Source of the DNA: Nitrososphaerota archaeon
GTDB lineage: Archaea > Thermoproteota > Nitrososphaeria_A > Caldarchaeales > JAVZCJ01
Reading direction: 5' to 3'
DNA: 53,778 nt
Assembly: GCA_038817485.1 (NCBI GenBank)
Contig: JAWAZL010000007.1
Span: 1-53,778, forward strand
Part shown: positions 1 to 53,778 of the stretch, one piece after another
How the letters are laid out: each line of letters begins with the position of its first letter
Numbering within the stretch: the first letter of the stretch is position 1
Position numbers and translations under genes: made by a program
The notes under the pieces: model-generated
Databases searched by the model: none
Seen by the model: the letters and a program-made list of their open reading frames with translations, nothing else
What the model was told of the DNA's origin: nothing

Positions 1-846
1 TGGAATTGTGCATTTTTTACCTATAAGCTCTAAGGCAGAAATCTTACCTATTATTCTTACATCCTTTTTTTGTAAAGAAAGTTTCTCTATTGCTTCTTTA
101 CTAACGATTATTTTTTTATCTTCATAAAAAGCAATAGCATATTCTATATCTGGATTTATCCATACATTTGTAGCTCCAAAAATTGTTTCAGGTCTAAATG
201 TAGCTGCAGCTAAATAATATTCTCCGCATTTAAATAAAACTACATAATATTCTTCTGGACTTACACCTTCACCAATTAAACGATCATGGTCTCCAGTCGG
301 ACTTGAACAATTTACACACCAAACAACTGGATGAGTCCCTTTAACAACATATCCTAAGCGTTTCAATGTTAAATATTGCCATTCAATAAATTTCTTATAA
401 TATGGATCAACAGTAGTAAATTCACGTCTCCAATCTATACTAAATCCAATCAAATTAACAGTTTCTCTATTCTCATTGGTAAAATATTCTGCTATAACAT
501 GAGGATCTATGAATTTTGATAGAACATCTTCTGGGACTTCGTCCATATCTTTGAAAATTCTATATTGATTCATATCACCTCTTTTTAATCTTTCTGCGAC
601 TCCAACTATGGTAGTTCCTGTCCAGTGCCATGCCCAAGGAAATAGTACATTGTATCCTTGCATGCGTTTGAAACGTGCATAAACATCTACATGAGAAGCA
701 GTAAAAACATGTCCTAAATGCATGCCGGAATTACAATACATATATGGAAATGTTACAAACAATTTTTCTCTTTTTGGATCTGGATCTGCTTCAAAAATTT
801 TAGCTTCTTTCCATTTCTTAACCCATTTTTCTTCTAAAGATGGCAC
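1..846 (-). CDS. leuS: Leucyl-tRNA synthetase, archaeal type (N-terminal part, runs off left edge)
   Basis: Class I aminoacyl-tRNA synthetase that charges tRNA-Leu in the cytoplasm. Only the first 282 residues are in the window; the reading frame is open to base 1. The class I HIGH signature reads HLGH at residues 42-45, followed by the family blocks RFKRMQGYNVLFP and WAWHWTGT. The last part, with FRPETIFGATNVW, is the start of the CP1 editing insertion. I chose the GTG at 844-846 because GAGGTGG lies five bases upstream and no better start is in frame. The gene faces away from the decayed region to its right. The family call is firm from the block order; what follows the editing domain cannot be seen here. 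Confidence 0.93.
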   Translation of the reverse strand, partial: MPSLEEKWVKKWKEAKIFEADPDPKREKLFVTFPYMYCNSGMHLGHVFTASHVDVYARFKRMQGYNVLFPWAWHWTGTTIVGVAERLKRGDMNQYRIFKDMDEVPEDVLSKFIDPHVIAEYFTNENRETVNLIGFSIDWRREFTTVDPYYKKFIEWQYLTLKRLGYVVKGTHPVVWCVNCSSPTGDHDRLIGEGVSPEEYYVVLFKCGEYYLAAATFRPETIFGATNVWINPDIEYAIAFYEDKKIIVSKEAIEKLSLQKKDVRIIGKISALELIGKKCTIP

Positions 847-1090
847 TTTATCCACCTCTCAAAAATATTAAACTTTGTTATTTCTCTCCGATTTATTATG
901 CCTCTATTCCTTATAATGCTTTTCCCTTTTACCATAATAATTATTTTATTTAAAAAACTTTCAATATTAAAAACTTTTATCTTCCGATATTCTTCTTAAT
1001 TATAACTTTATAACTAGTTAGGCTTTTTAATAAAAAATATATTTAAGAAAATTAATACTTATTCAAGAAAAAAAGTCGTTTGGAAAATAT

Positions 1091-1605
1091 ATGAAGATAA
1101 ATAATGAAATAGAATTAAATTATAGTGAAGGTTATCAAGGCGAAGGTGGATGGTTAGAAGTAAAACTAAAAAATGGTTTTTGGGAAATATGTTATGAATA
1201 TAGAAGTTTTCTTTATAATCTAATATGGGAATTAAGTCGTGATTTTAAAAATTCACCAGAAGAAGGGGGATAGGTACATATATCTCCAGATATTTCTAAA
1301 TTCACAGAAGGGAAATGGGAAATATACAATTATAAGCGTATATTTAAATTCTTTACTCATGAAGAAAATGAAGCTGAGATAGCTGAAGAATTATCAGGAC
1401 CAAAATCAATAAAAAGCGCCCCAGAAGCTACTTTAGAATGTTATAAGAAAGATAAAATTTTAAAATTCTTTTCTTTAATGATGAAATAAGGATATTCATA
1501 GAAAATGGAAATTTGGAATATATTAGAAATAATAAGAAAGTAATTAAAGTTTTTCCATTAAAAAAGAAATTCATTTTTATGGAATAAAACCAGAAATAAA
1601 AGATT
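1091..1605 (+). pseudogene. Decayed paralogue of the unknown protein encoded at 52815-53414
   Basis: Opens with ATG and reads 60 codons to a TAG at 1271-1273, but the same frame continues with clear similarity to the intact gene at the other end of the window (ECYKKDKILKF against EYYEKNKILKI). One A is then missing from an A-run near 1466, and the match continues in another frame (NLEYIRNNKKVIKVF against NLEYIRNNKKIIKVF). A second base is missing near 1565, after which EIHFYGIKPE matches EIHFYGIEPK. So there is one nonsense codon and two single-base losses. N-terminal GGWLEVKLKNGFW also matches GYLNIHLKNGWW. No function is known for the family. The indels are in homopolymers, so sequencing error is a possible alternative, but it would not explain the in-frame TAG. 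Confidence 0.8.
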
Positions 1606-1634
1606 CATTGTTACACCTAGAGGAGCTTGGCTTG

Positions 1635-2438
1635 TTAGTCAGAAGTAAATCTACGAAGAATTTTATAATCACTATTTTTATAGTATATTACCCATATCAT
1701 GTTATTCTTTATCCATTCGCCACTAGATTCTGTTACTTCATTTACTCCAATTAATGCTATAAATCCATAATCAATTTGTTCACCATACCCTTTATTATTA
1801 AAGTCATTAAGGATATCCATTACTGCACCTAATTCTTTTCCTTTTTCATTCTCCTGTCTAAATATTTCTATAAGTTCCTCCAAGCTTTTCCCTCTATGTG
1901 TTTCAATTTCTACTGGGACTCTCTTCTCATTTATTTTAAATTCTATATCTGCTTTATCTGCATATCCTTTTCCAAATGATAACCATGTTACCTCACTCTC
2001 TGGAGCAAGTTCATCAGATGATTGCGTAATTCATACTTCACCTATTGCTCCTTTCTTCGTCGTATCTGATCTAGCCTCATGCCATCCTTTCATACTTCTC
2101 CTATTCATCAAAATTCTTTCTTTTCCGTTCTCAGAAAATATTTTAGGTTTTTCTATATAAAATCTTTTAAAAATTACATTGCTTGTAGTTTTGAATATTA
2201 TTTCATCTTCGCTAGATATAATATCAATTACTTTCCACCCATGTCCTTCTTTCGAAATTTCTATGAATGTTTCTTTTCCATTAGTGCATATTACTATTTC
2301 TCGATCTTCTTCGAATGGATACATCTTTTTTACTTTTCCTTTTACTCCAAGTTCTCCTCTATTATGAATGTAATGCAATTCTAAGCCTTCTAACTCTATA
2401 GTTCTCGCCTTTCCTCCTCCTATTTTTAACTTCATCAT
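1635..2438 (-). pseudogene. Unknown protein gene interrupted by an in-frame TGA (distant relative of 53442-53778)
   Basis: Starts at an ATG pair (2436-2438) and reads 135 codons to TGA at 2031-2033. The same frame then stays open for another 131 codons to TAA at 1635, giving a continuous product of about 266 residues apart from that one stop. The second part (GYADKADIEFKIN, then HRGKSLEELIEIF, then GFIALIGVNE) lines up loosely with the partial minus-strand gene at the right edge (GYSDVKIRLDGIP, TGKSIEERNKIF, GIVIIIGFDE). Both genes are convergent with members of the same plus-strand family. The function is unknown. The ADIEF...PVEIE stretch vaguely recalls a PD-(D/E)xK core but lacks the lysine, so I do not claim that. 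Decay or recoding at the TGA cannot be separated from sequence alone; the decayed partner gene favours decay. Confidence 0.6.
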
Positions 2439-2465
2439 ATATATTATTTGGATTAGAGATTAAAT

Positions 2466-2571
2466 TTATATTTCAACTTCTTCTTTACTTGTTTTAATTC
2501 TTTCTTTTATTTTAAGATTAATACTATCTATTGCTTTTAAAAGATAATCTAATTTTTCAATACATTCCTTT
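2466..2571 (-). pseudogene. C-terminal gene fragment, homologous to the fragment at 51506-51605
   Basis: Minus-strand reading frame with no start that ends in TAA at 2466-2468. The fragment IEKLDYLLKAIDSINLKIKE matches IEKLEYLLKTIKNVNPKIKE, encoded at 51506-51605, and the DNA is also visibly similar. The helical, charged sequence looks like the end of a longer protein that has otherwise gone. The family was not recognised. Confidence 0.5.
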
Positions 2572-2651
2572 CATAAAATGTGTGCTAGATTTTACTTTAT
2601 ATCTATAATGAAGCATTAAATAATTTAAAAGATTTAAGATTTTTTAAAAAA

Positions 2652-3053
2652 TTATGAAAATATTAATTTTAATAAAATTCCTATAATTCCTAATAATATT
2701 GGAAGATTGAATGTTATAAATAGCTTTATGAATAAGCTCATTTGTCCTTCTAATCTAGTTACTCTTTTATCTAATCCATTAATTCTTTCATCTAATCTAT
2801 TGATATCTTCTTTAGTCGCTAATCTTAATTTTTCAATATCTTCCTTAGTTGCTGCTCTTAAATTTTCAATACTCGTTTTAGTTTCCATTCTTAATTTTTC
2901 AATATCTTCTTTTGTAGCTACATCTCTTATTATTGCATTTATTATAGCTAATCTAATATCTGGTTCCATCACGATTAATTCTGCAAGACGTTTACGTGCA
3001 CTAACATTTTTCTCAAATAATTCAACAATTTGATTAGCGTCTAATTCAACCAT
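2652..3053 (-). CDS. Coiled-coil protein with C-terminal membrane anchor
   Basis: Unassigned 133-residue protein. Residues 1-45 form a helical head (MVELDANQIVELFEKN). A run of near-repeats follows (ATKEDIEKLRxxTK three to four times, then DERINGLDKRVTRLEGQM), a typical two-stranded coiled coil to about residue 108. It ends in one hydrophobic segment (LFITFNLPILLGIIGILLKLIF) that should anchor it in the membrane with the coil in the cytoplasm. I chose the ATG at 3051-3053; an upstream in-frame start would add a hydrophobic stub encoded by A+T-rich leader DNA. Proteins of this build are common in archaea and are often near accessory regions; the job is unknown. Confidence 0.6.
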   Translation of the reverse strand: MVELDANQIVELFEKNVSARKRLAELIVMEPDIRLAIINAIIRDVATKEDIEKLRMETKTSIENLRAATKEDIEKLRLATKEDINRLDERINGLDKRVTRLEGQMSLFIKLFITFNLPILLGIIGILLKLIFS

Positions 3054-3340
3054 ATTTAAGATTAGAATAAAGTGATATAAAAACATTCATTTTTTATAAT
3101 AAATTATTGAATTTTTATTTATTATTTTTTGAAAATCTATATTTGTTTTTAAAGAAAATTCTATTGAAGAATTTTATTCTATTCCTTAATCTAATTAACG
3201 CATCTCTTACATGTCTGCTTTTTCATCTTTTGCGTTACTTTAAATTTCAAAAATTAATGAAAATTATAGACTTAAAACAAATTGTAATAGAAAAAAGCAA
3301 AATCTTCATTGTTAAATCACTTAATTTTTTTCCGAACTTA

Positions 3341-6100
3341 TTAACTTTTTAAGAAAAATTCTGGATTTGATTCAAGCTTTTCTAAAACATTATTTATTTT
3401 ATCAATTGAGTATGGAGCTCCTCCTTGACCCAAATCTTTCTTACCTCCTCCACTTCCACCCAATTCGGTAGCTATTTTACGGCATATATTACTTGCATCA
3501 AATCCTTTCTTTAAAGCTTCTTCATTAGCAAGAACAATTATTTTAACTTTTTCTTCTCCAGCTAATAAAATAGCAATTCTAGCTTCTTTAGAAAATGTTA
3601 AATTTGAAGCTAATTGTAAAAGATATTCTTGATCATCTATTTCTTCATAAGATTTTATTATTAAAATATCTTCAATTTTAAATGCTTTATTTAATAATTC
3701 ATTTACTTTTAATTTAACTATTTTTTCATAAAGTTTCTTTATTGTTTTTTTAGAATCTTTAAGTTCAGTAAATATTTCATATACTTTTTTATTAATTTCT
3801 TCAATTGGAGTTTTTATATTATTTGAAATATCAAAAATTCTTTCTTCAATTTCTTGAATATATTTTAAAGCAGCTGGTCCTGCTGAGAAAATTATTCTTT
3901 CAACACCATCTTGAATTCTTTCAGTTTTAATTATTTTTATTAAACCTATATCTTCTGTATTTTCACAATGTAAACCTCCACATGCTTGTGCATCCCATCC
4001 TGGAATTTCAACTACTCTTATTTCTCCTAATGGAACTTCTCCTCCTTGATATAATCTAAAACCAAATTCTTTTTCAGCTTTATTTCTATTCATAAATTGA
4101 ATTTTTATAGGAATTCTTTTAGCTATTATTTCATTTGCTAATTTCTCAATTTTTTGTATTTCTTCAAGTGATAGCCTTTTATGATGAGAAATATCTAATC
4201 TAGCTTTTTCAGGTTCTTTTTTTGCACCAGCTTGCCATACATGTTTTCCTAAAATACGCATAGCAGCGCCCATTAAAATATGAGTTGCTGAATGATGCCT
4301 CATTAATGCCATTCTTCTATCAATATCTATTTCTCCTGAAATTTTCTCGCCTATATCTGGAATTGGGCCGTCTATAAAATGCAAAATTACATCATCGATG
4401 ATTTGCACATTTTTAACTTTTGCAATCCCTTTAGAAGAAACTATTATTCCAGAATCATACATTTGTCCCCCGCTCTCTGGATAGAATAATGTTTTATCAA
4501 GAATGATAGCATTCTCAATAATTCCTAAAACTTTTGCTTCAAAATTTTTTTGAAATGGATTTTTATAATAAAGTTTTTCAGTAGCTTGAAAACCAGATAC
4601 TTTATCTTTTAAACGCATTATCGTATCTTCTTCTATTTTAATTGTAGATCTTAAATGTTTGGAGGCTACTTCTTCATAAAAGTTTTCTGGGATATCTAAA
4701 GTAATATTAAATTGTGAAGCAATTTGTTTAACAATATTAGGAGTTAATCCTTTTTCATCGTAAAATCTAATTAGAAGATCTCTTGGAATATTTTTTATAC
4801 CTTTCTTTGAAATATTTGAAATTTCTCTTTTAAGAAATTCTTTCCCCTTTCTAATAGTTTCTTCAAATTTTTCTATTTCTGCTTTAATTATTTCAAGAAC
4901 TTCATTTTTTGAATCTAATAAATGTGGAAAATCTTTACTCCAATAATCAATTTGAAATTCTATTAAATCTAAAAGTTTATCTTCACAATTAATTTCAGAT
5001 AAAGTATTATATGCTCTTCTAATTAATAATCTTGCTAAATAACCAACTTTAACATTTGAAGGCACTACTCCTTCAGAAATGATAAAAACAATAGATTTTG
5101 TATAATCTAATGCAGCATAAATTTTTTCCAATAAAGGAATTTCATTATTTATTATTTCAATTGGAATCCCTGTTATTTTAGATATTTCTTCTCTTATTTC
5201 AGAAATACTCCTTTTAGAAGCCATCATTGCAGTGTATGCTGCATATTTATTTAATATCTCTTCTTCTATTTTGGGAATATCTATTATTTTAGATATTAAA
5301 GGATACATTTCTCCATAGATTATATTAAAGCAACTATAAGATCCATTACTAAGCCATGAAAAACGTTCAATTCCATAACCTGTATCAACTGTTCTTATTG
5401 GTAATTCTATTAATTCTGTATCAATAGTTTTATATTGCATAAAAACTAATGTAGCTACTTCTAAACCTCCTACAATTACTTCGAAGCAAGGACCTGCATT
5501 TCCTCCACCAGACCATATCCCTTCTTTATAAGTTACATATTCAGGATTAATTCCAAATTCTTCTTTAATAAATTCTTGACAATATTGAACTGTTTCTTCT
5601 TTCCAATAAATATTTTTATCTGGATAATTGAAAGCATGATGTCCTCCCATTTCAAAAATAGTTAAATGTCTACCAAAAGTTAAACCAACTTTATCTATGT
5701 CAACTAACCTTATACATGGCTGACTTATTACAAGTGGATTTGCTGGAGGAGGAGAAATTCCATTAGTTACAAATGGTTGAAAATCTACTATACTTGCATC
5801 TGTTAAGAATAAGTCTGTTCTCCATCTTGCAACTACGGGATATGGATTAATAATTTCATGTCCTTTTTTCTTAAAAAAATTAAGAAATTTTTCTCTTGTT
5901 TCTTTTAAAGAATATTTTCTAGATGCTGGAGATTTTCCTATAAAACTATATGGAACACAAGGGGCTTCATTACATGTTTCTTGATCTTCATTAATAGTCC
6001 AATAAAATTCTTTACAAATAGGGCATTCTTTCCTCTTAAAATCATTTTCTAAAAAGAAATTAAGTTTATAAAATTCAGGAGGAAAAATTCTTTTACTCAT
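3341..6100 (-). CDS. alaS: Alanyl-tRNA synthetase, archaeal type
   Basis: Class II synthetase of 919 residues, normal for archaeal AlaRS, which charges tRNA-Ala and clears mischarged Ser/Gly-tRNA-Ala. The N-terminus carries the archaeal cysteine set C26, C29, C43, C48, ahead of the class II catalytic core. Around residues 600-710 comes the editing domain with its zinc ligands: HHSATH (HxxxH) and CGGLHC. The C-terminal DHHA1-like domain has the glycine-rich ELGGSGGGKKDLGQGG near residue 880. The ATG at 6098-6100 has a GAGG about a dozen bases upstream. It is last in the minus-strand block after rpl12, a common archaeal arrangement, with 132 bases between them. Nothing looks broken. Confidence 0.97.
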   Translation of the reverse strand: MSKRIFPPEFYKLNFFLENDFKRKECPICKEFYWTINEDQETCNEAPCVPYSFIGKSPASRKYSLKETREKFLNFFKKKGHEIINPYPVVARWRTDLFLTDASIVDFQPFVTNGISPPPANPLVISQPCIRLVDIDKVGLTFGRHLTIFEMGGHHAFNYPDKNIYWKEETVQYCQEFIKEEFGINPEYVTYKEGIWSGGGNAGPCFEVIVGGLEVATLVFMQYKTIDTELIELPIRTVDTGYGIERFSWLSNGSYSCFNIIYGEMYPLISKIIDIPKIEEEILNKYAAYTAMMASKRSISEIREEISKITGIPIEIINNEIPLLEKIYAALDYTKSIVFIISEGVVPSNVKVGYLARLLIRRAYNTLSEINCEDKLLDLIEFQIDYWSKDFPHLLDSKNEVLEIIKAEIEKFEETIRKGKEFLKREISNISKKGIKNIPRDLLIRFYDEKGLTPNIVKQIASQFNITLDIPENFYEEVASKHLRSTIKIEEDTIMRLKDKVSGFQATEKLYYKNPFQKNFEAKVLGIIENAIILDKTLFYPESGGQMYDSGIIVSSKGIAKVKNVQIIDDVILHFIDGPIPDIGEKISGEIDIDRRMALMRHHSATHILMGAAMRILGKHVWQAGAKKEPEKARLDISHHKRLSLEEIQKIEKLANEIIAKRIPIKIQFMNRNKAEKEFGFRLYQGGEVPLGEIRVVEIPGWDAQACGGLHCENTEDIGLIKIIKTERIQDGVERIIFSAGPAALKYIQEIEERIFDISNNIKTPIEEINKKVYEIFTELKDSKKTIKKLYEKIVKLKVNELLNKAFKIEDILIIKSYEEIDDQEYLLQLASNLTFSKEARIAILLAGEEKVKIIVLANEEALKKGFDASNICRKIATELGGSGGGKKDLGQGGAPYSIDKINNVLEKLESNPEFFLKS

Positions 6101-6232
6101 ACTTTTTATAGCCTCTACTAAATTATTTTCCTCTTCTCTTATCTACAAAATAATAATATTTCATTTAAAAATATTTATTTATATTTAGATAATTTTCTTC
6201 TTAAAATTATATCAAAATTCTTTAATTTATAA

Positions 6233-6538
6233 TTATCCGAATAATGCACTTAAACCAGCTAATGCTTCTTCTTCTTTCTTCTCTTCAACTTCTTTTTTCT
6301 TTTCTTCTTTCTTAGGTTCTGGTACAGCTTGAGGGGCAGTAGGTTGAGCAACAATAGGTGTTAAAGAAGCTGATTTTAAAACTTCATCAATATTTACTTC
6401 TGATAACGCTGCTACTAATGCTTTTATTTGAGCTTCTTCAGGCTCTATTCCAGCAGCTTTCACAACATTTTTTATGTTTTCTTCTGTAATTGATTTTCCA
6501 GCACCATGCAATAATAAAGCTGCATAAATATAGATCAT
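6233..6538 (-). CDS. rpl12: Ribosomal protein L12 (archaeal P1-type stalk protein)
   Basis: 101-residue stalk protein that binds as dimers to L10 and recruits translation factors. It begins [17 protein letters not shown], the usual archaeal dimerisation domain (to about residue 58). A proline/alanine hinge and a lysine/glutamate-rich stretch follow, and it ends in [10 protein letters not shown], the conserved factor-binding tail. A GGGGGA ribosome binding site precedes the ATG. It follows rpl10 by about 58 bases. The intact tail here matters because the neighbouring L10 lacks one. Confidence 0.96.
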
Positions 6539-6596
6539 TTCTATTCCCCCTTACTATATTTGAATTAAAAATATAAGGTTATTCATAAAGCTTTTT

Positions 6597-7451
6597 TCAT
6601 ATTTTAACAATTTCTTTTATTTTTTCCGCATTCATATATGCTTTAATTATTATTTCTTTAATTAAATCCTTTGATGGATATCCTATATAAATTCCTAAAT
6701 TCTTTGCTTGCAATATTGCTTTATTAATTAAATAAGGGACATTTTCTTTAGTTATATATTGAGCTTCTATGCTTAATTTAAGAGCATTTTCAAATGCTTT
6801 TGAAATATTCATTTTATAATCTTCTAGATTTATTCTTAATTCCTCTCCTTCAATAATTAATCCATCCTCATAAGCAAGAATTAAATCTATTCCTCTAAGA
6901 ACAGACTTAATATCCAATTTAACTAATAAGCTTGCAAGCATTGGAGATATTTCTTCTCCTTTTCTAGCTACTAATGTATCTTTTGCAATCCATATACTTC
7001 CCCCCTCTATTCTTGTAGGAATTTTCATTTTGCCAAAATCGCTTAATATTGGACCTGGTTGAAGGCCTGTATTGCATTCTGGAACTATTACATCAATATC
7101 AGCTTTTTCTCCACCTTTAGCATGCATTAAGACTTTACTTTTTTCAAGTATTAATGAAAGTTTAAAAGCACTCATATTTGTAAATATTACTCCTATAGGT
7201 TGCTTTATATTAGATAAATATTCTATAAGCATTTTTTTATTATTTTTCTCTAAAACTTTTTCAAGAATAGCTTTTTTAACTATAACAATTTCAGCTTCTC
7301 CTCTAAGTTTACTTCTTAATTGATGAATTATTTTTGCTCTAACTTTAAATAAATTAAAAATAGCTATTACTTTATATTTTTGAATTAATTTATCCAATTT
7401 TTCAAATAATTCAATTTTTTTAGATTTTTTCGACTTTTGTATTGATAACAT
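6597..7451 (-). CDS. rpl10: Ribosomal protein L10 (archaeal P0), without the acidic C-terminal tail
   Basis: Stalk base protein that binds 23S rRNA with L11 and carries L12 dimers. The N-terminal rRNA-binding domain (YKVIAIFNLFKVRAKIIHQLR, then IVKKAI) and the inserted domain with PIGVIFTN and GPILSDFGKMKIPTRIEGG are typical. The L12-binding helical spine runs from about residue 215 to the end (AFENALKLS, AILQAKNLGIYIGYPSKDLI, KAYMNAEKI). The protein stops at residue 284 with KIKEIVKI. Most archaeal P0 proteins are about 50 residues longer and end in a charged stretch and LxALFG; no such stretch follows in frame. The ATG shares one base with the rpl1 stop, so the two are translationally coupled. 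Confidence 0.93.
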   Translation of the reverse strand: MLSIQKSKKSKKIELFEKLDKLIQKYKVIAIFNLFKVRAKIIHQLRSKLRGEAEIVIVKKAILEKVLEKNNKKMLIEYLSNIKQPIGVIFTNMSAFKLSLILEKSKVLMHAKGGEKADIDVIVPECNTGLQPGPILSDFGKMKIPTRIEGGSIWIAKDTLVARKGEEISPMLASLLVKLDIKSVLRGIDLILAYEDGLIIEGEELRINLEDYKMNISKAFENALKLSIEAQYITKENVPYLINKAILQAKNLGIYIGYPSKDLIKEIIIKAYMNAEKIKEIVKI

Positions 7452-8110
7452 TATTTAACACCTAAGCTTAATTTAACTGGTTTACCCATTGTTAATTTAA
7501 TATATATTGATTTAACATTTTTCATTTCTTTTTCAAGCTTACTTATTAAATGTTTTATAACTGCTTCAGCATTCTCTTTTATTTCTTTATCACTCATATC
7601 CTCTGTACCTATTATACATTTTACTTCAGGATTTTTTCTAGTATTTAAAATAACACTTTTTGAATATTTTGAAACTAATTCTTCTAAATCTTGATTAGGA
7701 GAAATTGGTATAGGTCTTTTTCCTCTTCCACCTAAAGCAGCACCTAAAGCTTTTGCTACTATTCCAACTAAGGATGATTCAACTAAAAAGAAATCATAAC
7801 TTTCTGCGATTTTTCTAGCCATTTTCTTATTACCTATTATTGCTTCTATATCGCTTTTTTGAAAAACTTTATCAATTCCATTAATTTTACTTGCTCTTAA
7901 AGCTAAATCTCCTGAAGCTATAACGCATATTTTTCTCCTTTTATTAGATAAACCGTTTGGTAATTCAACAATTTCATATATTCTGGATTCAGGTTTTTCA
8001 AGATTTACATCTTTTAAATTAATAATTAATTCAAAAGATTGTTTAAAATTCCTTTTTACACTATTTTTTCTTGCATTTGCTATTGCTTCTTCTAAATTAG
8101 GTATACTCAT
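7451..8110 (-). CDS. rpl1: Ribosomal protein L1
   Basis: 219-residue L1-stalk protein that binds 23S rRNA near the E site; in archaea it also binds its own mRNA as a repressor. The conserved ALGGRGKRPIPISPNQDLEELV segment (around residues 128-150) and the C-terminal KLTMGKPVKLSLG are intact. The ATG lies six bases after the rpl11 stop, and the stop overlaps the rpl10 start by one base. It is in the secE-nusG-rpl11-rpl1-rpl10-rpl12 order seen across archaea. Confidence 0.95.
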   Translation of the reverse strand: MSIPNLEEAIANARKNSVKRNFKQSFELIINLKDVNLEKPESRIYEIVELPNGLSNKRRKICVIASGDLALRASKINGIDKVFQKSDIEAIIGNKKMARKIAESYDFFLVESSLVGIVAKALGAALGGRGKRPIPISPNQDLEELVSKYSKSVILNTRKNPEVKCIIGTEDMSDKEIKENAEAVIKHLISKLEKEMKNVKSIYIKLTMGKPVKLSLGVK

Positions 8111-8116
8111 TTTTTA

Positions 8117-8596
8117 TCACTCTCTTAAATATTTATCATACTCCCCCTTTTCAATAGCTTTAATAACTTCTTTTGGATTCTTTTTGTCGATCGTAACCCC
8201 CATACTTACACAAGTTCCTACAATTTGTTTTACAGCAGATTTTAATGTTTTTGCTTGTAATTGTTTCATTTTAATTTTAGCTATTTCGACTATCTTTTGA
8301 AATGAAATATCTCCTAAAGTTTCTTTTCCAGGCATTGCAGCTCCTTTTTCTTTTTTAATTTCTTGCATTATTAAAGCAGCTGTGCTTGGAATACCTACAT
8401 TTACTTCAAAATCTTTTGTATCTGTATCAACAATTACTTCAACAGGGACTCTCATACCCATAAATCTAGATGTTAATTCATTTATTTTTTCAACTATTGC
8501 TAAAACATTTACTCCTAGGGGCCCTAATGCAGGACCTATAGGTGGACCTGCAGTTGCTTTTCCGCCCTCAATAATAAATTTATTTACTTTTTTCAT
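8117..8596 (-). CDS. rpl11: Ribosomal protein L11
   Basis: 159-residue GTPase-centre protein. It has the N-terminal GKATAGPPIGPALGPLGVN block, the proline-rich factor-contact loop typical of L11. The C-terminal rRNA-binding domain has QIVGTCVSMGVTID. No ribosome binding site stands out before the ATG at 8594-8596. The gene should follow nusG directly, but about 510 bases holding a dead homing endonuclease separate them here, so rpl11 probably has its own promoter or relies on read-through. Confidence 0.96.
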   Translation of the reverse strand: MKKVNKFIIEGGKATAGPPIGPALGPLGVNVLAIVEKINELTSRFMGMRVPVEVIVDTDTKDFEVNVGIPSTAALIMQEIKKEKGAAMPGKETLGDISFQKIVEIAKIKMKQLQAKTLKSAVKQIVGTCVSMGVTIDKKNPKEVIKAIEKGEYDKYLRE

Positions 8597-8686
8597 GTTT
8601 TTTCAACTTTTTGAAACTATTTTAACATAAGAATGAATTTAAATTTGAATAAAAACTTTTAAAATATTCTCATAAATAATAGAAAA

Positions 8687-9048
8687 ACAATTAATGGAAT
8701 ACTTGGAGTAACTCAAATATTTTTATTTGATAAAGAAGGAGGCATATACAAACGAATACTAATGCTTCATAATATAAATATAGAACTGCTGAATTATGCT
8801 AAATATCTATTAAAGGATACTTTAATATTGATTCTACAGGTCCACATTTACTAATAAAAAAGGTGAAGTACATTGTCTTCCAAATGGTAAAATTTCTAAA
8901 ACTGATAAAAGACTATTATTATCTTTATATTTGTGCAAATAGCTTATTAATTTCTATAAACACATTGGATTTACAATAGAAAGAAAGCCAAAAAAGACTG
9001 ATTAAAGCTGTTAAACAAGGGATCCCCTCTTTTTTCCTTTTTAGCTTA
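8687..9048 (+). pseudogene. Relic of a LAGLIDADG homing endonuclease inside the nusG-rpl11 interval
   Basis: Three frames must be joined to read one protein. First comes INGILGVTQIFLFDKEGG with YKRILMLHNINIELLNYAKYLLK. One base later it continues as YFNIDSTGPHLLIKK, then in a further frame KKGEVHCLPNGKISKTDK. After an in-frame TAG comes NFYKHIGFTIERKPKK, and after another shift KRLIKAVKQGIP. The last part (FYKxIGFTIxRKxxRLxxAV) is characteristic of free-standing archaeal LAGLIDADG endonucleases. No start codon is left, and the catalytic motifs are not recognisable, so it is dead. It lies antisense to the operon it interrupts. A short second copy of its front part is at 12139-12172. Confidence 0.75.
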
Positions 9049-9105
9049 ATAATTCTTGAAGCTTTAAAGGACACCAAAAATTTATTTCATAAGAATTTTT
9101 AAAGT

Positions 9106-9576
9106 TTATTTTTCAATATCTTCACCTTTCGCTTTATGACGTATAGATACATAATCTATTGGTATTGATATAGGTAATACAAAAGCTGATTCTGAAACTT
9201 CTATCATAACTTCTTTTTTTGGTTTATCTACTCTAGTTACTTTTCCACTTAAACCTTTAAGTGGGCCAGCTATTATTTCAACTATGTCTCCCACGGAAAT
9301 TATATCTATTGTAGGTTTTTCTAAATGTGGAGTAACCTCATCTATAGAAATAGGTGCTGGAAGCCTCCCTCTTAAATGTCTTACACCATAAGAAATTTTA
9401 GATATTTCTTCCTTATTTTCAGCTTCAATAAAAATATAACCTTTAATATTTGGAAGAACTGCTATTGAATAAACTTGAGGATTTAAAGCTTCAATTCTTT
9501 TTGCAAGAATTTTTGCCACATTTTTTTCTTGCCCAGCTGTTGTTTTTAAAACAAATATTTTTTTACTTACACTCAT
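9106..9576 (-). CDS. nusG: Transcription elongation factor Spt5/NusG
   Basis: 156-residue archaeal Spt5, which closes over the RNA polymerase clamp (with Spt4) to raise processivity. An NGN domain occupies residues 1-90 (IFVLKTTAGQEKN, then KGYIFIEAENKEE and GVRHLRGRLP). A KOW domain follows from about 97 (VGDIVEIIAGPLKGLSGKVTRVD). I chose the ATG at 9574-9576, preceded by GTGAAGAAA; an upstream in-frame TTG would overlap secE and add 11 non-conserved residues. It starts 13 bases after the secE stop. Confidence 0.95.
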   Translation of the reverse strand: MSVSKKIFVLKTTAGQEKNVAKILAKRIEALNPQVYSIAVLPNIKGYIFIEAENKEEISKISYGVRHLRGRLPAPISIDEVTPHLEKPTIDIISVGDIVEIIAGPLKGLSGKVTRVDKPKKEVMIEVSESAFVLPISIPIDYVSIRHKAKGEDIEK

Positions 9577-9589
9577 TTTCTTCACTTTC

Positions 9590-9760
9590 TTAAATAGATT
9601 GTAAAGCAAGAGCTATAAATCTTAAAACAAAAGTTACTAATCCAATAATAATAATCCCTAATAGAGTTATCTTTAAAGATTTCATAAATTCTTCTCTAGT
9701 AGGTTTTGTAGCGAGTTTTAAAGTTGTTATTGTTGAATTAATAAATTCTTTAAAACCCAT
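9590..9760 (-). CDS. secE: Protein translocase subunit SecE/Sec61 gamma
   Basis: 56-residue membrane protein of the SecYE channel. The amphipathic N-terminal helix and the conserved KPTREEF (residues 19-25) precede a single membrane span (KITLLGIIIIGLVTFVLRFI). Archaeal SecE is normally 55-65 residues. The ATG is at 9758-9760 with AGGAGA upstream. It lies directly upstream of nusG, the standard archaeal arrangement. It probably heads the stalk operon; a TTAAATACTT element near 9813-9822 could be its TATA box. Confidence 0.93.
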   Translation of the reverse strand: MGFKEFINSTITTLKLATKPTREEFMKSLKITLLGIIIIGLVTFVLRFIALALQSI

Positions 9761-10254
9761 AATCGTTTTCTCCTAAATATACTTTTGCTAATAAAAAAAG
9801 GAAACTAATAAGTATTTAATGAATTAATGAATAAGCTTAATTATAAACTTTTTTAATAAATATTTTTTAAAAAATTTTTATGGTATTTTTAAATTTAAAT
9901 AAGAAGTAGATGAAAATTATGAATTGTAAATTGGTTTTTATGTGGTATATGAATAATATAATCCAAATGAATTATTAAATTCCATTTATTAAAAGTGAAG
10001 AATATGGCTTTTTATAACTATATGGAAGCAATAATCGCTTTCCATTTATGGGCTTCTACTGATGTAAAATTCTGCTTTGGCAGTCCACTCTATTACTGAA
10101 GGAGCTAGAAAGTATCTATCAGTTCAATTTCCCCTTTATTTCTTAAGATATCATTCTTCAGTAATAATTTAAAATATGCATTTAAATAACAAAAATATTT
10201 TTCTATTTAAAATTTATTAGAATTTTAAAAGGATTCTCTTTAAAAATATTTTAT
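9761..10254. other. Intergenic 494 bases with weak coding remains, no gene called
   Basis: Contains the likely secE promoter at its left. Bases 9960-10140 are richer in G+C than the rest and can be read on either strand as short broken peptides (minus strand SGLPKQNFTSVEAHKWKAI; plus strand SITEGARKYLSVQFPLYF). None is long or recognisable. I read this as possible debris of a mobile or accessory gene, without support for naming it. Confidence 0.3.
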
Positions 10255-10944
10255 TTATTTTCTAGCTTCATTAATAATTCTGAGCGCTTCTTTTATTAAT
10301 TCAGTTATTTTACTCATTTCTCCTCTATCTATTAATTCTTTCTTGCAAACCCATGTTCCACCTACTGCCCATGATCCAGCTTTAATGTATTCTGCTAAAT
10401 TTCCTGCATTAACTCCTCCTAATGGAATAAATCTAGCTTTTGGAAATACAGCTTTTAAAGCTTTAATATGTTCTGGTCCACCTGAAGAAGCTGGGAAAAT
10501 TTTTAATAAAAGTGGTAAGTCTTCTATATCTTTGACTTTACCTCCTTTAGCTTTAATTGCTATTTGTATAGCATTATTAATTTCTGTTGGTGTATAAACA
10601 CCTGGGCACACAATAATATTATTTCTAACACAATATGAAACTATCCTCTCGTCTAAATGGGGAGAAACTATAAATCTTGCACCATTTTTTAATGCTTCTT
10701 TTGCAACATTTAATGAAAAAACTGTGCCAGCTCCAATTAACATTTCTGGGAGTTTCTTTTTTAGAATTTTTATAGCTTCCATTGCTTTTTCTGTACGCAT
10801 GGTAATTTCAATAATGTCTAATCCAGCATCAAGAAATGCTTTACCAAGAGGGATGGCTTTCTCTGGATCTTCAATAACTACTACAGGTATTAATCCCTTT
10901 TCTTCAATCCTTTTTAATTCTTCTTTAAATAATTTCGCTTTCAT
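10255..10944 (-). CDS. 2-dehydro-3-deoxyphosphogluconate/4-hydroxy-2-oxoglutarate aldolase family protein
   Basis: 229-residue class I aldolase of the Eda family. It cleaves KDPG to pyruvate and glyceraldehyde 3-phosphate, or a related keto-deoxy substrate. Catalytic residues of the bacterial enzyme are visible: E46 and R50 in EITMRT, T74 in GAGTVFS, and the Schiff-base lysine K148 in LKIFPASSGGPEH. GGV and AVGGTW near the end make the phosphate site. The ATG at 10942-10944 fits the family start. Archaeal Entner-Doudoroff pathways usually use an unrelated KDG aldolase, so a bacterial-type Eda may have been acquired; the substrate cannot be told from sequence. It stands alone with 44 bases to argF upstream. 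Confidence 0.88.
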   Translation of the reverse strand: MKAKLFKEELKRIEEKGLIPVVVIEDPEKAIPLGKAFLDAGLDIIEITMRTEKAMEAIKILKKKLPEMLIGAGTVFSLNVAKEALKNGARFIVSPHLDERIVSYCVRNNIIVCPGVYTPTEINNAIQIAIKAKGGKVKDIEDLPLLLKIFPASSGGPEHIKALKAVFPKARFIPLGGVNAGNLAEYIKAGSWAVGGTWVCKKELIDRGEMSKITELIKEALRIINEARK

Positions 10945-10988
10945 GTTTAAAAAATATTATAAATTGATATATTAATTTTTCATAAAAT

Positions 10989-11933
10989 TCATGAAAGAAG
11001 ATTTATTAAAAGTGCAGCTTCTGTATAAAGCCTATTTTCTGCTTGAATGAAAACAACAGACCTCTCACTATCTATTACATCTGAAGTAACTTCTTGTTCT
11101 CTATGAGCAGGAAGACAATGCATAAATATTGAATCTTTTTTTGATTTTTTGAAAAGCTCCATATTTACTTGATATTTAGGTAAGAAGATTGATAATTTTT
11201 TCTTAGCCTCTTTTTCTTCACCCATTGAAACAAAAGTATCTGTATATACTATATCAGCTTCACGAATTGCTTCTTCAGGTTCTCTTAAAATTTCTATTAT
11301 TGATCCTGTTTTTAATGCTTCCTTTTTTGCAATTTCTAAAATTAATTTATTTGGCTCATATTCTTTTGGACAAGCTACAGAAATATTCATTCCAAATTTA
11401 CTAGCCATTATTAATAAAGAATTGCAAACATTATTTCCATCACCAATATATGATAATTTTAATCCAGAAAGCTTTCCTTTGGTTTCTAAAATAGTCATTG
11501 CATCTGCTAAAGCTTGGCATGGATGCAATAAATTACTTAAAGCATTTATTACAGGAACTTTACTATATTTAGCTAATTCGATTAATATATTATGTTCAAA
11601 AACTCTAGCTATTATAGCATCAAAATATGCTGATAAAACTTTAGCTGTATCACTTATCGTTTCTCCTCTAGAAGTTTGAAGTTGACTCCACTCATAACTA
11701 AAAGATTTACCTCCAAGTTTATTAATAGCAACTTCAAATGAAGCTCTAGTTCTAGTTGATGGTTTTTGAAATAATAAAACAATATATTTATCTTTTAAAG
11801 GTAAATCTTTAGGAAAACCATTTTTTTTAATTTTTAAAGCTAAATTAATTATTTCCATTATTTCTTCTTTACTATAATCAATTAAACTTAAAAAATCTCT
11901 TTTCATTCTCTCACTTTTTATTGCAGAACTCAT
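10989..11933 (-). CDS. argF: Ornithine carbamoyltransferase
   Basis: 314-residue enzyme joining carbamoyl phosphate and ornithine to citrulline in arginine synthesis. The carbamoyl-phosphate loop is STRTR at residues 59-63. HPCQALAD follows near 137-144, and the ornithine-site HCLPAHREQEV is near 270. A methionine-rich SMG loop (FVSMGEE), typical of OTCase rather than aspartate carbamoyltransferase, is present. The ATG is at 11931-11933. No other arg gene is next to it. It may be cotranscribed with the aldolase downstream, 44 bases away. Confidence 0.95.
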   Translation of the reverse strand: MSSAIKSERMKRDFLSLIDYSKEEIMEIINLALKIKKNGFPKDLPLKDKYIVLLFQKPSTRTRASFEVAINKLGGKSFSYEWSQLQTSRGETISDTAKVLSAYFDAIIARVFEHNILIELAKYSKVPVINALSNLLHPCQALADAMTILETKGKLSGLKLSYIGDGNNVCNSLLIMASKFGMNISVACPKEYEPNKLILEIAKKEALKTGSIIEILREPEEAIREADIVYTDTFVSMGEEKEAKKKLSIFLPKYQVNMELFKKSKKDSIFMHCLPAHREQEVTSDVIDSERSVVFIQAENRLYTEAALLINLLS

Positions 11934-12318
11934 CTAAAAACCCTCCGATAATATTATTTTTTTAGTTTATTAATAGACTTTTAATAATAAAAAGTTAAAT
12001 ATTTTTTAAATATAAAAATAAAATGAAAATAAGTATATTCAAAAATTAAAAGAAAAATAACTATTACTAAAGCAAATATTTCTATTTCTCTTAAAAAAGA
12101 ATTCTTTATATTAGAATGAATATTTTTAAAATATCTCCAATGGAATACTTGGAGTAACCCATATATCTTTATCTTCAAATAAATTCTATTTCATTTTCTA
12201 ATAAAAAAACAAATTTCTTTTTATTATTAATTTTTTCTCAATTGAAGAATGCTGAGCGAACGAAGCTAAAAAGATAAATCATTAGCATTGAAGGAGGAGC
12301 TAAAGTTTAGAGATGAGT
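11934..12318. other. Intergenic 385 bases between ftsY and argF with endonuclease remnant
   Basis: Mostly A+T-rich. It holds one short match to the homing-endonuclease relic (12139-12172) and, at 12250-12310, a segment with more G+C (around GAATGCTGAGCGAACGAAGC) that encodes only short broken peptides. No RNA gene or full reading frame was seen. Confidence 0.4.
12139..12172 (+). repeat. Second copy of the front of the homing-endonuclease relic (partner at 8693-8726)
   Basis: The DNA matches 8693-8726 through AATGGAATACTTGGAGTAAC and beyond with few changes, and reads NGILGVTHISL against NGILGVTQIFL. The match fades after about 34 bases. It is either the stub of another insertion of the same element or a conserved target/flank carried with it. 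Confidence 0.55.
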
Positions 12319-13233
12319 TCACATCCAATTTAAAATTTTCTTAAAAATATTTTCCTCATTGAATTCTATTAGATCATCTAATTCTTGACCATTTCCTAAA
12401 AACATAATTGGTTTTCCAGCTGCATAACCAACAGATATTATTGCTCCCCCTTTCACATCTGCATCTATTTTAGTTAAAATTATTCCATCTACTCCAACGT
12501 ACTTATCAAATTCTTTTACTTGTTGCACGATCACATTTCCTGAAAGAGAATCTCCTACATAAATTGTTAAATCTGGATTAGTTACTCTTTTTATTTTCCT
12601 CATTTCTTCAAGTAAATTCCTATCTATTTCAGTTCTTCCAGCAGTATCTATTAATACTACTGGAATTTCATTTGCTTTTGCACTATTAATTGCATCTACA
12701 GCTACAGATGCAGAATCATGACCATAACCTCTAGCAATAACTCTAATTTTTATTTTATCTGCAAGTTTTTTAAGTTGCTCAATTGCTCCAGCTCTAAATG
12801 TATCGCTACATGCAATAACAGATTCGAAACCATTCTTTAAAAGATAATTAGCTATTTTTACAACTGTTAATGTTTTTCCTCCACCATTCGGTCCAACGAA
12901 TAATATTATTGTAGTTTTTCCAGATTTAATATTATTTTCTATTATTTTCTTAATAGCTTTTGACTCTTCAGGCTTAATAATAAAACTTCTAATTATTTCT
13001 TTTAAAACATTTTCTAATATTTCTTTTTTAGAAGAAAATCTCTTTACTTTTATCTTCTTTAAAGTTGAAAGAGTTTCTTCAATTATTTTATCTGCAGCTT
13101 CAACAGCAACTTCATTTTCTATTAAATAAAGCTTAAATTCTTCTAAATATTTTTTTGCATAATCTTCTGATATTTCACTTAATAAAATTTTTTCAGTTAA
13201 AAAATTAAAGGATTTCTTTAATCCATCAAACAT
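12319..13233 (-). CDS. ftsY: Signal recognition particle receptor FtsY
   Basis: 304-residue SRP-family GTPase that docks SRP-ribosome complexes at the membrane. The N-domain helical bundle covers about residues 1-85. The G-domain has P-loop GPNGGGKT, the I-box segment DTFRAGAIEQL, DTAGR, TKID, and the closing GNGQELDDLIEF. There is no acidic A-domain, as in many archaeal FtsY. I chose the ATG at 13231-13233, one base past the pfdA stop and with GAGAG upstream; a TTG 15 bases earlier would overlap pfdA. Confidence 0.95.
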   Translation of the reverse strand: MFDGLKKSFNFLTEKILLSEISEDYAKKYLEEFKLYLIENEVAVEAADKIIEETLSTLKKIKVKRFSSKKEILENVLKEIIRSFIIKPEESKAIKKIIENNIKSGKTTIILFVGPNGGGKTLTVVKIANYLLKNGFESVIACSDTFRAGAIEQLKKLADKIKIRVIARGYGHDSASVAVDAINSAKANEIPVVLIDTAGRTEIDRNLLEEMRKIKRVTNPDLTIYVGDSLSGNVIVQQVKEFDKYVGVDGIILTKIDADVKGGAIISVGYAAGKPIMFLGNGQELDDLIEFNEENIFKKILNWM

Positions 13234-13234
13234 G

Positions 13235-13651
13235 TTATTCTCTCTCAAGCGAGGCTCTTATTTCACTTGCTCTTGCAAGATATTCTCTAATTCTTTGTTG
13301 ATAATTTGTTCTAAGTTTCTCAATAGAATTTTTCCTTTGCATTATTATTTCTTTACCTTCTTCAAGAGTTTTTTCAATAACTACTCCTGCACCTACTGAA
13401 ACATTTATTTTATTCAATTTAGGTATTTGTCCAGCTATAAAATTTCCACCACCTATAGGAATTAGAACATTAGCTACATCATTCAATTTCGAAAGTTCTT
13501 CTATTAAAGCCAAGGCATTCTCATGTTCTTCTATAGCATTATCCAAGGTAGCTATTCTTACTTGTAAATCTGCAATAGCTTGTTCTATTAAGCGCAATTC
13601 TAAAGCAGCTCTTTCTCTCTCGCTTATTTTACTCTCTTTTTTAGTAGCCAT
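13235..13651 (-). CDS. pfdA: Prefoldin subunit alpha
   Basis: 138-residue coiled-coil subunit of the hexameric prefoldin chaperone that captures unfolded proteins. Two long helices (residues 10-60 and 90-135) flank the beta-hairpin region ANVLIPIGGGNFIAGQIP, a clear alpha-subunit signature. It is one base upstream of ftsY, so the two are coupled. It follows tif6 by 48 bases; in many archaea a ribosomal protein LX gene lies in that gap, but none fits here. Confidence 0.93.
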   Translation of the reverse strand: MATKKESKISERERAALELRLIEQAIADLQVRIATLDNAIEEHENALALIEELSKLNDVANVLIPIGGGNFIAGQIPKLNKINVSVGAGVVIEKTLEEGKEIIMQRKNSIEKLRTNYQQRIREYLARASEIRASLERE

Positions 13652-13699
13652 TTTTATTTCACCGAATTAAAATAATATAAAATTTCAAACTTATAAATA

Positions 13700-14371
13700 T
13701 TAAATAAGATGTAAAGCTTGAGAAATAGCTAATGCTTCAGGACCAATTGTTCTGCTACCAACTATTGCTCCTTTATCATTTGCTACTATTCCACTCCTTA
13801 CATAAGTTACTCCACCATTTACTGTCCCCTCAAGAGAATCAACTTTTAATATTTCATTAATATTCCTTTTTTCATCATCTGTTATATCTATATGAGTTAA
13901 AGCACCTAAATTTGTTGCAATTGCAATTGAACCTACATAGTTTCTACCAGCAATAGTAGATTTTATTGTTTCTACTCCTAAAACATCACTAATTTCTTTT
14001 AATTCCTTTTTTGTAAATTCGGGACTTATTATTGCTCCATAATCATTTGCAAGGATTAAATTCCCTATAGCAGTAAGTTTTGATTTAATTTTTAAAATAT
14101 TAATATCATGAAGAAATTTTAATATTCTATCTATTTCTTCATCATAAACAATATAAGGAAAAATTATTCCATTAGAATTTGCAGCTACAAATATTCCAAT
14201 AAGTTGACTTCCATAAACAGTGGTAGATATACTTTCAACTCCCAACTCTTTTTCCCATTTAATAATTTTATTTTGTTTCATTCCAGTAGGGACTATCATA
14301 AAGTTTTTTGTAGCAACACAAAAAAGTCCTACTTCAGCACTTCCAAAAATATCATCAAGAATAATTCCCAT
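13700..14371 (-). CDS. tif6: Translation initiation factor aIF6
   Basis: 223-residue ribosome anti-association factor that binds the large subunit near L23/L14. The five-fold pseudosymmetric repeats are visible as recurring ATNxxxxxP/NDYGAIISPE/NDKGAIVGSRT units. The N-terminus GSAEVGLFCVATKNF is typical. The ATG is at 14369-14371, six bases after the rpl31e stop. It belongs to the S19e-PDCD5-L39e-L31e-IF6 cluster conserved in archaea. Confidence 0.95.
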   Translation of the reverse strand: MGIILDDIFGSAEVGLFCVATKNFMIVPTGMKQNKIIKWEKELGVESISTTVYGSQLIGIFVAANSNGIIFPYIVYDEEIDRILKFLHDINILKIKSKLTAIGNLILANDYGAIISPEFTKKELKEISDVLGVETIKSTIAGRNYVGSIAIATNLGALTHIDITDDEKRNINEILKVDSLEGTVNGGVTYVRSGIVANDKGAIVGSRTIGPEALAISQALHLI

Positions 14372-14377
14372 TTAATA

Positions 14378-14668
14378 CTATTCCTCTTCTTCTTTGGATT
14401 CTCCAATTAATTCTACTTTAACAATATTATCTTTATCCTTTTTCATTACAACTTTTATTTTTCTAGGAGGTTTTTCGATACCTCTAGACCAAATTAATTC
14501 ATTAACTTTTTCAGATATTTTTATCTCTTCAGCTTTCATATGTCTTTTTGCAAAATCTTTAATAATCCTTATAGCTTTTTTAGCCCTTTTCTTCTTTGGC
14601 GCTTCCCAAACATCTCTTAATGGAATAATATATTCTCTTTCAAGAATAATTTCTTCTTTTTTACTCAT
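14378..14668 (-). CDS. rpl31e: Ribosomal protein L31e
   Basis: 96-residue large-subunit protein at the tunnel exit. The diagnostic REYIIPLRDVWEAPKKKRA and the repeated KxAxKAIRIIKDFAKRHMKAEEIKIS blocks are present, followed by IWSRGIEKPPRKIKV. AGGAATGA lies upstream of the ATG. It sits 12 bases after rpl39e. Confidence 0.95.
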   Translation of the reverse strand: MSKKEEIILEREYIIPLRDVWEAPKKKRAKKAIRIIKDFAKRHMKAEEIKISEKVNELIWSRGIEKPPRKIKVVMKKDKDNIVKVELIGESKEEEE

Positions 14669-14680
14669 TCTGTATCATTC

Positions 14681-14833
14681 CTAAGGGTTTATTTTACTTC
14701 TTCTCCAATGTCTTCTTTTTTTATGAAATCTAAATTTTCCATGAGTTTTTGCTATAACCCATGCAGGAACAGGCCAACTACGTTTTAAAGCTGAAGCAAG
14801 ACGTTTTTTAATAGCTAAAGGAGTTTTACCCAT
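14681..14833 (-). CDS. rpl39e: Ribosomal protein L39e
   Basis: 50-residue, highly basic protein lining the exit tunnel. It reads MGKTPLAIKKRLASALKRS, then VPAWVIAKTHGKFRFH and ends RRHWRRSKINP, the classic L39e pattern (usually 50-51 residues). ATG at 14831-14833, TAG at 14681-14683. The ATG is one base past the stop of the upstream PDCD5-like gene. Ribosome binding site CTCC/GAGG (GAGAGGAGATAAT) is just upstream. Confidence 0.95.
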   Translation of the reverse strand: MGKTPLAIKKRLASALKRSWPVPAWVIAKTHGKFRFHKKRRHWRRSKINP

Positions 14834-14834
14834 A

Positions 14835-15155
14835 TTATCTCCTCTCAATTCTTATTTCTCTTTTTGATGGAATTAATTTATTTAAAATAATTTTTAATTG
14901 ATCATCTGATAAAGGAGTAGGTATTTTTCCTGCTTGAGCTAATTGAATAAGATAAATTTCTATTTTATCTACTAATTCAGGTTTTACAAGCCTCATATTA
15001 GCTAATCTTTGTCTAGCTTCAGGAGTTAAAATAACTCTAAGTAAATTGCTTCTTTCAATCCTTTCCTTCCTTTTTTCTTCTTCTTCAGCTAATCTTTGTT
15101 GCAATTCTAACAATTTCTTTTGTCTGATTTTTTCAAGTTCTTCATCTTCAGACAA
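14835..15155 (-). CDS. PDCD5-family DNA-binding protein
   Basis: 106-residue helical protein of the conserved archaeal/eukaryal PDCD5 family; archaeal members bind nucleic acid, but their role is not settled. It has the family core ILTPEARQRLANMRLVKPE followed by VDKIEIYLIQLAQAGKIPTPLSD and the final RKREIRIERR-like tail. The start is TTG at 15153-15155 behind AGGAGG; the first residues (SEDEELEKIRQKKL) match the family, so this start is preferred. It sits between rps19e (4 bases) and rpl39e. Confidence 0.92.
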   Translation of the reverse strand: MSEDEELEKIRQKKLLELQQRLAEEEEKRKERIERSNLLRVILTPEARQRLANMRLVKPELVDKIEIYLIQLAQAGKIPTPLSDDQLKIILNKLIPSKREIRIERR

Positions 15156-15159
15156 TTTT

Positions 15160-15603
15160 CTATCCTCCTTTTAGTTTTCTTTTTGTCTCTTTAATAATTA
15201 TTTGAGCCATATTATCTAAGAAACTCCTCCCTTTAGGAGATAATACTCTACCTTTTTTATTAATTTTTTCAACTAATCCTGCTTTTTCTAATTGTTGAAG
15301 AGCCTTTCTAATTATACTTCCACTTCCCTTTCTAAAATGTGGAGGCTTTAAACCACGTCTTCTCCTTCCTCCATACATTTTTCTTAAGCGAGAAACTCCT
15401 ATAGGGCCATGAAGATAAAGTTTTCTAAGTATTGAAGCACATCTAACATACCACCAATCAGGATTTGTTGGAGGCCTTTCTTTATGAACACCAGTTTTTA
15501 CAAATAAAGCCCATGGAGGCGGTTCAATAATTTTATTTTCCTTAAGATAATTAGCTACTTTCTCAATTAATTCTTTTGGAGGAACGTCAAAAACTGTTAC
15601 CAT
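15160..15603 (-). CDS. rps19e: Ribosomal protein S19e
   Basis: 147-residue small-subunit protein, normal length. It starts MVTVFDVPPKELIEKVA and has the conserved PPTNPDWWYVRCASILRKLY and KMYGGRRRRGLKPPHF blocks, ending in a helical winged-helix tail. I chose the ATG at 15601-15603 with GGGGATG upstream; an in-frame TTG 12 bases earlier adds nothing conserved. It is the first gene of the cluster running to ftsY. Confidence 0.95.
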   Translation of the reverse strand: MVTVFDVPPKELIEKVANYLKENKIIEPPPWALFVKTGVHKERPPTNPDWWYVRCASILRKLYLHGPIGVSRLRKMYGGRRRRGLKPPHFRKGSGSIIRKALQQLEKAGLVEKINKKGRVLSPKGRSFLDNMAQIIIKETKRKLKGG

Positions 15604-15720
15604 AATCATCCCCAAGCATTAATTGAGAAAGCTTTTAAACTCATATAAAAACTCTTTTGATATAATTTTCTTATACTTCTTCTTCTTTAAAGATTTTTAA
15701 AAAATAGAGAAATTTATTTC

Positions 15721-16029
15721 TTATTTCTTAATAATTATTCTTCGATACGTTTTACATTCTTTACAAAATAAGACTATATGTGGTTGTCTTCTACTTTTTA
15801 TTCTAAATCTAAATAATTTAGATGAAAGGAAAGGCGTACCACATTTATGGCAATATAAAATTCTATATTTTCTTGGAATTCTAACTCTTGCTTTAGAACT
15901 AATTCTTCTTGCAATAGAAATTGCTTCTTTTGCAATTTCTATATTTTTCCCAATTTGTTTTAAAGCAAAATTAAATAAAATTTTAATTCTTGTAGCTGCT
16001 AATCTTTTAATATATTCTTTACTACTCAT
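15721..16029 (-). CDS. rnp4: RNase P protein component 4 (Rpp21/Rpr2)
   Basis: 102-residue zinc-ribbon subunit of archaeal RNase P, which trims tRNA 5' leaders together with the catalytic RNA and Rpp29. The N-terminal helices (IKRLAATRIKILFNFALKQIG) are followed by CHKCGTPFLSS and FCKECKTYRR, two CxxC knuckles that hold zinc. It is divergent from nep1, 59 bases away, so the two promoters share this gap. The call is by motif and length; some Rpr2-like proteins are similar, but the context of other RNA-processing genes agrees. Confidence 0.88.
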   Translation of the reverse strand: MSSKEYIKRLAATRIKILFNFALKQIGKNIEIAKEAISIARRISSKARVRIPRKYRILYCHKCGTPFLSSKLFRFRIKSRRQPHIVLFCKECKTYRRIIIKK

Positions 16030-16088
16030 TAATTCTACCTTTCCATTTATTTTCTATATTTAAATTTTAGAAAAATAAATATTTAAAA

Positions 16089-16793
16089 ATGAAATATATG
16101 ATTGAAAAAATCTTCCTTATATATGTTGAAGCAGCTTTAGAGATCGTTCCTAATGAAATACAGAATCATCCAGCAGTAATATCTCTTGCAAAAAAGAGAA
16201 AGAAAAAACCTTCAGAAATACTTTTAGATAGATCATATCATCATAGTGCAATGAAAAATCTTAAAGAATCTTATAAAAGAGGAAGGCCGGATATAATACA
16301 TTTTTGTTTACTTGAAGCATTAGGTTCAATATTATGTAAAATAAAAAAATTGGAAGTATATGTTCATACAAGAGATGATTATGTAATATACATAAATCCT
16401 GAAACACGATTACCTAGAGTATATAATAGATTTGTAGGACTTATAGAACAATTATATAGTATAAAAGAAATAAAAGCAAATGATAAAATTTTACTTAAAA
16501 TTGAGAGAAAAAATTTGCCTCAAGTAATTAATGAAATAAAACCAGATGGAATTTTTGGAATGGATGAGAAAGGGGCTCTCATTTCTCCAATAGAACTTTC
16601 AGAAAAAATTTTAGAATTTTCTAAACCAGTAATAATAATAGGAGCATTTCCAAGAGGGGAATATAGTGAAATTACGAAAAGCATTATAGGAAAAAATGCA
16701 TATAGTATTTATCCAGAATCATTAGAAACATGGATTATAACTTCCAGAATATTATCAGCAATAGAAAATAAATTATATTATAAAAATTTATAA
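16089..16793 (+). CDS. nep1: 16S rRNA pseudouridine N1-methyltransferase Nep1
   Basis: 234-residue SPOUT-class methyltransferase that modifies a pseudouridine in the small-subunit decoding region and helps ribosome assembly. Family signatures are LDRSYHHSAM (residues 45-55), RGRPDIIHFCLLEALGS, and YVHTRDDYVIYINPETRLPRVYNRFVGL split over two strands of the core, then the knot motif GAFPRGEYS. Start ATG at 16089; the next in-frame ATG is only three codons on. There is no ribosome binding site close by, so a leaderless mRNA is likely. Confidence 0.94.
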   Translation: MKYMIEKIFLIYVEAALEIVPNEIQNHPAVISLAKKRKKKPSEILLDRSYHHSAMKNLKESYKRGRPDIIHFCLLEALGSILCKIKKLEVYVHTRDDYVIYINPETRLPRVYNRFVGLIEQLYSIKEIKANDKILLKIERKNLPQVINEIKPDGIFGMDEKGALISPIELSEKILEFSKPVIIIGAFPRGEYSEITKSIIGKNAYSIYPESLETWIITSRILSAIENKLYYKNL

Positions 16794-16825
16794 AATACAA
16801 TTATTTTCTATATTTAAAAAAAGTG

Positions 16826-17467
16826 ATGAATATGAAGGAAGAAATATTAGAAGAAATAAAAAATTATCTTATAAATTTTGATATTGAAAATTTAAAAAAG
16901 AAATGTAAAGAAGCAATTGATAAAGGAATATCACCTTATGAAATAATAAATTCATTATCTAAAGGAATGGATATTGTTGGAAAAAAATATGAAGAAGGAG
17001 AATTTTTCTTATCAGATTTAATAATGGCAGGAGAAACAATGAAAGAAGCAATGGAAGTAATTAAACCATATTTGAAAGAAAGTGAAATTAAGAAGATTGG
17101 AAAAGTTGTTATTGGTACAGTTAGAGGAGATTTACATGATATTGGTAAGAATATTGTTATAACATTGTTAACTGCTGCAGGTTTTGATGTTATTGATCTT
17201 GGAATAGATGTACCACCTGAAAAATTCATAGAAGCAGTAAGAGAATATAAACCAAATATTTTAGGAATGTCTGCATTATTAACAACTACAATGATTGAAA
17301 TGGAAAATGTAATAAAAGAATTAGAGAAATCTAGCTTAAGGAAAAATGTAAAAGTAATTGTTGGAGGAGCTCCATTGAATGAAGAATTTGCAAGGAAGAT
17401 TGGAGCAGATGCATATGCAATAGATGCAGTAACTGGAGTAAATATTTGTAGAAAGTGGGTAAGTTAA
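16826..17467 (+). CDS. Corrinoid (cobalamin-binding) protein of methyltransferase systems
   Basis: 213-residue corrinoid carrier like MtaC/MtbC/MetH B12 modules. The N-terminal helical cap domain (residues 1-85) ends before VIGTVRGDLHDIGKNIV, which holds the B12-ligating DxHxxG motif (D-L-H-D-I-G). GLSALLTT-type MSALLTTTM and GGAPLNEEFA follow, as in the Rossmann B12 fold. In such systems this protein passes a methyl group between a substrate methyltransferase and an acceptor enzyme; neither is encoded nearby. GTG at 16823 and ATGs at 16826 and 16832 are possible starts; GTGA ahead of 16832 could favour that one. The neighbouring genes do not reveal the methyl donor. Confidence 0.9.
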   Translation: MNMKEEILEEIKNYLINFDIENLKKKCKEAIDKGISPYEIINSLSKGMDIVGKKYEEGEFFLSDLIMAGETMKEAMEVIKPYLKESEIKKIGKVVIGTVRGDLHDIGKNIVITLLTAAGFDVIDLGIDVPPEKFIEAVREYKPNILGMSALLTTTMIEMENVIKELEKSSLRKNVKVIVGGAPLNEEFARKIGADAYAIDAVTGVNICRKWVS

Positions 17468-17558
17468 TAGGATTTTGATTAATATTCTTCATTATTTAAA
17501 ATTTTAAAAAAAGAGTAAAAGATAAAAAGATTGAAAAATATTTTTCAATAGATAAAAA

Positions 17559-18113
17559 ATGGATGTATTTGAAGCTATTTGTAAAAGAAAATCAATAAGA
17601 GCTTATGAGCCAACCCCAATTCCAGATGAAAAAATAAATAAAATTCTTGAAGCTGCAAGATTAGCTCCTTCAGCAGGAAATATTCAACCTTGGCATTTTA
17701 TTATAGTTAAAGATAAAGAAAAAAGAGAAAAATTAGCTCAAGGAATGTTTGCAAAATTTTTAGCTGAAGCTCCTGTTGTAATAGTTGGTTGTGGGAACAC
17801 AAAATCTTCTCCTAAGTGGTATATGGTTGATGTTTCTATAGCAATGGAACATATGGTTTTAGAGGCAACCGAGCTTGGTTTAGGAACATGTTGGGTTGGA
17901 AGCTTTAATGAAGAAGAAGTTAAAGAGTTATTAAAAATACCTGAAGAATATAAAGTTATTGCATTATTAGCAATTGGTTATCCGCATGAAAAATTTGATA
18001 TTCAAGGAAAAATTTTACATATTTTTCGAAAAAGAAAGAAATTAGAAGAAATTGTTAGTTTTGAAGAATTTGGAGGAAAAATAAATTCTTCTAAAAATAA
18101 AATGAAATATTAA
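17559..18113 (+). CDS. Nitroreductase-family FMN protein
   Basis: 184-residue member of the nitroreductase fold, a homodimer binding FMN and using NAD(P)H. FMN-contacting KRKSIRAYEP near the start, then LAPSAGNIQPWHFIIV (residues 38-53), and the C-terminal GLGTCWVGSFNEEEVKELL and LLAIGYP are characteristic. The real substrate in this family is rarely a nitro compound and cannot be told here. It is 91 bases after the corrinoid protein and may be in the same transcript. No obvious ribosome binding site; the ATG at 17559 fits the family start. Confidence 0.9.
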   Translation: MDVFEAICKRKSIRAYEPTPIPDEKINKILEAARLAPSAGNIQPWHFIIVKDKEKREKLAQGMFAKFLAEAPVVIVGCGNTKSSPKWYMVDVSIAMEHMVLEATELGLGTCWVGSFNEEEVKELLKIPEEYKVIALLAIGYPHEKFDIQGKILHIFRKRKKLEEIVSFEEFGGKINSSKNKMKY

Positions 18114-18255
18114 AAAATTAAATTAAAAACTTAGATTAATATTTCATTTTATTCTAATAAAATGATAAACTACAAAATCTTTTTATTAAAAAATAAAAAT
18201 TGATGAATTTCTTTTTTGAAAAATAAGAGTTTTGAAATTTTTACTATATGTTGAT

Positions 18256-19098
18256 TTAATAAATATGCTTTGCTTTTTCATAACTACCTAAAAATTTTAT
18301 AAATTTTGTTCTTCCTCTCATTTCTTTAATAGCTTCTATAACTTTTTTATCTTTTATACTTCCTTCAAAATCTAAATAAAAATTATATTGCCAAGCTTTT
18401 TGTTTATCAGGTCTAGATTCAAGCTTTGTTAAATTTATTTTTCTTTTTGCAAAAGGTTCTAAAGCTTTATATAATGCTCCTGGAACATGCCTTGTAGCGA
18501 ATATTAATGATGTTTTACATTTTTTAGAAATTGGAATAATTTTTTTATTTGAAATTTCTATGAATCTTGTATAATTATTTTCTGTATCTTGTATATTTTC
18601 TTTAATTATTTTTAAATTATATGCTTTAGCAGCTCTTTTACTAGCTATAGAAGCTACATATTCCATTTCTTCTTCTTTAATCATTTTAGCACTTCCAGCA
18701 GTATCATAGAATGGGATTATTTCCCAATTGTATTTCTTTAAAAAATTTTTACATTGTTCAATTGCCTGAGGATGAGAGAAAACTTTCCTTATTTCATTTA
18801 AATTATACTTCTTTAAAGCTATTAAGCAATGTTTTATTTTAAGAATATATTCTCCAATTATAAACATATTGTATTTTAATAATAAATCATATACTTCATT
18901 TATACTTCCTGTCCAAGAATTTTCAATCGGTATTAAAGCTGAATTAGCTTTCTTATTCTTAACGTTTTTAAACGCATCTTCAAAAGAATTACAATATAAT
19001 ACTTCTATTTTCTTACTTTTAAAATATTTAAAAACAGCTTCTTCACTATAGCTTCCTTTTTCTCCTTGAATAGCTACCTTTATTGTTTTTTCACGCAT
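18256..19098 (-). CDS. pheA: Prephenate dehydratase
   Basis: 280-residue monofunctional enzyme converting prephenate to phenylpyruvate for phenylalanine. The catalytic domain has GEKGSYSEEAVFKYF, the NSWTGSINEVYDLL loop, SHPQAIEQC, and the terminal NYTRFIEIS with the catalytic TRF. An ACT domain follows from about residue 200 (RHVPGALYKALEPFAKRKINLTKLESRP). ESRP is the phenylalanine-binding motif, so feedback inhibition is expected. The ATG at 19096-19098. It stands alone, with 298 bases to the divergent MFS gene. Confidence 0.95.
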   Translation of the reverse strand: MREKTIKVAIQGEKGSYSEEAVFKYFKSKKIEVLYCNSFEDAFKNVKNKKANSALIPIENSWTGSINEVYDLLLKYNMFIIGEYILKIKHCLIALKKYNLNEIRKVFSHPQAIEQCKNFLKKYNWEIIPFYDTAGSAKMIKEEEMEYVASIASKRAAKAYNLKIIKENIQDTENNYTRFIEISNKKIIPISKKCKTSLIFATRHVPGALYKALEPFAKRKINLTKLESRPDKQKAWQYNFYLDFEGSIKDKKVIEAIKEMRGRTKFIKFLGSYEKAKHIY

Positions 19099-19396
19099 TT
19101 ATTTCCACTTATATTATTCACAAGTTTAAATTTATTACAATGATTAAAACGAATATTTAAAGTTATTTTTTAATGGTTTTAATATTTTCTCATTTTTAAT
19201 TTCAATATCCGCTTTAAACTAAGAATTCCTACACCCATCAATTATTAATCCATTTTAAGATAATAATATCAAAATCTCTTAGACATTTTAATATCACTTT
19301 GAATAGATTATTTTCTACTTTCATCTCTTTATTTTTTTATTAATATAATATATTTCAAATTTAAATACTAGAAACTTTAGAGGATAAATTAAAAAT

Positions 19397-20716
19397 ATGG
19401 GAGTAATAGAATATTTAGAAAAAGTCCCCATTTCGAATTTCCATTACATTTTACTACTTTTAGGATGTTTAATTTATGGATTTACTGCAATGAATACTAT
19501 GCTAATTAGTGCAGCTCTTCCTGCAATAATTTCAGAATGGTCTTTAGACTCTGTAACAGCTGGTTTTTTATTAAGTAGTGGATATATTGGAATGTTCATA
19601 GGAGCACTTTCATGTGGCTTCTTAGCAGATGCTATAGGTAGAAAAAAGGCACTTATATTTACAATTTTTTTAATGAGTATTTTTACTGGATTATGTTCAA
19701 TTGCTAACGAGATTTCATCCATGTTTATTTTAAGATTTTTAGCTGGAATAGGTTTAGGAGGTACATTACCTCAACCGGGTGTATATATATCAGAATATGT
19801 TCCAGCTAAGTATAGAGGGAAATTTGTAGGATTCGTTGAAACTTCATGGGTTTTTGGAGCTTTATTAGCTATAGCTTTTCCATTTCTATTAATTCCATTA
19901 TATGGTTGGCGTTTAACATTTTTAATTGCTTTTATTCCACTTCTTTTAATAATATTAGTTATATTTTTTACTCCTGAATCTTTAAGATATTTAGAATTAA
20001 AAAACAAATATGAGGAAATTTTTAAAATTCTTAAAAAGCATAAATTAATATCTGAAGAGATAAATAAAGAAAAAATTTTTTATAAATTAAAAGATACTTC
20101 TAAGAAAACTTCTTTTAAAGAAATCTTTTCTTTAAAATATAGAAAAAGAACACTTCTCTTATGGATACTTTGGGCAGTGCTAGTATATACTTATCATGGA
20201 ATATTTTTATGGCTTCCCACAATCTATGTTAAAGAATTTGGTTTTGAAATTGTTAAATCACTTTATTGGACATTAATAGTTACTTTAATACAAGTTCCAG
20301 GATATTTTAGTGCAACTTTCCTTTTAGATATTATTGGAAGAAAAAAAGTTTTAGCTATATATCTTGGTTTAGCTGGAATCTCATGTCTTTTACTTAGCAT
20401 AGCAAAAGATGTAAATGCTATACTTTTATGGAGTTGTTTTATATCATTTTTCAATTTAGGTGCATGGGCTGGATTATACACTTATACTCCTGAATTATAT
20501 CCAACTAGAATAAGAGGTACTGGTTCTGGAGCTGCAGCAAGTATTGGAAGACTTGCAGGAATTTTAGCTCCTACATTAACAGGCTTCTTATATTCTATTG
20601 GAAAACTACTATTTCCATTTATCGTATTTACTTTAGCGCATTTAATAGCTTCTTTAAGTGTTATATTTTTAGGAATTGAGACAAAAGGAAAAATTTTAGA
20701 GGAAATTTCAGAATAA
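19397..20716 (+). CDS. MFS transporter, sugar/organic-acid porter type
   Basis: 439-residue, twelve-helix major facilitator. The loop between helices 2 and 3 has GFLADAIGRKKAL (the GxLaDrxGRkk signature), with a matching LLDIIGRKKVLA in the second half. PELYPTRIRGTGSG near residue 365 is the signature that groups it with sugar and aromatic-acid porters. GIETKGKxLEEIS near the end is also typical of that group. The start ATG at 19397 is preceded by GAGG about a dozen bases upstream and by a TTTAAATA element near 19360. The substrate is not predictable and neighbours give no hint. Confidence 0.9.
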   Translation: MGVIEYLEKVPISNFHYILLLLGCLIYGFTAMNTMLISAALPAIISEWSLDSVTAGFLLSSGYIGMFIGALSCGFLADAIGRKKALIFTIFLMSIFTGLCSIANEISSMFILRFLAGIGLGGTLPQPGVYISEYVPAKYRGKFVGFVETSWVFGALLAIAFPFLLIPLYGWRLTFLIAFIPLLLIILVIFFTPESLRYLELKNKYEEIFKILKKHKLISEEINKEKIFYKLKDTSKKTSFKEIFSLKYRKRTLLLWILWAVLVYTYHGIFLWLPTIYVKEFGFEIVKSLYWTLIVTLIQVPGYFSATFLLDIIGRKKVLAIYLGLAGISCLLLSIAKDVNAILLWSCFISFFNLGAWAGLYTYTPELYPTRIRGTGSGAAASIGRLAGILAPTLTGFLYSIGKLLFPFIVFTLAHLIASLSVIFLGIETKGKILEEISE

Positions 20717-20869
20717 ATGGAATAATTTTTAATTTTTTTAAATTAAAAATTGTTATTTATCGAAAATCTAGTAAATAATGGCCATTTTTTTAATTTTAGA
20801 AGAAGAAAGAAAGACAAAATAAACAAATTTTTAATTAAAAGCTTAAATTTTTGATTTTTTTAGAAAAAT

Positions 20870-20938
20870 ATGCTAAAAAAGATAGTAAGGAGGTTGAGAA
20901 TCAAGAAAATAATTAGTTTAAATAAAAATGGTGATTAA
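20870..20938 (+). CDS. Possible 22-residue basic leader peptide ahead of the polyamine operon
   Basis: ATG at 20870, TAA at 20936-20938, reading MLKKIVRRLRIKKIISLNKN and GD. A CTTAAATTTTT element about 25 bases upstream would make it the first codon of a leaderless transcript. A GGTGAT lies at its end. The peptide is rich in lysine and arginine. I cannot tell whether it is translated; the case rests only on its position at the expected 5' end of the mRNA. Confidence 0.25.
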   Translation: MLKKIVRRLRIKKIISLNKNGD

Positions 20939-20994
20939 AAATGATTATTTTGGGGATACATATAATCGTGAAAAAACACGAGTATGCCCCTGAG
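20930..20994 (+). promoter_or_regulatory. G+C-rich structured element in the 5' leader of the polyamine operon
   Basis: GGGGATAC (20952-20959) pairs with GTATGCCCC (20982-20990), eight pairs with one bulged G. Inside it CGTG (20967-20970) pairs with CACG (20977-20980) over an A6 loop, leaving ATATAAT as an internal loop. GGTGAT at 20930-20935 and CCTGAGG at 20989-20995 flank the hairpin, resembling the C and D halves of a kink-turn or box C/D element. The structure is striking in such A+T-rich DNA. It starts about 210 bases ahead of the speD-like start. It could be a regulatory RNA, a small box C/D-like RNA, or chance; only the base pairing is observed. Confidence 0.45.
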
Positions 20995-21161
20995 GTATTT
21001 AAAAAATTTCTCTCAAAATTAATAAACTCCTTTCTTTATAAATTCCAAATTGTAAAAATTATTAAAAATTTTTCAGTATATATTTTTTCTTATATTTCTT
21101 ATTTCTTCAAAATGCTGTTATTTTTCTTAAAAAATTTTATAGCATACTTAGGTGATTTTCT

Positions 21162-22484
21162 ATGAAAACAATAAGCTTTAATACACATTTATCAATTTAT
21201 GCAACTTTAACAGGATGTGATCCAAAACTTTTAGAAAATGAAAACTTCATTCTTTCAACTTTAATTTCTTCTATAATTCAAGGAAGAATGAAATTAATTA
21301 AACTTTTTTATAAAAAATTTGAAGATGGGGGAAAAGGAGTTACACTCGTAGCCCTTATTGCAGATTCTCATATAATTGTTAATACTTTTCCAGAAAATTA
21401 CTCTCTTTTACTTGATATTTATAGTTGCACAGGATATCCTATAAATTCTATATATGAATTTATTAAAATGTTTAAACCGAAAAGATTCGAAATTACATTT
21501 TTACCAAGGAATTTAAAAGATGATGTTTTTCAATCAAGAATTATTTTAAGTGAAAATGATGTTGATGAAAAATTAAATGAATGGATGAAAAAAAGAAATT
21601 TACTTCCATTAATTAATACGAATGAGAAATTTTTAATTTTAGTAAATTTAATTGGTTTTATTATTGCAAATGGTTATTTACATAATGATTTAAAATGCTT
21701 CCATGTTTATCATAAAAATAAATACATATTAGAAATTCTAAAGAAAAAAATAAACTTATTAAAAGTAAATGCAATAATAAAACCAAAAATAAATAAAAAA
21801 GGAAATAAAATATTTGAACTTTATGTTAATGATAAAAACTTATGTAAATTGCTTTATATGCTTGGTGCACCAAAAGGAAATGAAAATAATAGAATATTAG
21901 AATTTCCATCATGGTTGAAAAATGAAGAAGAACAAATTAAAGCTATTTTCTTATCACCTTTATTATTAAAAGCATTTGATAATATAAAAAGAATTTATGA
22001 TTTTGAAAATGGAAAAGGTAATTCTCATGATATAATTTTATTAATTAAAAGTTCTTTAAATGAAAAAACAGAAGATTTTGTAAAAAACATAGAAAAAACA
22101 TTAAATGAAATATTTATAAAAACTGATGGAATAATTATTAAGAAATTAGGAAAGAAAGAATATTATGGTATAAGAATAAAACCAACATATGAGAATTTTA
22201 TTAGAATGCAAATTATTACTTCTATTAATAAAATCTTTCCATTATCACTTTTTGAAATAAATATTTCTATGAAACAAAAATCTATGTATAAATTTAATAC
22301 AGAATATTATAAAATAATTAATTTCCTTTTAAAGAATAAAAAAATTTTTATATCAAGCATTTTTAATGATCTTGAAATCCCTTATAATAAAGGTTTAAGA
22401 ATATTAAGATTACTTAAAAAGTATAATATAGTAAAAATAGAAGATAAAAGAATTGTATGTTTAAATTTAGATAAAAGTGAGTGA
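21162..22484 (+). CDS. AdoMet-decarboxylase-like domain fused to a degenerate LAGLIDADG fold and winged helix
   Basis: 440 residues, three parts. Residues 1-122 match class 1 S-adenosylmethionine decarboxylase (SpeD): DSHIIVNTFPE aligns with the processing site ESHxSIHTWPE. Ser69 is the pyruvoyl-serine equivalent and Cys89 the proton donor, but the processing histidine is Asn74, the second serine is Thr61, and Glu before Ser69 is Asp. Residues 155-275 look like a two-motif LAGLIDADG domain: LIGFIIANG (163-171), LYMLGAPKGN (231-240) with EFPSWL, and FLSPLLLKAF (263-272). The catalytic acids are Asn170 and Ala271, so cleavage is not expected. Residues 375-435 form a winged helix (YKIINFLLKNKKIFISS...). 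AGGTGAT precedes the ATG. The stop overlaps speE's upstream region. Either a bifunctional remnant or, as I infer, a ligand-sensing DNA-binding regulator like WhiA in design. Confidence 0.75.
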   Translation: MKTISFNTHLSIYATLTGCDPKLLENENFILSTLISSIIQGRMKLIKLFYKKFEDGGKGVTLVALIADSHIIVNTFPENYSLLLDIYSCTGYPINSIYEFIKMFKPKRFEITFLPRNLKDDVFQSRIILSENDVDEKLNEWMKKRNLLPLINTNEKFLILVNLIGFIIANGYLHNDLKCFHVYHKNKYILEILKKKINLLKVNAIIKPKINKKGNKIFELYVNDKNLCKLLYMLGAPKGNENNRILEFPSWLKNEEEQIKAIFLSPLLLKAFDNIKRIYDFENGKGNSHDIILLIKSSLNEKTEDFVKNIEKTLNEIFIKTDGIIIKKLGKKEYYGIRIKPTYENFIRMQIITSINKIFPLSLFEINISMKQKSMYKFNTEYYKIINFLLKNKKIFISSIFNDLEIPYNKGLRILRLLKKYNIVKIEDKRIVCLNLDKSE

Positions 22485-22509
22485 TAAAATACAATTAAAG
22501 GTGTTGAGA

Positions 22510-23430
22510 ATGGAAGAAAATAAAGAAAGTTGGATATGGTTTATAGAGTGGCAAACACCTGGACTAGCTGTAATGCATAAAATAAAGAATGTTATATATA
22601 GTGGACATACAAAATATCAAAAAGTTGATATTGTTGAAATCGACCCTTTTGGAATTTGTTTAATACTTGATGGAAAAGTTCAGTCTTCTATTATTGATGA
22701 GTATATTTACCATGAATCTTTAGTACATCCAGCACTAATAACTCATCCAAATCCAAAAGAAGTTTTGGTTATAGGTGGAGGAGAAGGTGCAACAATAAGA
22801 GAAGTATTAAAACATGATGTAAAAAAAGTTACGATGGTTGATTTGGATAAAGAAGTTGTAGAATTATGCAAGAAATACCTTCCAGAAATACATAAAAATT
22901 CATTCTTTGATGAAAGAGTAATTCTAGAATTTAATGATGGAAGGGAATTTCTTAAGAAAAGTAGAGAGAAATATTATGATGTAATAATAGTAGATGTAAC
23001 AGATCCTATTGAAGCAGGACCATCACAACTTCTTTATACAAAGGAATTTTATGAATTAGCTAAATCACGCTTAAAAGAAGATGGCTTAATAGTTACTCAA
23101 GCTAGCTCAATATTTTATAGTAAAAATGTTTTTTCAATAATTTTTAATACAATAAGAAATGTTTTTAAAATAGCAAGAGCATATTATGCATGGATTCCAT
23201 CATATAATTCTTGTTGGGGTTTTGTTATTGGTTCAAATGCTTATGATCCATTAGAAATCGATAGTAAAGAATTAAGTATTTTAATAAAAAATAGAATAAA
23301 TGGAAATCTTCGCTTTTATAATGAGAAAATGCATTATGTACTATTTTCCTTACCACCTGAGCTTAAAGATTTTCTTGAAAATGAAGAAAATATATCTACA
23401 GATAATAAACCGCCAATAATGCCTGCATAA
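22510..23430 (+). CDS. speE: Spermidine synthase-family aminopropyltransferase
   Basis: 306-residue polyamine aminopropyltransferase, which moves the aminopropyl group from decarboxylated AdoMet to an amine such as putrescine, spermidine or agmatine. The N-terminal beta hairpin (WFIEWQTPGLAVMHKI) precedes LDGKVQSSIIDEYIYHESL. The Rossmann core has GGGEGATIREVLKH, MVDLDKEVVELCKKYLP, and the active-site DVTDPIEAGPSQLLYTKEFY. I chose the ATG at 22510 with AAGGTG upstream; a GTG at 22477 inside the preceding gene adds 11 non-conserved residues. It follows the SpeD-like fusion and is surely cotranscribed. The acceptor amine cannot be fixed from sequence. Confidence 0.92.
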   Translation: MEENKESWIWFIEWQTPGLAVMHKIKNVIYSGHTKYQKVDIVEIDPFGICLILDGKVQSSIIDEYIYHESLVHPALITHPNPKEVLVIGGGEGATIREVLKHDVKKVTMVDLDKEVVELCKKYLPEIHKNSFFDERVILEFNDGREFLKKSREKYYDVIIVDVTDPIEAGPSQLLYTKEFYELAKSRLKEDGLIVTQASSIFYSKNVFSIIFNTIRNVFKIARAYYAWIPSYNSCWGFVIGSNAYDPLEIDSKELSILIKNRINGNLRFYNEKMHYVLFSLPPELKDFLENEENISTDNKPPIMPA

Positions 23431-23435
23431 TTTTA

Positions 23436-24824
23436 TTAAGAGCTATATTTTAAATATACTTTTTCTATAAAAGAATCTCTTACAGGTTTATAAACTTCAT
23501 TGAAGAAATCTTGTTGATTAAGTAAAATATTTTTTGGAAATTTTTCAAGATATTTTATTGCTGCATTCCAGGCATCATTATATGGTATAATAGGATTTAT
23601 TTTTAAAACTATTTGTTTATCATAATCGATTGGTTTTTGTTCTTCATCCCCTATTTTAAACCAACCATTTTTAGAAAGGTATGCCCCCTCATTCCCTATA
23701 TAAACAAGAGTTTCTTCTTTTTGTTTTAATTGCGTTATTTCTTTTCCTATTTCAATCTTTTTCCTTGAAGGTGGTTTACTTATTCCACGATGCTTAGCCC
23801 ATGCATAAAAAATCGCTCTATTTAAACCAAAAGATTTTGCCTTTTCTAAATCGTTCGTTAAAATAAAGTATCTTGCTGCTTGAAGCAATGCCATTACTTG
23901 AAATCTTCCAAGCTTAGCTTGAATCTTAATTTTTTTAGAATCTTCTTTTCTTTTTTCAGAGCTTCCTATAATGGTTTGAATTCTTCCTTCAGCAGTAGCT
24001 TTAACAAAATAATATCCACCTATCTTTTTTAAAGCTTTTTCGGCTAATTGATCTGCTTCTCCTTCTTCATATATTTTCCAATCTTGATTATGCTTTATAT
24101 TATTTGGATTTGTCCAATCGAGATTAAAATTATATAATTCATTTGGTTTAAAACATATACAACAAATATCTAATTGTCTATGAAGAGAAAGTGGAACTGT
24201 AAAAACTCTTTTAATATCTATTTTATTTTCAAGTTTTAAAATAGATTTATCATCAATTTTTGAAGCTATTTCTAAAAATTTGTCTTTTACTTGACAACAA
24301 ATATATTCAACTATTGAATATGCAATATCTAATGGATTATACTTTTTAAGTATTTCTTTTGAAAAACTTTTTTCATGCAAATGAATATGACATCCTCTTC
24401 CACTCCATTTCAAAAAAACAGATTTATCAATTCCTTCCTTCTCTAATGCATCTAAAATTATTTCTGCAATTTTTATTGTTGTTTTCCAATATTCTGGAGA
24501 ACTATCTATATCCCAAATAGGTGAAGCATAAATAATATTTTCAGGATCTTCTAAATCTTCTTTAGATAATATTTTTGAATAAATATTTATTGAACCATAA
24601 AAAGTTCTTGGTTTTATGAAAAAGAAATTTTTAAAAATTTTATCAATATCTTCATCACTATTAATAGAAAGAGGCTTATTCTCTTTTTTCCAATATCTAA
24701 TAAAAATTCTTTTATCTTCACTTGCCATACCTTCAATAGCAACCCATCTATTTTTACAATAATTAATTATTTCTTTTCTTACAATGGGATTGGAATAAAA
24801 TTTTTTTATATCTTCATAATCCAT
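23436..24824 (-). CDS. Archaeo-eukaryotic primase superfamily protein
   Basis: 462-residue protein with the three primase-polymerase (AEP) motifs: WDIDSSPEYW (DxD-type metal ligands, about residue 105), KWSGRGCHIHLHE (the SxH motif, about 140), and KRVFTVPLSLHRQLDICC (about 209, as in RVPGSLH of PriS-like enzymes). The remaining 220 residues contain lysine-rich helices and no clear zinc stem, and it lacks the close match expected of the replicative PriS. It could be a repair or specialised primase, or a PriS relative in a lineage-specific system. It is convergent with speE with only five bases between stops. There is no helicase or large primase subunit nearby. Confidence 0.75.
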   Translation of the reverse strand: MDYEDIKKFYSNPIVRKEIINYCKNRWVAIEGMASEDKRIFIRYWKKENKPLSINSDEDIDKIFKNFFFIKPRTFYGSINIYSKILSKEDLEDPENIIYASPIWDIDSSPEYWKTTIKIAEIILDALEKEGIDKSVFLKWSGRGCHIHLHEKSFSKEILKKYNPLDIAYSIVEYICCQVKDKFLEIASKIDDKSILKLENKIDIKRVFTVPLSLHRQLDICCICFKPNELYNFNLDWTNPNNIKHNQDWKIYEEGEADQLAEKALKKIGGYYFVKATAEGRIQTIIGSSEKRKEDSKKIKIQAKLGRFQVMALLQAARYFILTNDLEKAKSFGLNRAIFYAWAKHRGISKPPSRKKIEIGKEITQLKQKEETLVYIGNEGAYLSKNGWFKIGDEEQKPIDYDKQIVLKINPIIPYNDAWNAAIKYLEKFPKNILLNQQDFFNEVYKPVRDSFIEKVYLKYSS

Positions 24825-24909
24825 TTTTCTTAACCACTTTCTATTAATAAATAAGGAATAAGCTAATATTTTATAATTTTTGTTTTCTGTTTTTTATCCT
24901 TTAAAATAT

Positions 24910-25890
24910 TTAAATTAATTTTTCAATCATAGGATTTAATCTTGCATATGCTTTTCCATTTTTAATGAAAACTTGAAATATAGTTTTAATACTTATTCCA
25001 GCTTCTTTTTTAACAGCTTCACTTCCTCCATAATCTGGTTTTTCAATAGCACATACAACATCTACTATTTTTATCCTTAAATTAGTTAAAAGCTTAATTA
25101 ATGCTATAAGAGTCCCTCCTGTTGAAACCATATCATCTATTAATAATACACTTTCTCCTTTTTTTATACCATATAAGTAGTATCTTCCAGATTCAAATCC
25201 AGAAGTATATTCAATCGATGGGATTTCCATATTAGATTCATGAAATGCTCTTTTTCTTACTATAGCTAAAGGTTTTCCTTTCCTATTAGCTACAAGGGTA
25301 GCTATGGGTATTCCTAAAGCTTCAATTGTAAGAACTTTATCAAAATCATTAGGAGTAATCTTATCTATTATTTCAGCTATCCATTCTAATATTTCAGGCT
25401 CAGGTGGAGGGATATGCTCAGTTATTGGATTAACTACATACATGTATTTTTTATCTTTATCTTTACCAGCCCAAGGCATTTTAACAATATATGCATTTTT
25501 ATAATATTCTATAACTCTTTCTAAAAATTCTTTATTAATTTTCTCTTCAAAAAAATTTGCTTCAGAAATTTTATTATGAAAACAAGATTTTTTATTTTTA
25601 TGGCAAGCATTTCCAATTTGTTCAACAATTAATAAAATAGCATCATTATCACAATCAGCAAATATTCTTTTTACTTTTTGAATGTTTCCTGATGTTTCTC
25701 CCTTCATCCATATCTTCTTTCTAGATCTACTCCAATAAAAAGCATATCCAGTTTCTAATGTTTTTCTAAGAGCAGTTTCATTCATGTATGCAAGCATTAA
25801 TACTTTTCTAGTTTTAAAATCTTGAACTATTACTGGAATTAATCCATTATTCTTTTTAAAATCTAATTCATTTATTTTAATTTCATTCAA
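24910..25890 (-). CDS. hisI: HisI phosphoribosyl-AMP cyclohydrolase fused to a purine phosphoribosyltransferase
   Basis: 326 residues in two parts. Residues 1-107 are complete HisI (opens the adenine ring of PR-AMP, third step of histidine synthesis): metal-site DCDNDA at 79-84 and zinc ligands C96, H97 and C103. Residues 115-326 match archaeal hypoxanthine/guanine phosphoribosyltransferase: [38 protein letters not shown], and the PRPP-binding [14 protein letters not shown] near 262-275. HisI is usually alone or fused to HisE; HisE is not seen here. The start is TTG at 25888-25890, overlapping hisF by eight bases. It is the last gene of the his operon. The fusion would place PRPP-using purine salvage beside a pathway that consumes ATP and PRPP and releases AICAR. 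Confidence 0.85.
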
Positions 25891-26689
25891 GACGAACTTT
25901 TACACCTCTTTTTAATAAAAACTCTTTAACATCTTTTATTCTATATATTCCATAATGAAAAATTGATGCTGCAAGAGCTGCATCAGCTTTAGCAATAGTA
26001 AAAGCTTCAAGAATATGCTCAATTTTTCCAGCTCCACCACTAGCTATTACTGGAATATTAACTCTTTTAGTTATTGCTTTAATAAGATCCAAATCATATC
26101 CCATCTTAGTCCCATCTCTATCAATCGATGTAACAAGCAATTCTCCTGCACCAAGCTTTGAAACTTTTTCAGCCCATTTAATTGCATCTATTCCTGTTGG
26201 TTTACGACCACCATAAATATAAACTTCAAACCAGCATTTTCCTTCATTAGTTTTAATAATTGTCTTCCTTTTATCAAGATCATATCTTCTTTTTGCATCT
26301 ATCGCAATAACAATGCATTGTTTACCAAAAATTTTTGAAAGTTTTGAAATAATTTTTGGATTTTCAATAGCTGCAGTATTTATTGAAACTTTATCAGCTC
26401 CATTACATAAAACTGTTCTAGCATCTTCTATATTACGAATTCCACCTCCAACAGTAAATGGAATTGTTAATTCATATGCAACTTTTCGAACCATATTTTT
26501 TAAAATTTTTCTTTTCTCAACTGATGCTGTTATATCTAAAAAAACTATTTCATCAGCACTTTCATTACAATAATACTTTGCTAATTCTGCAGGATCTCCA
26601 GCATCCTTTAAATTTTTAAAATGTATGCCTTTTACAACTCTACCACGATATGTATCTAAACATGGAATTATCCTTTTAGTTAATGTCAA
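25883..26689 (-). CDS. hisF: Imidazole glycerol phosphate synthase, cyclase subunit
   Basis: 268-residue TIM barrel that closes the imidazole ring with ammonia from HisH. It starts [20 protein letters not shown] with the catalytic Asp in CLD, and has [20 protein letters not shown] and the phosphate-loop [15 protein letters not shown]. Two Asp residues equivalent to the catalytic pair are in CLD and SIDRDGT. The start is TTG at 26687-26689 with GTGATG just upstream, which overlaps the hisA stop region. Confidence 0.95.
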
Positions 26690-26695
26690 ACCGCA

Positions 26696-27418
26696 TCACT
26701 CTCTAATTTGCTTTATTATCTCATTAAGATTCAAAATTCCTTCATATAAAGCACTTCCAATCACAATAGCAGAAATACCAATATTTTTCAATGAGATTAT
26801 ATCATTCATTGTTGCTATTCCTCCTGCTGCAAAAATTTCAATTCCTCCAATATTACACATTTTCCTTAAAATATTAAAATCAGTTCCACTAATCAAACCA
26901 TCTTTTAATATTGATGTGACTAAAAACAATTTAAATCCATCTTCTTTAAATTTTTTAATAGCTTCTTCTATACGCATTCCAGTAGAAGAACGCCATCCAT
27001 TGATCATAACTATTCCATTTACGTGATCCAATGCTATAATCAAACTTTCTTCATTAAATTCTTTTAAAATTTCTTTAACAATTTTATTTGAAGAAAAAGC
27101 AAGCGATCCAATTATAACCCTTTTAGCACCAATATTTAAAAAATATTCTATATCTTTTATGCTTCTAATACCTCCACCAACTTGAATTGGAATATTAACA
27201 GATTTAATTATTTCATAAATATACCTCCTATTATTTCCAATATTAAAAGCTGCATTTAAATCAATAACATGAAGCGCATCTGCTCCTAATGATTCCCATT
27301 TTTTAGCAGCTTCTATGGGAGAGCCAAATTCTTCATAAAATTTTACTGTTTCAATTTTTCCTTGTTTAAGCTTAGCAACTTTCCCATTAAATATATCTAT
27401 TGATGGAAAAACTTTCAT
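26696..27418 (-). CDS. hisA: Phosphoribosyl-formimino-AICAR isomerase
   Basis: 240-residue TIM barrel isomerase, fourth step of the pathway, paralogous to HisF. FPSIDIFNGKVAKLKQG carries the catalytic Asp, and HVIDLNAAF, VGGGIRSIKDIE, IIGSLAF and AAGGIATMNDI are typical. I chose the ATG at 27416-27418 with AGGTGA upstream; a GTG nine bases earlier lies within that ribosome binding site. It overlaps nothing and follows hisH by five bases. Confidence 0.94.
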   Translation of the reverse strand: MKVFPSIDIFNGKVAKLKQGKIETVKFYEEFGSPIEAAKKWESLGADALHVIDLNAAFNIGNNRRYIYEIIKSVNIPIQVGGGIRSIKDIEYFLNIGAKRVIIGSLAFSSNKIVKEILKEFNEESLIIALDHVNGIVMINGWRSSTGMRIEEAIKKFKEDGFKLFLVTSILKDGLISGTDFNILRKMCNIGGIEIFAAGGIATMNDIISLKNIGISAIVIGSALYEGILNLNEIIKQIRE

Positions 27419-27423
27419 TAAAA

Positions 27424-28032
27424 TCACCTTTTAGCAATTTTTAATAAATTTTCTAAAATTTTCAAACCATTTATACTAGATTTCTCTGGATGGAATTGAG
27501 TACCATAAATATTTCTATAAGCTATGATAGATGGGAAAAATTTTCCATAAAGAGTTTTAGCAATAATCACATTATCATCTTCTGGGATTGGATGATATGA
27601 GTGTGCAAAATAGAAAAATGAATTGTTTTGAATATTTTGAATTATTTCATTTTTTTTAATTATTTTTATTGTATTCCAACCAATGTGTGGCAATTTTAAT
27701 TTAGAAGATAATTTAACAACTTTTCCATTCAATATTTCTAAACCTTCTCCTAAACCTTCTTCACTTTTAGAAAATAAAAGATGCATTCCTAAACATATTC
27801 CAAATAATATTGATCCATTTTCTATAGCTTCTTTTAGGTTATTTTTAAAATTTTTTATTTTTCTTGAAGCTTCTGAAAAATTTCCTACACCTGGAAGAAT
27901 TATTATATCAAAATTTTCAATTTTTCTAATTTTAGAAGATATTGATACATTAACATTATTAAATTTTTTAAAAGAAGTTTTTATACTAAATAAGTTTCCT
28001 ACACCATAATCAATTATTAATAATCTAATCAT
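27424..28032 (-). CDS. hisH: Imidazole glycerol phosphate synthase, glutaminase subunit
   Basis: 202-residue class I glutamine amidotransferase that feeds ammonia to HisF. IIDYGVGNLFSIK and LPGVGNFSEA start the fold, the nucleophile is in GICLGMHLLF, and the His-Glu pair of the triad is in GTQFHPEKSS near residue 180. It shares one base with the hisB stop, so translation is coupled. Confidence 0.95.
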   Translation of the reverse strand: MIRLLIIDYGVGNLFSIKTSFKKFNNVNVSISSKIRKIENFDIIILPGVGNFSEASRKIKNFKNNLKEAIENGSILFGICLGMHLLFSKSEEGLGEGLEILNGKVVKLSSKLKLPHIGWNTIKIIKKNEIIQNIQNNSFFYFAHSYHPIPEDDNVIIAKTLYGKFFPSIIAYRNIYGTQFHPEKSSINGLKILENLLKIAKR

Positions 28033-28607
28033 TACATTACCCCTTTTGTACTTGGAATTTCTTTCTTCTTATAATCTATTTCGATTGCTTTTCTTATCGA
28101 AAGAGCTAATGCTTTAAAAGAAGCCTCAATTTTATGATGATTATTAACTCCATATTTAACACTTATGTGAATTGTAGCTGGTATAGAAAGAGCTAATGTT
28201 TCTAAAAAATGCTTTATATCTTCACAATTAACTCCTTCAACACTCTCATTAGATAAATTTAAATCAATTTTTGCATAAGGTCTTCTAACCAAATCTATGG
28301 CAGCTATAGCTAATGAGTCATCCATTGGAACAATGGCATAACCAAACCTTGTTAAATTATCTCTATCTTTTAAAGCTGAATCTATTGCTTTACCTAAGCA
28401 TATTGCTATATCTTCTATTATATGATGTGACAAATCTCCTTTAGCTGAAATTCTTAAATCTATTAAACTATGAGTTGAAAAAGTTTTAAGTAAATGATTT
28501 AAAAATGTTATTGGAGTATCAATTTCAGATATCCCTTCTCCATCAATATTTAAACTTAATATTATTTTTGTTTCTCTTGTCTCTCTTGTAATTTCAGCTT
28601 TACGCAA
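28032..28607 (-). CDS. hisB: Imidazoleglycerol-phosphate dehydratase
   Basis: 191-residue manganese dehydratase. The histidine-rich metal motifs are visible: FLNHLLKTFSTHSLIDL, DLSHHIIEDIAICLG, and HISVKYGVNNHHKIEASFKALA. The start is TTG at 28605-28607 with GGTGAT five bases upstream, overlapping the HAD gene by eight bases. It is the dehydratase alone; no phosphatase domain is fused. Confidence 0.95.
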   Translation of the reverse strand: MRKAEITRETRETKIILSLNIDGEGISEIDTPITFLNHLLKTFSTHSLIDLRISAKGDLSHHIIEDIAICLGKAIDSALKDRDNLTRFGYAIVPMDDSLAIAAIDLVRRPYAKIDLNLSNESVEGVNCEDIKHFLETLALSIPATIHISVKYGVNNHHKIEASFKALALSIRKAIEIDYKKKEIPSTKGVM

Positions 28608-29772
28608 TTAAATCACCTTCTTTAAATTTATCAATTATTAATGGAATTTCTAAAATTGATGGAAGAATTAAATCAGCTTTTAAATTCAAAAAATCTAAAA
28701 TTGTTTTCTTAGGTATAAGAGTATGCTTGTAAACACCTGCAAAAAGAAATTTATTTTCTTTTTTATTTGCTAATTTAACCATTATAGCATCTTCAACAGA
28801 ATCGCCAATATATAATGCTAAACAAAATGGCTCTAATCTTTTTGCACATTCAAAAAGCATTAATGGATTTGGTTTACTTATTTTAATTTTTTTACGATTT
28901 GCTTTAATTCTATCTAAAAATATTAATGTTTTTTCATCAAATTTTTTAATTATTCCATTTAAAGAATACTTTGCAATAATGAAGGGTCTACCAGAAACTA
29001 TTCCAAGTTTTACTTTATTTTTTAATAAAATCTCATTCAATAATTTATTTGAAACTATTAATTTTTCATTTTCTATTAATCCCTTTCTAAAATAGAAGCA
29101 TGGCTTAATATTGTATACTTTATTGAAAAATTTATAGCCACAAAAAATTTCTTCAAATACTCTTGTAATAATGCTTTCTTTAACATTTCCAGGATAAGAT
29201 AAAAACTTTTTTACACTTTTCAAAATATAATCATTTATTTTAAAATATTTTCTTAAAATTTTATCTATTTTAGCTATTCCTAAATAATCCATTTTTCCAG
29301 CAAATTCCTTTAATTCATTTTTAATTGATTTTTGAATTTTTATTGGTTGATATTCATATAATCTATTTTTAATAATGTTTAAATGTTCGCATATTGATGC
29401 TTCTTTAAAAAGCTTAGAATTTACTATTAAGGATATTTCTTTTAAAATTTCTTTTGGAAATTTCAATATTATGAATAAAGTAATTGCATATGCTATATCC
29501 CATTCATTATTATATCCACCACTCTTTTTAAATAAGTGGATTATTTCATTTGATAGTAAATTTTCAATATTTGAATTTGTTAAATTATTTATGATATATT
29601 TTACTGTTTCTATTGTAGCTTTATAATAAGATTGTTTAACATCTATAAGAACACCATCACAATCAAATATTATAGCATCTATGTTAGTTATCTTTTTTAA
29701 AATATTTTTCCTAATTAAGATTATATCATTGCCATTTTTAAATTTTAAATATTCTTCATAAAATTTCATCAT
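28600..29772 (-). CDS. HAD-superfamily hydrolase in the his operon (candidate histidinol-phosphate phosphatase)
   Basis: 390-residue HAD protein, longer than most because of a helical insertion of about 130 residues after motif I. Motif I is FDCDGVLID (nucleophile Asp about residue 37), motif II VSGRP, motif III lysine in KISKPNP, and motif IV IGDSVEDAIM. A KKSGGYNNEWDIAYAI stretch in the cap is shared by HAD proteins found with histidine genes in other archaea and cyanobacteria, as I recall. No HisN or HisB-N phosphatase occurs elsewhere in the cluster, so this is the best candidate for the missing histidinol-phosphatase step; that is inference from position. Two ATGs start it at 29772 and 29769. 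It overlaps hisC by four bases. Confidence 0.8.
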   Translation of the reverse strand: MMKFYEEYLKFKNGNDIILIRKNILKKITNIDAIIFDCDGVLIDVKQSYYKATIETVKYIINNLTNSNIENLLSNEIIHLFKKSGGYNNEWDIAYAITLFIILKFPKEILKEISLIVNSKLFKEASICEHLNIIKNRLYEYQPIKIQKSIKNELKEFAGKMDYLGIAKIDKILRKYFKINDYILKSVKKFLSYPGNVKESIITRVFEEIFCGYKFFNKVYNIKPCFYFRKGLIENEKLIVSNKLLNEILLKNKVKLGIVSGRPFIIAKYSLNGIIKKFDEKTLIFLDRIKANRKKIKISKPNPLMLFECAKRLEPFCLALYIGDSVEDAIMVKLANKKENKFLFAGVYKHTLIPKKTILDFLNLKADLILPSILEIPLIIDKFKEGDLIA

Positions 29773-30878
29773 TTAATCACTTCTTTAAGAGTTGATACGA
29801 ATTTTTCATTCATTTCTCTTGTGCCAACAGTTACTCTTAAGCAGTTTGATAGCAAATTTTCATAACTTAAATTTCTAACAATAATCCCTTTTCTTAAAAG
29901 ATATTCAAATATTTTATCAACATTATCATTAATTCTAATTAAAACAAAGTTTGTTTTTGAATCAAATGTTTTAATATTCTTAAATTCTTTAAGATTATTT
30001 ATTAAAAATTCCCTTTCTATAATAGTTTCTTTAATGTATTTTTTAAATGTTTCAATACGTGATAGTGCTTTAAGAGCGATTGCTAAAGTGAATGAATTTA
30101 AATGAAATGGTGGAATGAATTTATTAATAATTTCTATAATGTATGGATTAGAAATAGCATATCCTAATCTAATAGAAGCTAATCCAAAAGCTTTTGAAAA
30201 AGTTCTTAAAATAATTAAATTTTCAAATTTATTAATCATTTTAATTAATGAATAATCTGCATATTCTACATATGCTTCATCTATAACAACAATTCCAGGA
30301 AATTCTTCTATAATCCTTAAAATTTCATCGATCTTAAATTGATTTCCAGTTGGATTATTTGGTGAACAAATAAAGCAAATTTTTGTTTCTTTTGAAAATT
30401 TTGATAAAAATAATGGAACATTAAGAGAGAAATCTTCTTTATTTAAAGGTACTTCTATTATTTCCCCACCCTTTCTAATAGTAAACCATTTATACATCGA
30501 GAAAGTTGGAGTAATTGATAAAACTTTACATTTATTATTAACAAATATTTGGATAAGCAAATTTATTAAATCATCACTTCCATTACCTAAAGCAATATAT
30601 TCATTTTTTAATTGAAGATAATCACTAATAGAATTCTTTAATGAAATATAAAGCTCATTTTCTGGATAGATATTTAAATTTATATCATTAATTGCTTCTA
30701 TAGCAATTTCTCTTAAAAATGATTTTGGGATAAAGAAATTTTCATTAGCATTCAATCTAATTATTTCAGATTTGGGTATATTGTATTTTTTCGATATTTC
30801 ACTTAAAGAAGGAATAGGATATGTATCTAATTTTTCCAAATTTTTAAGAATATTTAAAACTTCTTCTGAAAATCTCAT
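29769..30878 (-). CDS. hisC: Histidinol-phosphate aminotransferase
   Basis: 369-residue PLP enzyme. The substrate-facing N-terminus has IIRLNANENFF, the cofactor site NGSDDLINLLIQIF and CSPNNPTGNQ, and the PLP lysine is in RTFSKAFGLASIRLGYAI. RVTVGTREMNEKF near the end binds the phosphate. Overlaps of four bases with both neighbours show coupled translation. Confidence 0.95.
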   Translation of the reverse strand: MRFSEEVLNILKNLEKLDTYPIPSLSEISKKYNIPKSEIIRLNANENFFIPKSFLREIAIEAINDINLNIYPENELYISLKNSISDYLQLKNEYIALGNGSDDLINLLIQIFVNNKCKVLSITPTFSMYKWFTIRKGGEIIEVPLNKEDFSLNVPLFLSKFSKETKICFICSPNNPTGNQFKIDEILRIIEEFPGIVVIDEAYVEYADYSLIKMINKFENLIILRTFSKAFGLASIRLGYAISNPYIIEIINKFIPPFHLNSFTLAIALKALSRIETFKKYIKETIIEREFLINNLKEFKNIKTFDSKTNFVLIRINDNVDKIFEYLLRKGIIVRNLSYENLLSNCLRVTVGTREMNEKFVSTLKEVIK

Positions 30879-32170
30879 TTTAACCTCTCCTCTATTGCTA
30901 AATAATGATTTTTAAGTTTTTCACTTTCAGCTAAAATTTTTGCAATAGATTTAAATTTTTCAATACTCTTCTTTGAACATTCAACTATGCAAAATCTTTT
31001 AATATAATCCAAAACTGATAATCCAGAGTATGTTTTTCCAAATCCTCCTGTTGGTAATACATGGTTGGTTCCTACACAATAATCTGTTAAAGAAACAGAG
31101 GTATTCTCTCCTACTAATATTATTCCAGCATTTAATATACTCTCTATTACTTCTCCTGGTTCTTCTAAAATAATTTCCAAATGCTCTGGTGCAAAATTAT
31201 TTATAAATAATAATGCTTCATCAATATTTCTACAAACAATTATATAACTTTTAGAAATAGATTTTTTAACAATTTTAAAGTTATCTATCGATTGCATTGC
31301 ATTTTCTATTTCATATGAAACTTTTTCAGCTAAAAGCTTTGAAGTTGTTACAAGTAATGAGATAGAATTAACATCATGCTCAGCTTGGGATAATAAATCT
31401 AAAGCTATATATTTAGGATTAGCTTTTTCATCTGCTAAAATAACTATTTCACTTGGACCTGCAGGTAAATCTATTGATACATCATTTGAAACAAGCATTT
31501 TTGCAATTGTAACATATATATTACCAGGACCAACTATTTTACTAACAGGTTTTATCGTTTCTGTTCCATATGCTAAAGCAGCTATTGCTTGAGCTCCACC
31601 AATTCTATAAATTTCATTTACACCACATATATCTGCTGCAACAAGGATAATAGGGTTTATTTCATTATTCCATTTAGGAGGAGAGCAAAGTACAATCCTA
31701 GGGACACCAGCTATTTTAGCTGGAATTACGGTCATTAAAACAGTACTTGGATAAGCTGCTTTTCCACCTGGAATATAACAACCTATACTTTCAATAGGTT
31801 TATAAGTATATTTTATTTTTAATCCATATTCATTATCTAAATATTCAAAGCAAATCCTTGAAAGAATTTGTTTCTCAATTTTCTCTATCCTTTCTTTTAA
31901 AAATTTTAAAGCTTTGATTTGTTCATTATTAATTTTATTATAAGCTTTTTTAATATCGTCTTTTGAAACTATTAATTTTTCTTTATTCAATTTAACATTG
32001 TCTATTTTCTTCATATATTTTATTAAAGCAGAATCTCCCTTTTCCTTAACTTCAGAAATGATCCTATTAACATATTTAACTATTTTCTTATTTACGAACT
32101 TCTTTCTTCTTTTTGAAAAAATTTTTAATGCTTCTTCAAAATTTATTATTTTAACATTTCTTTTATTCAT
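30875..32170 (-). CDS. hisD: Histidinol dehydrogenase
   Basis: 431-residue zinc, NAD-dependent enzyme doing the last two oxidation steps to histidine. GCYIPGGKAAYPSTVLM, GPGNIYVTIAK, DLPAGPSEIVILAD, SQAEHD (zinc and catalytic Glu/His region) and TDYCVGTNHVLPTGG are all present. I chose ATG 32168-32170 with GAGTGA upstream; an in-frame GTG 12 bases earlier lies over the hisG stop. Confidence 0.95.
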   Translation of the reverse strand: MNKRNVKIINFEEALKIFSKRRKKFVNKKIVKYVNRIISEVKEKGDSALIKYMKKIDNVKLNKEKLIVSKDDIKKAYNKINNEQIKALKFLKERIEKIEKQILSRICFEYLDNEYGLKIKYTYKPIESIGCYIPGGKAAYPSTVLMTVIPAKIAGVPRIVLCSPPKWNNEINPIILVAADICGVNEIYRIGGAQAIAALAYGTETIKPVSKIVGPGNIYVTIAKMLVSNDVSIDLPAGPSEIVILADEKANPKYIALDLLSQAEHDVNSISLLVTTSKLLAEKVSYEIENAMQSIDNFKIVKKSISKSYIIVCRNIDEALLFINNFAPEHLEIILEEPGEVIESILNAGIILVGENTSVSLTDYCVGTNHVLPTGGFGKTYSGLSVLDYIKRFCIVECSKKSIEKFKSIAKILAESEKLKNHYLAIEERLK

Positions 32171-32178
32171 ATTATTCT

Positions 32179-33156
32179 TCACTCTTTCTTTTCATATATT
32201 TCATCTAATGAAAGAACTTGTTTTGGTTCATGTATAACAAGTCCTTGAGCTATTTTCCTTATTTTTGGGAGAATTTCAATAAATAATGATTTATCTATAA
32301 CAGTATTAACAGCATACCATCCTTTAATAGAAAGTTTCGATATTGTTGGACTTTTAAGTGCAGGCAAGTTTTTTAATAAAATAGGTAAATTTTCTTCTTT
32401 AACATTCACAAATATATGTAATTTCTGTTTTCCTTCAACTACACCTTTAAGAAGTGTTAATACATCATAAATTTTCTCTCTTTTTTCATTATTTTTAAGA
32501 GAATTTTTACTAGCTATTAATACTGCTTGAGATTCCATTATTTTTTCAATAATCTTTAAATTATTTTTTTCAATCGTAATTCCTGTTTCAACAGCATCAA
32601 TTATTGCATCAGCATCTTCAGGAGGCTTAGCTTCAGTTGCTCCAAAAGATAATAAAATAGTCACATTTTTATTATTTCCTTTCTTCCACCAAGGAGTTAT
32701 TATTGTAGGTTTTTCTTTTCCAAAAATTTTTTTATAAGTTTTATTTTCTGAAATGAATTTTGAAGCTATATTAAGATATTCTGTTGAAATTCTAATATTT
32801 TTTCCTTCATTATAAAAATTCATTATTAAATCTGATAGAGAATTTATTTTATTCCAAAATTTAGGAACAATTAATGCAATATCAACTTTTCCATATCCTA
32901 ATTTTAATAAAATTTCAACATTTGCTTCAGTTTCAAGAATCCAATCTTCACCAGTTATGCCAATATCTATAATTCCTTCAGAAACAAGTATTGGTATTTC
33001 TTGCGGTCTAAGTATTTTTACTGAAATATTCGGATCATTAATAGTAGGTTTATAAGTTCTTTCACTTCCAGATATTTCATATCCTGCTCTTTCAAGAATT
33101 TTATAAGTTCCAGCTTCAAGAGAGCCTTTAGGTATTGCAAACCTTACTTTAGTCAA
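32179..33156 (-). CDS. hisG: ATP phosphoribosyltransferase, long form
   Basis: 325-residue first enzyme of histidine synthesis. It joins ATP and PRPP and is the feedback-controlled step. The substrate-binding core has RFAIPKGSLEAGTYKIL and GITGEDWI. DAIIDAVETGITIEKNNLKI is the PRPP loop. The C-terminal 75-90 residues (KQKLHIFVNVKEENL...) form the HisG_C regulatory domain, so no HisZ partner is needed. I chose the TTG at 33154-33156, six bases after AGGTG; a GTG at 33163-33165 overlaps that site. It heads the nine-gene operon. Confidence 0.93.
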   Translation of the reverse strand: MTKVRFAIPKGSLEAGTYKILERAGYEISGSERTYKPTINDPNISVKILRPQEIPILVSEGIIDIGITGEDWILETEANVEILLKLGYGKVDIALIVPKFWNKINSLSDLIMNFYNEGKNIRISTEYLNIASKFISENKTYKKIFGKEKPTIITPWWKKGNNKNVTILLSFGATEAKPPEDADAIIDAVETGITIEKNNLKIIEKIMESQAVLIASKNSLKNNEKREKIYDVLTLLKGVVEGKQKLHIFVNVKEENLPILLKNLPALKSPTISKLSIKGWYAVNTVIDKSLFIEILPKIRKIAQGLVIHEPKQVLSLDEIYEKKE

Positions 33157-33263
33157 GATAAACACCTATATTTTCTAATATTATAATTTTGATTTTTATC
33201 CCTCCATAATTTTGTGGGCAAATTGTGGGTTTAAACCTATATAAAGCCCCTTATATATTTTTA
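33157..33263. promoter_or_regulatory. Shared promoter region between the his operon and the AbrB-ACT gene, with candidate operators
   Basis: On the plus strand CTATATAAAG (33237-33246) is a good TATA box about 25 bases ahead of the regulator's ATG. Directly before it is a perfect ten-base palindrome, GGTTTAAACC (33228-33237). TTGTGGG occurs twice, at 33212-33218 and 33223-33229, eleven bases apart, that is on the same face of the helix. On the minus strand TTATAATA near 33178-33186 can serve the his operon. The repeats sit where a bound dimer could block both promoters. Confidence 0.55.
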
Positions 33264-33680
33264 ATGAGAAAAATGAGAATATACAAATTAGTTCAATTAG
33301 ATTCAAGAGGAAGAGTAATAATACCTTTAAACATACGTGAAGCAATTGGTTTAAGAGAAGGGATGAGCTTAATGGCTATAGCTGATATTGAGCAAAGACA
33401 AGTAAGATTAATTCCAATAGCAGATCCAGAAGCTAAATTAGCTGAATTTCAAATAGAAATATCAGATGCTCCTGGTTCTCTTGCAAAAATTGCATCTATA
33501 TTGGCAGAATGTGGAGTTGATTTAATCTCTTCAGAATCTAGAACATTAAGAAGAGGAGAATTAGCTGAATGGCATGCTATAGCAGATATATCAAAATGTA
33601 AAATTAATATAGAAAAAATTAAAGAAAGGATAATAAAAGAAAAAATTGTAAAAAATGTGAAAATACAGAAGTTTTCTTAA
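33264..33680 (+). CDS. AbrB/SpoVT-type DNA-binding protein with ACT domain
   Basis: 138 residues. Positions 5-52 are an AbrB swapped-hairpin DNA-binding domain (YKLVQLDSRGRVIIPLNIRE, then GMSLMAIAD). Positions 62-138 are an ACT domain (FQIEISDAPGSLAKIASILAECGVDLISSESR), the amino-acid-sensing fold. I chose the ATG at 33264, about 25 bases past the TATA box, so the mRNA is leaderless; an upstream GTG would run through the TATA box. It diverges from hisG with 107 bases between them. This strongly suggests it senses an amino acid, perhaps histidine, and controls the his operon; that is inference from domain and position. Confidence 0.88.
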   Translation: MRKMRIYKLVQLDSRGRVIIPLNIREAIGLREGMSLMAIADIEQRQVRLIPIADPEAKLAEFQIEISDAPGSLAKIASILAECGVDLISSESRTLRRGELAEWHAIADISKCKINIEKIKERIIKEKIVKNVKIQKFS

Positions 33681-34654
33681 TAAATTGATTTAGCAAAATA
33701 TCCTAACTTATTTAAAATACGTGAAAAATGATTACTATAGCCGTAAATTGTATATATTTTCTTAGGTTTAACATTCTCTATATAGTATATTAATCCTTCA
33801 TAATCTGAATGGCTACTTAATGGAAAAGCAGCATTATATTTTTTAAATTTATATTTTAAAGCCCATCCTGTTGCTTTTGCCCAAAAAATTTTTCTATTAA
33901 TATTGGGATTGAGTATTTTCTCACTTACAAGAACTGCTTCTCCATCGTTTAATATTTCTTTTCCTTCTTTAGAAGAAATATTTATACAATCAATTTTTTT
34001 AAGAAAATTTCCATATATTTTTGAAGCTTCAAAAACATGTTTACTAACTATTACAGGCACATTCATACATTCATTTATTAAAGAAATTATTTCTTGAGAT
34101 TTTCCAACAGGATAAACATTAAAAGCAGGTATTGCTCCATTATTAATAATTTCTTTAATCCAATTGATTATTTCAGCATATATAAGCTGTCTATTTGGAA
34201 AAATATATTTTTCATTTCCATAAGTAGAATCTATTATCAATTTATCTGCTTCAATTATTTCAGCACTTCTACTTATAATTGTATCATAAACATTTATATC
34301 TCCTGTATATAAGATTGTTTCTTCAGGTGTTTCTAAAAGGAATTGAGCAGAACCTAAAATATGTCCTGCATCAAATATTTTAATTCTTACTTTATCGTTT
34401 ATTTTTATTTTTTCTCCAAATTTTATTTTATTATAATTCCATATCCATCCAACATAAGTTTCAGCTAATCTACGTGTTTCTTCTGTCATGTAACATTTAT
34501 TTTTCTTAATTGCTTGAATATGATCACTATGAGCATGACTTACAAAAATATAATCATATTTATAATTATTTGTCTTCTTTAAATCAAAAGCTATTTTATA
34601 TTCATTATTTTTAATGATTAAACCATGATTATAAAAGATATTCAAGCAATTCAC
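33677..34654 (-). CDS. MBL-fold/beta-CASP-like exonuclease family protein (COG1236 type)
   Basis: 325-residue metallo-beta-lactamase fold. The zinc motif HAHSDH is at residues 40-45. FDAGHILGSAQFLLE and TGDINVYD supply further ligands, and DSTYGNEKYIFPNRQ begins a beta-CASP-like insertion. SSHSDYEGLIYYIENVKPKKIYTIYG is the family's C-terminal motif. This group includes RNA 3'-end processing nucleases and ligase-associated exonucleases; no ligase or helicase is next door, so the substrate is open. The start may be GTG at 34652-34654 or TTG nine bases later. It ends by overlapping the AbrB-ACT stop by four bases, convergent. Confidence 0.85.
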   Translation of the reverse strand: MNCLNIFYNHGLIIKNNEYKIAFDLKKTNNYKYDYIFVSHAHSDHIQAIKKNKCYMTEETRRLAETYVGWIWNYNKIKFGEKIKINDKVRIKIFDAGHILGSAQFLLETPEETILYTGDINVYDTIISRSAEIIEADKLIIDSTYGNEKYIFPNRQLIYAEIINWIKEIINNGAIPAFNVYPVGKSQEIISLINECMNVPVIVSKHVFEASKIYGNFLKKIDCINISSKEGKEILNDGEAVLVSEKILNPNINRKIFWAKATGWALKYKFKKYNAAFPLSSHSDYEGLIYYIENVKPKKIYTIYGYSNHFSRILNKLGYFAKSIY

Positions 34655-34725
34655 TCATCTTTTTAACTTATCTTTTTTTAACCTAATTAAAAAATTTTAT
34701 TATTTAAAATTAATATTTTTAAATT

Positions 34726-34947
34726 ATGAAAAATAAAGAGACGAAAGAAATAGAAGAAAAAATAATGAAAAATTTAATTATAGATGCTAGAAATAAATTA
34801 AAATTTGATTTAAGAGATAAATTGCAAAAATGGCTAATCAATAATTATGAAATAACAAATCCTTTACAATTATCTAAGAATGAAATATTAGATTTAGTAG
34901 ATGAAATAATAAATAGATTAAATATTCAAATTTCTCAAGGATCTTAA
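34726..34947 (+). CDS. Small helical hypothetical protein
   Basis: 73 residues, highly charged and helical (KNKETKEIEEKIMKNLI, then QLSKNEILDLVDEIINRL), with no known motif. ATG at 34726 has TTTAAAATTAATATTTT-like promoter DNA just upstream and no ribosome binding site, as for a leaderless message. It looks coding from its codon choice, which matches the neighbours. Function unknown. Confidence 0.5.
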   Translation: MKNKETKEIEEKIMKNLIIDARNKLKFDLRDKLQKWLINNYEITNPLQLSKNEILDLVDEIINRLNIQISQGS

Positions 34948-34952
34948 AGTAA

Positions 34953-34999
34953 AATAATACTTTAAAATAGAATAAGAAATTATGCTAACAAAATAAAAA
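34953..34999 (+). repeat. Dispersed repeat, copy 1 (copy 2 at 50304-50351)
   Basis: About 47 bases share ATAATACTTTAAAAT, then TAAG-AAT, then CTAACAAAA-TAAAAAT with the segment at 50304-50351. Both copies lie just past a gene boundary in noncoding DNA. No open frame, tRNA-like fold or clear inverted repeat was seen in it. Confidence 0.4.
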
Positions 35000-35010
35000 T
35001 TTCTTATAAT

Positions 35011-35328
35011 TTACTCAAATAGACAAGAAATAATATACCAGAAAATGACATCAATTATGAGAAAGAAAATATCAAATTTTGAAGGAAGATAAACTCCCGT
35101 CATAGTATGGCCTCCAAAATGATAAAAAGGAAATGGAAAACCAAAAGAAGGAGGACCATCTAGAGGGGAAAAAAGATATGCTATATATTCTATACCAAAA
35201 AATAATCCTAACCAAATGAAAATCTTCTTCTTAGTTGGTTTAAAAGTTTTAAAAACTGCACCAAAAAATAATCTTAACCAAATAAAAATTGGTTTAAAAA
35301 TTCTTAAAAATTTCTTATAATTCATCAA
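35011..35328 (-). CDS. Small membrane protein with internal duplication
   Basis: 105 residues. A near-repeat at the start (KPIFIWLRLFFGAVF and KKIFIWLGLFFGIEY) is followed by the loop LDGPPSFGFPFPFYHFGG and a C-terminal span LIIDVIFWYIISCLF. The GxPSFGFPFxFY...GG and LIIDVIFWYxIS patterns recur in small membrane proteins of many prokaryotes, so the C-terminal 70 residues look like the original gene. The first 35 seem to be a duplication of one helix segment. Role unknown. Confidence 0.6.
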   Translation of the reverse strand: MMNYKKFLRIFKPIFIWLRLFFGAVFKTFKPTKKKIFIWLGLFFGIEYIAYLFSPLDGPPSFGFPFPFYHFGGHTMTGVYLPSKFDIFFLIIDVIFWYIISCLFE

Positions 35329-35392
35329 TCTTCCTTTAAATATAAAATTAATTCTCTTACTTAAATCCTTTTATAAAAGAAGCTTTTTCTAA

Positions 35393-35941
35393 TTTATTTT
35401 TAAAGAGAATAAAGAAGAAAAAACTTATACTCTTAATCTTGAAGGACTTAAAAAAGAATGGTATTCTTTTGATCAAGAAACAATAAGAATTAAACCAGGA
35501 GAAACAATTAAAGTAAAGCTTAAAGTAAATGTACCAAATGATGCACCTATTGGAAGTTATCCATTTAGCATTTCTGCTACAAATATTATTGGAGAAGTTT
35601 ATGCAAACCTTGATATTGAAAAACCAGAAAATATAAAAATATCAATTTTAAAATTATTAGAAGGATTAAAAGAATGTATTAATGAATTACCATCAGAATA
35701 TTTTTCAAAAGAACAAGATATTTCTCAAATGAAGAAAGCATTATTAAATAAAATTGATGCTATTATTAAAATGATTAAAGAAAATGCTTATAATAGTGCA
35801 ATTAATAAATTGAAGAATGATATATTAGCTAAAATGGATGGAGATCCAAATTCTAAAGATTGGATTATTAATCCTATTGCTCAAGAATGGTTAAAGAATT
35901 ATATTAATTGGATTATTATAAATATTAAAGCTCTTATTTAA
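35393..35941 (+). pseudogene. 5'-truncated NEW3/Ig-like surface protein fragment
   Basis: A frame of 182 codons opens right after a TAA and has no start codon until an internal ATG at 35729. Its first part (YTLNLEGLKKEWYSFDQ, IRIKPGETIKVKLKVNVPND, PIGSYPFSISATN) is a NEW3-type beta-sandwich as found in secreted archaeal proteins. The rest is a helical tail ending in KDWIINPIAQEWLKNYINW. There is no signal peptide or membrane span. It most likely is the C-terminal end of a larger exported protein whose front has been lost. A gene restarting at 35729 (70 residues) cannot be excluded. Confidence 0.6.
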
Positions 35942-35993
35942 AATTTAAAAATTTTATATTTAGCTTAGTTATACATTATTAGAAAGAGATTAT

Positions 35994-36446
35994 ATGAATG
36001 AAAAAACAAGAGTATATTTAATAAATATATTAGGGGGTATATTTATAATACTTTTTGCTCCACTTTTCTATTTTGCTATAGAAAGACGTTTTTCATGGTG
36101 GGAGTTAGAATTGTTTCTAGTAGCTACTGTTCCTACGGTCTTAATAGGACTTTTATATAGTTTCTGGTATATGAAGAAGGAATATGGACCAGAATGGTAT
36201 CGTGCTAAAGTTGGTCCATCACCTGAATTTATTAAATCTATTAGAAAAAAACCTAAAGTAAGATTCTTTTTATATACTGGTTTATTAACATTGCTTTTAG
36301 GAATTGCTTCTTCAATAATATTTCAAGACCCTATGCATTTTTTATTCTTTGCATCAATGGGTTATGTTATTGCTTATCAAGGTGCTCATGAATGGTATAA
36401 ATATTATCCTTCAAATATAAGGAAATTTTATGAAAATAGGTTATAA
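35994..36446 (+). CDS. Multi-spanning membrane protein, unknown
   Basis: 150 residues with four predicted spans (about 8-28, 38-60, 92-112 and 115-135) and a polar central loop KKEYGPEWYRAKVGPSPEF. It ends in GAHEWYKYYPSNIRKFY, facing the cytoplasm. ATG at 35994; AGAAAGAG lies upstream. The family was not recognised. A 23-codon frame begins two bases after its stop and may be cotranslated. Confidence 0.55.
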   Translation: MNEKTRVYLINILGGIFIILFAPLFYFAIERRFSWWELELFLVATVPTVLIGLLYSFWYMKKEYGPEWYRAKVGPSPEFIKSIRKKPKVRFFLYTGLLTLLLGIASSIIFQDPMHFLFFASMGYVIAYQGAHEWYKYYPSNIRKFYENRL

Positions 36447-36447
36447 G

Positions 36448-36519
36448 ATGGCTTTATTCCTATGGTTAGCTTCTTTACTTGGATTAATAGAGTTTATATT
36501 AAAAATAATTAAGTTCTAA
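36448..36519 (+). CDS. Possible 23-residue single-span membrane peptide
   Basis: ATG at 36448, TAA at 36517-36519. It encodes MALFLWLASLLGLIEFILKI and three more residues (IKF), almost entirely one hydrophobic helix with a lysine-rich end. It starts two bases after the stop of the membrane gene before it, with AGG seven bases upstream. Short peptides of this kind often accompany membrane complexes. Support is its composition and spacing only. Confidence 0.35.
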   Translation: MALFLWLASLLGLIEFILKIIKF

Positions 36520-36584
36520 ATTTATATCTATTATTCTTTTATAAAAACTTAAATTATTCTTTTTTTTAAACAAATATATATAAA

Positions 36585-37343
36585 ATGAAATTAAAAATTA
36601 ATATTATTTTAATTTTTCTTTTATTATTAAATTTATTTATTATTTTTCCAGAATGTAAAGAAGAATCTGAACATCCTTGGCCAATGTTTAAGCACGATCC
36701 TCAACATACTGGAAGAGTTCCATATCCTGGAATTCAAAATCCAATATTAAAATGGAAACTTAGAGCAGAGAAAGTAATTTCTACATCTTCTCCTTCTATT
36801 AGTAAGGATGGCACAATATATATTGGTATTGATAATTATCTCTATGCTTTAAATTCTGATGGTACTTTAAAATGGAAGTTCCAAGCTGAAAGATGGGTTG
36901 ATTGTTCTCCTGCTATAGGACCTGATGGTACAATATATTTTGGCTCTGATGATGGATATTTCTATGCTTTAAATTCTGATGGTACTTTAAAATGGAAATT
37001 TAAAACTGGAAGAGAGATTTTCTCTTCTTCTGCTATAAGTTCTGATGGAACAATATACTTCGGCAGTTTTGATTGTTATTTTTATGCATTAAATCCAGAT
37101 GGTACTTTAAAATGGAAATTTATGGCAAGAGGCATGATTGTTTCTTCATCCATAGTTATAGGACCAGATAGAACAATATACTTTAGAGATTGGGAAAAAT
37201 ACTTCTATGCTATTGGAGATGCTTCAACTCAACCTTCTTCAATTATAGATATTTCACTTTTAATAATAATTATAACAATTATTATATTTATTACGATTCT
37301 AATATTAAATATTTTAAAGAAAAAGAGAATAATTAAAGAATAA
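36585..37343 (+). CDS. Membrane-anchored PQQ-like beta-propeller repeat protein
   Basis: 252 residues. Residues 1-24 are a signal peptide (KLKINIILIFLLLLNLFIIF). The motif WPMFKHDPQHTGR that opens PQQ-like propellers follows. Four repeats of the type SSPSISKDGTIYIG-DNYLYALNSDGTLKWKF run from about 65 to 205. A C-terminal span (215-240) and a basic tail KKKRIIKE anchor it outside the cell. Four blades are too few for a closed propeller, so it may be shortened or pair with itself. Repeats two and three are nearly identical in DNA, a sign of recent duplication. Ligand unknown. Confidence 0.7.
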   Translation: MKLKINIILIFLLLLNLFIIFPECKEESEHPWPMFKHDPQHTGRVPYPGIQNPILKWKLRAEKVISTSSPSISKDGTIYIGIDNYLYALNSDGTLKWKFQAERWVDCSPAIGPDGTIYFGSDDGYFYALNSDGTLKWKFKTGREIFSSSAISSDGTIYFGSFDCYFYALNPDGTLKWKFMARGMIVSSSIVIGPDRTIYFRDWEKYFYAIGDASTQPSSIIDISLLIIIITIIIFITILILNILKKKRIIKE

Positions 37344-37373
37344 TTTAATTTTTTGATTCTTATTAAATTATAA

Positions 37374-37475
37374 AAATTTATTAAAATAAGTTTAAGAAAG
37401 TTAACTAATAAAAGTATTGCTAATCGTGATCGAATGGAATTAAAAGAAAAATTTCTAAATATTTTATTTAATTAA
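37374..37475 (+). pseudogene. Short C-terminal gene fragment
   Basis: Open frame without a start, ending at TAA 37473-37475, that reads LRKLTNKSIANRDRMELKEKF and LNILFN across the last part. The charged helical sequence and its higher G+C (TAATCGTGATCGAATGG) contrast with the flanking DNA. It looks like the tail of a lost gene; the family was not identified. Confidence 0.3.
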
Positions 37476-37563
37476 AAGAATATTATAAAATTAAATTAAG
37501 CAAAAATAATTAAAGAATAATTATAAATGTTAAAATAAAACTATATATTAATTTGTTAATTGT

Positions 37564-38754
37564 ATGACTAGATTCTTATTCGGTACTTCAGGATGGAGTT
37601 ATAAAGATTGGATTGGAATTTTATATGAGAATGATAATGAAAATAAACTTTTAAAATATAGTTCAATATTTGATACTGCAGAAATAGATTCTACTTTTTA
37701 TTCTTATCCTTCTGAAAGAGTTATTAAATATCTTAATAATTATACAAGAGAAGATTTTATTTTTACTGCAAAAATCCCTAAAATTATAACTCATAAAAAG
37801 AAATTGGATATAAATCAAGGTATTGAAGAAGATTTATTAAAATTTTGTGATTTAATGAAACCTCTCCAAAAATCTGAAAAATTAGGTTGCTTACTTTTTC
37901 AACTTCCTCCAAAAATTGATTTAAATTTAGATAAATTTGAAAAATTCCTTAAAATATTGCCTAAAGATTTTAGATATGCTATAGAATTTAGAAGTGAAAA
38001 ATGGCTGAAAGATGAAGTTTTTAAAATTCTAAGTGATTATAATATTGCTTATACTATTGTAGATGAACCTCTTTTACCTCCTATGGTAAAAATTACTACA
38101 GATTTTACTTATATTAGATGGCATGGTAGAGGAAAAAAACCATGGTATAATTATCATTATAAAGAAGAGGAATTGAAAGAATGGGTTCCAAAAATAAAAG
38201 ATTTGCAAGGAAAAGTTGAAAAAGTATATGGTTTCTTTAATAATCATTTTCATGGATATGCTGTTCATAATTGTTTACAAATGTTAGAAATGCTAAATGC
38301 TTCAACAAATAAACAAAAAGAATTAAAGGAAAAACTTGATAAATATTTAGAATTTAAAAAAGAAGAAATTTACGCGCCTAAAATAACTTCTTTTACTTCT
38401 GCTTTTTCTAAAGAAGATTTAGAAAAAATGAAATTTAATGAATTATTAGGAATATTAATAGATAAAGCTAGAATGAAAAAAATAAGTGAGATAGTGGATG
38501 AAGATGTTAAAATATTGCGTATGGAGAATGAAGCAATAGAAGCTTTAGTAAAAGAATATCATGTTAAAATAGATTTAAATAAAAAAGTTTTACTTCATGA
38601 TTGTGCTGATTGGAGTAGAGTTTCACAATCTAAAATGTTTTGTAAACATTTAGGGAAATTATTCCTTTTATTACCTAAAGAGAAAGCAGAAGAAATTTTA
38701 AGAAAAATAATATTTAATATAGGAGAATGGGAATTCAAGCCATACATTAAATAA
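37564..38754 (+). CDS. DUF72 (YecE-like) protein with SWIM-like C-terminal extension
   Basis: 396 residues. Residues 1-245 are the DUF72 TIM-barrel-like domain: FLFGTSGWSYKDWIG, EIDSTFYSYPS, FTAKIPKIITH, LLFQLPPKI, AIEFRSEKW and FTYIRWHGRGKKPWYNY, closing with YGFFNNHFHGYAVHNCLQM. Typical DUF72 proteins end there (about 240-260 residues). A further 140 residues follow, ending with VLLHDCADWSRVSQSKMFCKH, a C-x(n)-C-x-H arrangement like a SWIM zinc knuckle. DUF72 has no proven activity. The extension suggests nucleic-acid or protein binding; that part is inference. Confidence 0.8.
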   Translation: MTRFLFGTSGWSYKDWIGILYENDNENKLLKYSSIFDTAEIDSTFYSYPSERVIKYLNNYTREDFIFTAKIPKIITHKKKLDINQGIEEDLLKFCDLMKPLQKSEKLGCLLFQLPPKIDLNLDKFEKFLKILPKDFRYAIEFRSEKWLKDEVFKILSDYNIAYTIVDEPLLPPMVKITTDFTYIRWHGRGKKPWYNYHYKEEELKEWVPKIKDLQGKVEKVYGFFNNHFHGYAVHNCLQMLEMLNASTNKQKELKEKLDKYLEFKKEEIYAPKITSFTSAFSKEDLEKMKFNELLGILIDKARMKKISEIVDEDVKILRMENEAIEALVKEYHVKIDLNKKVLLHDCADWSRVSQSKMFCKHLGKLFLLLPKEKAEEILRKIIFNIGEWEFKPYIK

Positions 38755-38758
38755 AAAA

Positions 38759-40657
38759 TTATTCCATTTCTATTCCAATTTTTTCAAATTGTTCTATTAC
38801 ATTTTCTAAATTTAATTCTTTTAATTTTTCTTTTAAAGGAATACCTGTTTTTTTACTCCATTTCCTTTCTTCATAATATTCATTTAACATTTTTTCAAGT
38901 TCAAATATTGATCCTTTAGATATTCCACTTGGAATAGGTTCTTCTAAAAATCTTTTAGGTAAAGTATCATGCTCTTTTCTAATTCCTTCTCTAATAAGAA
39001 ATGCCCTTTCAATATTTATTATTCTTTCTCCTATTTTTCTAACATCATTTCCATTTAATTTTAAACCAGTGGCTGCTTCTATAACTTCTGCAGCTTTATC
39101 AAAAGGCAGTATTTCCATATTTTCAGCTACATTTTTACATACTTCAAGAGAATCTACAATTGCACACCAATCTTCACAATAACTTACAAGTTTCCCTTTA
39201 CCTTTATATTCTAATCTTATTGTTGCTTCAGGAATTCCAAAAAGTTTTTCTCCCTTCTTTGGATCATCACTTAATTCCATGAATGGTTCTGATCTAAGAT
39301 GATCTGCTCCTCTACTTGCTACAACATATCCTAATCCATAACCTTTTGCTCCTCTTGGATCTGCTTGTATAATTTCTAAACCTTTAACATGCATAGCTAT
39401 TTCTTTTCCTATTCCAAGTTTTTCCGCAGCTTTTTTTACTCCATCTGCTAAAATATCTCCAAATCCTTCTCTTTTACTAATTTTTTCTATAAGTTTTAAA
39501 ATAGCTTCTTCATTTCCCCATGTTAAATCTAATCCATCCACATCATTTTTCTTAAGCCATCCTTTTTCATAACATTCCATTGCCCATGAAATACATTCTG
39601 CTGTTGTTATTGCATCTAAACCAAGTTTATTTACCATATCTATTGCTTTTAAAGCAACTTGTAAATCTCCATTTCCTACACGTGCAGTAAAAGAACTTAA
39701 AGGTTCATACTCTGGCCCTTCACCATATAAACCAGCATATTTACCTTCTTTTATAATATAGAATCTACTACATGGAAGTATGCATGAAAAACATCCTCTA
39801 ACTTTAATATTATACTCTTCTGCAAGTTTTTCTCCACTTACATTTTCTGCATATTCAAAAATAGTTGAAGTAAAATGCCTAGTTGGAAGGAAGCCCATTG
39901 CATTTACTGGAAGAAGAATTCTAGTAGTACCCATTTTTCTCCTTGGCCAATATTGTGGATGATTATAGATTTCTTCTTCTATTTCTTCAATAATTTTTTC
40001 AAATTTTTTAGGATTTGCTACTTCAATAGATTTACTTCCTTTTATAGCTATAGCTTTTAAATTTTTAGAAGCCATTACAGTACCCATTCCAGTTCTAGCA
40101 GCAGCTCTTATTAAATTTGCAAATATTCCAGCAAATTTAACTCCATTTTCAGCAGCAGGACCTATAATAACTGTTTGAATACTTTTATCTCCAAGGTCTT
40201 TTTTTATAATTCTATCACATTCATAAACATCTTTTCCCCATAAATGTTTTGCATCTAAAAATTCTATACTATCATCATTTATGTATAAATATATTGGCTC
40301 TTTGCTTCTTCCTTCTAAAATGATTTGATCATATCCAGCATATTTCATTTCAGCTGCAAAATGTCCACCTGCATTCGAATCTCCTAAAATATTTGTTTGA
40401 GGAGATTTTGCACTTACATTAAATCTAGAAGCTGTAGGAAACATTGTTCCAACAAGTGGACCAGTAGAAAAAATTAATTTATTCTCAGGACTTAAAGGAT
40501 CAATTTTTGGAGGAATTTCATCAAATAATCTTTTAGAATTAAAACCTCTACCACCTAAGAAATTTACCATTAAATCTTTTTCTAAATTTTTTATTGAAAA
40601 ATCTCTTTTTGTTAAATTTATTCTAAGAATTTTTCCTGCATATCCATAATATTTCAT
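38759..40657 (-). CDS. Aldehyde:ferredoxin oxidoreductase family, tungsten/molybdenum enzyme
   Basis: 632-residue AOR-family enzyme oxidising aldehydes to acids with ferredoxin, using a bis-pterin tungsten centre and one [4Fe-4S] cluster. N-terminal GYAGKILRINLTKRDFSI and LGGRGFNSKRLFDE, then FSTGPLVGT and NAGGHFAAEMKYAGYDQIILEG, are the AOR N-domain. The cluster cysteines are in CFSCILPCSRF and, far downstream, YCEDWCAIVDSLEVCKN. ARTGMGTVMASKNLKAIA and DPRGAKGYGLGYVVASRGADH contact the cofactor. It follows the ferredoxin gene by two bases, so the two form one unit. The aldehyde (amino-acid-derived or other) is not predictable. Confidence 0.93.
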   Translation of the reverse strand: MKYYGYAGKILRINLTKRDFSIKNLEKDLMVNFLGGRGFNSKRLFDEIPPKIDPLSPENKLIFSTGPLVGTMFPTASRFNVSAKSPQTNILGDSNAGGHFAAEMKYAGYDQIILEGRSKEPIYLYINDDSIEFLDAKHLWGKDVYECDRIIKKDLGDKSIQTVIIGPAAENGVKFAGIFANLIRAAARTGMGTVMASKNLKAIAIKGSKSIEVANPKKFEKIIEEIEEEIYNHPQYWPRRKMGTTRILLPVNAMGFLPTRHFTSTIFEYAENVSGEKLAEEYNIKVRGCFSCILPCSRFYIIKEGKYAGLYGEGPEYEPLSSFTARVGNGDLQVALKAIDMVNKLGLDAITTAECISWAMECYEKGWLKKNDVDGLDLTWGNEEAILKLIEKISKREGFGDILADGVKKAAEKLGIGKEIAMHVKGLEIIQADPRGAKGYGLGYVVASRGADHLRSEPFMELSDDPKKGEKLFGIPEATIRLEYKGKGKLVSYCEDWCAIVDSLEVCKNVAENMEILPFDKAAEVIEAATGLKLNGNDVRKIGERIINIERAFLIREGIRKEHDTLPKRFLEEPIPSGISKGSIFELEKMLNEYYEERKWSKKTGIPLKEKLKELNLENVIEQFEKIGIEME

Positions 40658-40659
40658 TT

Positions 40660-41154
40660 TTAATCACTTTTAATCTTTATTCCATGTTTATTAAGAAAAT
40701 CTTGATAAACAATTCTTGAATATTCATAATTTTTCTTTTGAATAAATTCATTAGGTTCTAAAAAAACAATTGCTTTTGTAGGACATTTTTTAACACATTG
40801 TGGATCTCCATTACATAAATTGCATACAATTGGAATTTTTTTCTCTATATGAAGGAAAACTGCTCCAAAAAAGCATGATTCAATACATTTATAGCATTTT
40901 ATACATTTTTCAATATTTATTTCCATAAAACCTTTTTCATTTCTATAAAAAGCATTTGTTGGGCAAATATTTATACATGGACAATATGAGCATAAACTAC
41001 ATAAAATTGGATTATCTATTCCATATTCATCTTCTTTAAAAATTCTTATTCTTGATAATTTTGGATTAAATTTTCCTTCATGATAAAAAGAGCATGAAAG
41101 TTCACAATATTTGCAACCAGCACATTTGAACGCATCAATAAATATTTTTTTCAT
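40660..41154 (-). CDS. Polyferredoxin, electron-transfer partner of the aldehyde oxidoreductase
   Basis: 164-residue iron-sulphur protein with four cysteine groups: CAGCKYCELSC, CSLCSYCPCINICP, CIKCYKCIESC and CNLCNGDPQCVKKCP, each able to hold a [4Fe-4S] cluster. The layout resembles the B subunits of molybdopterin enzymes. A C-terminal helix without cysteines probably docks to the partner. ATG at 41152-41154. It is first in the two-gene AOR unit and faces away from the importer operon. Confidence 0.9.
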   Translation of the reverse strand: MKKIFIDAFKCAGCKYCELSCSFYHEGKFNPKLSRIRIFKEDEYGIDNPILCSLCSYCPCINICPTNAFYRNEKGFMEINIEKCIKCYKCIESCFFGAVFLHIEKKIPIVCNLCNGDPQCVKKCPTKAIVFLEPNEFIQKKNYEYSRIVYQDFLNKHGIKIKSD

Positions 41155-41235
41155 TAAAAACCACTTTATTTATTCATTATAAATTTCTTAATATTATTAA
41201 AAATTATCATTATTCTAAAATTAGAAAAACGAAAG

Positions 41236-41474
41236 TTTTAAATACTTTTCTTTTCATTCCTAAAAAATAGTTTAGAGGTGAAATATTTGGGGGATTTAGT
41301 TTGGACAAGCATTAAAACAATATAACTTCTATAACATTAATTATTCCAATAATTTATTCCCCCAAATAAGATTTATTCAGAAAATATTGCTAGGACTTTT
41401 ATCTATAGAATATAGAAGAAACAATCCATTTAGAGCTACCCCTCTAAACTTATTATTTTTTGGAGGTGGGAAAA
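41236..41474 (+). promoter_or_regulatory. Structured leader RNA of the importer operon (candidate riboswitch) with its promoter
   Basis: TTTTAAATAC (41236-41245) is a TATA box, which places the start of transcription near 41265-41270. AGTTTAGAGG (41269-41278) pairs with CCTCTAAACT (41441-41450), closing stem P1. Inside, TATTTGGGGGA (41284-41294) pairs perfectly with TCCCCCAAATA (41358-41368), stem P2, with TTGGA/TCCAA (41301-41305/41345-41349) further in. TCTATA/TATAGA (41402-41407/41411-41416) makes hairpin P3. P1 thus encloses a three-way junction. The CCCCTC of P1's 3' strand can alternatively pair with GAGG of the ribosome binding site (41463-41466). No open frame longer than 12 codons lies in the leader. 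Confidence 0.6.
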
Positions 41475-42713
41475 ATGTTTTCTAAAAAAGAAAATATAAA
41501 AATATTAGCAATTGCTTTGATTTTCTTTATACTAGGAATTCTAATAGGATATTATGCTATTTTACAGCAAACTACATATTTTTTACCTAAGGAAATTGGA
41601 GAAATAAAGATAGGTGTAATGCTTCCATTAAGTGGCGAACTTGGACCTATTGGAAGTAAAATGCTTAATGGAGCAATATTAGCAGCTAAAATAATAAATG
41701 ATACAGGAGGAATAAATGGAAAATTCATTAAAATAGTTGCAGAAGATACTTTAGCTCTTCCAGAAAAAGCAATAGAAGCAGCTAAAAAGCTTATAGAAAT
41801 AGAAGGAGTAAAAGTAATAATTGGTCCTGCAACAAGTACTGAAGTATTAGCTATTTCAAAATATGTTAATGATAGAGAAGTAGTATTAATTTCAATGTCT
41901 GCTACAGCTGCAAAAATAAGTGAACTTGGAAATGATTATGTATTTAGAGTTATTGCAAGTGATGCTATGCAAACTAAAGCAATAGCAAGTATAATAGAAA
42001 AGAAAGGATATAAGAGGATTGTAACATTTGTTGTTGCAAATGATTATGGCATAGGTCTTGAAGAAGGATTGAAAAAATTGCTTGGAGAAAGAATTGCTTT
42101 AAGCATTAGATATGATCCAGCAAAAGGAGATTATAGAACAGAATTAATGCAAGTAGCTTCAATTAATCCTGAAGCAATTTTCTATGCTTTATGGGTTGAG
42201 AGTGGGAAAATTGTTTTCAAACAAGCTCTTGATATGGGTTTAGAAAATATACCTACACTTGGAGGTGAAGGAATGGCTGATGTAGCTTTCTTTGAAGATG
42301 AAAAAGCTGCTGAATATATTTTAAAAACTGGTTTAATGGGAACTAAACCTTCTTCTCCTAAAGGAACACTTGGATACAGTATATTCTATGAAGAATATAA
42401 GAAATACTTTAAAGAAGAACCTAGTTTATTCTGCGATTATACTTATGATGCTACAATGCTTGCAGCATTATCTATTGCTAAAGCAAGTTCTTATAATGGA
42501 TATGAAATCAAGAAAGCTTTAGAAGTTGTATCAAAATATTACGTAGGTGCTACTGGACATAAAGCATTTGATGAAAATGGAGATGTAATTCTTGTAGACT
42601 ATGAAATATGGAAAGTTTCTAAGATTGATGGAAAATATTCTTTTGATACAATTGGTTCATGGAATATTGTACAAGGATTAATAATGAAGGAAGGGATAGG
42701 TGAAGAATCTTAA
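41475..42713 (+). CDS. Branched-chain amino acid/amide ABC transporter, substrate-binding protein
   Basis: 412-residue extracytoplasmic receptor of the HAAT (LivJ/LivK, UrtA) family. Residues 7-30 form an N-terminal membrane anchor (ILAIALIFFILGILIGYYAIL) without a lipoprotein cysteine. The mature domain starts IGVMLPLSGELGPIGSKMLNGAILAAK, a clear type I periplasmic-binding fold, with VIGPATSTEVLAISKYVN and FCDYTYDATMLAALSIAKA. I chose the ATG at 41475 with GGAGGTGG before it; a TTG at 41460 would lie ahead of that site. It is first in a five-gene operon. The ligand could be a branched-chain amino acid, amide or related compound. Confidence 0.92.
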   Translation: MFSKKENIKILAIALIFFILGILIGYYAILQQTTYFLPKEIGEIKIGVMLPLSGELGPIGSKMLNGAILAAKIINDTGGINGKFIKIVAEDTLALPEKAIEAAKKLIEIEGVKVIIGPATSTEVLAISKYVNDREVVLISMSATAAKISELGNDYVFRVIASDAMQTKAIASIIEKKGYKRIVTFVVANDYGIGLEEGLKKLLGERIALSIRYDPAKGDYRTELMQVASINPEAIFYALWVESGKIVFKQALDMGLENIPTLGGEGMADVAFFEDEKAAEYILKTGLMGTKPSSPKGTLGYSIFYEEYKKYFKEEPSLFCDYTYDATMLAALSIAKASSYNGYEIKKALEVVSKYYVGATGHKAFDENGDVILVDYEIWKVSKIDGKYSFDTIGSWNIVQGLIMKEGIGEES

Positions 42714-43607
42714 ATGGATATAGCATCGATAAACTTCCTACAAATTTTTTTTAATGGATTAATAACTGGAAGTATATACTTTTTAGCTGCTTTAGGGCTT
42801 TCTTTAACATATAGCTTGCTTAATTTCCCAAATATTTCACATGCAGAATTTCTTGCATTTGGAGCATATGCTGCATATTTTTCTCTTGAATTAATTGGAA
42901 ATAATTTTCTTCTAGCAATCATAATAGCTTTTATTTTAACAGGATTGCTTGGAATATTTTCATATTTGATTGTTTTTAAACCCTTATCTAAAAGAGGAAG
43001 TACTTCAATGCATCTTGCAATTGCTTCTTTAGGATATGGCTTATTCCTTAGATACTCAATGTATCAAGTTTATGGAAGAGAATCATTAACATATAAAATA
43101 TGGTTTAATGCTTTTAATATAGGTCCATTACGTGTAACATCTTTATGGATTTTAACAATAGTAACATCTTTAATCCTTGTATTTTCATTACATTTATTTT
43201 TAAAGAAAACATTAATTGGAAAAGCAATGAGAGCTTTATCAAATAATCAAATTTTAGCAATGGTTTGTGGAATAGATAAAGAGAAAATTCTATTGCTAGT
43301 ATGGTTTATTGGAGCTGGATTAGCAGGAATTGGAGGAGTTTTTAAAGCTGGAGATACTAGAATAACTCCTATTCTTGGATGGGATTTAATGATTCCAATT
43401 TTTGCAGTAGTTATTTTAGGTGGGATAAAAAATCTATATGCTATAATAGCTTCAGCTTATATTATAGGTTTAATAGAAAATTTTTCAATAATATTATTGA
43501 CAATGTTAAATTTATCAACTGAATATAAAGTAATAATAGCTTTTATAATCTTAATAGCTATACTCCTTTTTAAGCCATATGGATTACTTACAAAGAAAAG
43601 TGATTAA
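42714..43607 (+). CDS. HAAT ABC transporter permease, LivH type
   Basis: 297-residue inner-membrane permease with about eight spans. FNGLITGSIYFLAALGLSLTYSLLNFPNISHAEFLAFGAYAA is the family's start, here split by a short loop. The cytoplasmic coupling region GKAMRALSNNQILAMVCGID and IGAGLAGIGGVFKAG follow. It begins immediately after the substrate-binding gene stop and is coupled to the LivM-type gene, which starts two bases after its stop. Confidence 0.93.
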   Translation: MDIASINFLQIFFNGLITGSIYFLAALGLSLTYSLLNFPNISHAEFLAFGAYAAYFSLELIGNNFLLAIIIAFILTGLLGIFSYLIVFKPLSKRGSTSMHLAIASLGYGLFLRYSMYQVYGRESLTYKIWFNAFNIGPLRVTSLWILTIVTSLILVFSLHLFLKKTLIGKAMRALSNNQILAMVCGIDKEKILLLVWFIGAGLAGIGGVFKAGDTRITPILGWDLMIPIFAVVILGGIKNLYAIIASAYIIGLIENFSIILLTMLNLSTEYKVIIAFIILIAILLFKPYGLLTKKSD

Positions 43608-43608
43608 T

Positions 43609-44499
43609 ATGATAGCATTCCTTTTAGATACTTTTATATGGATTGCTTTATATTCTATTTTAGCTCTTAGCTTAAGTATCGAGTATGGTTTTACTGGAAT
43701 AGTCAATTTTGGTAAAGCATTATTTTTCATGATTGGAGCATATGTTTCAGCCATTGTAACATTGAATGGATTTAATTATTTTATAGGATTATTATTTGCT
43801 ATTTTATTTTCAGCTTTAATAGGTTTAATATCTTCTATTCCAATGATTAAAGTTAAAGAAGATTATTTTGCTATTATAACATTAGCTTTAAGCGAATGTA
43901 TTAGAATAATATTAAAAAATGAATATTGGATTGCTGGAGGACCAATAGGTTTAAAAAATATTCCATCAGCTTTTCCATTAAAAAATTTAAGCTATGAAAT
44001 ATTCTTGATCTTAAATCTATTCTTAGTAATTGGAATATTGCTATTTTTTTATTTAATTTTAAGAATTATAATAAATTCACCCTATGGACGTATATTGAAA
44101 GCAATAAGAGAAGATGAAATATTAACTCAAATTCTTGGTAAAAATACTTTCAAGTATAAAGCTCAAGCATTCATTATAGGTTCTGCTATGGCAGGAGCTG
44201 CTGGTAGCTTTTTATCACAATATGTTGGATATGTAAGCACAGATTTATTTTTATCAACTACAACTTTCACTATATGGATAATGTGTATCATAGGTGGGCC
44301 ATCAAATATTAATGGAGCTATAATTGGAGCTTTTATTATGAAAGGAATTGAGAGAGGAACGAGAATATTGAAAGATTATACAAATATACCAATCGATCCG
44401 AATAATTTTATGTTTATAATAACAGGTATTTTAATGGTTCTATTCATTATGTATAAACCTGAGGGTATATTAAAAGAGAAAAGAATGAAGGTTGAATAA
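43609..44499 (+). CDS. HAAT ABC transporter permease, LivM type
   Basis: 296-residue second permease. IALYSILALSLSIEYGFTGIVNFGKALFFMIGAYVSAI matches the LivM start, and SPYGRILKAIREDEILTQILGKN is the coupling helix. GSAMAGAAGSFLSQYVGYVSTD and IMCIIGGPSNINGAIIGAF are also typical. I chose the ATG at 43609, preceded by GTGA; an in-frame upstream start would overlap livH by 29 bases with no conserved residues. Confidence 0.92.
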   Translation: MIAFLLDTFIWIALYSILALSLSIEYGFTGIVNFGKALFFMIGAYVSAIVTLNGFNYFIGLLFAILFSALIGLISSIPMIKVKEDYFAIITLALSECIRIILKNEYWIAGGPIGLKNIPSAFPLKNLSYEIFLILNLFLVIGILLFFYLILRIIINSPYGRILKAIREDEILTQILGKNTFKYKAQAFIIGSAMAGAAGSFLSQYVGYVSTDLFLSTTTFTIWIMCIIGGPSNINGAIIGAFIMKGIERGTRILKDYTNIPIDPNNFMFIITGILMVLFIMYKPEGILKEKRMKVE

Positions 44500-44501
44500 T
44501 A

Positions 44502-45263
44502 ATGAAAGATATATTAATTTTAGAAAATGTGCATAAAAGCTTTAATGGATTAAAAGTAGTAAAAAATGTATCTCTTAAAATTAAAGAAAAAACAATTACT
44601 GGTTTAATAGGACCAAATGGAAGTGGAAAAACAACTTTATTCAATCTTATTTCAGGAATTTATAAAATTGATAATGGAAAAATTTTCTTTAATGGAGAAA
44701 GGATAGATAATTTAAAACCGTATGAAATATCTAATAAAGGGATTATTAAAAGCTTTCAAATTCCACGTATTTTTAAAAGATTAACTATACTTGAAAATAT
44801 GTTAATAGCTGCTGAAAATATTAAAGGAGAAAAAATATTAAATGCTTTTAATAAAAATAATTGGATTAAGATAGAAGAAGAAAATATAAAGAAAGCATTG
44901 AATATACTTGAATTTTTAGAATTAAAAGAATTAAAGAATTCTTTACCAACGAAAATTTCTGGAGGACAATTAAAACTTCTTGAAATTGGAAGAGCTTTAA
45001 TGTGTAATCCTAGAATGCTTTTATTAGATGAATTAGTTGCAGGTATAAATCCATTATTAGCTGAAAAAATATTTAGAAAAATAATCGATTTAAGAAATAT
45101 GTTTAATATTACTTTCTTTATAATAGAACATAGAATAGAATTTTTATTCGATTTTGCTGAATACATTTTTGTTATGGATAAAGGAGAAATAATTGCTGAA
45201 GGTACTCCTAAAGAAATAATAAATAATGAAAGAGTATTAGAAGCATATTTAGGAGAAAAATAG
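44502..45263 (+). CDS. HAAT ABC transporter ATPase, LivG type
   Basis: 253-residue ATPase of the importer. Walker A is GPNGSGKTTLF, the signature is ISGGQLKLLEIGRAL, Walker B is MLLLDELVAGINPLLAEKI, and the switch histidine is in FFIIEHRIEFL. Asn/Glu in DELVAG fits LivG enzymes. The start lies two bases after the permease stop. It pairs with the LivF-type ATPase next. Confidence 0.95.
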   Translation: MKDILILENVHKSFNGLKVVKNVSLKIKEKTITGLIGPNGSGKTTLFNLISGIYKIDNGKIFFNGERIDNLKPYEISNKGIIKSFQIPRIFKRLTILENMLIAAENIKGEKILNAFNKNNWIKIEEENIKKALNILEFLELKELKNSLPTKISGGQLKLLEIGRALMCNPRMLLLDELVAGINPLLAEKIFRKIIDLRNMFNITFFIIEHRIEFLFDFAEYIFVMDKGEIIAEGTPKEIINNERVLEAYLGEK

Positions 45264-45272
45264 GTGTTTTTA

Positions 45273-46004
45273 ATGGAAATACTAAAAACAATAAATGTTT
45301 CAGCAGGATATGAAGAAATAATAGTAATAGAAAATATTTCAATAAATGTTTGTAAAGGAGAAATAGTATTTCTTCTTGGACCAAATGGAGCAGGGAAAAC
45401 TACATTAATAAAAAGCATTGTTGGAATAGCTAAAATATTTAATGGAGAAATTTTCTTTAATGGAAAAAATATAACAAATATTAGTTTAAATAAAATTATA
45501 AAAGAAGGGATTGGTTATGTGCCTCAATTGGATAATGTATTCACAGATTTAACAGTAAAGGAAAATTTAGAAATTGGAGCATATATTTTAAAAGATAGAA
45601 AAAAATTTGAAGATTTATTGAATAATGTATTTAATATTTTTCCAGAATTAAGCAATTTAAGAAACAAGAAAGTAGAAACATTAAGTGGAGGAGAAAGACA
45701 AATGCTTGCACTTGCAAGAGCAATGATTATCGAGCCAAAATTATTAATATTGGATGAACCTACAGCTAATTTAGCTCCAAAAATTTTAAAAGATTTTTAT
45801 AAAAAAATAACTGAATTGAATGAAAAGTATAATATTTCTTTTCTTATAGTTGAACAAAATGTAAGGAAAGCTTTAGAAATAGCTTCAAGAATATACGTAT
45901 TGGTTTCTGGAAAATGTGTACTTGAAGCAGAAAAAGGAGAAATAAAAGAAGAAAATATAAAGGAAGTATTCTTAAGAAGAAATATAAATTATTCTTCTAA
46001 ATAG
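45273..46004 (+). CDS. HAAT ABC transporter ATPase, LivF type
   Basis: 243-residue second ATPase. Walker A is GPNGAGKTTLI, the signature is LSGGERQMLALARAM, Walker B is LLILDEPTANLAPKI, and the switch is in FLIVEQNVRKAL (LivF has Gln rather than His there, as seen). I chose ATG 45273 with AGGTG at the LivG stop; a GTG nine bases earlier sits within that site. It ends the operon and overlaps the convergent TIGR04076-like gene by 16 bases. Confidence 0.94.
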   Translation: MEILKTINVSAGYEEIIVIENISINVCKGEIVFLLGPNGAGKTTLIKSIVGIAKIFNGEIFFNGKNITNISLNKIIKEGIGYVPQLDNVFTDLTVKENLEIGAYILKDRKKFEDLLNNVFNIFPELSNLRNKKVETLSGGERQMLALARAMIIEPKLLILDEPTANLAPKILKDFYKKITELNEKYNISFLIVEQNVRKALEIASRIYVLVSGKCVLEAEKGEIKEENIKEVFLRRNINYSSK

Positions 46005-46261
46005 GATATTTCCCATATGACTCTTCCATTAGGGTCAGGGCACTCAACAAGGTTTGTTCTTGGAAGCCAATCTTCAGGTTCAACTATATTCCTTTGTTTA
46101 GCTGGTAATAAAGGTAAAAGGCTTGATAAAGCATATATGCATACATGCTTATTCTTTTCTGGAATTATAAGCTTGCCTCCATCTAATATAAAATAATCTC
46201 CTATTTTCATTATATCGCATTTCCCTTTAATTTCTTTTACTTTAACAATTAATTTCCTCAT
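45989..46261 (-). CDS. TIGR04076-like small protein
   Basis: 90 residues. The pattern is MRKLIVKVKEIKGKC at the front, then IGDYFILDGGKLIIPE, CIYALSSLLPLLPAKQR and CPDPNGRVIWEISYLEE. The GD-F, C-ALSSLLPLL and CPDP-GRVxWE features match small proteins of the TIGR04076 family, whose role is unknown and which often occur near redox or transport genes in anaerobes. I chose ATG 46259-46261; a longer reading would add A+T-rich leader residues. No ribosome binding site is seen. Confidence 0.65.
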   Translation of the reverse strand: MRKLIVKVKEIKGKCDIMKIGDYFILDGGKLIIPEKNKHVCIYALSSLLPLLPAKQRNIVEPEDWLPRTNLVECPDPNGRVIWEISYLEE

Positions 46262-46416
46262 ATCAAATTCTATATTTTTTGAAAAATTTAAGTATAAAAA
46301 TTTTTTGTACATTTTAGAAAAAATAAAGTGTTTTAATTATTCTTTACTTTATATAAATTTTTATTTTTAAAATTTATAAACTCCTTTTTTTAAAAAATAA
46401 AAAAATTAGATAGAAA

Positions 46417-47625
46417 ATGAGAGCAATAAATTTCATAACTATTGCTCTCATTTTAATATTGCCTTTTACAATTTTTGGAAATGGATTATTAAAAAACCAT
46501 AATACAATAATTTTAAATGAAGAAAATGAAGAATTTGTTTTCCATTCTACATATAGCGGCTTAATTTTAGAAGCTGGAAGCAGTGTTACTATACCATTGA
46601 TTGTTACAAATAACATGAATGGAACTTTGAATATTGCTTTTTCAATAGCTTCAGGTCCAAACTGGGATGCAAAATTTAAATATAAAGGATATGTATTAAA
46701 AAGCATATACTTATTGCCTAAAGAAACAATATCTATAGATTTTAGCTTTACAGCACCAGCAAATGCATCTCAAGGAAATTATGAATATGTTTTATTAGCT
46801 TCTACAATTGATGGAAAAATAAAAAAGGAAATTAAAATTTCAATAGATTTAAAAGCTAAAGAAGTAGTTGCAACTAAAGCTGGTGAAGTAAAACTTTCAA
46901 CTTTATATCCTGTGCTTGAAGGAACAGCCGGATCAACTTTTCAATTTAGAGTTACATTAAGTTATGATGGAAGTGAAGAAAGGATATTCAATTTAGTAGC
47001 AAATGCCCCTCCTGGATGGATTACAGAAATTAGACCAGCATACGAATCAAAGAAAATATCAAGTATACAATTAAGTGGATATAGTAGTAGAGATTTGGAA
47101 ATAAGTGTTACTGCTCCTGAAATTACAAAAGAAGGGAATTATACAATAAGATTTTCTGCATATTCAGAAAATATTGGTAATTCTATAGATTTGAAAGTTG
47201 TAATAATTGGAACATATAAAATAAGCATGAAAACTTCAACTGGAAGATTGAATATTGGAACAATTGCTGGAGAAAAAAGCTATTTATCACTTATAATTAA
47301 AAATGAAGGAACAGCAAATATTAAAAGAGTAACTTTTTCATCTATTAAACCTGAAGCATGGAAAATAGTTTTTGATCCAGATGAAATAAGCAATTTAGCT
47401 CCTGGAGAAAGTAGAGAAATATCTGTAGAAGTAATTTCCCCAAGCAATACTATACCTGGAGATTATTCAATAACTTTAAGAGCAAATTATGAATATGGAA
47501 CAAAAGAATTAGATATTAGAGTAACAGTTTCATCTCCTCCATTATGGGGATGGATTGGAATAGGAATAGTATTTGCAATAATTGCAGGATTATTATTCAT
47601 TTTCTTTAAATTTGGAAGGAGATGA
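46417..47625 (+). CDS. NEW3-domain surface protein anchored in the membrane
   Basis: 402 residues. A signal peptide (NFITIALILILPFTIFG) is followed by three beta-sandwich units of the NEW3/COG1470 type, each with a proline-glycine turn (GPNWDAKFKYKG..., APPGWITEIRPAYE..., PEAWKIVFDPDE...). LAPGESREISVEVISPSNTIPGDY is the clearest one. A C-terminal span (WIGIGIVFAIIAGLLFIFF) and a basic tail FGRR hold it outside. It shares the operon with an ABC ATPase and permease, a pairing seen in several archaea, where the surface protein is thought to be the transporter's partner. Confidence 0.8.
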   Translation: MRAINFITIALILILPFTIFGNGLLKNHNTIILNEENEEFVFHSTYSGLILEAGSSVTIPLIVTNNMNGTLNIAFSIASGPNWDAKFKYKGYVLKSIYLLPKETISIDFSFTAPANASQGNYEYVLLASTIDGKIKKEIKISIDLKAKEVVATKAGEVKLSTLYPVLEGTAGSTFQFRVTLSYDGSEERIFNLVANAPPGWITEIRPAYESKKISSIQLSGYSSRDLEISVTAPEITKEGNYTIRFSAYSENIGNSIDLKVVIIGTYKISMKTSTGRLNIGTIAGEKSYLSLIIKNEGTANIKRVTFSSIKPEAWKIVFDPDEISNLAPGESREISVEVISPSNTIPGDYSITLRANYEYGTKELDIRVTVSSPPLWGWIGIGIVFAIIAGLLFIFFKFGRR

Positions 47626-47626
47626 A

Positions 47627-48556
47627 ATGGCAGCTATAGAAGCTATAAATCTTACAAAAAGATATGGAGAAATAACAGCAGTAGATAATTTAAATTTATT
47701 AATTGAAGAAGGAGAAATATTTGGTTTTCTTGGTCCTAATGGAAGTGGAAAAACAACTACAATATTAATGTTCATGGGCCTTACTGAACCTACTTCAGGA
47801 GAAGCAAAAGTATTTAATTTAAATCCTTTAAAAGATGCTTTAAAAATAAGAAGAATTGTAAGCTATCTTCCAGAAAATATTGGATTTTATGAAGATTTAA
47901 CTGCAAAACAAAATTTAGAATATGTTGCAAAATTGAATGGAATACCATCTAACATATATTCTAAAAGAATTAAAGAATTATTAGAGATTGTAGGATTATC
48001 TCAAGAAATGGATAGAAAAGTAGGAGAATATTCTCGAGGAATGAAGCAAAGATTAGGAATTGCTGAAGTATTATTAAAAGATCCTAAGCTTATTTTCTTA
48101 GATGAGCCTACTCTTGGTTTAGATCCTGAAGCAACTGAGCTTGTGCTAAATTTAATAGAGAAAATAAATAAAGAGAAAGGGATAACGATATTTTTATCTT
48201 CTCATTTGTTACATCAAGTTCAAAGGGTATGTAAAAGAGTTGGAATATTTGTTAAAGGAAAGCTATTAGCTGAAGGAACAATAGATAGGCTTGGAAAAGA
48301 AAGATTGAAGGAAGATTTTTTCACTATTGAAGTTAAAGTTCTTGAAAAAGGAGAAGAAGCTTTAGAAATTATAAAGAAAATTAATGAAGTAAAAAATATT
48401 GAAATGAAAGATGATTTATTAATAATTAAAGCAGAAAGTGATATTAGACCTAAAATTGCAAAAAGACTTATTGAAGAAAATTTCTCAATATTACATTTAA
48501 GATTAAGAGAATATACTCTTGATGAAATTTATAAGCAATATTTTGAGGTAAAATAA
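47627..48556 (+). CDS. ABC transporter ATPase (ABC-2 exporter type)
   Basis: 309 residues. Walker A GPNGSGKTTTILMFMGL, Q-loop in LPENIGFYEDLTAKQNLEY, signature YSRGMKQRLGIAEVLL, Walker B LIFLDEPTLGLDPEA, switch SSHLLHQV. A C-terminal regulatory part from about 225 is typical of ABC-2 ATPases. I chose the ATG at 47627 with GGAGATGA upstream. It starts one base past the stop of the surface protein, and the permease follows one base after its own stop. Confidence 0.94.
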   Translation: MAAIEAINLTKRYGEITAVDNLNLLIEEGEIFGFLGPNGSGKTTTILMFMGLTEPTSGEAKVFNLNPLKDALKIRRIVSYLPENIGFYEDLTAKQNLEYVAKLNGIPSNIYSKRIKELLEIVGLSQEMDRKVGEYSRGMKQRLGIAEVLLKDPKLIFLDEPTLGLDPEATELVLNLIEKINKEKGITIFLSSHLLHQVQRVCKRVGIFVKGKLLAEGTIDRLGKERLKEDFFTIEVKVLEKGEEALEIIKKINEVKNIEMKDDLLIIKAESDIRPKIAKRLIEENFSILHLRLREYTLDEIYKQYFEVK

Positions 48557-48557
48557 G

Positions 48558-49517
48558 ATGGTTGGTTTAATTACAGTTTGTATAAAAGAATTGAAAGACA
48601 ATTTTTTAAGTAAAAGGTTTATAATAGTTTTCCTTTTAATATATTTAGTAGGGATTTCAACAGCAACTCTTTCAATACAAGCAATTGCAAGTGCAGCATA
48701 TAGTTTATCTGCAGAATCTTTCTTATTTTTAAGAATATTTACTTCTACAACTGGATTACTTCCTGCTTTCATTTTCTTTGTAAGCTATTTTGGACCAATA
48801 ATAGGAATATTATTTGGATTTGATGCAATAAATTCTGAACTTTTAAGTGGAACATTAACAAAAGTTTTATCACAACCAATTCATAGAGATTCTTTCATAA
48901 ATGGAAAATTTTTAGCTGGATTGATTACAATTTCTATTATTTATGGAAGTATAACTGGAATTTTAATTGGAATTGGAATATATTATTTTGGTGGGCCTCC
49001 AACTTTAGATGAATTTTTAAGGATTTTATGCTTTATAGGATTGTGTATATTGTATACTGTTTTTTGGATGAATATTGGAATATTGTTTTCAATAATTTTT
49101 AAGAAGGTAGCTACATCTGCTTTAGCTTCAGTTGCTATATGGCTTTTCTTTACTTTTTTCATTTTCATGATTGCTAATTTTATTGTTAATATAGCTTTTC
49201 CAATTACTGATCCTTCGCTTTTATTTAATGAAGAATTTTTAGCAAAAAGACAAGAATTGCAACAAATGATATTGCAATTTTCTCCAGAGCAATTGTTTGA
49301 GATTGTTACAATAGTTATTCTTACACCAACGATTAGAACAATTTCTCCAATCATTGGAATAGAAACAAGTAGAATAATACCAAATCCATTACCAATAGAT
49401 CAAAGTATAATAATTGCATTGCCATATTTAATGATTTTAATAATAATGATTTTCATATGCTTTGCAATTTCTTATATTTTATTTATGAAACAAGAAATTA
49501 GGTCTGGAGCAATATAG
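48558..49517 (+). CDS. ABC-2 type permease
   Basis: 319-residue membrane protein with six or more spans and one large outside loop (about 215-260, LLFNEEFLAKRQELQQMILQF). ATP-coupling segment FDAINSELLSGTLTKVLSQPIHRDSFINGKFL (cut by a short gap) is the ABC-2 signature. It is the membrane half of the exporter with the ATPase just before it. Substrate unknown; a lipid, polysaccharide or peptide export role is possible. Confidence 0.88.
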   Translation: MVGLITVCIKELKDNFLSKRFIIVFLLIYLVGISTATLSIQAIASAAYSLSAESFLFLRIFTSTTGLLPAFIFFVSYFGPIIGILFGFDAINSELLSGTLTKVLSQPIHRDSFINGKFLAGLITISIIYGSITGILIGIGIYYFGGPPTLDEFLRILCFIGLCILYTVFWMNIGILFSIIFKKVATSALASVAIWLFFTFFIFMIANFIVNIAFPITDPSLLFNEEFLAKRQELQQMILQFSPEQLFEIVTIVILTPTIRTISPIIGIETSRIIPNPLPIDQSIIIALPYLMILIIMIFICFAISYILFMKQEIRSGAI

Positions 49518-49523
49518 AATTTT

Positions 49524-49970
49524 TTATTTTACATCATTTTTCATAATAGGAGTAACAATTATTTCTTTTAAATTTGTTTTTTTAATTTTTTCTTTTAATT
49601 TTAAATCCATAGTTAAAAAATTAGTTTTCATATTTAATGCTAAAGCTATATAAGCAGCATCATATATTGAAATATTGAATTTCATTGAAATTTCGAACGC
49701 TTTTTCATAAACTTCATCATATTTATGGATTATGCATAGTTCTTTTATAAATTTTTTTATACTTTCAAAAACAATTTTTGCTTCTTCTTCATTTATTTCT
49801 TTTAATACTAAAGCTTTTTTATAAATTACATTTAATAATTCATAAATAGTCAAATCTAATATATGACTTTCTTCATATGTTTCTATAATTTTCTTAGCCC
49901 AATCGCTATATTTTTCTGGTATATAAAGAGCTGAAATTATTGATGCATCTATTACAGCTTTAATGTTCAA
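49524..49970 (-). CDS. vapC: PIN-domain toxin VapC
   Basis: 148-residue PIN-fold ribonuclease. Acidic residues that bind metal are D8 in AVIDASI, E43 in TIYELLN, D118 in SIYDAAY and D137 in LTMDLKL. VapC toxins cut tRNA or rRNA when free of antitoxin. It overlaps vapB by 11 bases, the usual toxin-antitoxin order. The 3' end is six bases from the permease stop, convergent. Confidence 0.9.
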   Translation of the reverse strand: MNIKAVIDASIISALYIPEKYSDWAKKIIETYEESHILDLTIYELLNVIYKKALVLKEINEEEAKIVFESIKKFIKELCIIHKYDEVYEKAFEISMKFNISIYDAAYIALALNMKTNFLTMDLKLKEKIKKTNLKEIIVTPIMKNDVK

Positions 49971-50184
49971 TTTCTCTATCCTCTCTTATTATTTTCCAAG
50001 CTGGAGTTGTTTCTTTACCAATTTTTTTTCTTATTTCATATGCTTCTTTTAAGATTTTAGTTTTCATATTTTTTCTAATAAGATTCTCTAAGTAATTCCT
50101 TATTTCAGAACGCCAATCTGTATCTAATTCTTCAAGTTTTTCTTTTAATTTTTTAGGAATACGAATACTTATAGTTGTACTCAT
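49960..50184 (-). CDS. vapB: Ribbon-helix-helix antitoxin VapB
   Basis: 74-residue antitoxin. The N-terminal ribbon-helix-helix (MSTTISIRIPKKLKEKLEEL) binds DNA, and the C-terminal charged part (KIGKETTPAWKIIREDREI) would wrap VapC. I chose the ATG at 50182-50184; a TTG six bases upstream is in frame too. A TATATATA promoter about 25 bases upstream suggests a leaderless message with autoregulation through the adjacent repeats. Confidence 0.85.
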   Translation of the reverse strand: MSTTISIRIPKKLKEKLEELDTDWRSEIRNYLENLIRKNMKTKILKEAYEIRKKIGKETTPAWKIIREDREIEH

Positions 50185-50250
50185 TTTCAATAAACAAAAA
50201 TAAATACATATATATAAACATTTTTAGTAAACAAAAAAGTTTACAAAACA
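50185..50250 (-). promoter_or_regulatory. vapBC promoter and candidate operator
   Basis: On the minus strand TTTATATATATG (about 50204-50215) is the TATA box. GTAAAC and GTTTAC (50227-50232 and 50239-50244) form a perfect inverted repeat with an A6 spacer. TAAACA occurs three times (about 50187, 50213 and 50228). This spacing fits binding of ribbon-helix-helix dimers. No experimental support is available from the sequence. Confidence 0.45.
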
Positions 50251-50666
50251 TTAACTTGCTTTTTTTAAAATTTTAAATAATTTAAATAATAGCTAAATTT
50301 TGGATAATACTTTAAAATGAAGTAAGGAATGATTCTAACAAAAATAAAAATCTTCTTTCTTAATTAGCTTTTTAAATTTCTTTTAGTATATAATCGATTC
50401 TATTATTTAAATGCTTACAAAAATATTAACTTATGATATCTATTTTTCATCAAATTTTTAGATTTATCAGATAAAAAAGCCATTACAATTTTTCAGATAT
50501 TTTCTTTTATTAATTTTTCAAAAACTTTTTATTTTTCCTCTTTTCTTTCATATATTGAATATAAAAAAGAAATGATATTAATGATATTTATGCTAAAATT
50601 TAGAAAATAAAAAAGCAAGATTTATAAAGCATGAACTTTAATTTTTAAAAAAAGGGAAAGGAAAAA
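50251..50666. other. Noncoding 416 bases ahead of the unknown gene at 50667
   Basis: A+T-rich, without a full reading frame on either strand. It holds copy 2 of the dispersed repeat at 50304-50351. A TTTATAAAGC element near 50622-50631 is a plausible TATA box for the gene that follows. Confidence 0.4.
50304..50351 (+). repeat. Dispersed repeat, copy 2 (copy 1 at 34953-34999)
   Basis: Matches copy 1 over ATAATACTTTAAAAT, TAAG-AAT and CTAACAAAA-ATAAAAAT with a few substitutions. Neither copy is coding. The pair may be the end of a small lost element or a noncoding RNA family; only the similarity is seen. Confidence 0.4.
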
Positions 50667-51068
50667 TTGGTTAATATAGAAACTACTACTACGTTGGAGA
50701 AATTTAGGAAATTCTTAATATATAGTACTTGTAAGTCTTTTATTCCTAAAGGGTATTTGAAAGATCCTGATATTTTTCCTGAAAGAGAAGAAGCTGGAAC
50801 AATATATATAGAATGTTCATCAAAAATAAATTTGAAAAAAATAAGAGATATACAATTTGTTAAAGTGAATGATGTGCTAGGAATACTTTATGCATCTAAA
50901 AGTGGAAATACAAAATTAAAATGGAGACAAATTGCTGGTAAAATGGGAAGACTTAGTGGAGAAGCTTCATTGAATGCTTTAGTTAATCTTATAGAAGCAG
51001 GAATAATAACAAAGAAAGATGTTATGAAGCAATTTCAAGAGAAAGAGAAGGAAGGCACAGAAGAGTGA
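50667..51068 (+). CDS. Hypothetical protein, possibly regulatory
   Basis: 133 residues. The middle has TIYIECSSKINLKKIRDIQFVKVNDVLGILYASKSG split by polar turns, and the C-terminal third (MGRLSGEASLNALVNLIEAGIITKKDVMKQF) is helical. The family was not recognised. The start is TTG at 50667, about seven bases after GGGAAAGG, since no ATG occurs in the first 90 codons; a longer frame is blocked upstream. It precedes the tRNA-Trp gene, which is on the other strand. Confidence 0.5.
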   Translation: MVNIETTTTLEKFRKFLIYSTCKSFIPKGYLKDPDIFPEREEAGTIYIECSSKINLKKIRDIQFVKVNDVLGILYASKSGNTKLKWRQIAGKMGRLSGEASLNALVNLIEAGIITKKDVMKQFQEKEKEGTEE

Positions 51069-51096
51069 AAAAATATTTTGCATATTTATAAAAAAG

Positions 51097-51245
51097 TGGG
51101 AGCGGTGGGATTCGAACCCACGAACGCCGGGTATAGCGGCTTTTTTTCGCCAGCTCCAGTAATTCTTCATCCTTTTTGTCAGAATTTTTTTAATTTACAT
51201 TTATTACTGGAGCCCGGTGCCTTGACCTGGCTAGGCTACGCCCCC
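51097..51245 (-). tRNA. tRNA-Trp (CCA) with a 74-base intron
   Basis: Full cloverleaf on the minus strand: acceptor GGGGGCG/CGCTCCC, D-arm GCCTAGCCAGGTCAAGGC, anticodon stem CCGGG/CCCGG, T-arm GTGGGTTCGAATCCCAC, discriminator A at 51097; CCA is not encoded. The anticodon loop is C-T-CCA-G-A once bases 51133-51206 are removed, which places the intron at 37/38, the usual archaeal site. The intron has CTGA and ATGAAG like D' and C' boxes, and its ATTACTGGAG is exactly complementary to CTCCAG plus the first intron bases TAAT. A second small hairpin (AGCTGGC/GCCGCT) is near the 3' junction. TATA-like TTTTTATTTAA lies about 25 bases upstream. Confidence 0.93.
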
Positions 51246-51609
51246 TAAATTTTTTTCCTTAAAGAGTTAAATAAAAATTTTTATTACATTTTTTCAAAAT
51301 AAAGCATTATTTTAATACTTAAAAAATATAAGTTTCAAACATTTATAATAACAAATACATTTTCATTTTTATCATCTTCTTAGAGTTAAAAAATAAATAA
51401 AGATTATATTTTTTAAAATATTTCATGTTGAAAATGAGCTTTATATAATGAAAAATATGAGAAGATAGATATTCCCATTGTGATATTATAATGAGATAAC
51501 AATTACTAAGTTACAAGTTTGTTTAAAGGTATGAAAATAATTTCTTTTATTTTTGGATTAACGTTTTTAATTGTTTTTAAAAGATATTCTAATTTTTCAA
51601 TATTTAAGA
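51246..51609. other. Noncoding 364 bases between tRNA-Trp and the gene fragment at 51610
   Basis: Holds the tRNA promoter at its left end and the minus-strand relic at 51506-51605 at its right end. The rest is A+T-rich with no reading frame or clear structure. Confidence 0.4.
51506..51605 (-). pseudogene. C-terminal gene fragment, homologous to the fragment at 2466-2571
   Basis: A frame with no start, ending at TAG 51506-51508. It reads IEKLEYLLKTIKNVNPKIKE and then IIFIPLNKLVT. It matches the left-end fragment IEKLDYLLKAIDSINLKIKE at 15 of 22 positions or so, and much of the DNA is shared too. Lying antisense over the front of the frame at 51571-51852, it shows that the real start of that one is at 51610 or has been lost. 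Confidence 0.5.
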
Positions 51610-51852
51610 ATGATGGGAGGAATAGATACTGTAATGCCAGATAAAATTGTAAAAAGAGTAATAAATGAAATTTTAATAAAAGCTAAATTAGAACCAATAA
51701 ATGATGATATAGAATTTATTAAGAAAACTGAAGAAATTGCTAAAAAATGTGGATATAAGCCAATAGAACTTTGCTGGATGACTTGGCTTATTCAATATGA
51801 AGGAAAAATAATGAGAATTGAAAAATATTCAAACATTCTTTCAAAAAATTAA
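51610..51852 (+). CDS. Hypothetical protein, probably the C-terminal remnant of a longer gene
   Basis: 80 residues from the ATG pair at 51610, reading MMGGIDTVMPDKIVKRVINE and later FIKKTEEIAKKCGYKPIELC then WMTWLIQYEGKIM. The motif GGIDTVMPDKxVKR suggests the later half of a base-excision-type helical protein (HhH-GPD enzymes have a similar LGxDT-PD-xVKR part), but the helix-hairpin-helix lysine region that would precede it is missing. I give no function. The frame is open upstream only to 51571, over DNA that belongs to the antisense relic. Confidence 0.4.
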   Translation: MMGGIDTVMPDKIVKRVINEILIKAKLEPINDDIEFIKKTEEIAKKCGYKPIELCWMTWLIQYEGKIMRIEKYSNILSKN

Positions 51853-51924
51853 CCTATTTCTAAAAATAACAAATACTTTAAAAAATTAAAAGATTTTTAT
51901 ACATAGTTCCCTTAGGTATAAATT

Positions 51925-52593
51925 ATGGTAAAAGAGTTTGGAAATCAATTTGAGCAATTCACATTAGAGTTTTTTAAGAGAGTTGTTAATTGTCCTATAG
52001 TAATTCGAGATTATGAATTTAGGAAAAAAAGCATAACAAATAAAGGTAAATTGAGAGAAAGCCCTACCGATTTAGACGTCTTTGCCTATTCTAAAAATAA
52101 AATTTATTTAGTAACCTGTCAAGAATGGATTTCTTCACAAAAAAAGAGAGAAGAGGAGGAAATAGAGCGTTTAGTTGATAACCTTAATCAAGCGATTAAT
52201 GATATTAAAGAGAAAATTAATACTCAAAATCAAAAAATAATACCTATCATAGCCTTTGTAGCTATGAAAGAAGAAAGTTTAAAAATGTTAGAAAATAAAG
52301 TACGTGAAATAATTAAAGAGAGAGTAGCTTTACTTTCATTTTTAGATATGTTTTTTAAATTTATTGAAGTATGGGAGAAGACTCAAAAAAGCTGGATGCC
52401 TGCTGGTAATTTTGATTGGTTTTTTTCAAGAATTATTGGATGGTTTAAAATTGATTCGAAAAAGCTTAAAGAACTAATTAATGAAAGTAACAAATTGCGT
52501 AAAAGAGAGCATAAAAAGTATAATATTTATTGGAGTGATGATATTCAAAATTATAAACTAGAATTTTTATATCCCTTTTCAAATTTTTACTGA
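51925..52593 (+). CDS. PD-(D/E)xK-like protein with substituted active site
   Basis: 222 residues. The region ESPTDLDVFAYSKNKIYLVTCQEW (about 45-70, cut here by the TD-D turn) has the strand-turn-strand layout of restriction-endonuclease-like folds. The usual E-x-K on the second strand is T-C-Q, so metal-dependent cleavage is doubtful. A long coiled helix follows (QKKREEEEIERLVDNLNQ), then IIPIIAFVAMKEESLK and a tryptophan-rich C-terminal half (GNFDWFFSRIIGWF). ATG at 51925. It sits alone in the decaying right-hand zone. It may be a nuclease-derived binding protein or an inactivated defence gene. Confidence 0.5.
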   Translation: MVKEFGNQFEQFTLEFFKRVVNCPIVIRDYEFRKKSITNKGKLRESPTDLDVFAYSKNKIYLVTCQEWISSQKKREEEEIERLVDNLNQAINDIKEKINTQNQKIIPIIAFVAMKEESLKMLENKVREIIKERVALLSFLDMFFKFIEVWEKTQKSWMPAGNFDWFFSRIIGWFKIDSKKLKELINESNKLRKREHKKYNIYWSDDIQNYKLEFLYPFSNFY

Positions 52594-52785
52594 TAGCTTA
52601 TCATTCCTATTAACTTTAGATATTTTTAATATTTCTTTTCCTGAATGAAGTGGCAATATCATTTTTTCATTTAACTGCTTTTATTAATCCTATTTCTTTT
52701 TAATCTATCTCTTTCTTCAATTGAAATATCTTTGAAATTACTTAATGCTCCTTTGCTTATATTTTTAAATCTTAAAAGTTTATAT
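52579..52785 (-). pseudogene. Frame-shifted remnant of a minus-strand gene
   Basis: Three frames join into a plausible peptide: NISKGALSNFKDISIEERDR and LKRNRI, then GLIKAVK, then EKMILPLHSGKEILKISKV with NRNDKLS, ending at TGA 52579-52581. At least two single-base shifts separate the pieces. No family was recognised. It lies between two intact plus-strand genes. Confidence 0.35.
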
Positions 52786-52814
52786 TTATAAAATCCATTA
52801 AGAATATAAATTGC

Positions 52815-53414
52815 ATGTCTGAAATAATACCTATAAAATTAATTCCTGGAATAAAAATAGAACATAGTATAGATTATAAACAAGAAAGGGGATATTTAAA
52901 CATACATTTAAAAAATGGTTGGTGGTCAATAGGTTATGAATTTAAAACTCTTGGATATCTTTTAAAAGGCTCTCAAGGATGGCTTGATATAAACTTAGAT
53001 ATAACAGATGAAGCTCAAAGAATAATTTGGGCAATAGATGAAAAAACAGGAAAACGTTATGCAAAAGAAATTCCAGATTGGTTAATAGGAGATGTTGAAA
53101 CTGATTTTAAAGTAATTACTCATCCTATAGAAGAAATTGAAAATGCAGAAGAATTAATTGAACCAAAATTAACAAAATCAATTAAAAGATTAAATGTTAC
53201 ATTAGAATATTATGAAAAAAATAAAATTTTAAAAATTCCTTTTTTTAATGATGAAATTAGAATAAATATAGAAAATGAAAATTTAGAATATATTAGAAAT
53301 AATAAAAAAATAATTAAAGTTTTTTCATTAAATAAAGAAATTCATTTTTATGGAATAGAGCCAAAAGTAAGAAAAGGTAAAATAATTTATAGAGAAGATT
53401 TATTAAAAAAATAA
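52815..53414 (+). CDS. Unknown protein, intact copy of the family decayed at 1091-1605
   Basis: 199 residues, mostly predicted beta strands. The front has IKIEHSIDYKQERGYLNIHLKNGWWSIGYEF (cut by a turn), the middle EEIENAEELIEPKLTKSIKR, and the end RINIENENLEYIRNNKK with KEIHFYGIEPKVRKGK. No signal peptide, zinc motif or catalytic pattern was seen. ATG at 52815. A paralogue at the other end of the window carries a stop and two base losses. Both copies are convergent with a minus-strand gene of a second unknown family, so the two families probably work together. Confidence 0.6.
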   Translation: MSEIIPIKLIPGIKIEHSIDYKQERGYLNIHLKNGWWSIGYEFKTLGYLLKGSQGWLDINLDITDEAQRIIWAIDEKTGKRYAKEIPDWLIGDVETDFKVITHPIEEIENAEELIEPKLTKSIKRLNVTLEYYEKNKILKIPFFNDEIRINIENENLEYIRNNKKIIKVFSLNKEIHFYGIEPKVRKGKIIYREDLLKK

Positions 53415-53441
53415 AAATTATATATCTAAAATATTTAAAAT

Positions 53442-53778
53442 CTATGATTTTTTGAACCATTTAGGAGCAGAAATTATTACATAATCATAAGGATTTTCAC
53501 TAGGAACTTTTGCAATTAATACATCAATTTCTACATATTTAGAATTAGTATTTAATCTATTCTCATCAAATCCAATTATTATTACAATTCCAGCTTTACT
53601 ATCTTTAAAAACTCCTCTATTAAAAGCTTGCTCGATTTCTTTTAATGCTCCATATAATGCACTCTTAAATATTTTATTACGCTCTTCTATAGATTTTCCA
53701 GTTAGATCAAGCGTTTTAACTACTCTTGGAGAAGGTATTCCATCTAATCTTATTTTAACATCAGAATAACCTGATTGT
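53442..53778 (-). CDS. Unknown protein, C-terminal part (runs off right edge)
   Basis: The last 111 residues of a minus-strand gene that starts outside the window, ending at TAG 53442-53444. It reads GYSDVKIRLDGIPSPRVVKT, LDLTGKSIEERNKIFKSAL, KAGIVIIIGFDENRLN and YDYVIISAPKWFKKS in order. It resembles the second half of the product at 1635-2438. Its stop lies 27 bases from that of the plus-strand partner, the same convergent layout as on the left. Function unknown. Confidence 0.55.
   Translation of the reverse strand, partial: QSGYSDVKIRLDGIPSPRVVKTLDLTGKSIEERNKIFKSALYGALKEIEQAFNRGVFKDSKAGIVIIIGFDENRLNTNSKYVEIDVLIAKVPSENPYDYVIISAPKWFKKS

Follow-up and report, generated by a model that had tools for sequence, protein, structure and literature searches.

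The window (the whole stretch of DNA that we analysed, 53,778 nucleotides from a Nitrososphaerota archaeon) contains a gene that would be the speD of its genus, rebuilt. In its product, a SpeD (AdoMet decarboxylase) domain is prolonged by a LAGLIDADG domain and a predicted winged helix. The reading that we favour, tentatively, is that of a SpeD which may still serve as AdoMet decarboxylase (AdoMetDC) and whose tail has been domesticated and probably binds DNA; we place it ahead of a purely non-catalytic sensor. The gene and its parts are as follows:

21162..22484, forward strand: SpeD-LAGLIDADG-winged-helix fusion, 440 residues (P0001), a single open reading frame (ORF)
21198..21509, forward strand: SpeD (AdoMet_dc) domain, residues 13-116 (Pfam AdoMet_dc, 63 bits, E 3e-17)
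21528..22205, forward strand: LAGLIDADG domain with RtcB-intein kinship, residues about 123-348 (NCBIfam, HHalign, fold and alignment)
22293..22466, forward strand: predicted winged helix, residues 378-435 (AlphaFold2 of residues 355-440 and Foldseek)

The reverse strand of the interval is stop-rich, and an orthologue with 90% identity, likewise ahead of speE, is present in the sole other genome of the genus (G001; the present genome is G000). This three-domain anatomy, with its frame, its coordinates and every residue then cited, is that of the original prediction, made from the sequence alone. An AlphaFold2 model of the fusion, built from 40 rows, has a pLDDT mostly around 90 across the SpeD and LAGLIDADG parts. 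The SpeD domain, already recognized by its Pfam profile, resembles in this model the AdoMetDC of Thermotoga maritima (1tlu/1tmi; TM 0.85 on the target, Foldseek E 2.8e-8), while its score against the NCBIfam equivalog TIGR03330 is 58.5 bits, below the cut-off of 75.65 bits. Residues 155-350 adopt the LAGLIDADG fold, with matches to I-DmoI (TM about 0.68), PI-SceI and WhiA (3hyi), and the stretch 155-275, on which the earlier assignment hung, is folded accordingly. Modelled alone, residues 355-440 give the succession H-E-H-H-E-E (pLDDT about 88), resembling the winged helices of FtsK gamma, Z-alpha and CadC, with every Foldseek E value above 0.01. A search of the PDB with the sequence of the tail yielded no convincing match; the winged helix that had been proposed as the end of the protein is a predicted one, assigned at the level of the fold.

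WhiA had been put forward as the precedent for such a protein, and it is indeed among the structural matches. The likeness is one of architecture only: WhiA (DUF199) also joins a LAGLIDADG fold to a DNA-binding helix domain. The fusion differs from it in having a winged helix in place of the WhiA HTH, an enzyme fold as partner and kinship with RtcB inteins, and the Pfam domains of WhiA find no match in it up to E 5.

Across the order, speE is immediately preceded by a canonical speD, and the fusion fills that slot in both genomes of the genus, in keeping with the linkage first noted here:

22477..23430, forward strand: speE, aminopropyltransferase (NCBIfam speE, 279 bits)

The likely real start of speE is the ATG at 22510, also an ATG in G001, and the SpeE motifs GGGEG and DVTDP are intact, as in relatives. 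The fusion is the only AdoMet_dc gene of the present genome and the only chromosomal one found in G001. The second AdoMet_dc gene of G001 encodes an intact His-type SpeD on a contig of 11.5 kb (G001:C22; L062, L096), which is probably that of a phage, since its neighbours include ORFs that, read by eye, are portal-like, QueE-like and gp46/gp47-like. Both genomes also carry PvlArgDC (G000:C34:4069-4599, L170; G001:C3, L171), which is missing from the two relatives that were checked, where SpeD-type paralogues are found instead. With PvlArgDC and SpeE, agmatine supply and aminopropyl transfer are covered, and no candidate other than the fusion was found for the synthesis of decarboxylated AdoMet (dcAdoMet): this metabolite must come from the fusion or be missing. 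Two neighbours may be mentioned in passing. A protein of 462 residues (23436-24824, reverse strand) adjoins speE in both genomes; it has no Pfam or PDB match, and its WSGRGCHIHL stretch is reminiscent of archaeo-eukaryotic primases. An MFS transporter (19397-20716, forward strand) is intact here and reduced to a C-terminal remnant in G001.

Three active-site positions of the SpeD domain are encoded as follows:

21366..21368, forward strand: codon of Ser69, the pyruvoyl-forming serine position, aligned to Ser63 of T. maritima and to relatives
21381..21383, forward strand: codon of Asn74, where T. maritima has the processing histidine (His68)
21426..21428, forward strand: codon of Cys89, at the position of the catalytic Cys83

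In an alignment of 78 SpeD rows, the histidine is absent from the fusion, which has Asn in both genomes, and from two divergent homologues, which have Tyr (L094 and L095, with Ala or Gly at the place of Ser55); all other rows keep it. The residue preceding the serine is Glu in all rows but the fusion (Asp68) and one Tyr-type homologue (Gly). Thr at the Ser55 position is, by contrast, common among otherwise canonical SpeDs, so that Thr61 tells nothing of a loss; of the replacements first listed as signs of inactivation, Asn74 and Asp68 are unusual, and Thr61 has to be dropped. The glutamate of the motif that begins at Asn74 is kept (NTFPE, where the canonical motif is HTWPE); it varies in a SpeD group resembling the crenarchaeal arginine decarboxylase. 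The fusion thus has in common with class 1b AdoMetDC (SpeD; T. maritima TM0655, 1tlu/1tmi) the fold, the active-site Ser and Cys, this glutamate and the place ahead of speE, and departs from it by Asn for His, Asp for Glu before the cleavage serine and a C-terminal extension of 320 residues. Because the histidine is believed to take the alpha-proton of the serine during processing (PMC1282579), Asn74 may block pyruvoyl formation.

This is the starting point of the view that the protein is no enzyme at all. It would be a sensor and regulator, with the AdoMet pocket kept and no pyruvoyl made, where the ligand controls a DNA-binding tail made of the LAGLIDADG and winged-helix parts, which regulates the operon. 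The replacement of both the histidine and the scissile glutamate speaks for this, as do a fast stem branch and a dead LAGLIDADG domain combined with a winged helix, as in WhiA. SpeE would then be left without a source of dcAdoMet, even though both it and PvlArgDC have been kept, and we find this account doubtful. The prozyme of trypanosomatids is a dead AdoMetDC paralogue that activates an active one (PMC5201418) and, like the fusion, it lacks the canonical processing residues. No such active paralogue is found on the chromosomes of either genome, the second copy in G001 being that of the phage-like contig.

Bacteria offer a further argument. A motif scan for the His-to-Asn change, run over about 85,000 species genomes, returned 11 matches, six of which are SpeD (five distinct proteins), mostly from metagenome-assembled genomes of marine gammaproteobacteria (L141, L143-L147). 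In all six genomes, the completeness of which is not given, the Asn-type protein is the only SpeD, and in the four that were checked its gene adjoins that of a BpsA-type aminopropyltransferase. These proteins carry the motif ESH..VNTWPE and, as in the case of the fusion, they have Thr at the place of Ser55 and are sole SpeDs; unlike the fusion, they have no tail and keep the scissile Glu. While this stops short of demonstrating activity, Asn appears compatible with a SpeD maintained beside an aminopropyltransferase, and the bacterial proteins possibly form an undescribed subclass of AdoMetDC. A tree joins them to the fusion; we do not trust this grouping, as its support is weak (77/81) and both branches are long, and for the same reason the shared change is likely to be convergent. 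The argument of the original prediction, which went from a missing histidine to a dead enzyme and hence to a regulator, therefore does not follow. It is weakened by the speD slot, by the status of sole chromosomal SpeD, by the retention of PvlArgDC and SpeE and by these bacterial sole SpeDs, and the latter also count against the purely non-catalytic sensor. A regulatory role is possible all the same, and may add to catalysis rather than replace it.

Where the tail comes from can be traced further than its fold. Residues 125-347 match the NCBIfam family of intein-containing RtcB (NF038162, E 3.8e-15), and HHalign against 16 RtcB inteins gives a probability of 99.1 (E 1.5e-18) over 218 columns, at about 30% identity, the homology ending at residue 348. 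Searching 398 genomes of the phylum with residues 119-440, we find matches in 28 genomes outside the genus, all within long ORFs of 789-1002 residues. The three that were checked by Pfam are RtcB proteins with Hint/intein-splicing domains on both sides of the match, and the 20 ORFs that were aligned have the same layout. RtcB inteins are the sole relatives of the LAGLIDADG part found among these 398 genomes. Judged by its sequence, then, the domain (residues 123-348) is homologous to the endonuclease of the archaeal RtcB intein (for example G015:C38), and was captured without the splicing domains: the fusion stands outside RtcB, Pfam finds neither Intein_splicing nor Hint in it, and both catalytic acids are replaced, by Asn170 (21669-21671) and Ala271 (21972-21974). 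We infer that the transfer went from intein to speD and not the reverse, because RtcB inteins are widespread. The RtcB of this genome is itself free of inteins, so that the donor is gone or was elsewhere. Most of the RtcB inteins aligned have the catalytic acids, yet one or both are missing from several, in several lineages (L126, L132, L133, L138), and the domain may already have lost its activity when it was captured.

Searches of 44 genomes across the class and of 398 across the phylum brought no further example of the fusion, so that the known cases are those of the two genomes of this genus. Scanning contigs with patterns of the fusion uncovered no relative, which is weak evidence of absence as the patterns were very strict, and a viral scan returned one ordinary His-type SpeD without tail. 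Fusions of SpeD as such are known: in bacteria, two SpeD units may be joined directly upstream of speE, and the authors of that survey found none in archaea (PMC10407285). They share with the present protein a fused SpeD gene ahead of speE, and differ in that the partner is itself a SpeD. A literature search retrieved no paper on a SpeD-LAGLIDADG protein.

The gene is under purifying selection, strongest on the SpeD part: between the two genomes, the NG86 estimate of dN/dS is 0.09 for SpeD, against 0.24 for the LAGLIDADG part and 0.20 for the winged helix, and 0.19 over the entire gene. The stem branch of the fusion is long, at 2.5 changes per column, and its history is one of rapid change, then constraint. 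That all parts are constrained agrees with the non-catalytic sensor as well. The faster evolution of the tail, taken with the dead endonucleases of several RtcB inteins, could be understood if an active or partly active SpeD had merely acquired a structural or dimerizing extension, the captured intein domain having no role with DNA. A winged helix placed beyond the stretch of intein homology suggests that DNA is bound, and ratios well below 1 also oppose this account, which we consider improbable.

The leader of the operon has features of its own, again compared in the two genomes:

20826..20875, forward strand: promoter-like block upstream of the operon, conserved in the G000/G001 leader alignment
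20941..21165, forward strand: upstream ORF of 74 residues (68 in G001), overlapping the start of the fusion
20946..20996, forward strand: conserved hairpin or inverted repeat, with core ATCGTG-N6-CACGA at 20965-20981

The first 20 residues of the upstream ORF have the score of a SpeD N-terminus; out of 2196 start-anchored peptides, the only ones to stand apart are the phage-like SpeD and this ORF in its two copies. It is thus probably, by its sequence, the stump of a tandem copy of speD. Such a truncated speD-like ORF, together with the long branch, might be taken to mean that the organism is giving up the synthesis of aminopropyl polyamines and that the fusion is disappearing with it. An intact frame, 90% identity and a dN/dS of 0.19 are hardly those of a decaying gene; speE and PvlArgDC have been kept; and we regard this as very improbable. 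The repeat, which sits inside the upstream ORF, occurs once per genome and only in this leader. It folds with z values of -4.1 and -2.6, and its spacer is A6 here and T6 in G001, as if inverted. Conserved as it is, it can be counted in favour of the sensor and of the reading that we favour alike; compared in two genomes, it may be read as an operator, as an RNA hairpin or as coding sequence under constraint. Rfam gives nothing credible in the leader, and a similarity of the leader to the start of speE was rejected, not being kept in G001.

The reading of an AdoMetDC with a tail draws on the domains, their homology, the operon slot, selection, the pathway context, the retained Ser69, Cys89 and glutamate and the bacterial Asn-type SpeDs, and has against it the long branch, the equivalog score below cut-off and the possible block at Asn74. 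The SpeD domain would most likely process itself at Ser69, though possibly at a slow rate, Asn74 standing where the histidine usually is, and the protein would remain the decarboxylase that supplies SpeE. In its C-terminal 300 residues, a dead LAGLIDADG domain taken from an RtcB intein without the splicing domains would be followed by the winged helix, so that a SpeD dimer would present paired DNA-binding modules. These would probably bind the leader of their own operon, coupling expression of speD and speE to occupancy by AdoMet or dcAdoMet. The position of the repeat within the upstream ORF, and the fact that two genomes only can be compared, weigh against autoregulation. It is unlikely, though worth stating, that one protein does both, making dcAdoMet at a histidine-free pyruvoyl-forming site and sensing AdoMet or dcAdoMet while controlling speD and speE through its domesticated LAGLIDADG domain and winged helix.

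What is new here is the RtcB-intein kinship of the LAGLIDADG part, the speD slot with the status of sole chromosomal SpeD, the purifying selection, the pathway context and the bacterial parallels to the change of His to Asn. The fusion extends those of SpeD beyond joined SpeD units and into archaea (compare PMC10407285). An intein endonuclease domain has entered a new host gene, leaving the splicing half behind, and has been kept there under selection, and this capture would be another route to domestication, besides those of HO and WhiA. Finally, a sole SpeD that has Asn at the position of the histidine, together with apparently unrelated bacterial cases, would provide a direct test of the need for this histidine in pyruvoyl formation.

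Follow-up and report, generated by a model that had tools for sequence, protein, structure and literature searches.

The window analysed here (the whole stretch of 53,778 nucleotides of contig JAWAZL010000007.1 from a Nitrososphaerota archaeon) carries an operon for a HAAT/Liv-type ABC importer, and the leader that precedes the operon raises the question of which signal it reads, and by what means. The original prediction described this leader as a translational riboswitch folded into a closed three-way junction, with a strand competing with the importer ribosome binding site (RBS). The analysis below points to another kind of sensor: the importer leader probably detects a shortage of tryptophan through its translation, rather than as a metabolite-binding RNA, by means of a cassette that, judging from sequence comparison, was probably derived from a trpE start in the same archaeal phylum.

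Organisation and folding of the leader

The substrate-binding protein of the importer is encoded at 41475–42713 on the plus strand (Peripla_BP_6, 4e-44; Liv-type PDB matches) and is followed by two permeases and two ATPases (42714–46004, plus strand); behind the operon, a 107-aa ORF without a Pfam match lies on the minus strand (45989–46312). All leader features are on the plus strand. The sequence of the importer promoter contains a TATA box, TTTAAATA, at 41237–41244, and its position predicts a transcript start at about 41266–41270. The motif GAGGUGA at 41275–41281 is a perfect complement of the 16S 3′ tail GGATCACCTCCT and forms the RBS of a leader ORF at 41287–41325, which reads UUG GGG GAU UUA GUU UGG ACA AGC AUU AAA ACA AUA UAA (MGDLVWTSIKTI) in the zero frame and is kept in the congener as MGDLVWTSIKPI. 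The spacing between GAGGUG and the UUG at 41287 is 6 nt, identical to that between the importer RBS (GGAGGUGG, 41462–41469, also complementary to the 16S tail) and the importer AUG at 41475. The leader thus has a tryptophan codon and its own RBS, a feature of leader-peptide attenuators, with UUG as the start codon. GUU UGG at 41299–41304, with a Val codon for the P site and a Trp codon for the A site, is the proposed +1 shift site; the +1 frame runs from the UUU at 41300 through 61 open codons to the UAA at 41483–41485, a little beyond the importer AUG; the frame overlaps the importer start. A U-rich tract, UUAUUAUUUUUU (41450–41461), lies 5′ of the importer RBS and may be a termination site.

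The three predicted helices are all present in the sequence: a stem of 11 Watson–Crick pairs, five of them G-C (41284–41294/41358–41368), whose 5′ arm takes in the start codon of the leader as well as the cassette's G-rich block; a closing stem of 10 pairs (41269–41278/41441–41450), whose 5′ arm overlaps the leader-ORF RBS; and a 6-pair hairpin with a GAA loop (41402–41407/41411–41416). The duplication of GAGGTG in the closing-stem 5′ arm (41275–41280) and in the importer RBS (41463–41468) is equally real, and the competition of the two copies for one complementary strand proved more extensive than had been proposed, since UUUAGAGGUG (41271–41280) and UUUGGAGGUG (41459–41468) differ by one base. 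The strand CCTCTAAA (41441–41448) pairs with TTTAGAGG (41271–41278) or, with one G-U, with TTTGGAGG (41459–41466); the sequence and the ensemble folds alike allow 41441–41448 (CCUCUAAA), complementary to either RBS copy, to form an alternative, RBS-hiding pairing with UUUGGAGG at 41459–41466. Shuffled sequences contained an equally long complement of the 5′ arm in 12 of 5000 cases. With both copies of the RBS sequence competing for a single complementary strand, a switch in importer translation is plausible.

The statistics of the fold are less clear-cut. Two nested helices of at least 9 pairs occurred in 5 of 1000 shuffles, but also in 21 of 455 upstream regions of the window's genome, and the fold z-score of −2.8 for 41265–41455, without the importer RBS, was only −1.4 for the full leader, with the RBS. 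When the RBS and the coding start were included, the probability of the closing stem at 37 °C was 0.07 in the window's genome versus 0.94 in the congener; the importer RBS was paired with a probability of 0.84 in the window's genome, i.e., in full context the shared strand favours the RBS over the closing stem. Two competing states are therefore plausible, with a balance that is not conserved between the two species, and the single stable closed junction of the original prediction is not borne out, given the weak closing stem here and the deletion of the third helix in the congener. Ensemble folding also indicated a hairpin before the U tract (41429–41435/41442–41448), which forms once the 5′ end is blocked; a consensus scan of the leader found no intrinsic terminator.

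The leader cassette and the starts of trpE genes

In a DNA search of the order, 41284–41321 matched the beginning of trpE, the gene for anthranilate synthase I, of genome G030 with 85% identity across 39 nt. A pattern combining the RBS with MGDLVW, derived from the window and G030, gave seven matches in 398 genomes of the phylum and none in the reversed control; the seven are the window leader, the leader of the congener and five trpE starts. As the window and G030 had supplied the pattern, the independent evidence lies in the remaining four matches, every one of which is trpE. With a second pattern, describing the commoner MRx/MGx-type cassette, 33 matches were obtained, almost all of them at trpE, and the control gave 0. 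Other DNA matches of similar E-value (G001:C1:335276 and G000:C19) fall in coding sequence and were dismissed as chance. On these comparisons, the window cassette is very likely homologous to trpE starts, and the 5′ GAGGUGA, which the original prediction had taken for a competing strand, is better read as the RBS of a leader ORF homologous to a trpE start; with that assignment, the sensor would be the ribosome translating the tryptophan codon.

In the trpE genes that match the MGDLVW pattern, the zero frame ends within a few codons and TrpE resumes in the +1 frame from UUU GGN. In a survey of 80 trpE gene starts, 68, distributed over 18 family-level groups, combined a start codon and NUU UGG with a +1 reading frame for TrpE. 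The Trp codon is codon 6 in 46 of the 68 cassettes and otherwise codon 4, 7 or 8; the P-site codon before TGG is CTT (32), GTT (21), ATT (11) or TTT (4), and GTT in the window. The A-site codon is UGG, not UGA, in all 68 cassettes and in the window, and CTT TAG occurs only in G268b. The +1 Phe codon is TTT in 68 of 68 cases and never TTC, while the trpE bodies contain 399 TTT and 466 TTC; under codon bias alone, TTT at every shift site would have a probability of about 1e-23. A G-rich purine block precedes the shift site, with G invariant at −8, and the window has GGGGGA at the same place; Shine–Dalgarno (SD) matches of at least 4 nt upstream of the site were found in 72% of cases versus 51% of shuffles, the window's GGGGGA lacking a 4-nt match. 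C follows the A-site codon in 40 of the 68 cassettes. Of 39 trpE genes, 36 gave a positive result in the test for this layout; among neighbouring ORFs the figure was 8 of 122, and among the long ORFs of G000 and G001 it was 5 of 647.

A start codon (ATG, GTG or TTG) in the trpE frame is lacking in 23 of the 68 genes, lies solely behind the shift site in 17 and stands before it in 28; in these 28 genes frameshifting is not obligatory, because a possible in-frame start, such as GTG, is available upstream of the site. All 12 trpE genes without a shift site possess an in-frame start codon. The zero-frame ORFs of the cassettes vary freely between 5 and 51 codons, which disfavours a simple stop–restart mechanism, and sequencing error is excluded by the recurrence of the +1 layout in many independent genomes. 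Given this pattern, the use of RF2-type +1 frameshifting by the trpE genes, with the tryptophan codon in the A site, appears likely; that the shift depends on tryptophan seems reasonably probable, and, with slightly more reserve, +1 frameshifting at a hungry tryptophan codon may be taken to control most trpE genes of the phylum and the trpE-derived importer leader.

Several individual trpE starts depart from the common layout. In G259 (L188), CTT GAC replaces NTT TGG and the leader start and trpE are in one frame, a natural loss of the shift site; of the two trpE copies in G268 (L129, L144), one begins in frame in the ordinary way, with MSDLPST..., and the other, MGDPL, has CTT TAG. The second cassette of G320 (L251, C8:179910), where the zero frame reads into TrpE-like residues and soon ends, was set aside as a truncated, frame-fused trpE pseudogene; a second match in G219 and the matches in G127 and G218 are followed by no open +1 frame and look like chance.

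Comparison with the congener and the predicted need for tryptophan

The leader was compared between two species, that of the window's genome and its only available congener, G001. The importer block (37480–49530) is 96% identical between them and its 4-fold sites are 6% divergent, while sampled genome blocks average 90% identity and 14% divergence at 4-fold sites; perhaps the high identity of the block reflects recent exchange or stronger constraint. In the intergenic stretch 41155–41265, which separates the importer from the divergent ferredoxin/aldehyde ferredoxin oxidoreductase pair, just one of 111 nt is substituted, much less than the neutral rate would give.

Within the leader, substitutions are distributed very unevenly. 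Both 41266–41283 and 41441–41480 are free of substitutions, and the core between them (41284–41440) has 21 substitutions in 142 nt, together with a 15-nt deletion in G001, which makes it the most divergent 150 nt of the 12-kb importer block. Inside this core, 41287–41315 is identical in the congener (p ~0.008 at the rate of the core); the leader RBS, the start codon, the sensor codons and the zero-frame stop are all the same in both species, against a divergence of 15% in the flanking core. The deletion eliminates the third helix, the 6-pair hairpin (41402–41416) being partly removed, and the 3′ arm of the 11-pair stem (41358–41368) shows one compensatory and one broken pair in the congener. 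In this two-species comparison neither the fold energy (p 0.14), nor the consensus energy (p 0.18), nor the number of variable pairs kept (p 0.68) exceeded random placement of substitutions, so no selection for keeping the RNA structure is visible here.

The leader of the window shares with the trpE cassettes the RBS, the start codon, the G-rich block, the tryptophan codon at position 6, the GUU before UGG and the early zero-frame stop. Its +1 frame is open in 1.6–2% of shuffles, and neither the 19 substitutions of the congener (chance of staying open under them 0.41) nor its deletion, whose length is divisible by three, closes it. Codon changes in this frame comprise 14 nonsynonymous and 2 synonymous, i.e., its residues are unconstrained, and a search for a TrpE N-terminus in the +1 peptide gave no significant match (hmmsearch E 0.03–0.2). 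The pattern suggests a frame kept for the passage of ribosomes and not for its peptide, the statistics by themselves being modest. Two other origins were considered for the leader and rejected: as a protein-coding relic read straight through, it has no Pfam match and its spliced frames have no homologues, and a repeat or mobile element is disfavoured by its being single-copy in the genome.

Pfam searches of G000 and G001, in both of which all controls were positive, found neither trpE nor any other chorismate-binding enzyme, and no trpA; by gene content, both should therefore need to import tryptophan. Tryptophan, or a compound related to it, may be what the importer carries; its binding protein is similar to Liv/HAAT proteins, and the importer family gave no hint of tryptophan as a ligand.

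Proposed switch, rival readings and known systems

These features can be combined, with cautious preference, into a model in which the leader would be a tryptophan-sensing recoding leader serving an ABC importer of the amino-acid type, in a lineage without trpE. Comparison supports the homology of the cassette to trpE, the +1 layout of trpE, the absence of trpE and trpA and the open +1 frame in both species; the frameshift, its dependence on tryptophan and its coupling to the importer are steps that we infer. Ribosomes would load at GAGGUGA (41275–41281), initiate at the UUG at 41287 and arrive at GUU UGG, codons 5 and 6. With ample charged tRNA-Trp, the UGG would be read and the ribosome would terminate at the UAA ending at 41325; the importer RBS would then stay paired in the 41441–41448/41459–41466 hairpin, and the untranslated U tract (41450–41461) may also permit transcription termination, aCPSF1 being known to act at U tracts (PMC8716108). 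With scarce tryptophan, the ribosome would pause at UGG and the P-site tRNA would slip +1 from GUU to UUU; the ensuing 61 codons of +1 translation would pass through the RBS hairpin and terminate just past the importer AUG, opening the importer RBS or coupling importer translation to that of the leader, so that the importer would be on. The helices may tune initiation of the leader, because the 11-pair stem extends over both the start codon of the leader and the G-rich block.

The observations bear differently on other readings of the locus. Of the riboswitch proposal, a cis-regulatory leader with competing strands around the RBS stands, and the helices exist; the ligand-binding part does not. 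A metabolite-binding riboswitch built on a three-way junction is very improbable, since its third helix is deleted in the sole congener, its putative aptamer core is the fast-diverging segment described above, and the covariation in the two-sequence comparison of the window with G001 is not beyond chance, as was equally the case for the energies; no conserved, covarying aptamer emerges. Scans of the leader against Rfam 15, both at the gathering thresholds and at E ≤ 10, found no riboswitch or other known RNA family, and no similar leader was found on the 55%-identical importers of the same order (G013, G007). Still harder to credit is a chance fold in an AU-rich leader combined with a chance leader ORF: nested helices of such size do occur upstream of genes in the window's genome, which speaks for the former, but the cassette matches trpE starts and nothing else in 398 genomes.

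Two readings accept the trpE-like cassette and dispute what it does. Classical ribosome-mediated attenuation without recoding, in which a stall at the UGG at 41302 would block the 11-pair stem and re-partition the RBS and anti-RBS strands, the +1 frame being incidental, has a leader ORF, a tryptophan codon and competing RNA strands to build on and belongs to a mechanism well known in bacteria (PMC10272879); it is nevertheless unlikely, as there is just one Trp codon, the RNA structure is conserved no better than chance, and it leaves unexplained why the same cassette in trpE runs straight into a +1 coding frame. Somewhat less probable again is a functionless relic, i.e., a trpE that was lost and whose promoter and first codons remain before the importer. 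The missing trpE in G000 and G001, the rapid evolution of the core, with its substitutions and deletion, and the preponderance of nonsynonymous changes in the +1 frame would all fit such decay; the unchanged RBS, start, sensor codons and zero-frame stop amid the diverging core, the deletion of a length divisible by three and the persistence of an open +1 frame in both species speak against it.

A recoding leader that reads tryptophan supply, the reading preferred here, has parallels in several known systems. Leader RNAs are a classical means of amino-acid sensing in bacteria, with very little of the kind known from archaea, and +1 frameshifting is already employed as a sensor by RF2 and antizyme. 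The bacterial RF2 gene, prfB (features for comparison from PMC5009743), resembles the archaeal cassettes in its short zero-frame ORF, its shift site (NUU U; CUU U in RF2), its slow A-site codon, the G-rich stretch just upstream, the C favoured after the A-site codon and, as regards trpE, the main product in the +1 frame, whereas the +1 frame of the window ends at the importer start. In RF2 the A-site codon is the stop UGA, sensing the release factor, but the archaeal cassette has the sense codon UGG, and the quantity sensed would therefore be charged tRNA-Trp; the window differs further in that its +1 frame is a leader ORF overlapping the regulated gene, and in its archaeal host. The trpL and ilvB-II uORF attenuators are alike in having a short leader ORF that reports amino-acid supply upstream of biosynthesis or transport genes, but the archaeal cassette has one regulatory codon at a fixed early position, and, unlike the RNA terminator switch of the trpL type, trpE would be read by leaving the frame. 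Hungry-codon frameshifting likewise involves a slip at a codon whose aminoacyl-tRNA is scarce but is known as an error process; a 2016 review of recoding stated that there were no known examples in which it makes starvation-specific products (PMC5009743). In archaea, a 2014 transcriptome paper reported no direct experimental support for attenuator or riboswitch regulation in vivo (PMC4247193), and according to a 2021 paper the fluoride riboswitch was the sole natural riboswitch experimentally determined (PMC8241225). The archaeal riboswitches (fluoride crcB and the putative preQ1) share with the present locus a long structured 5′ leader, but the importer leader has neither an aptamer match nor a conserved junction, and its sensor would be a codon.

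If the model is true, the cassette would be a sense-codon counterpart of the RF2 switch, reading charged tRNA-Trp directly, and, within the open-access literature, the first known regulatory use of amino-acid-starvation frameshifting; the question lends itself to direct testing, given that trpE of 18 family-level groups has a cassette of about 20 nt. For annotation, it would mean that trpE starts in these genomes are probably misplaced, or that the genes look startless. A separate annotation detail concerns the minus strand of the window at 51097–51245, where ARAGORN with default settings missed a tRNA that Rfam detects with 52.8 bits; with 149 nt versus the 71 positions of the model, this tRNA apparently contains an intron.
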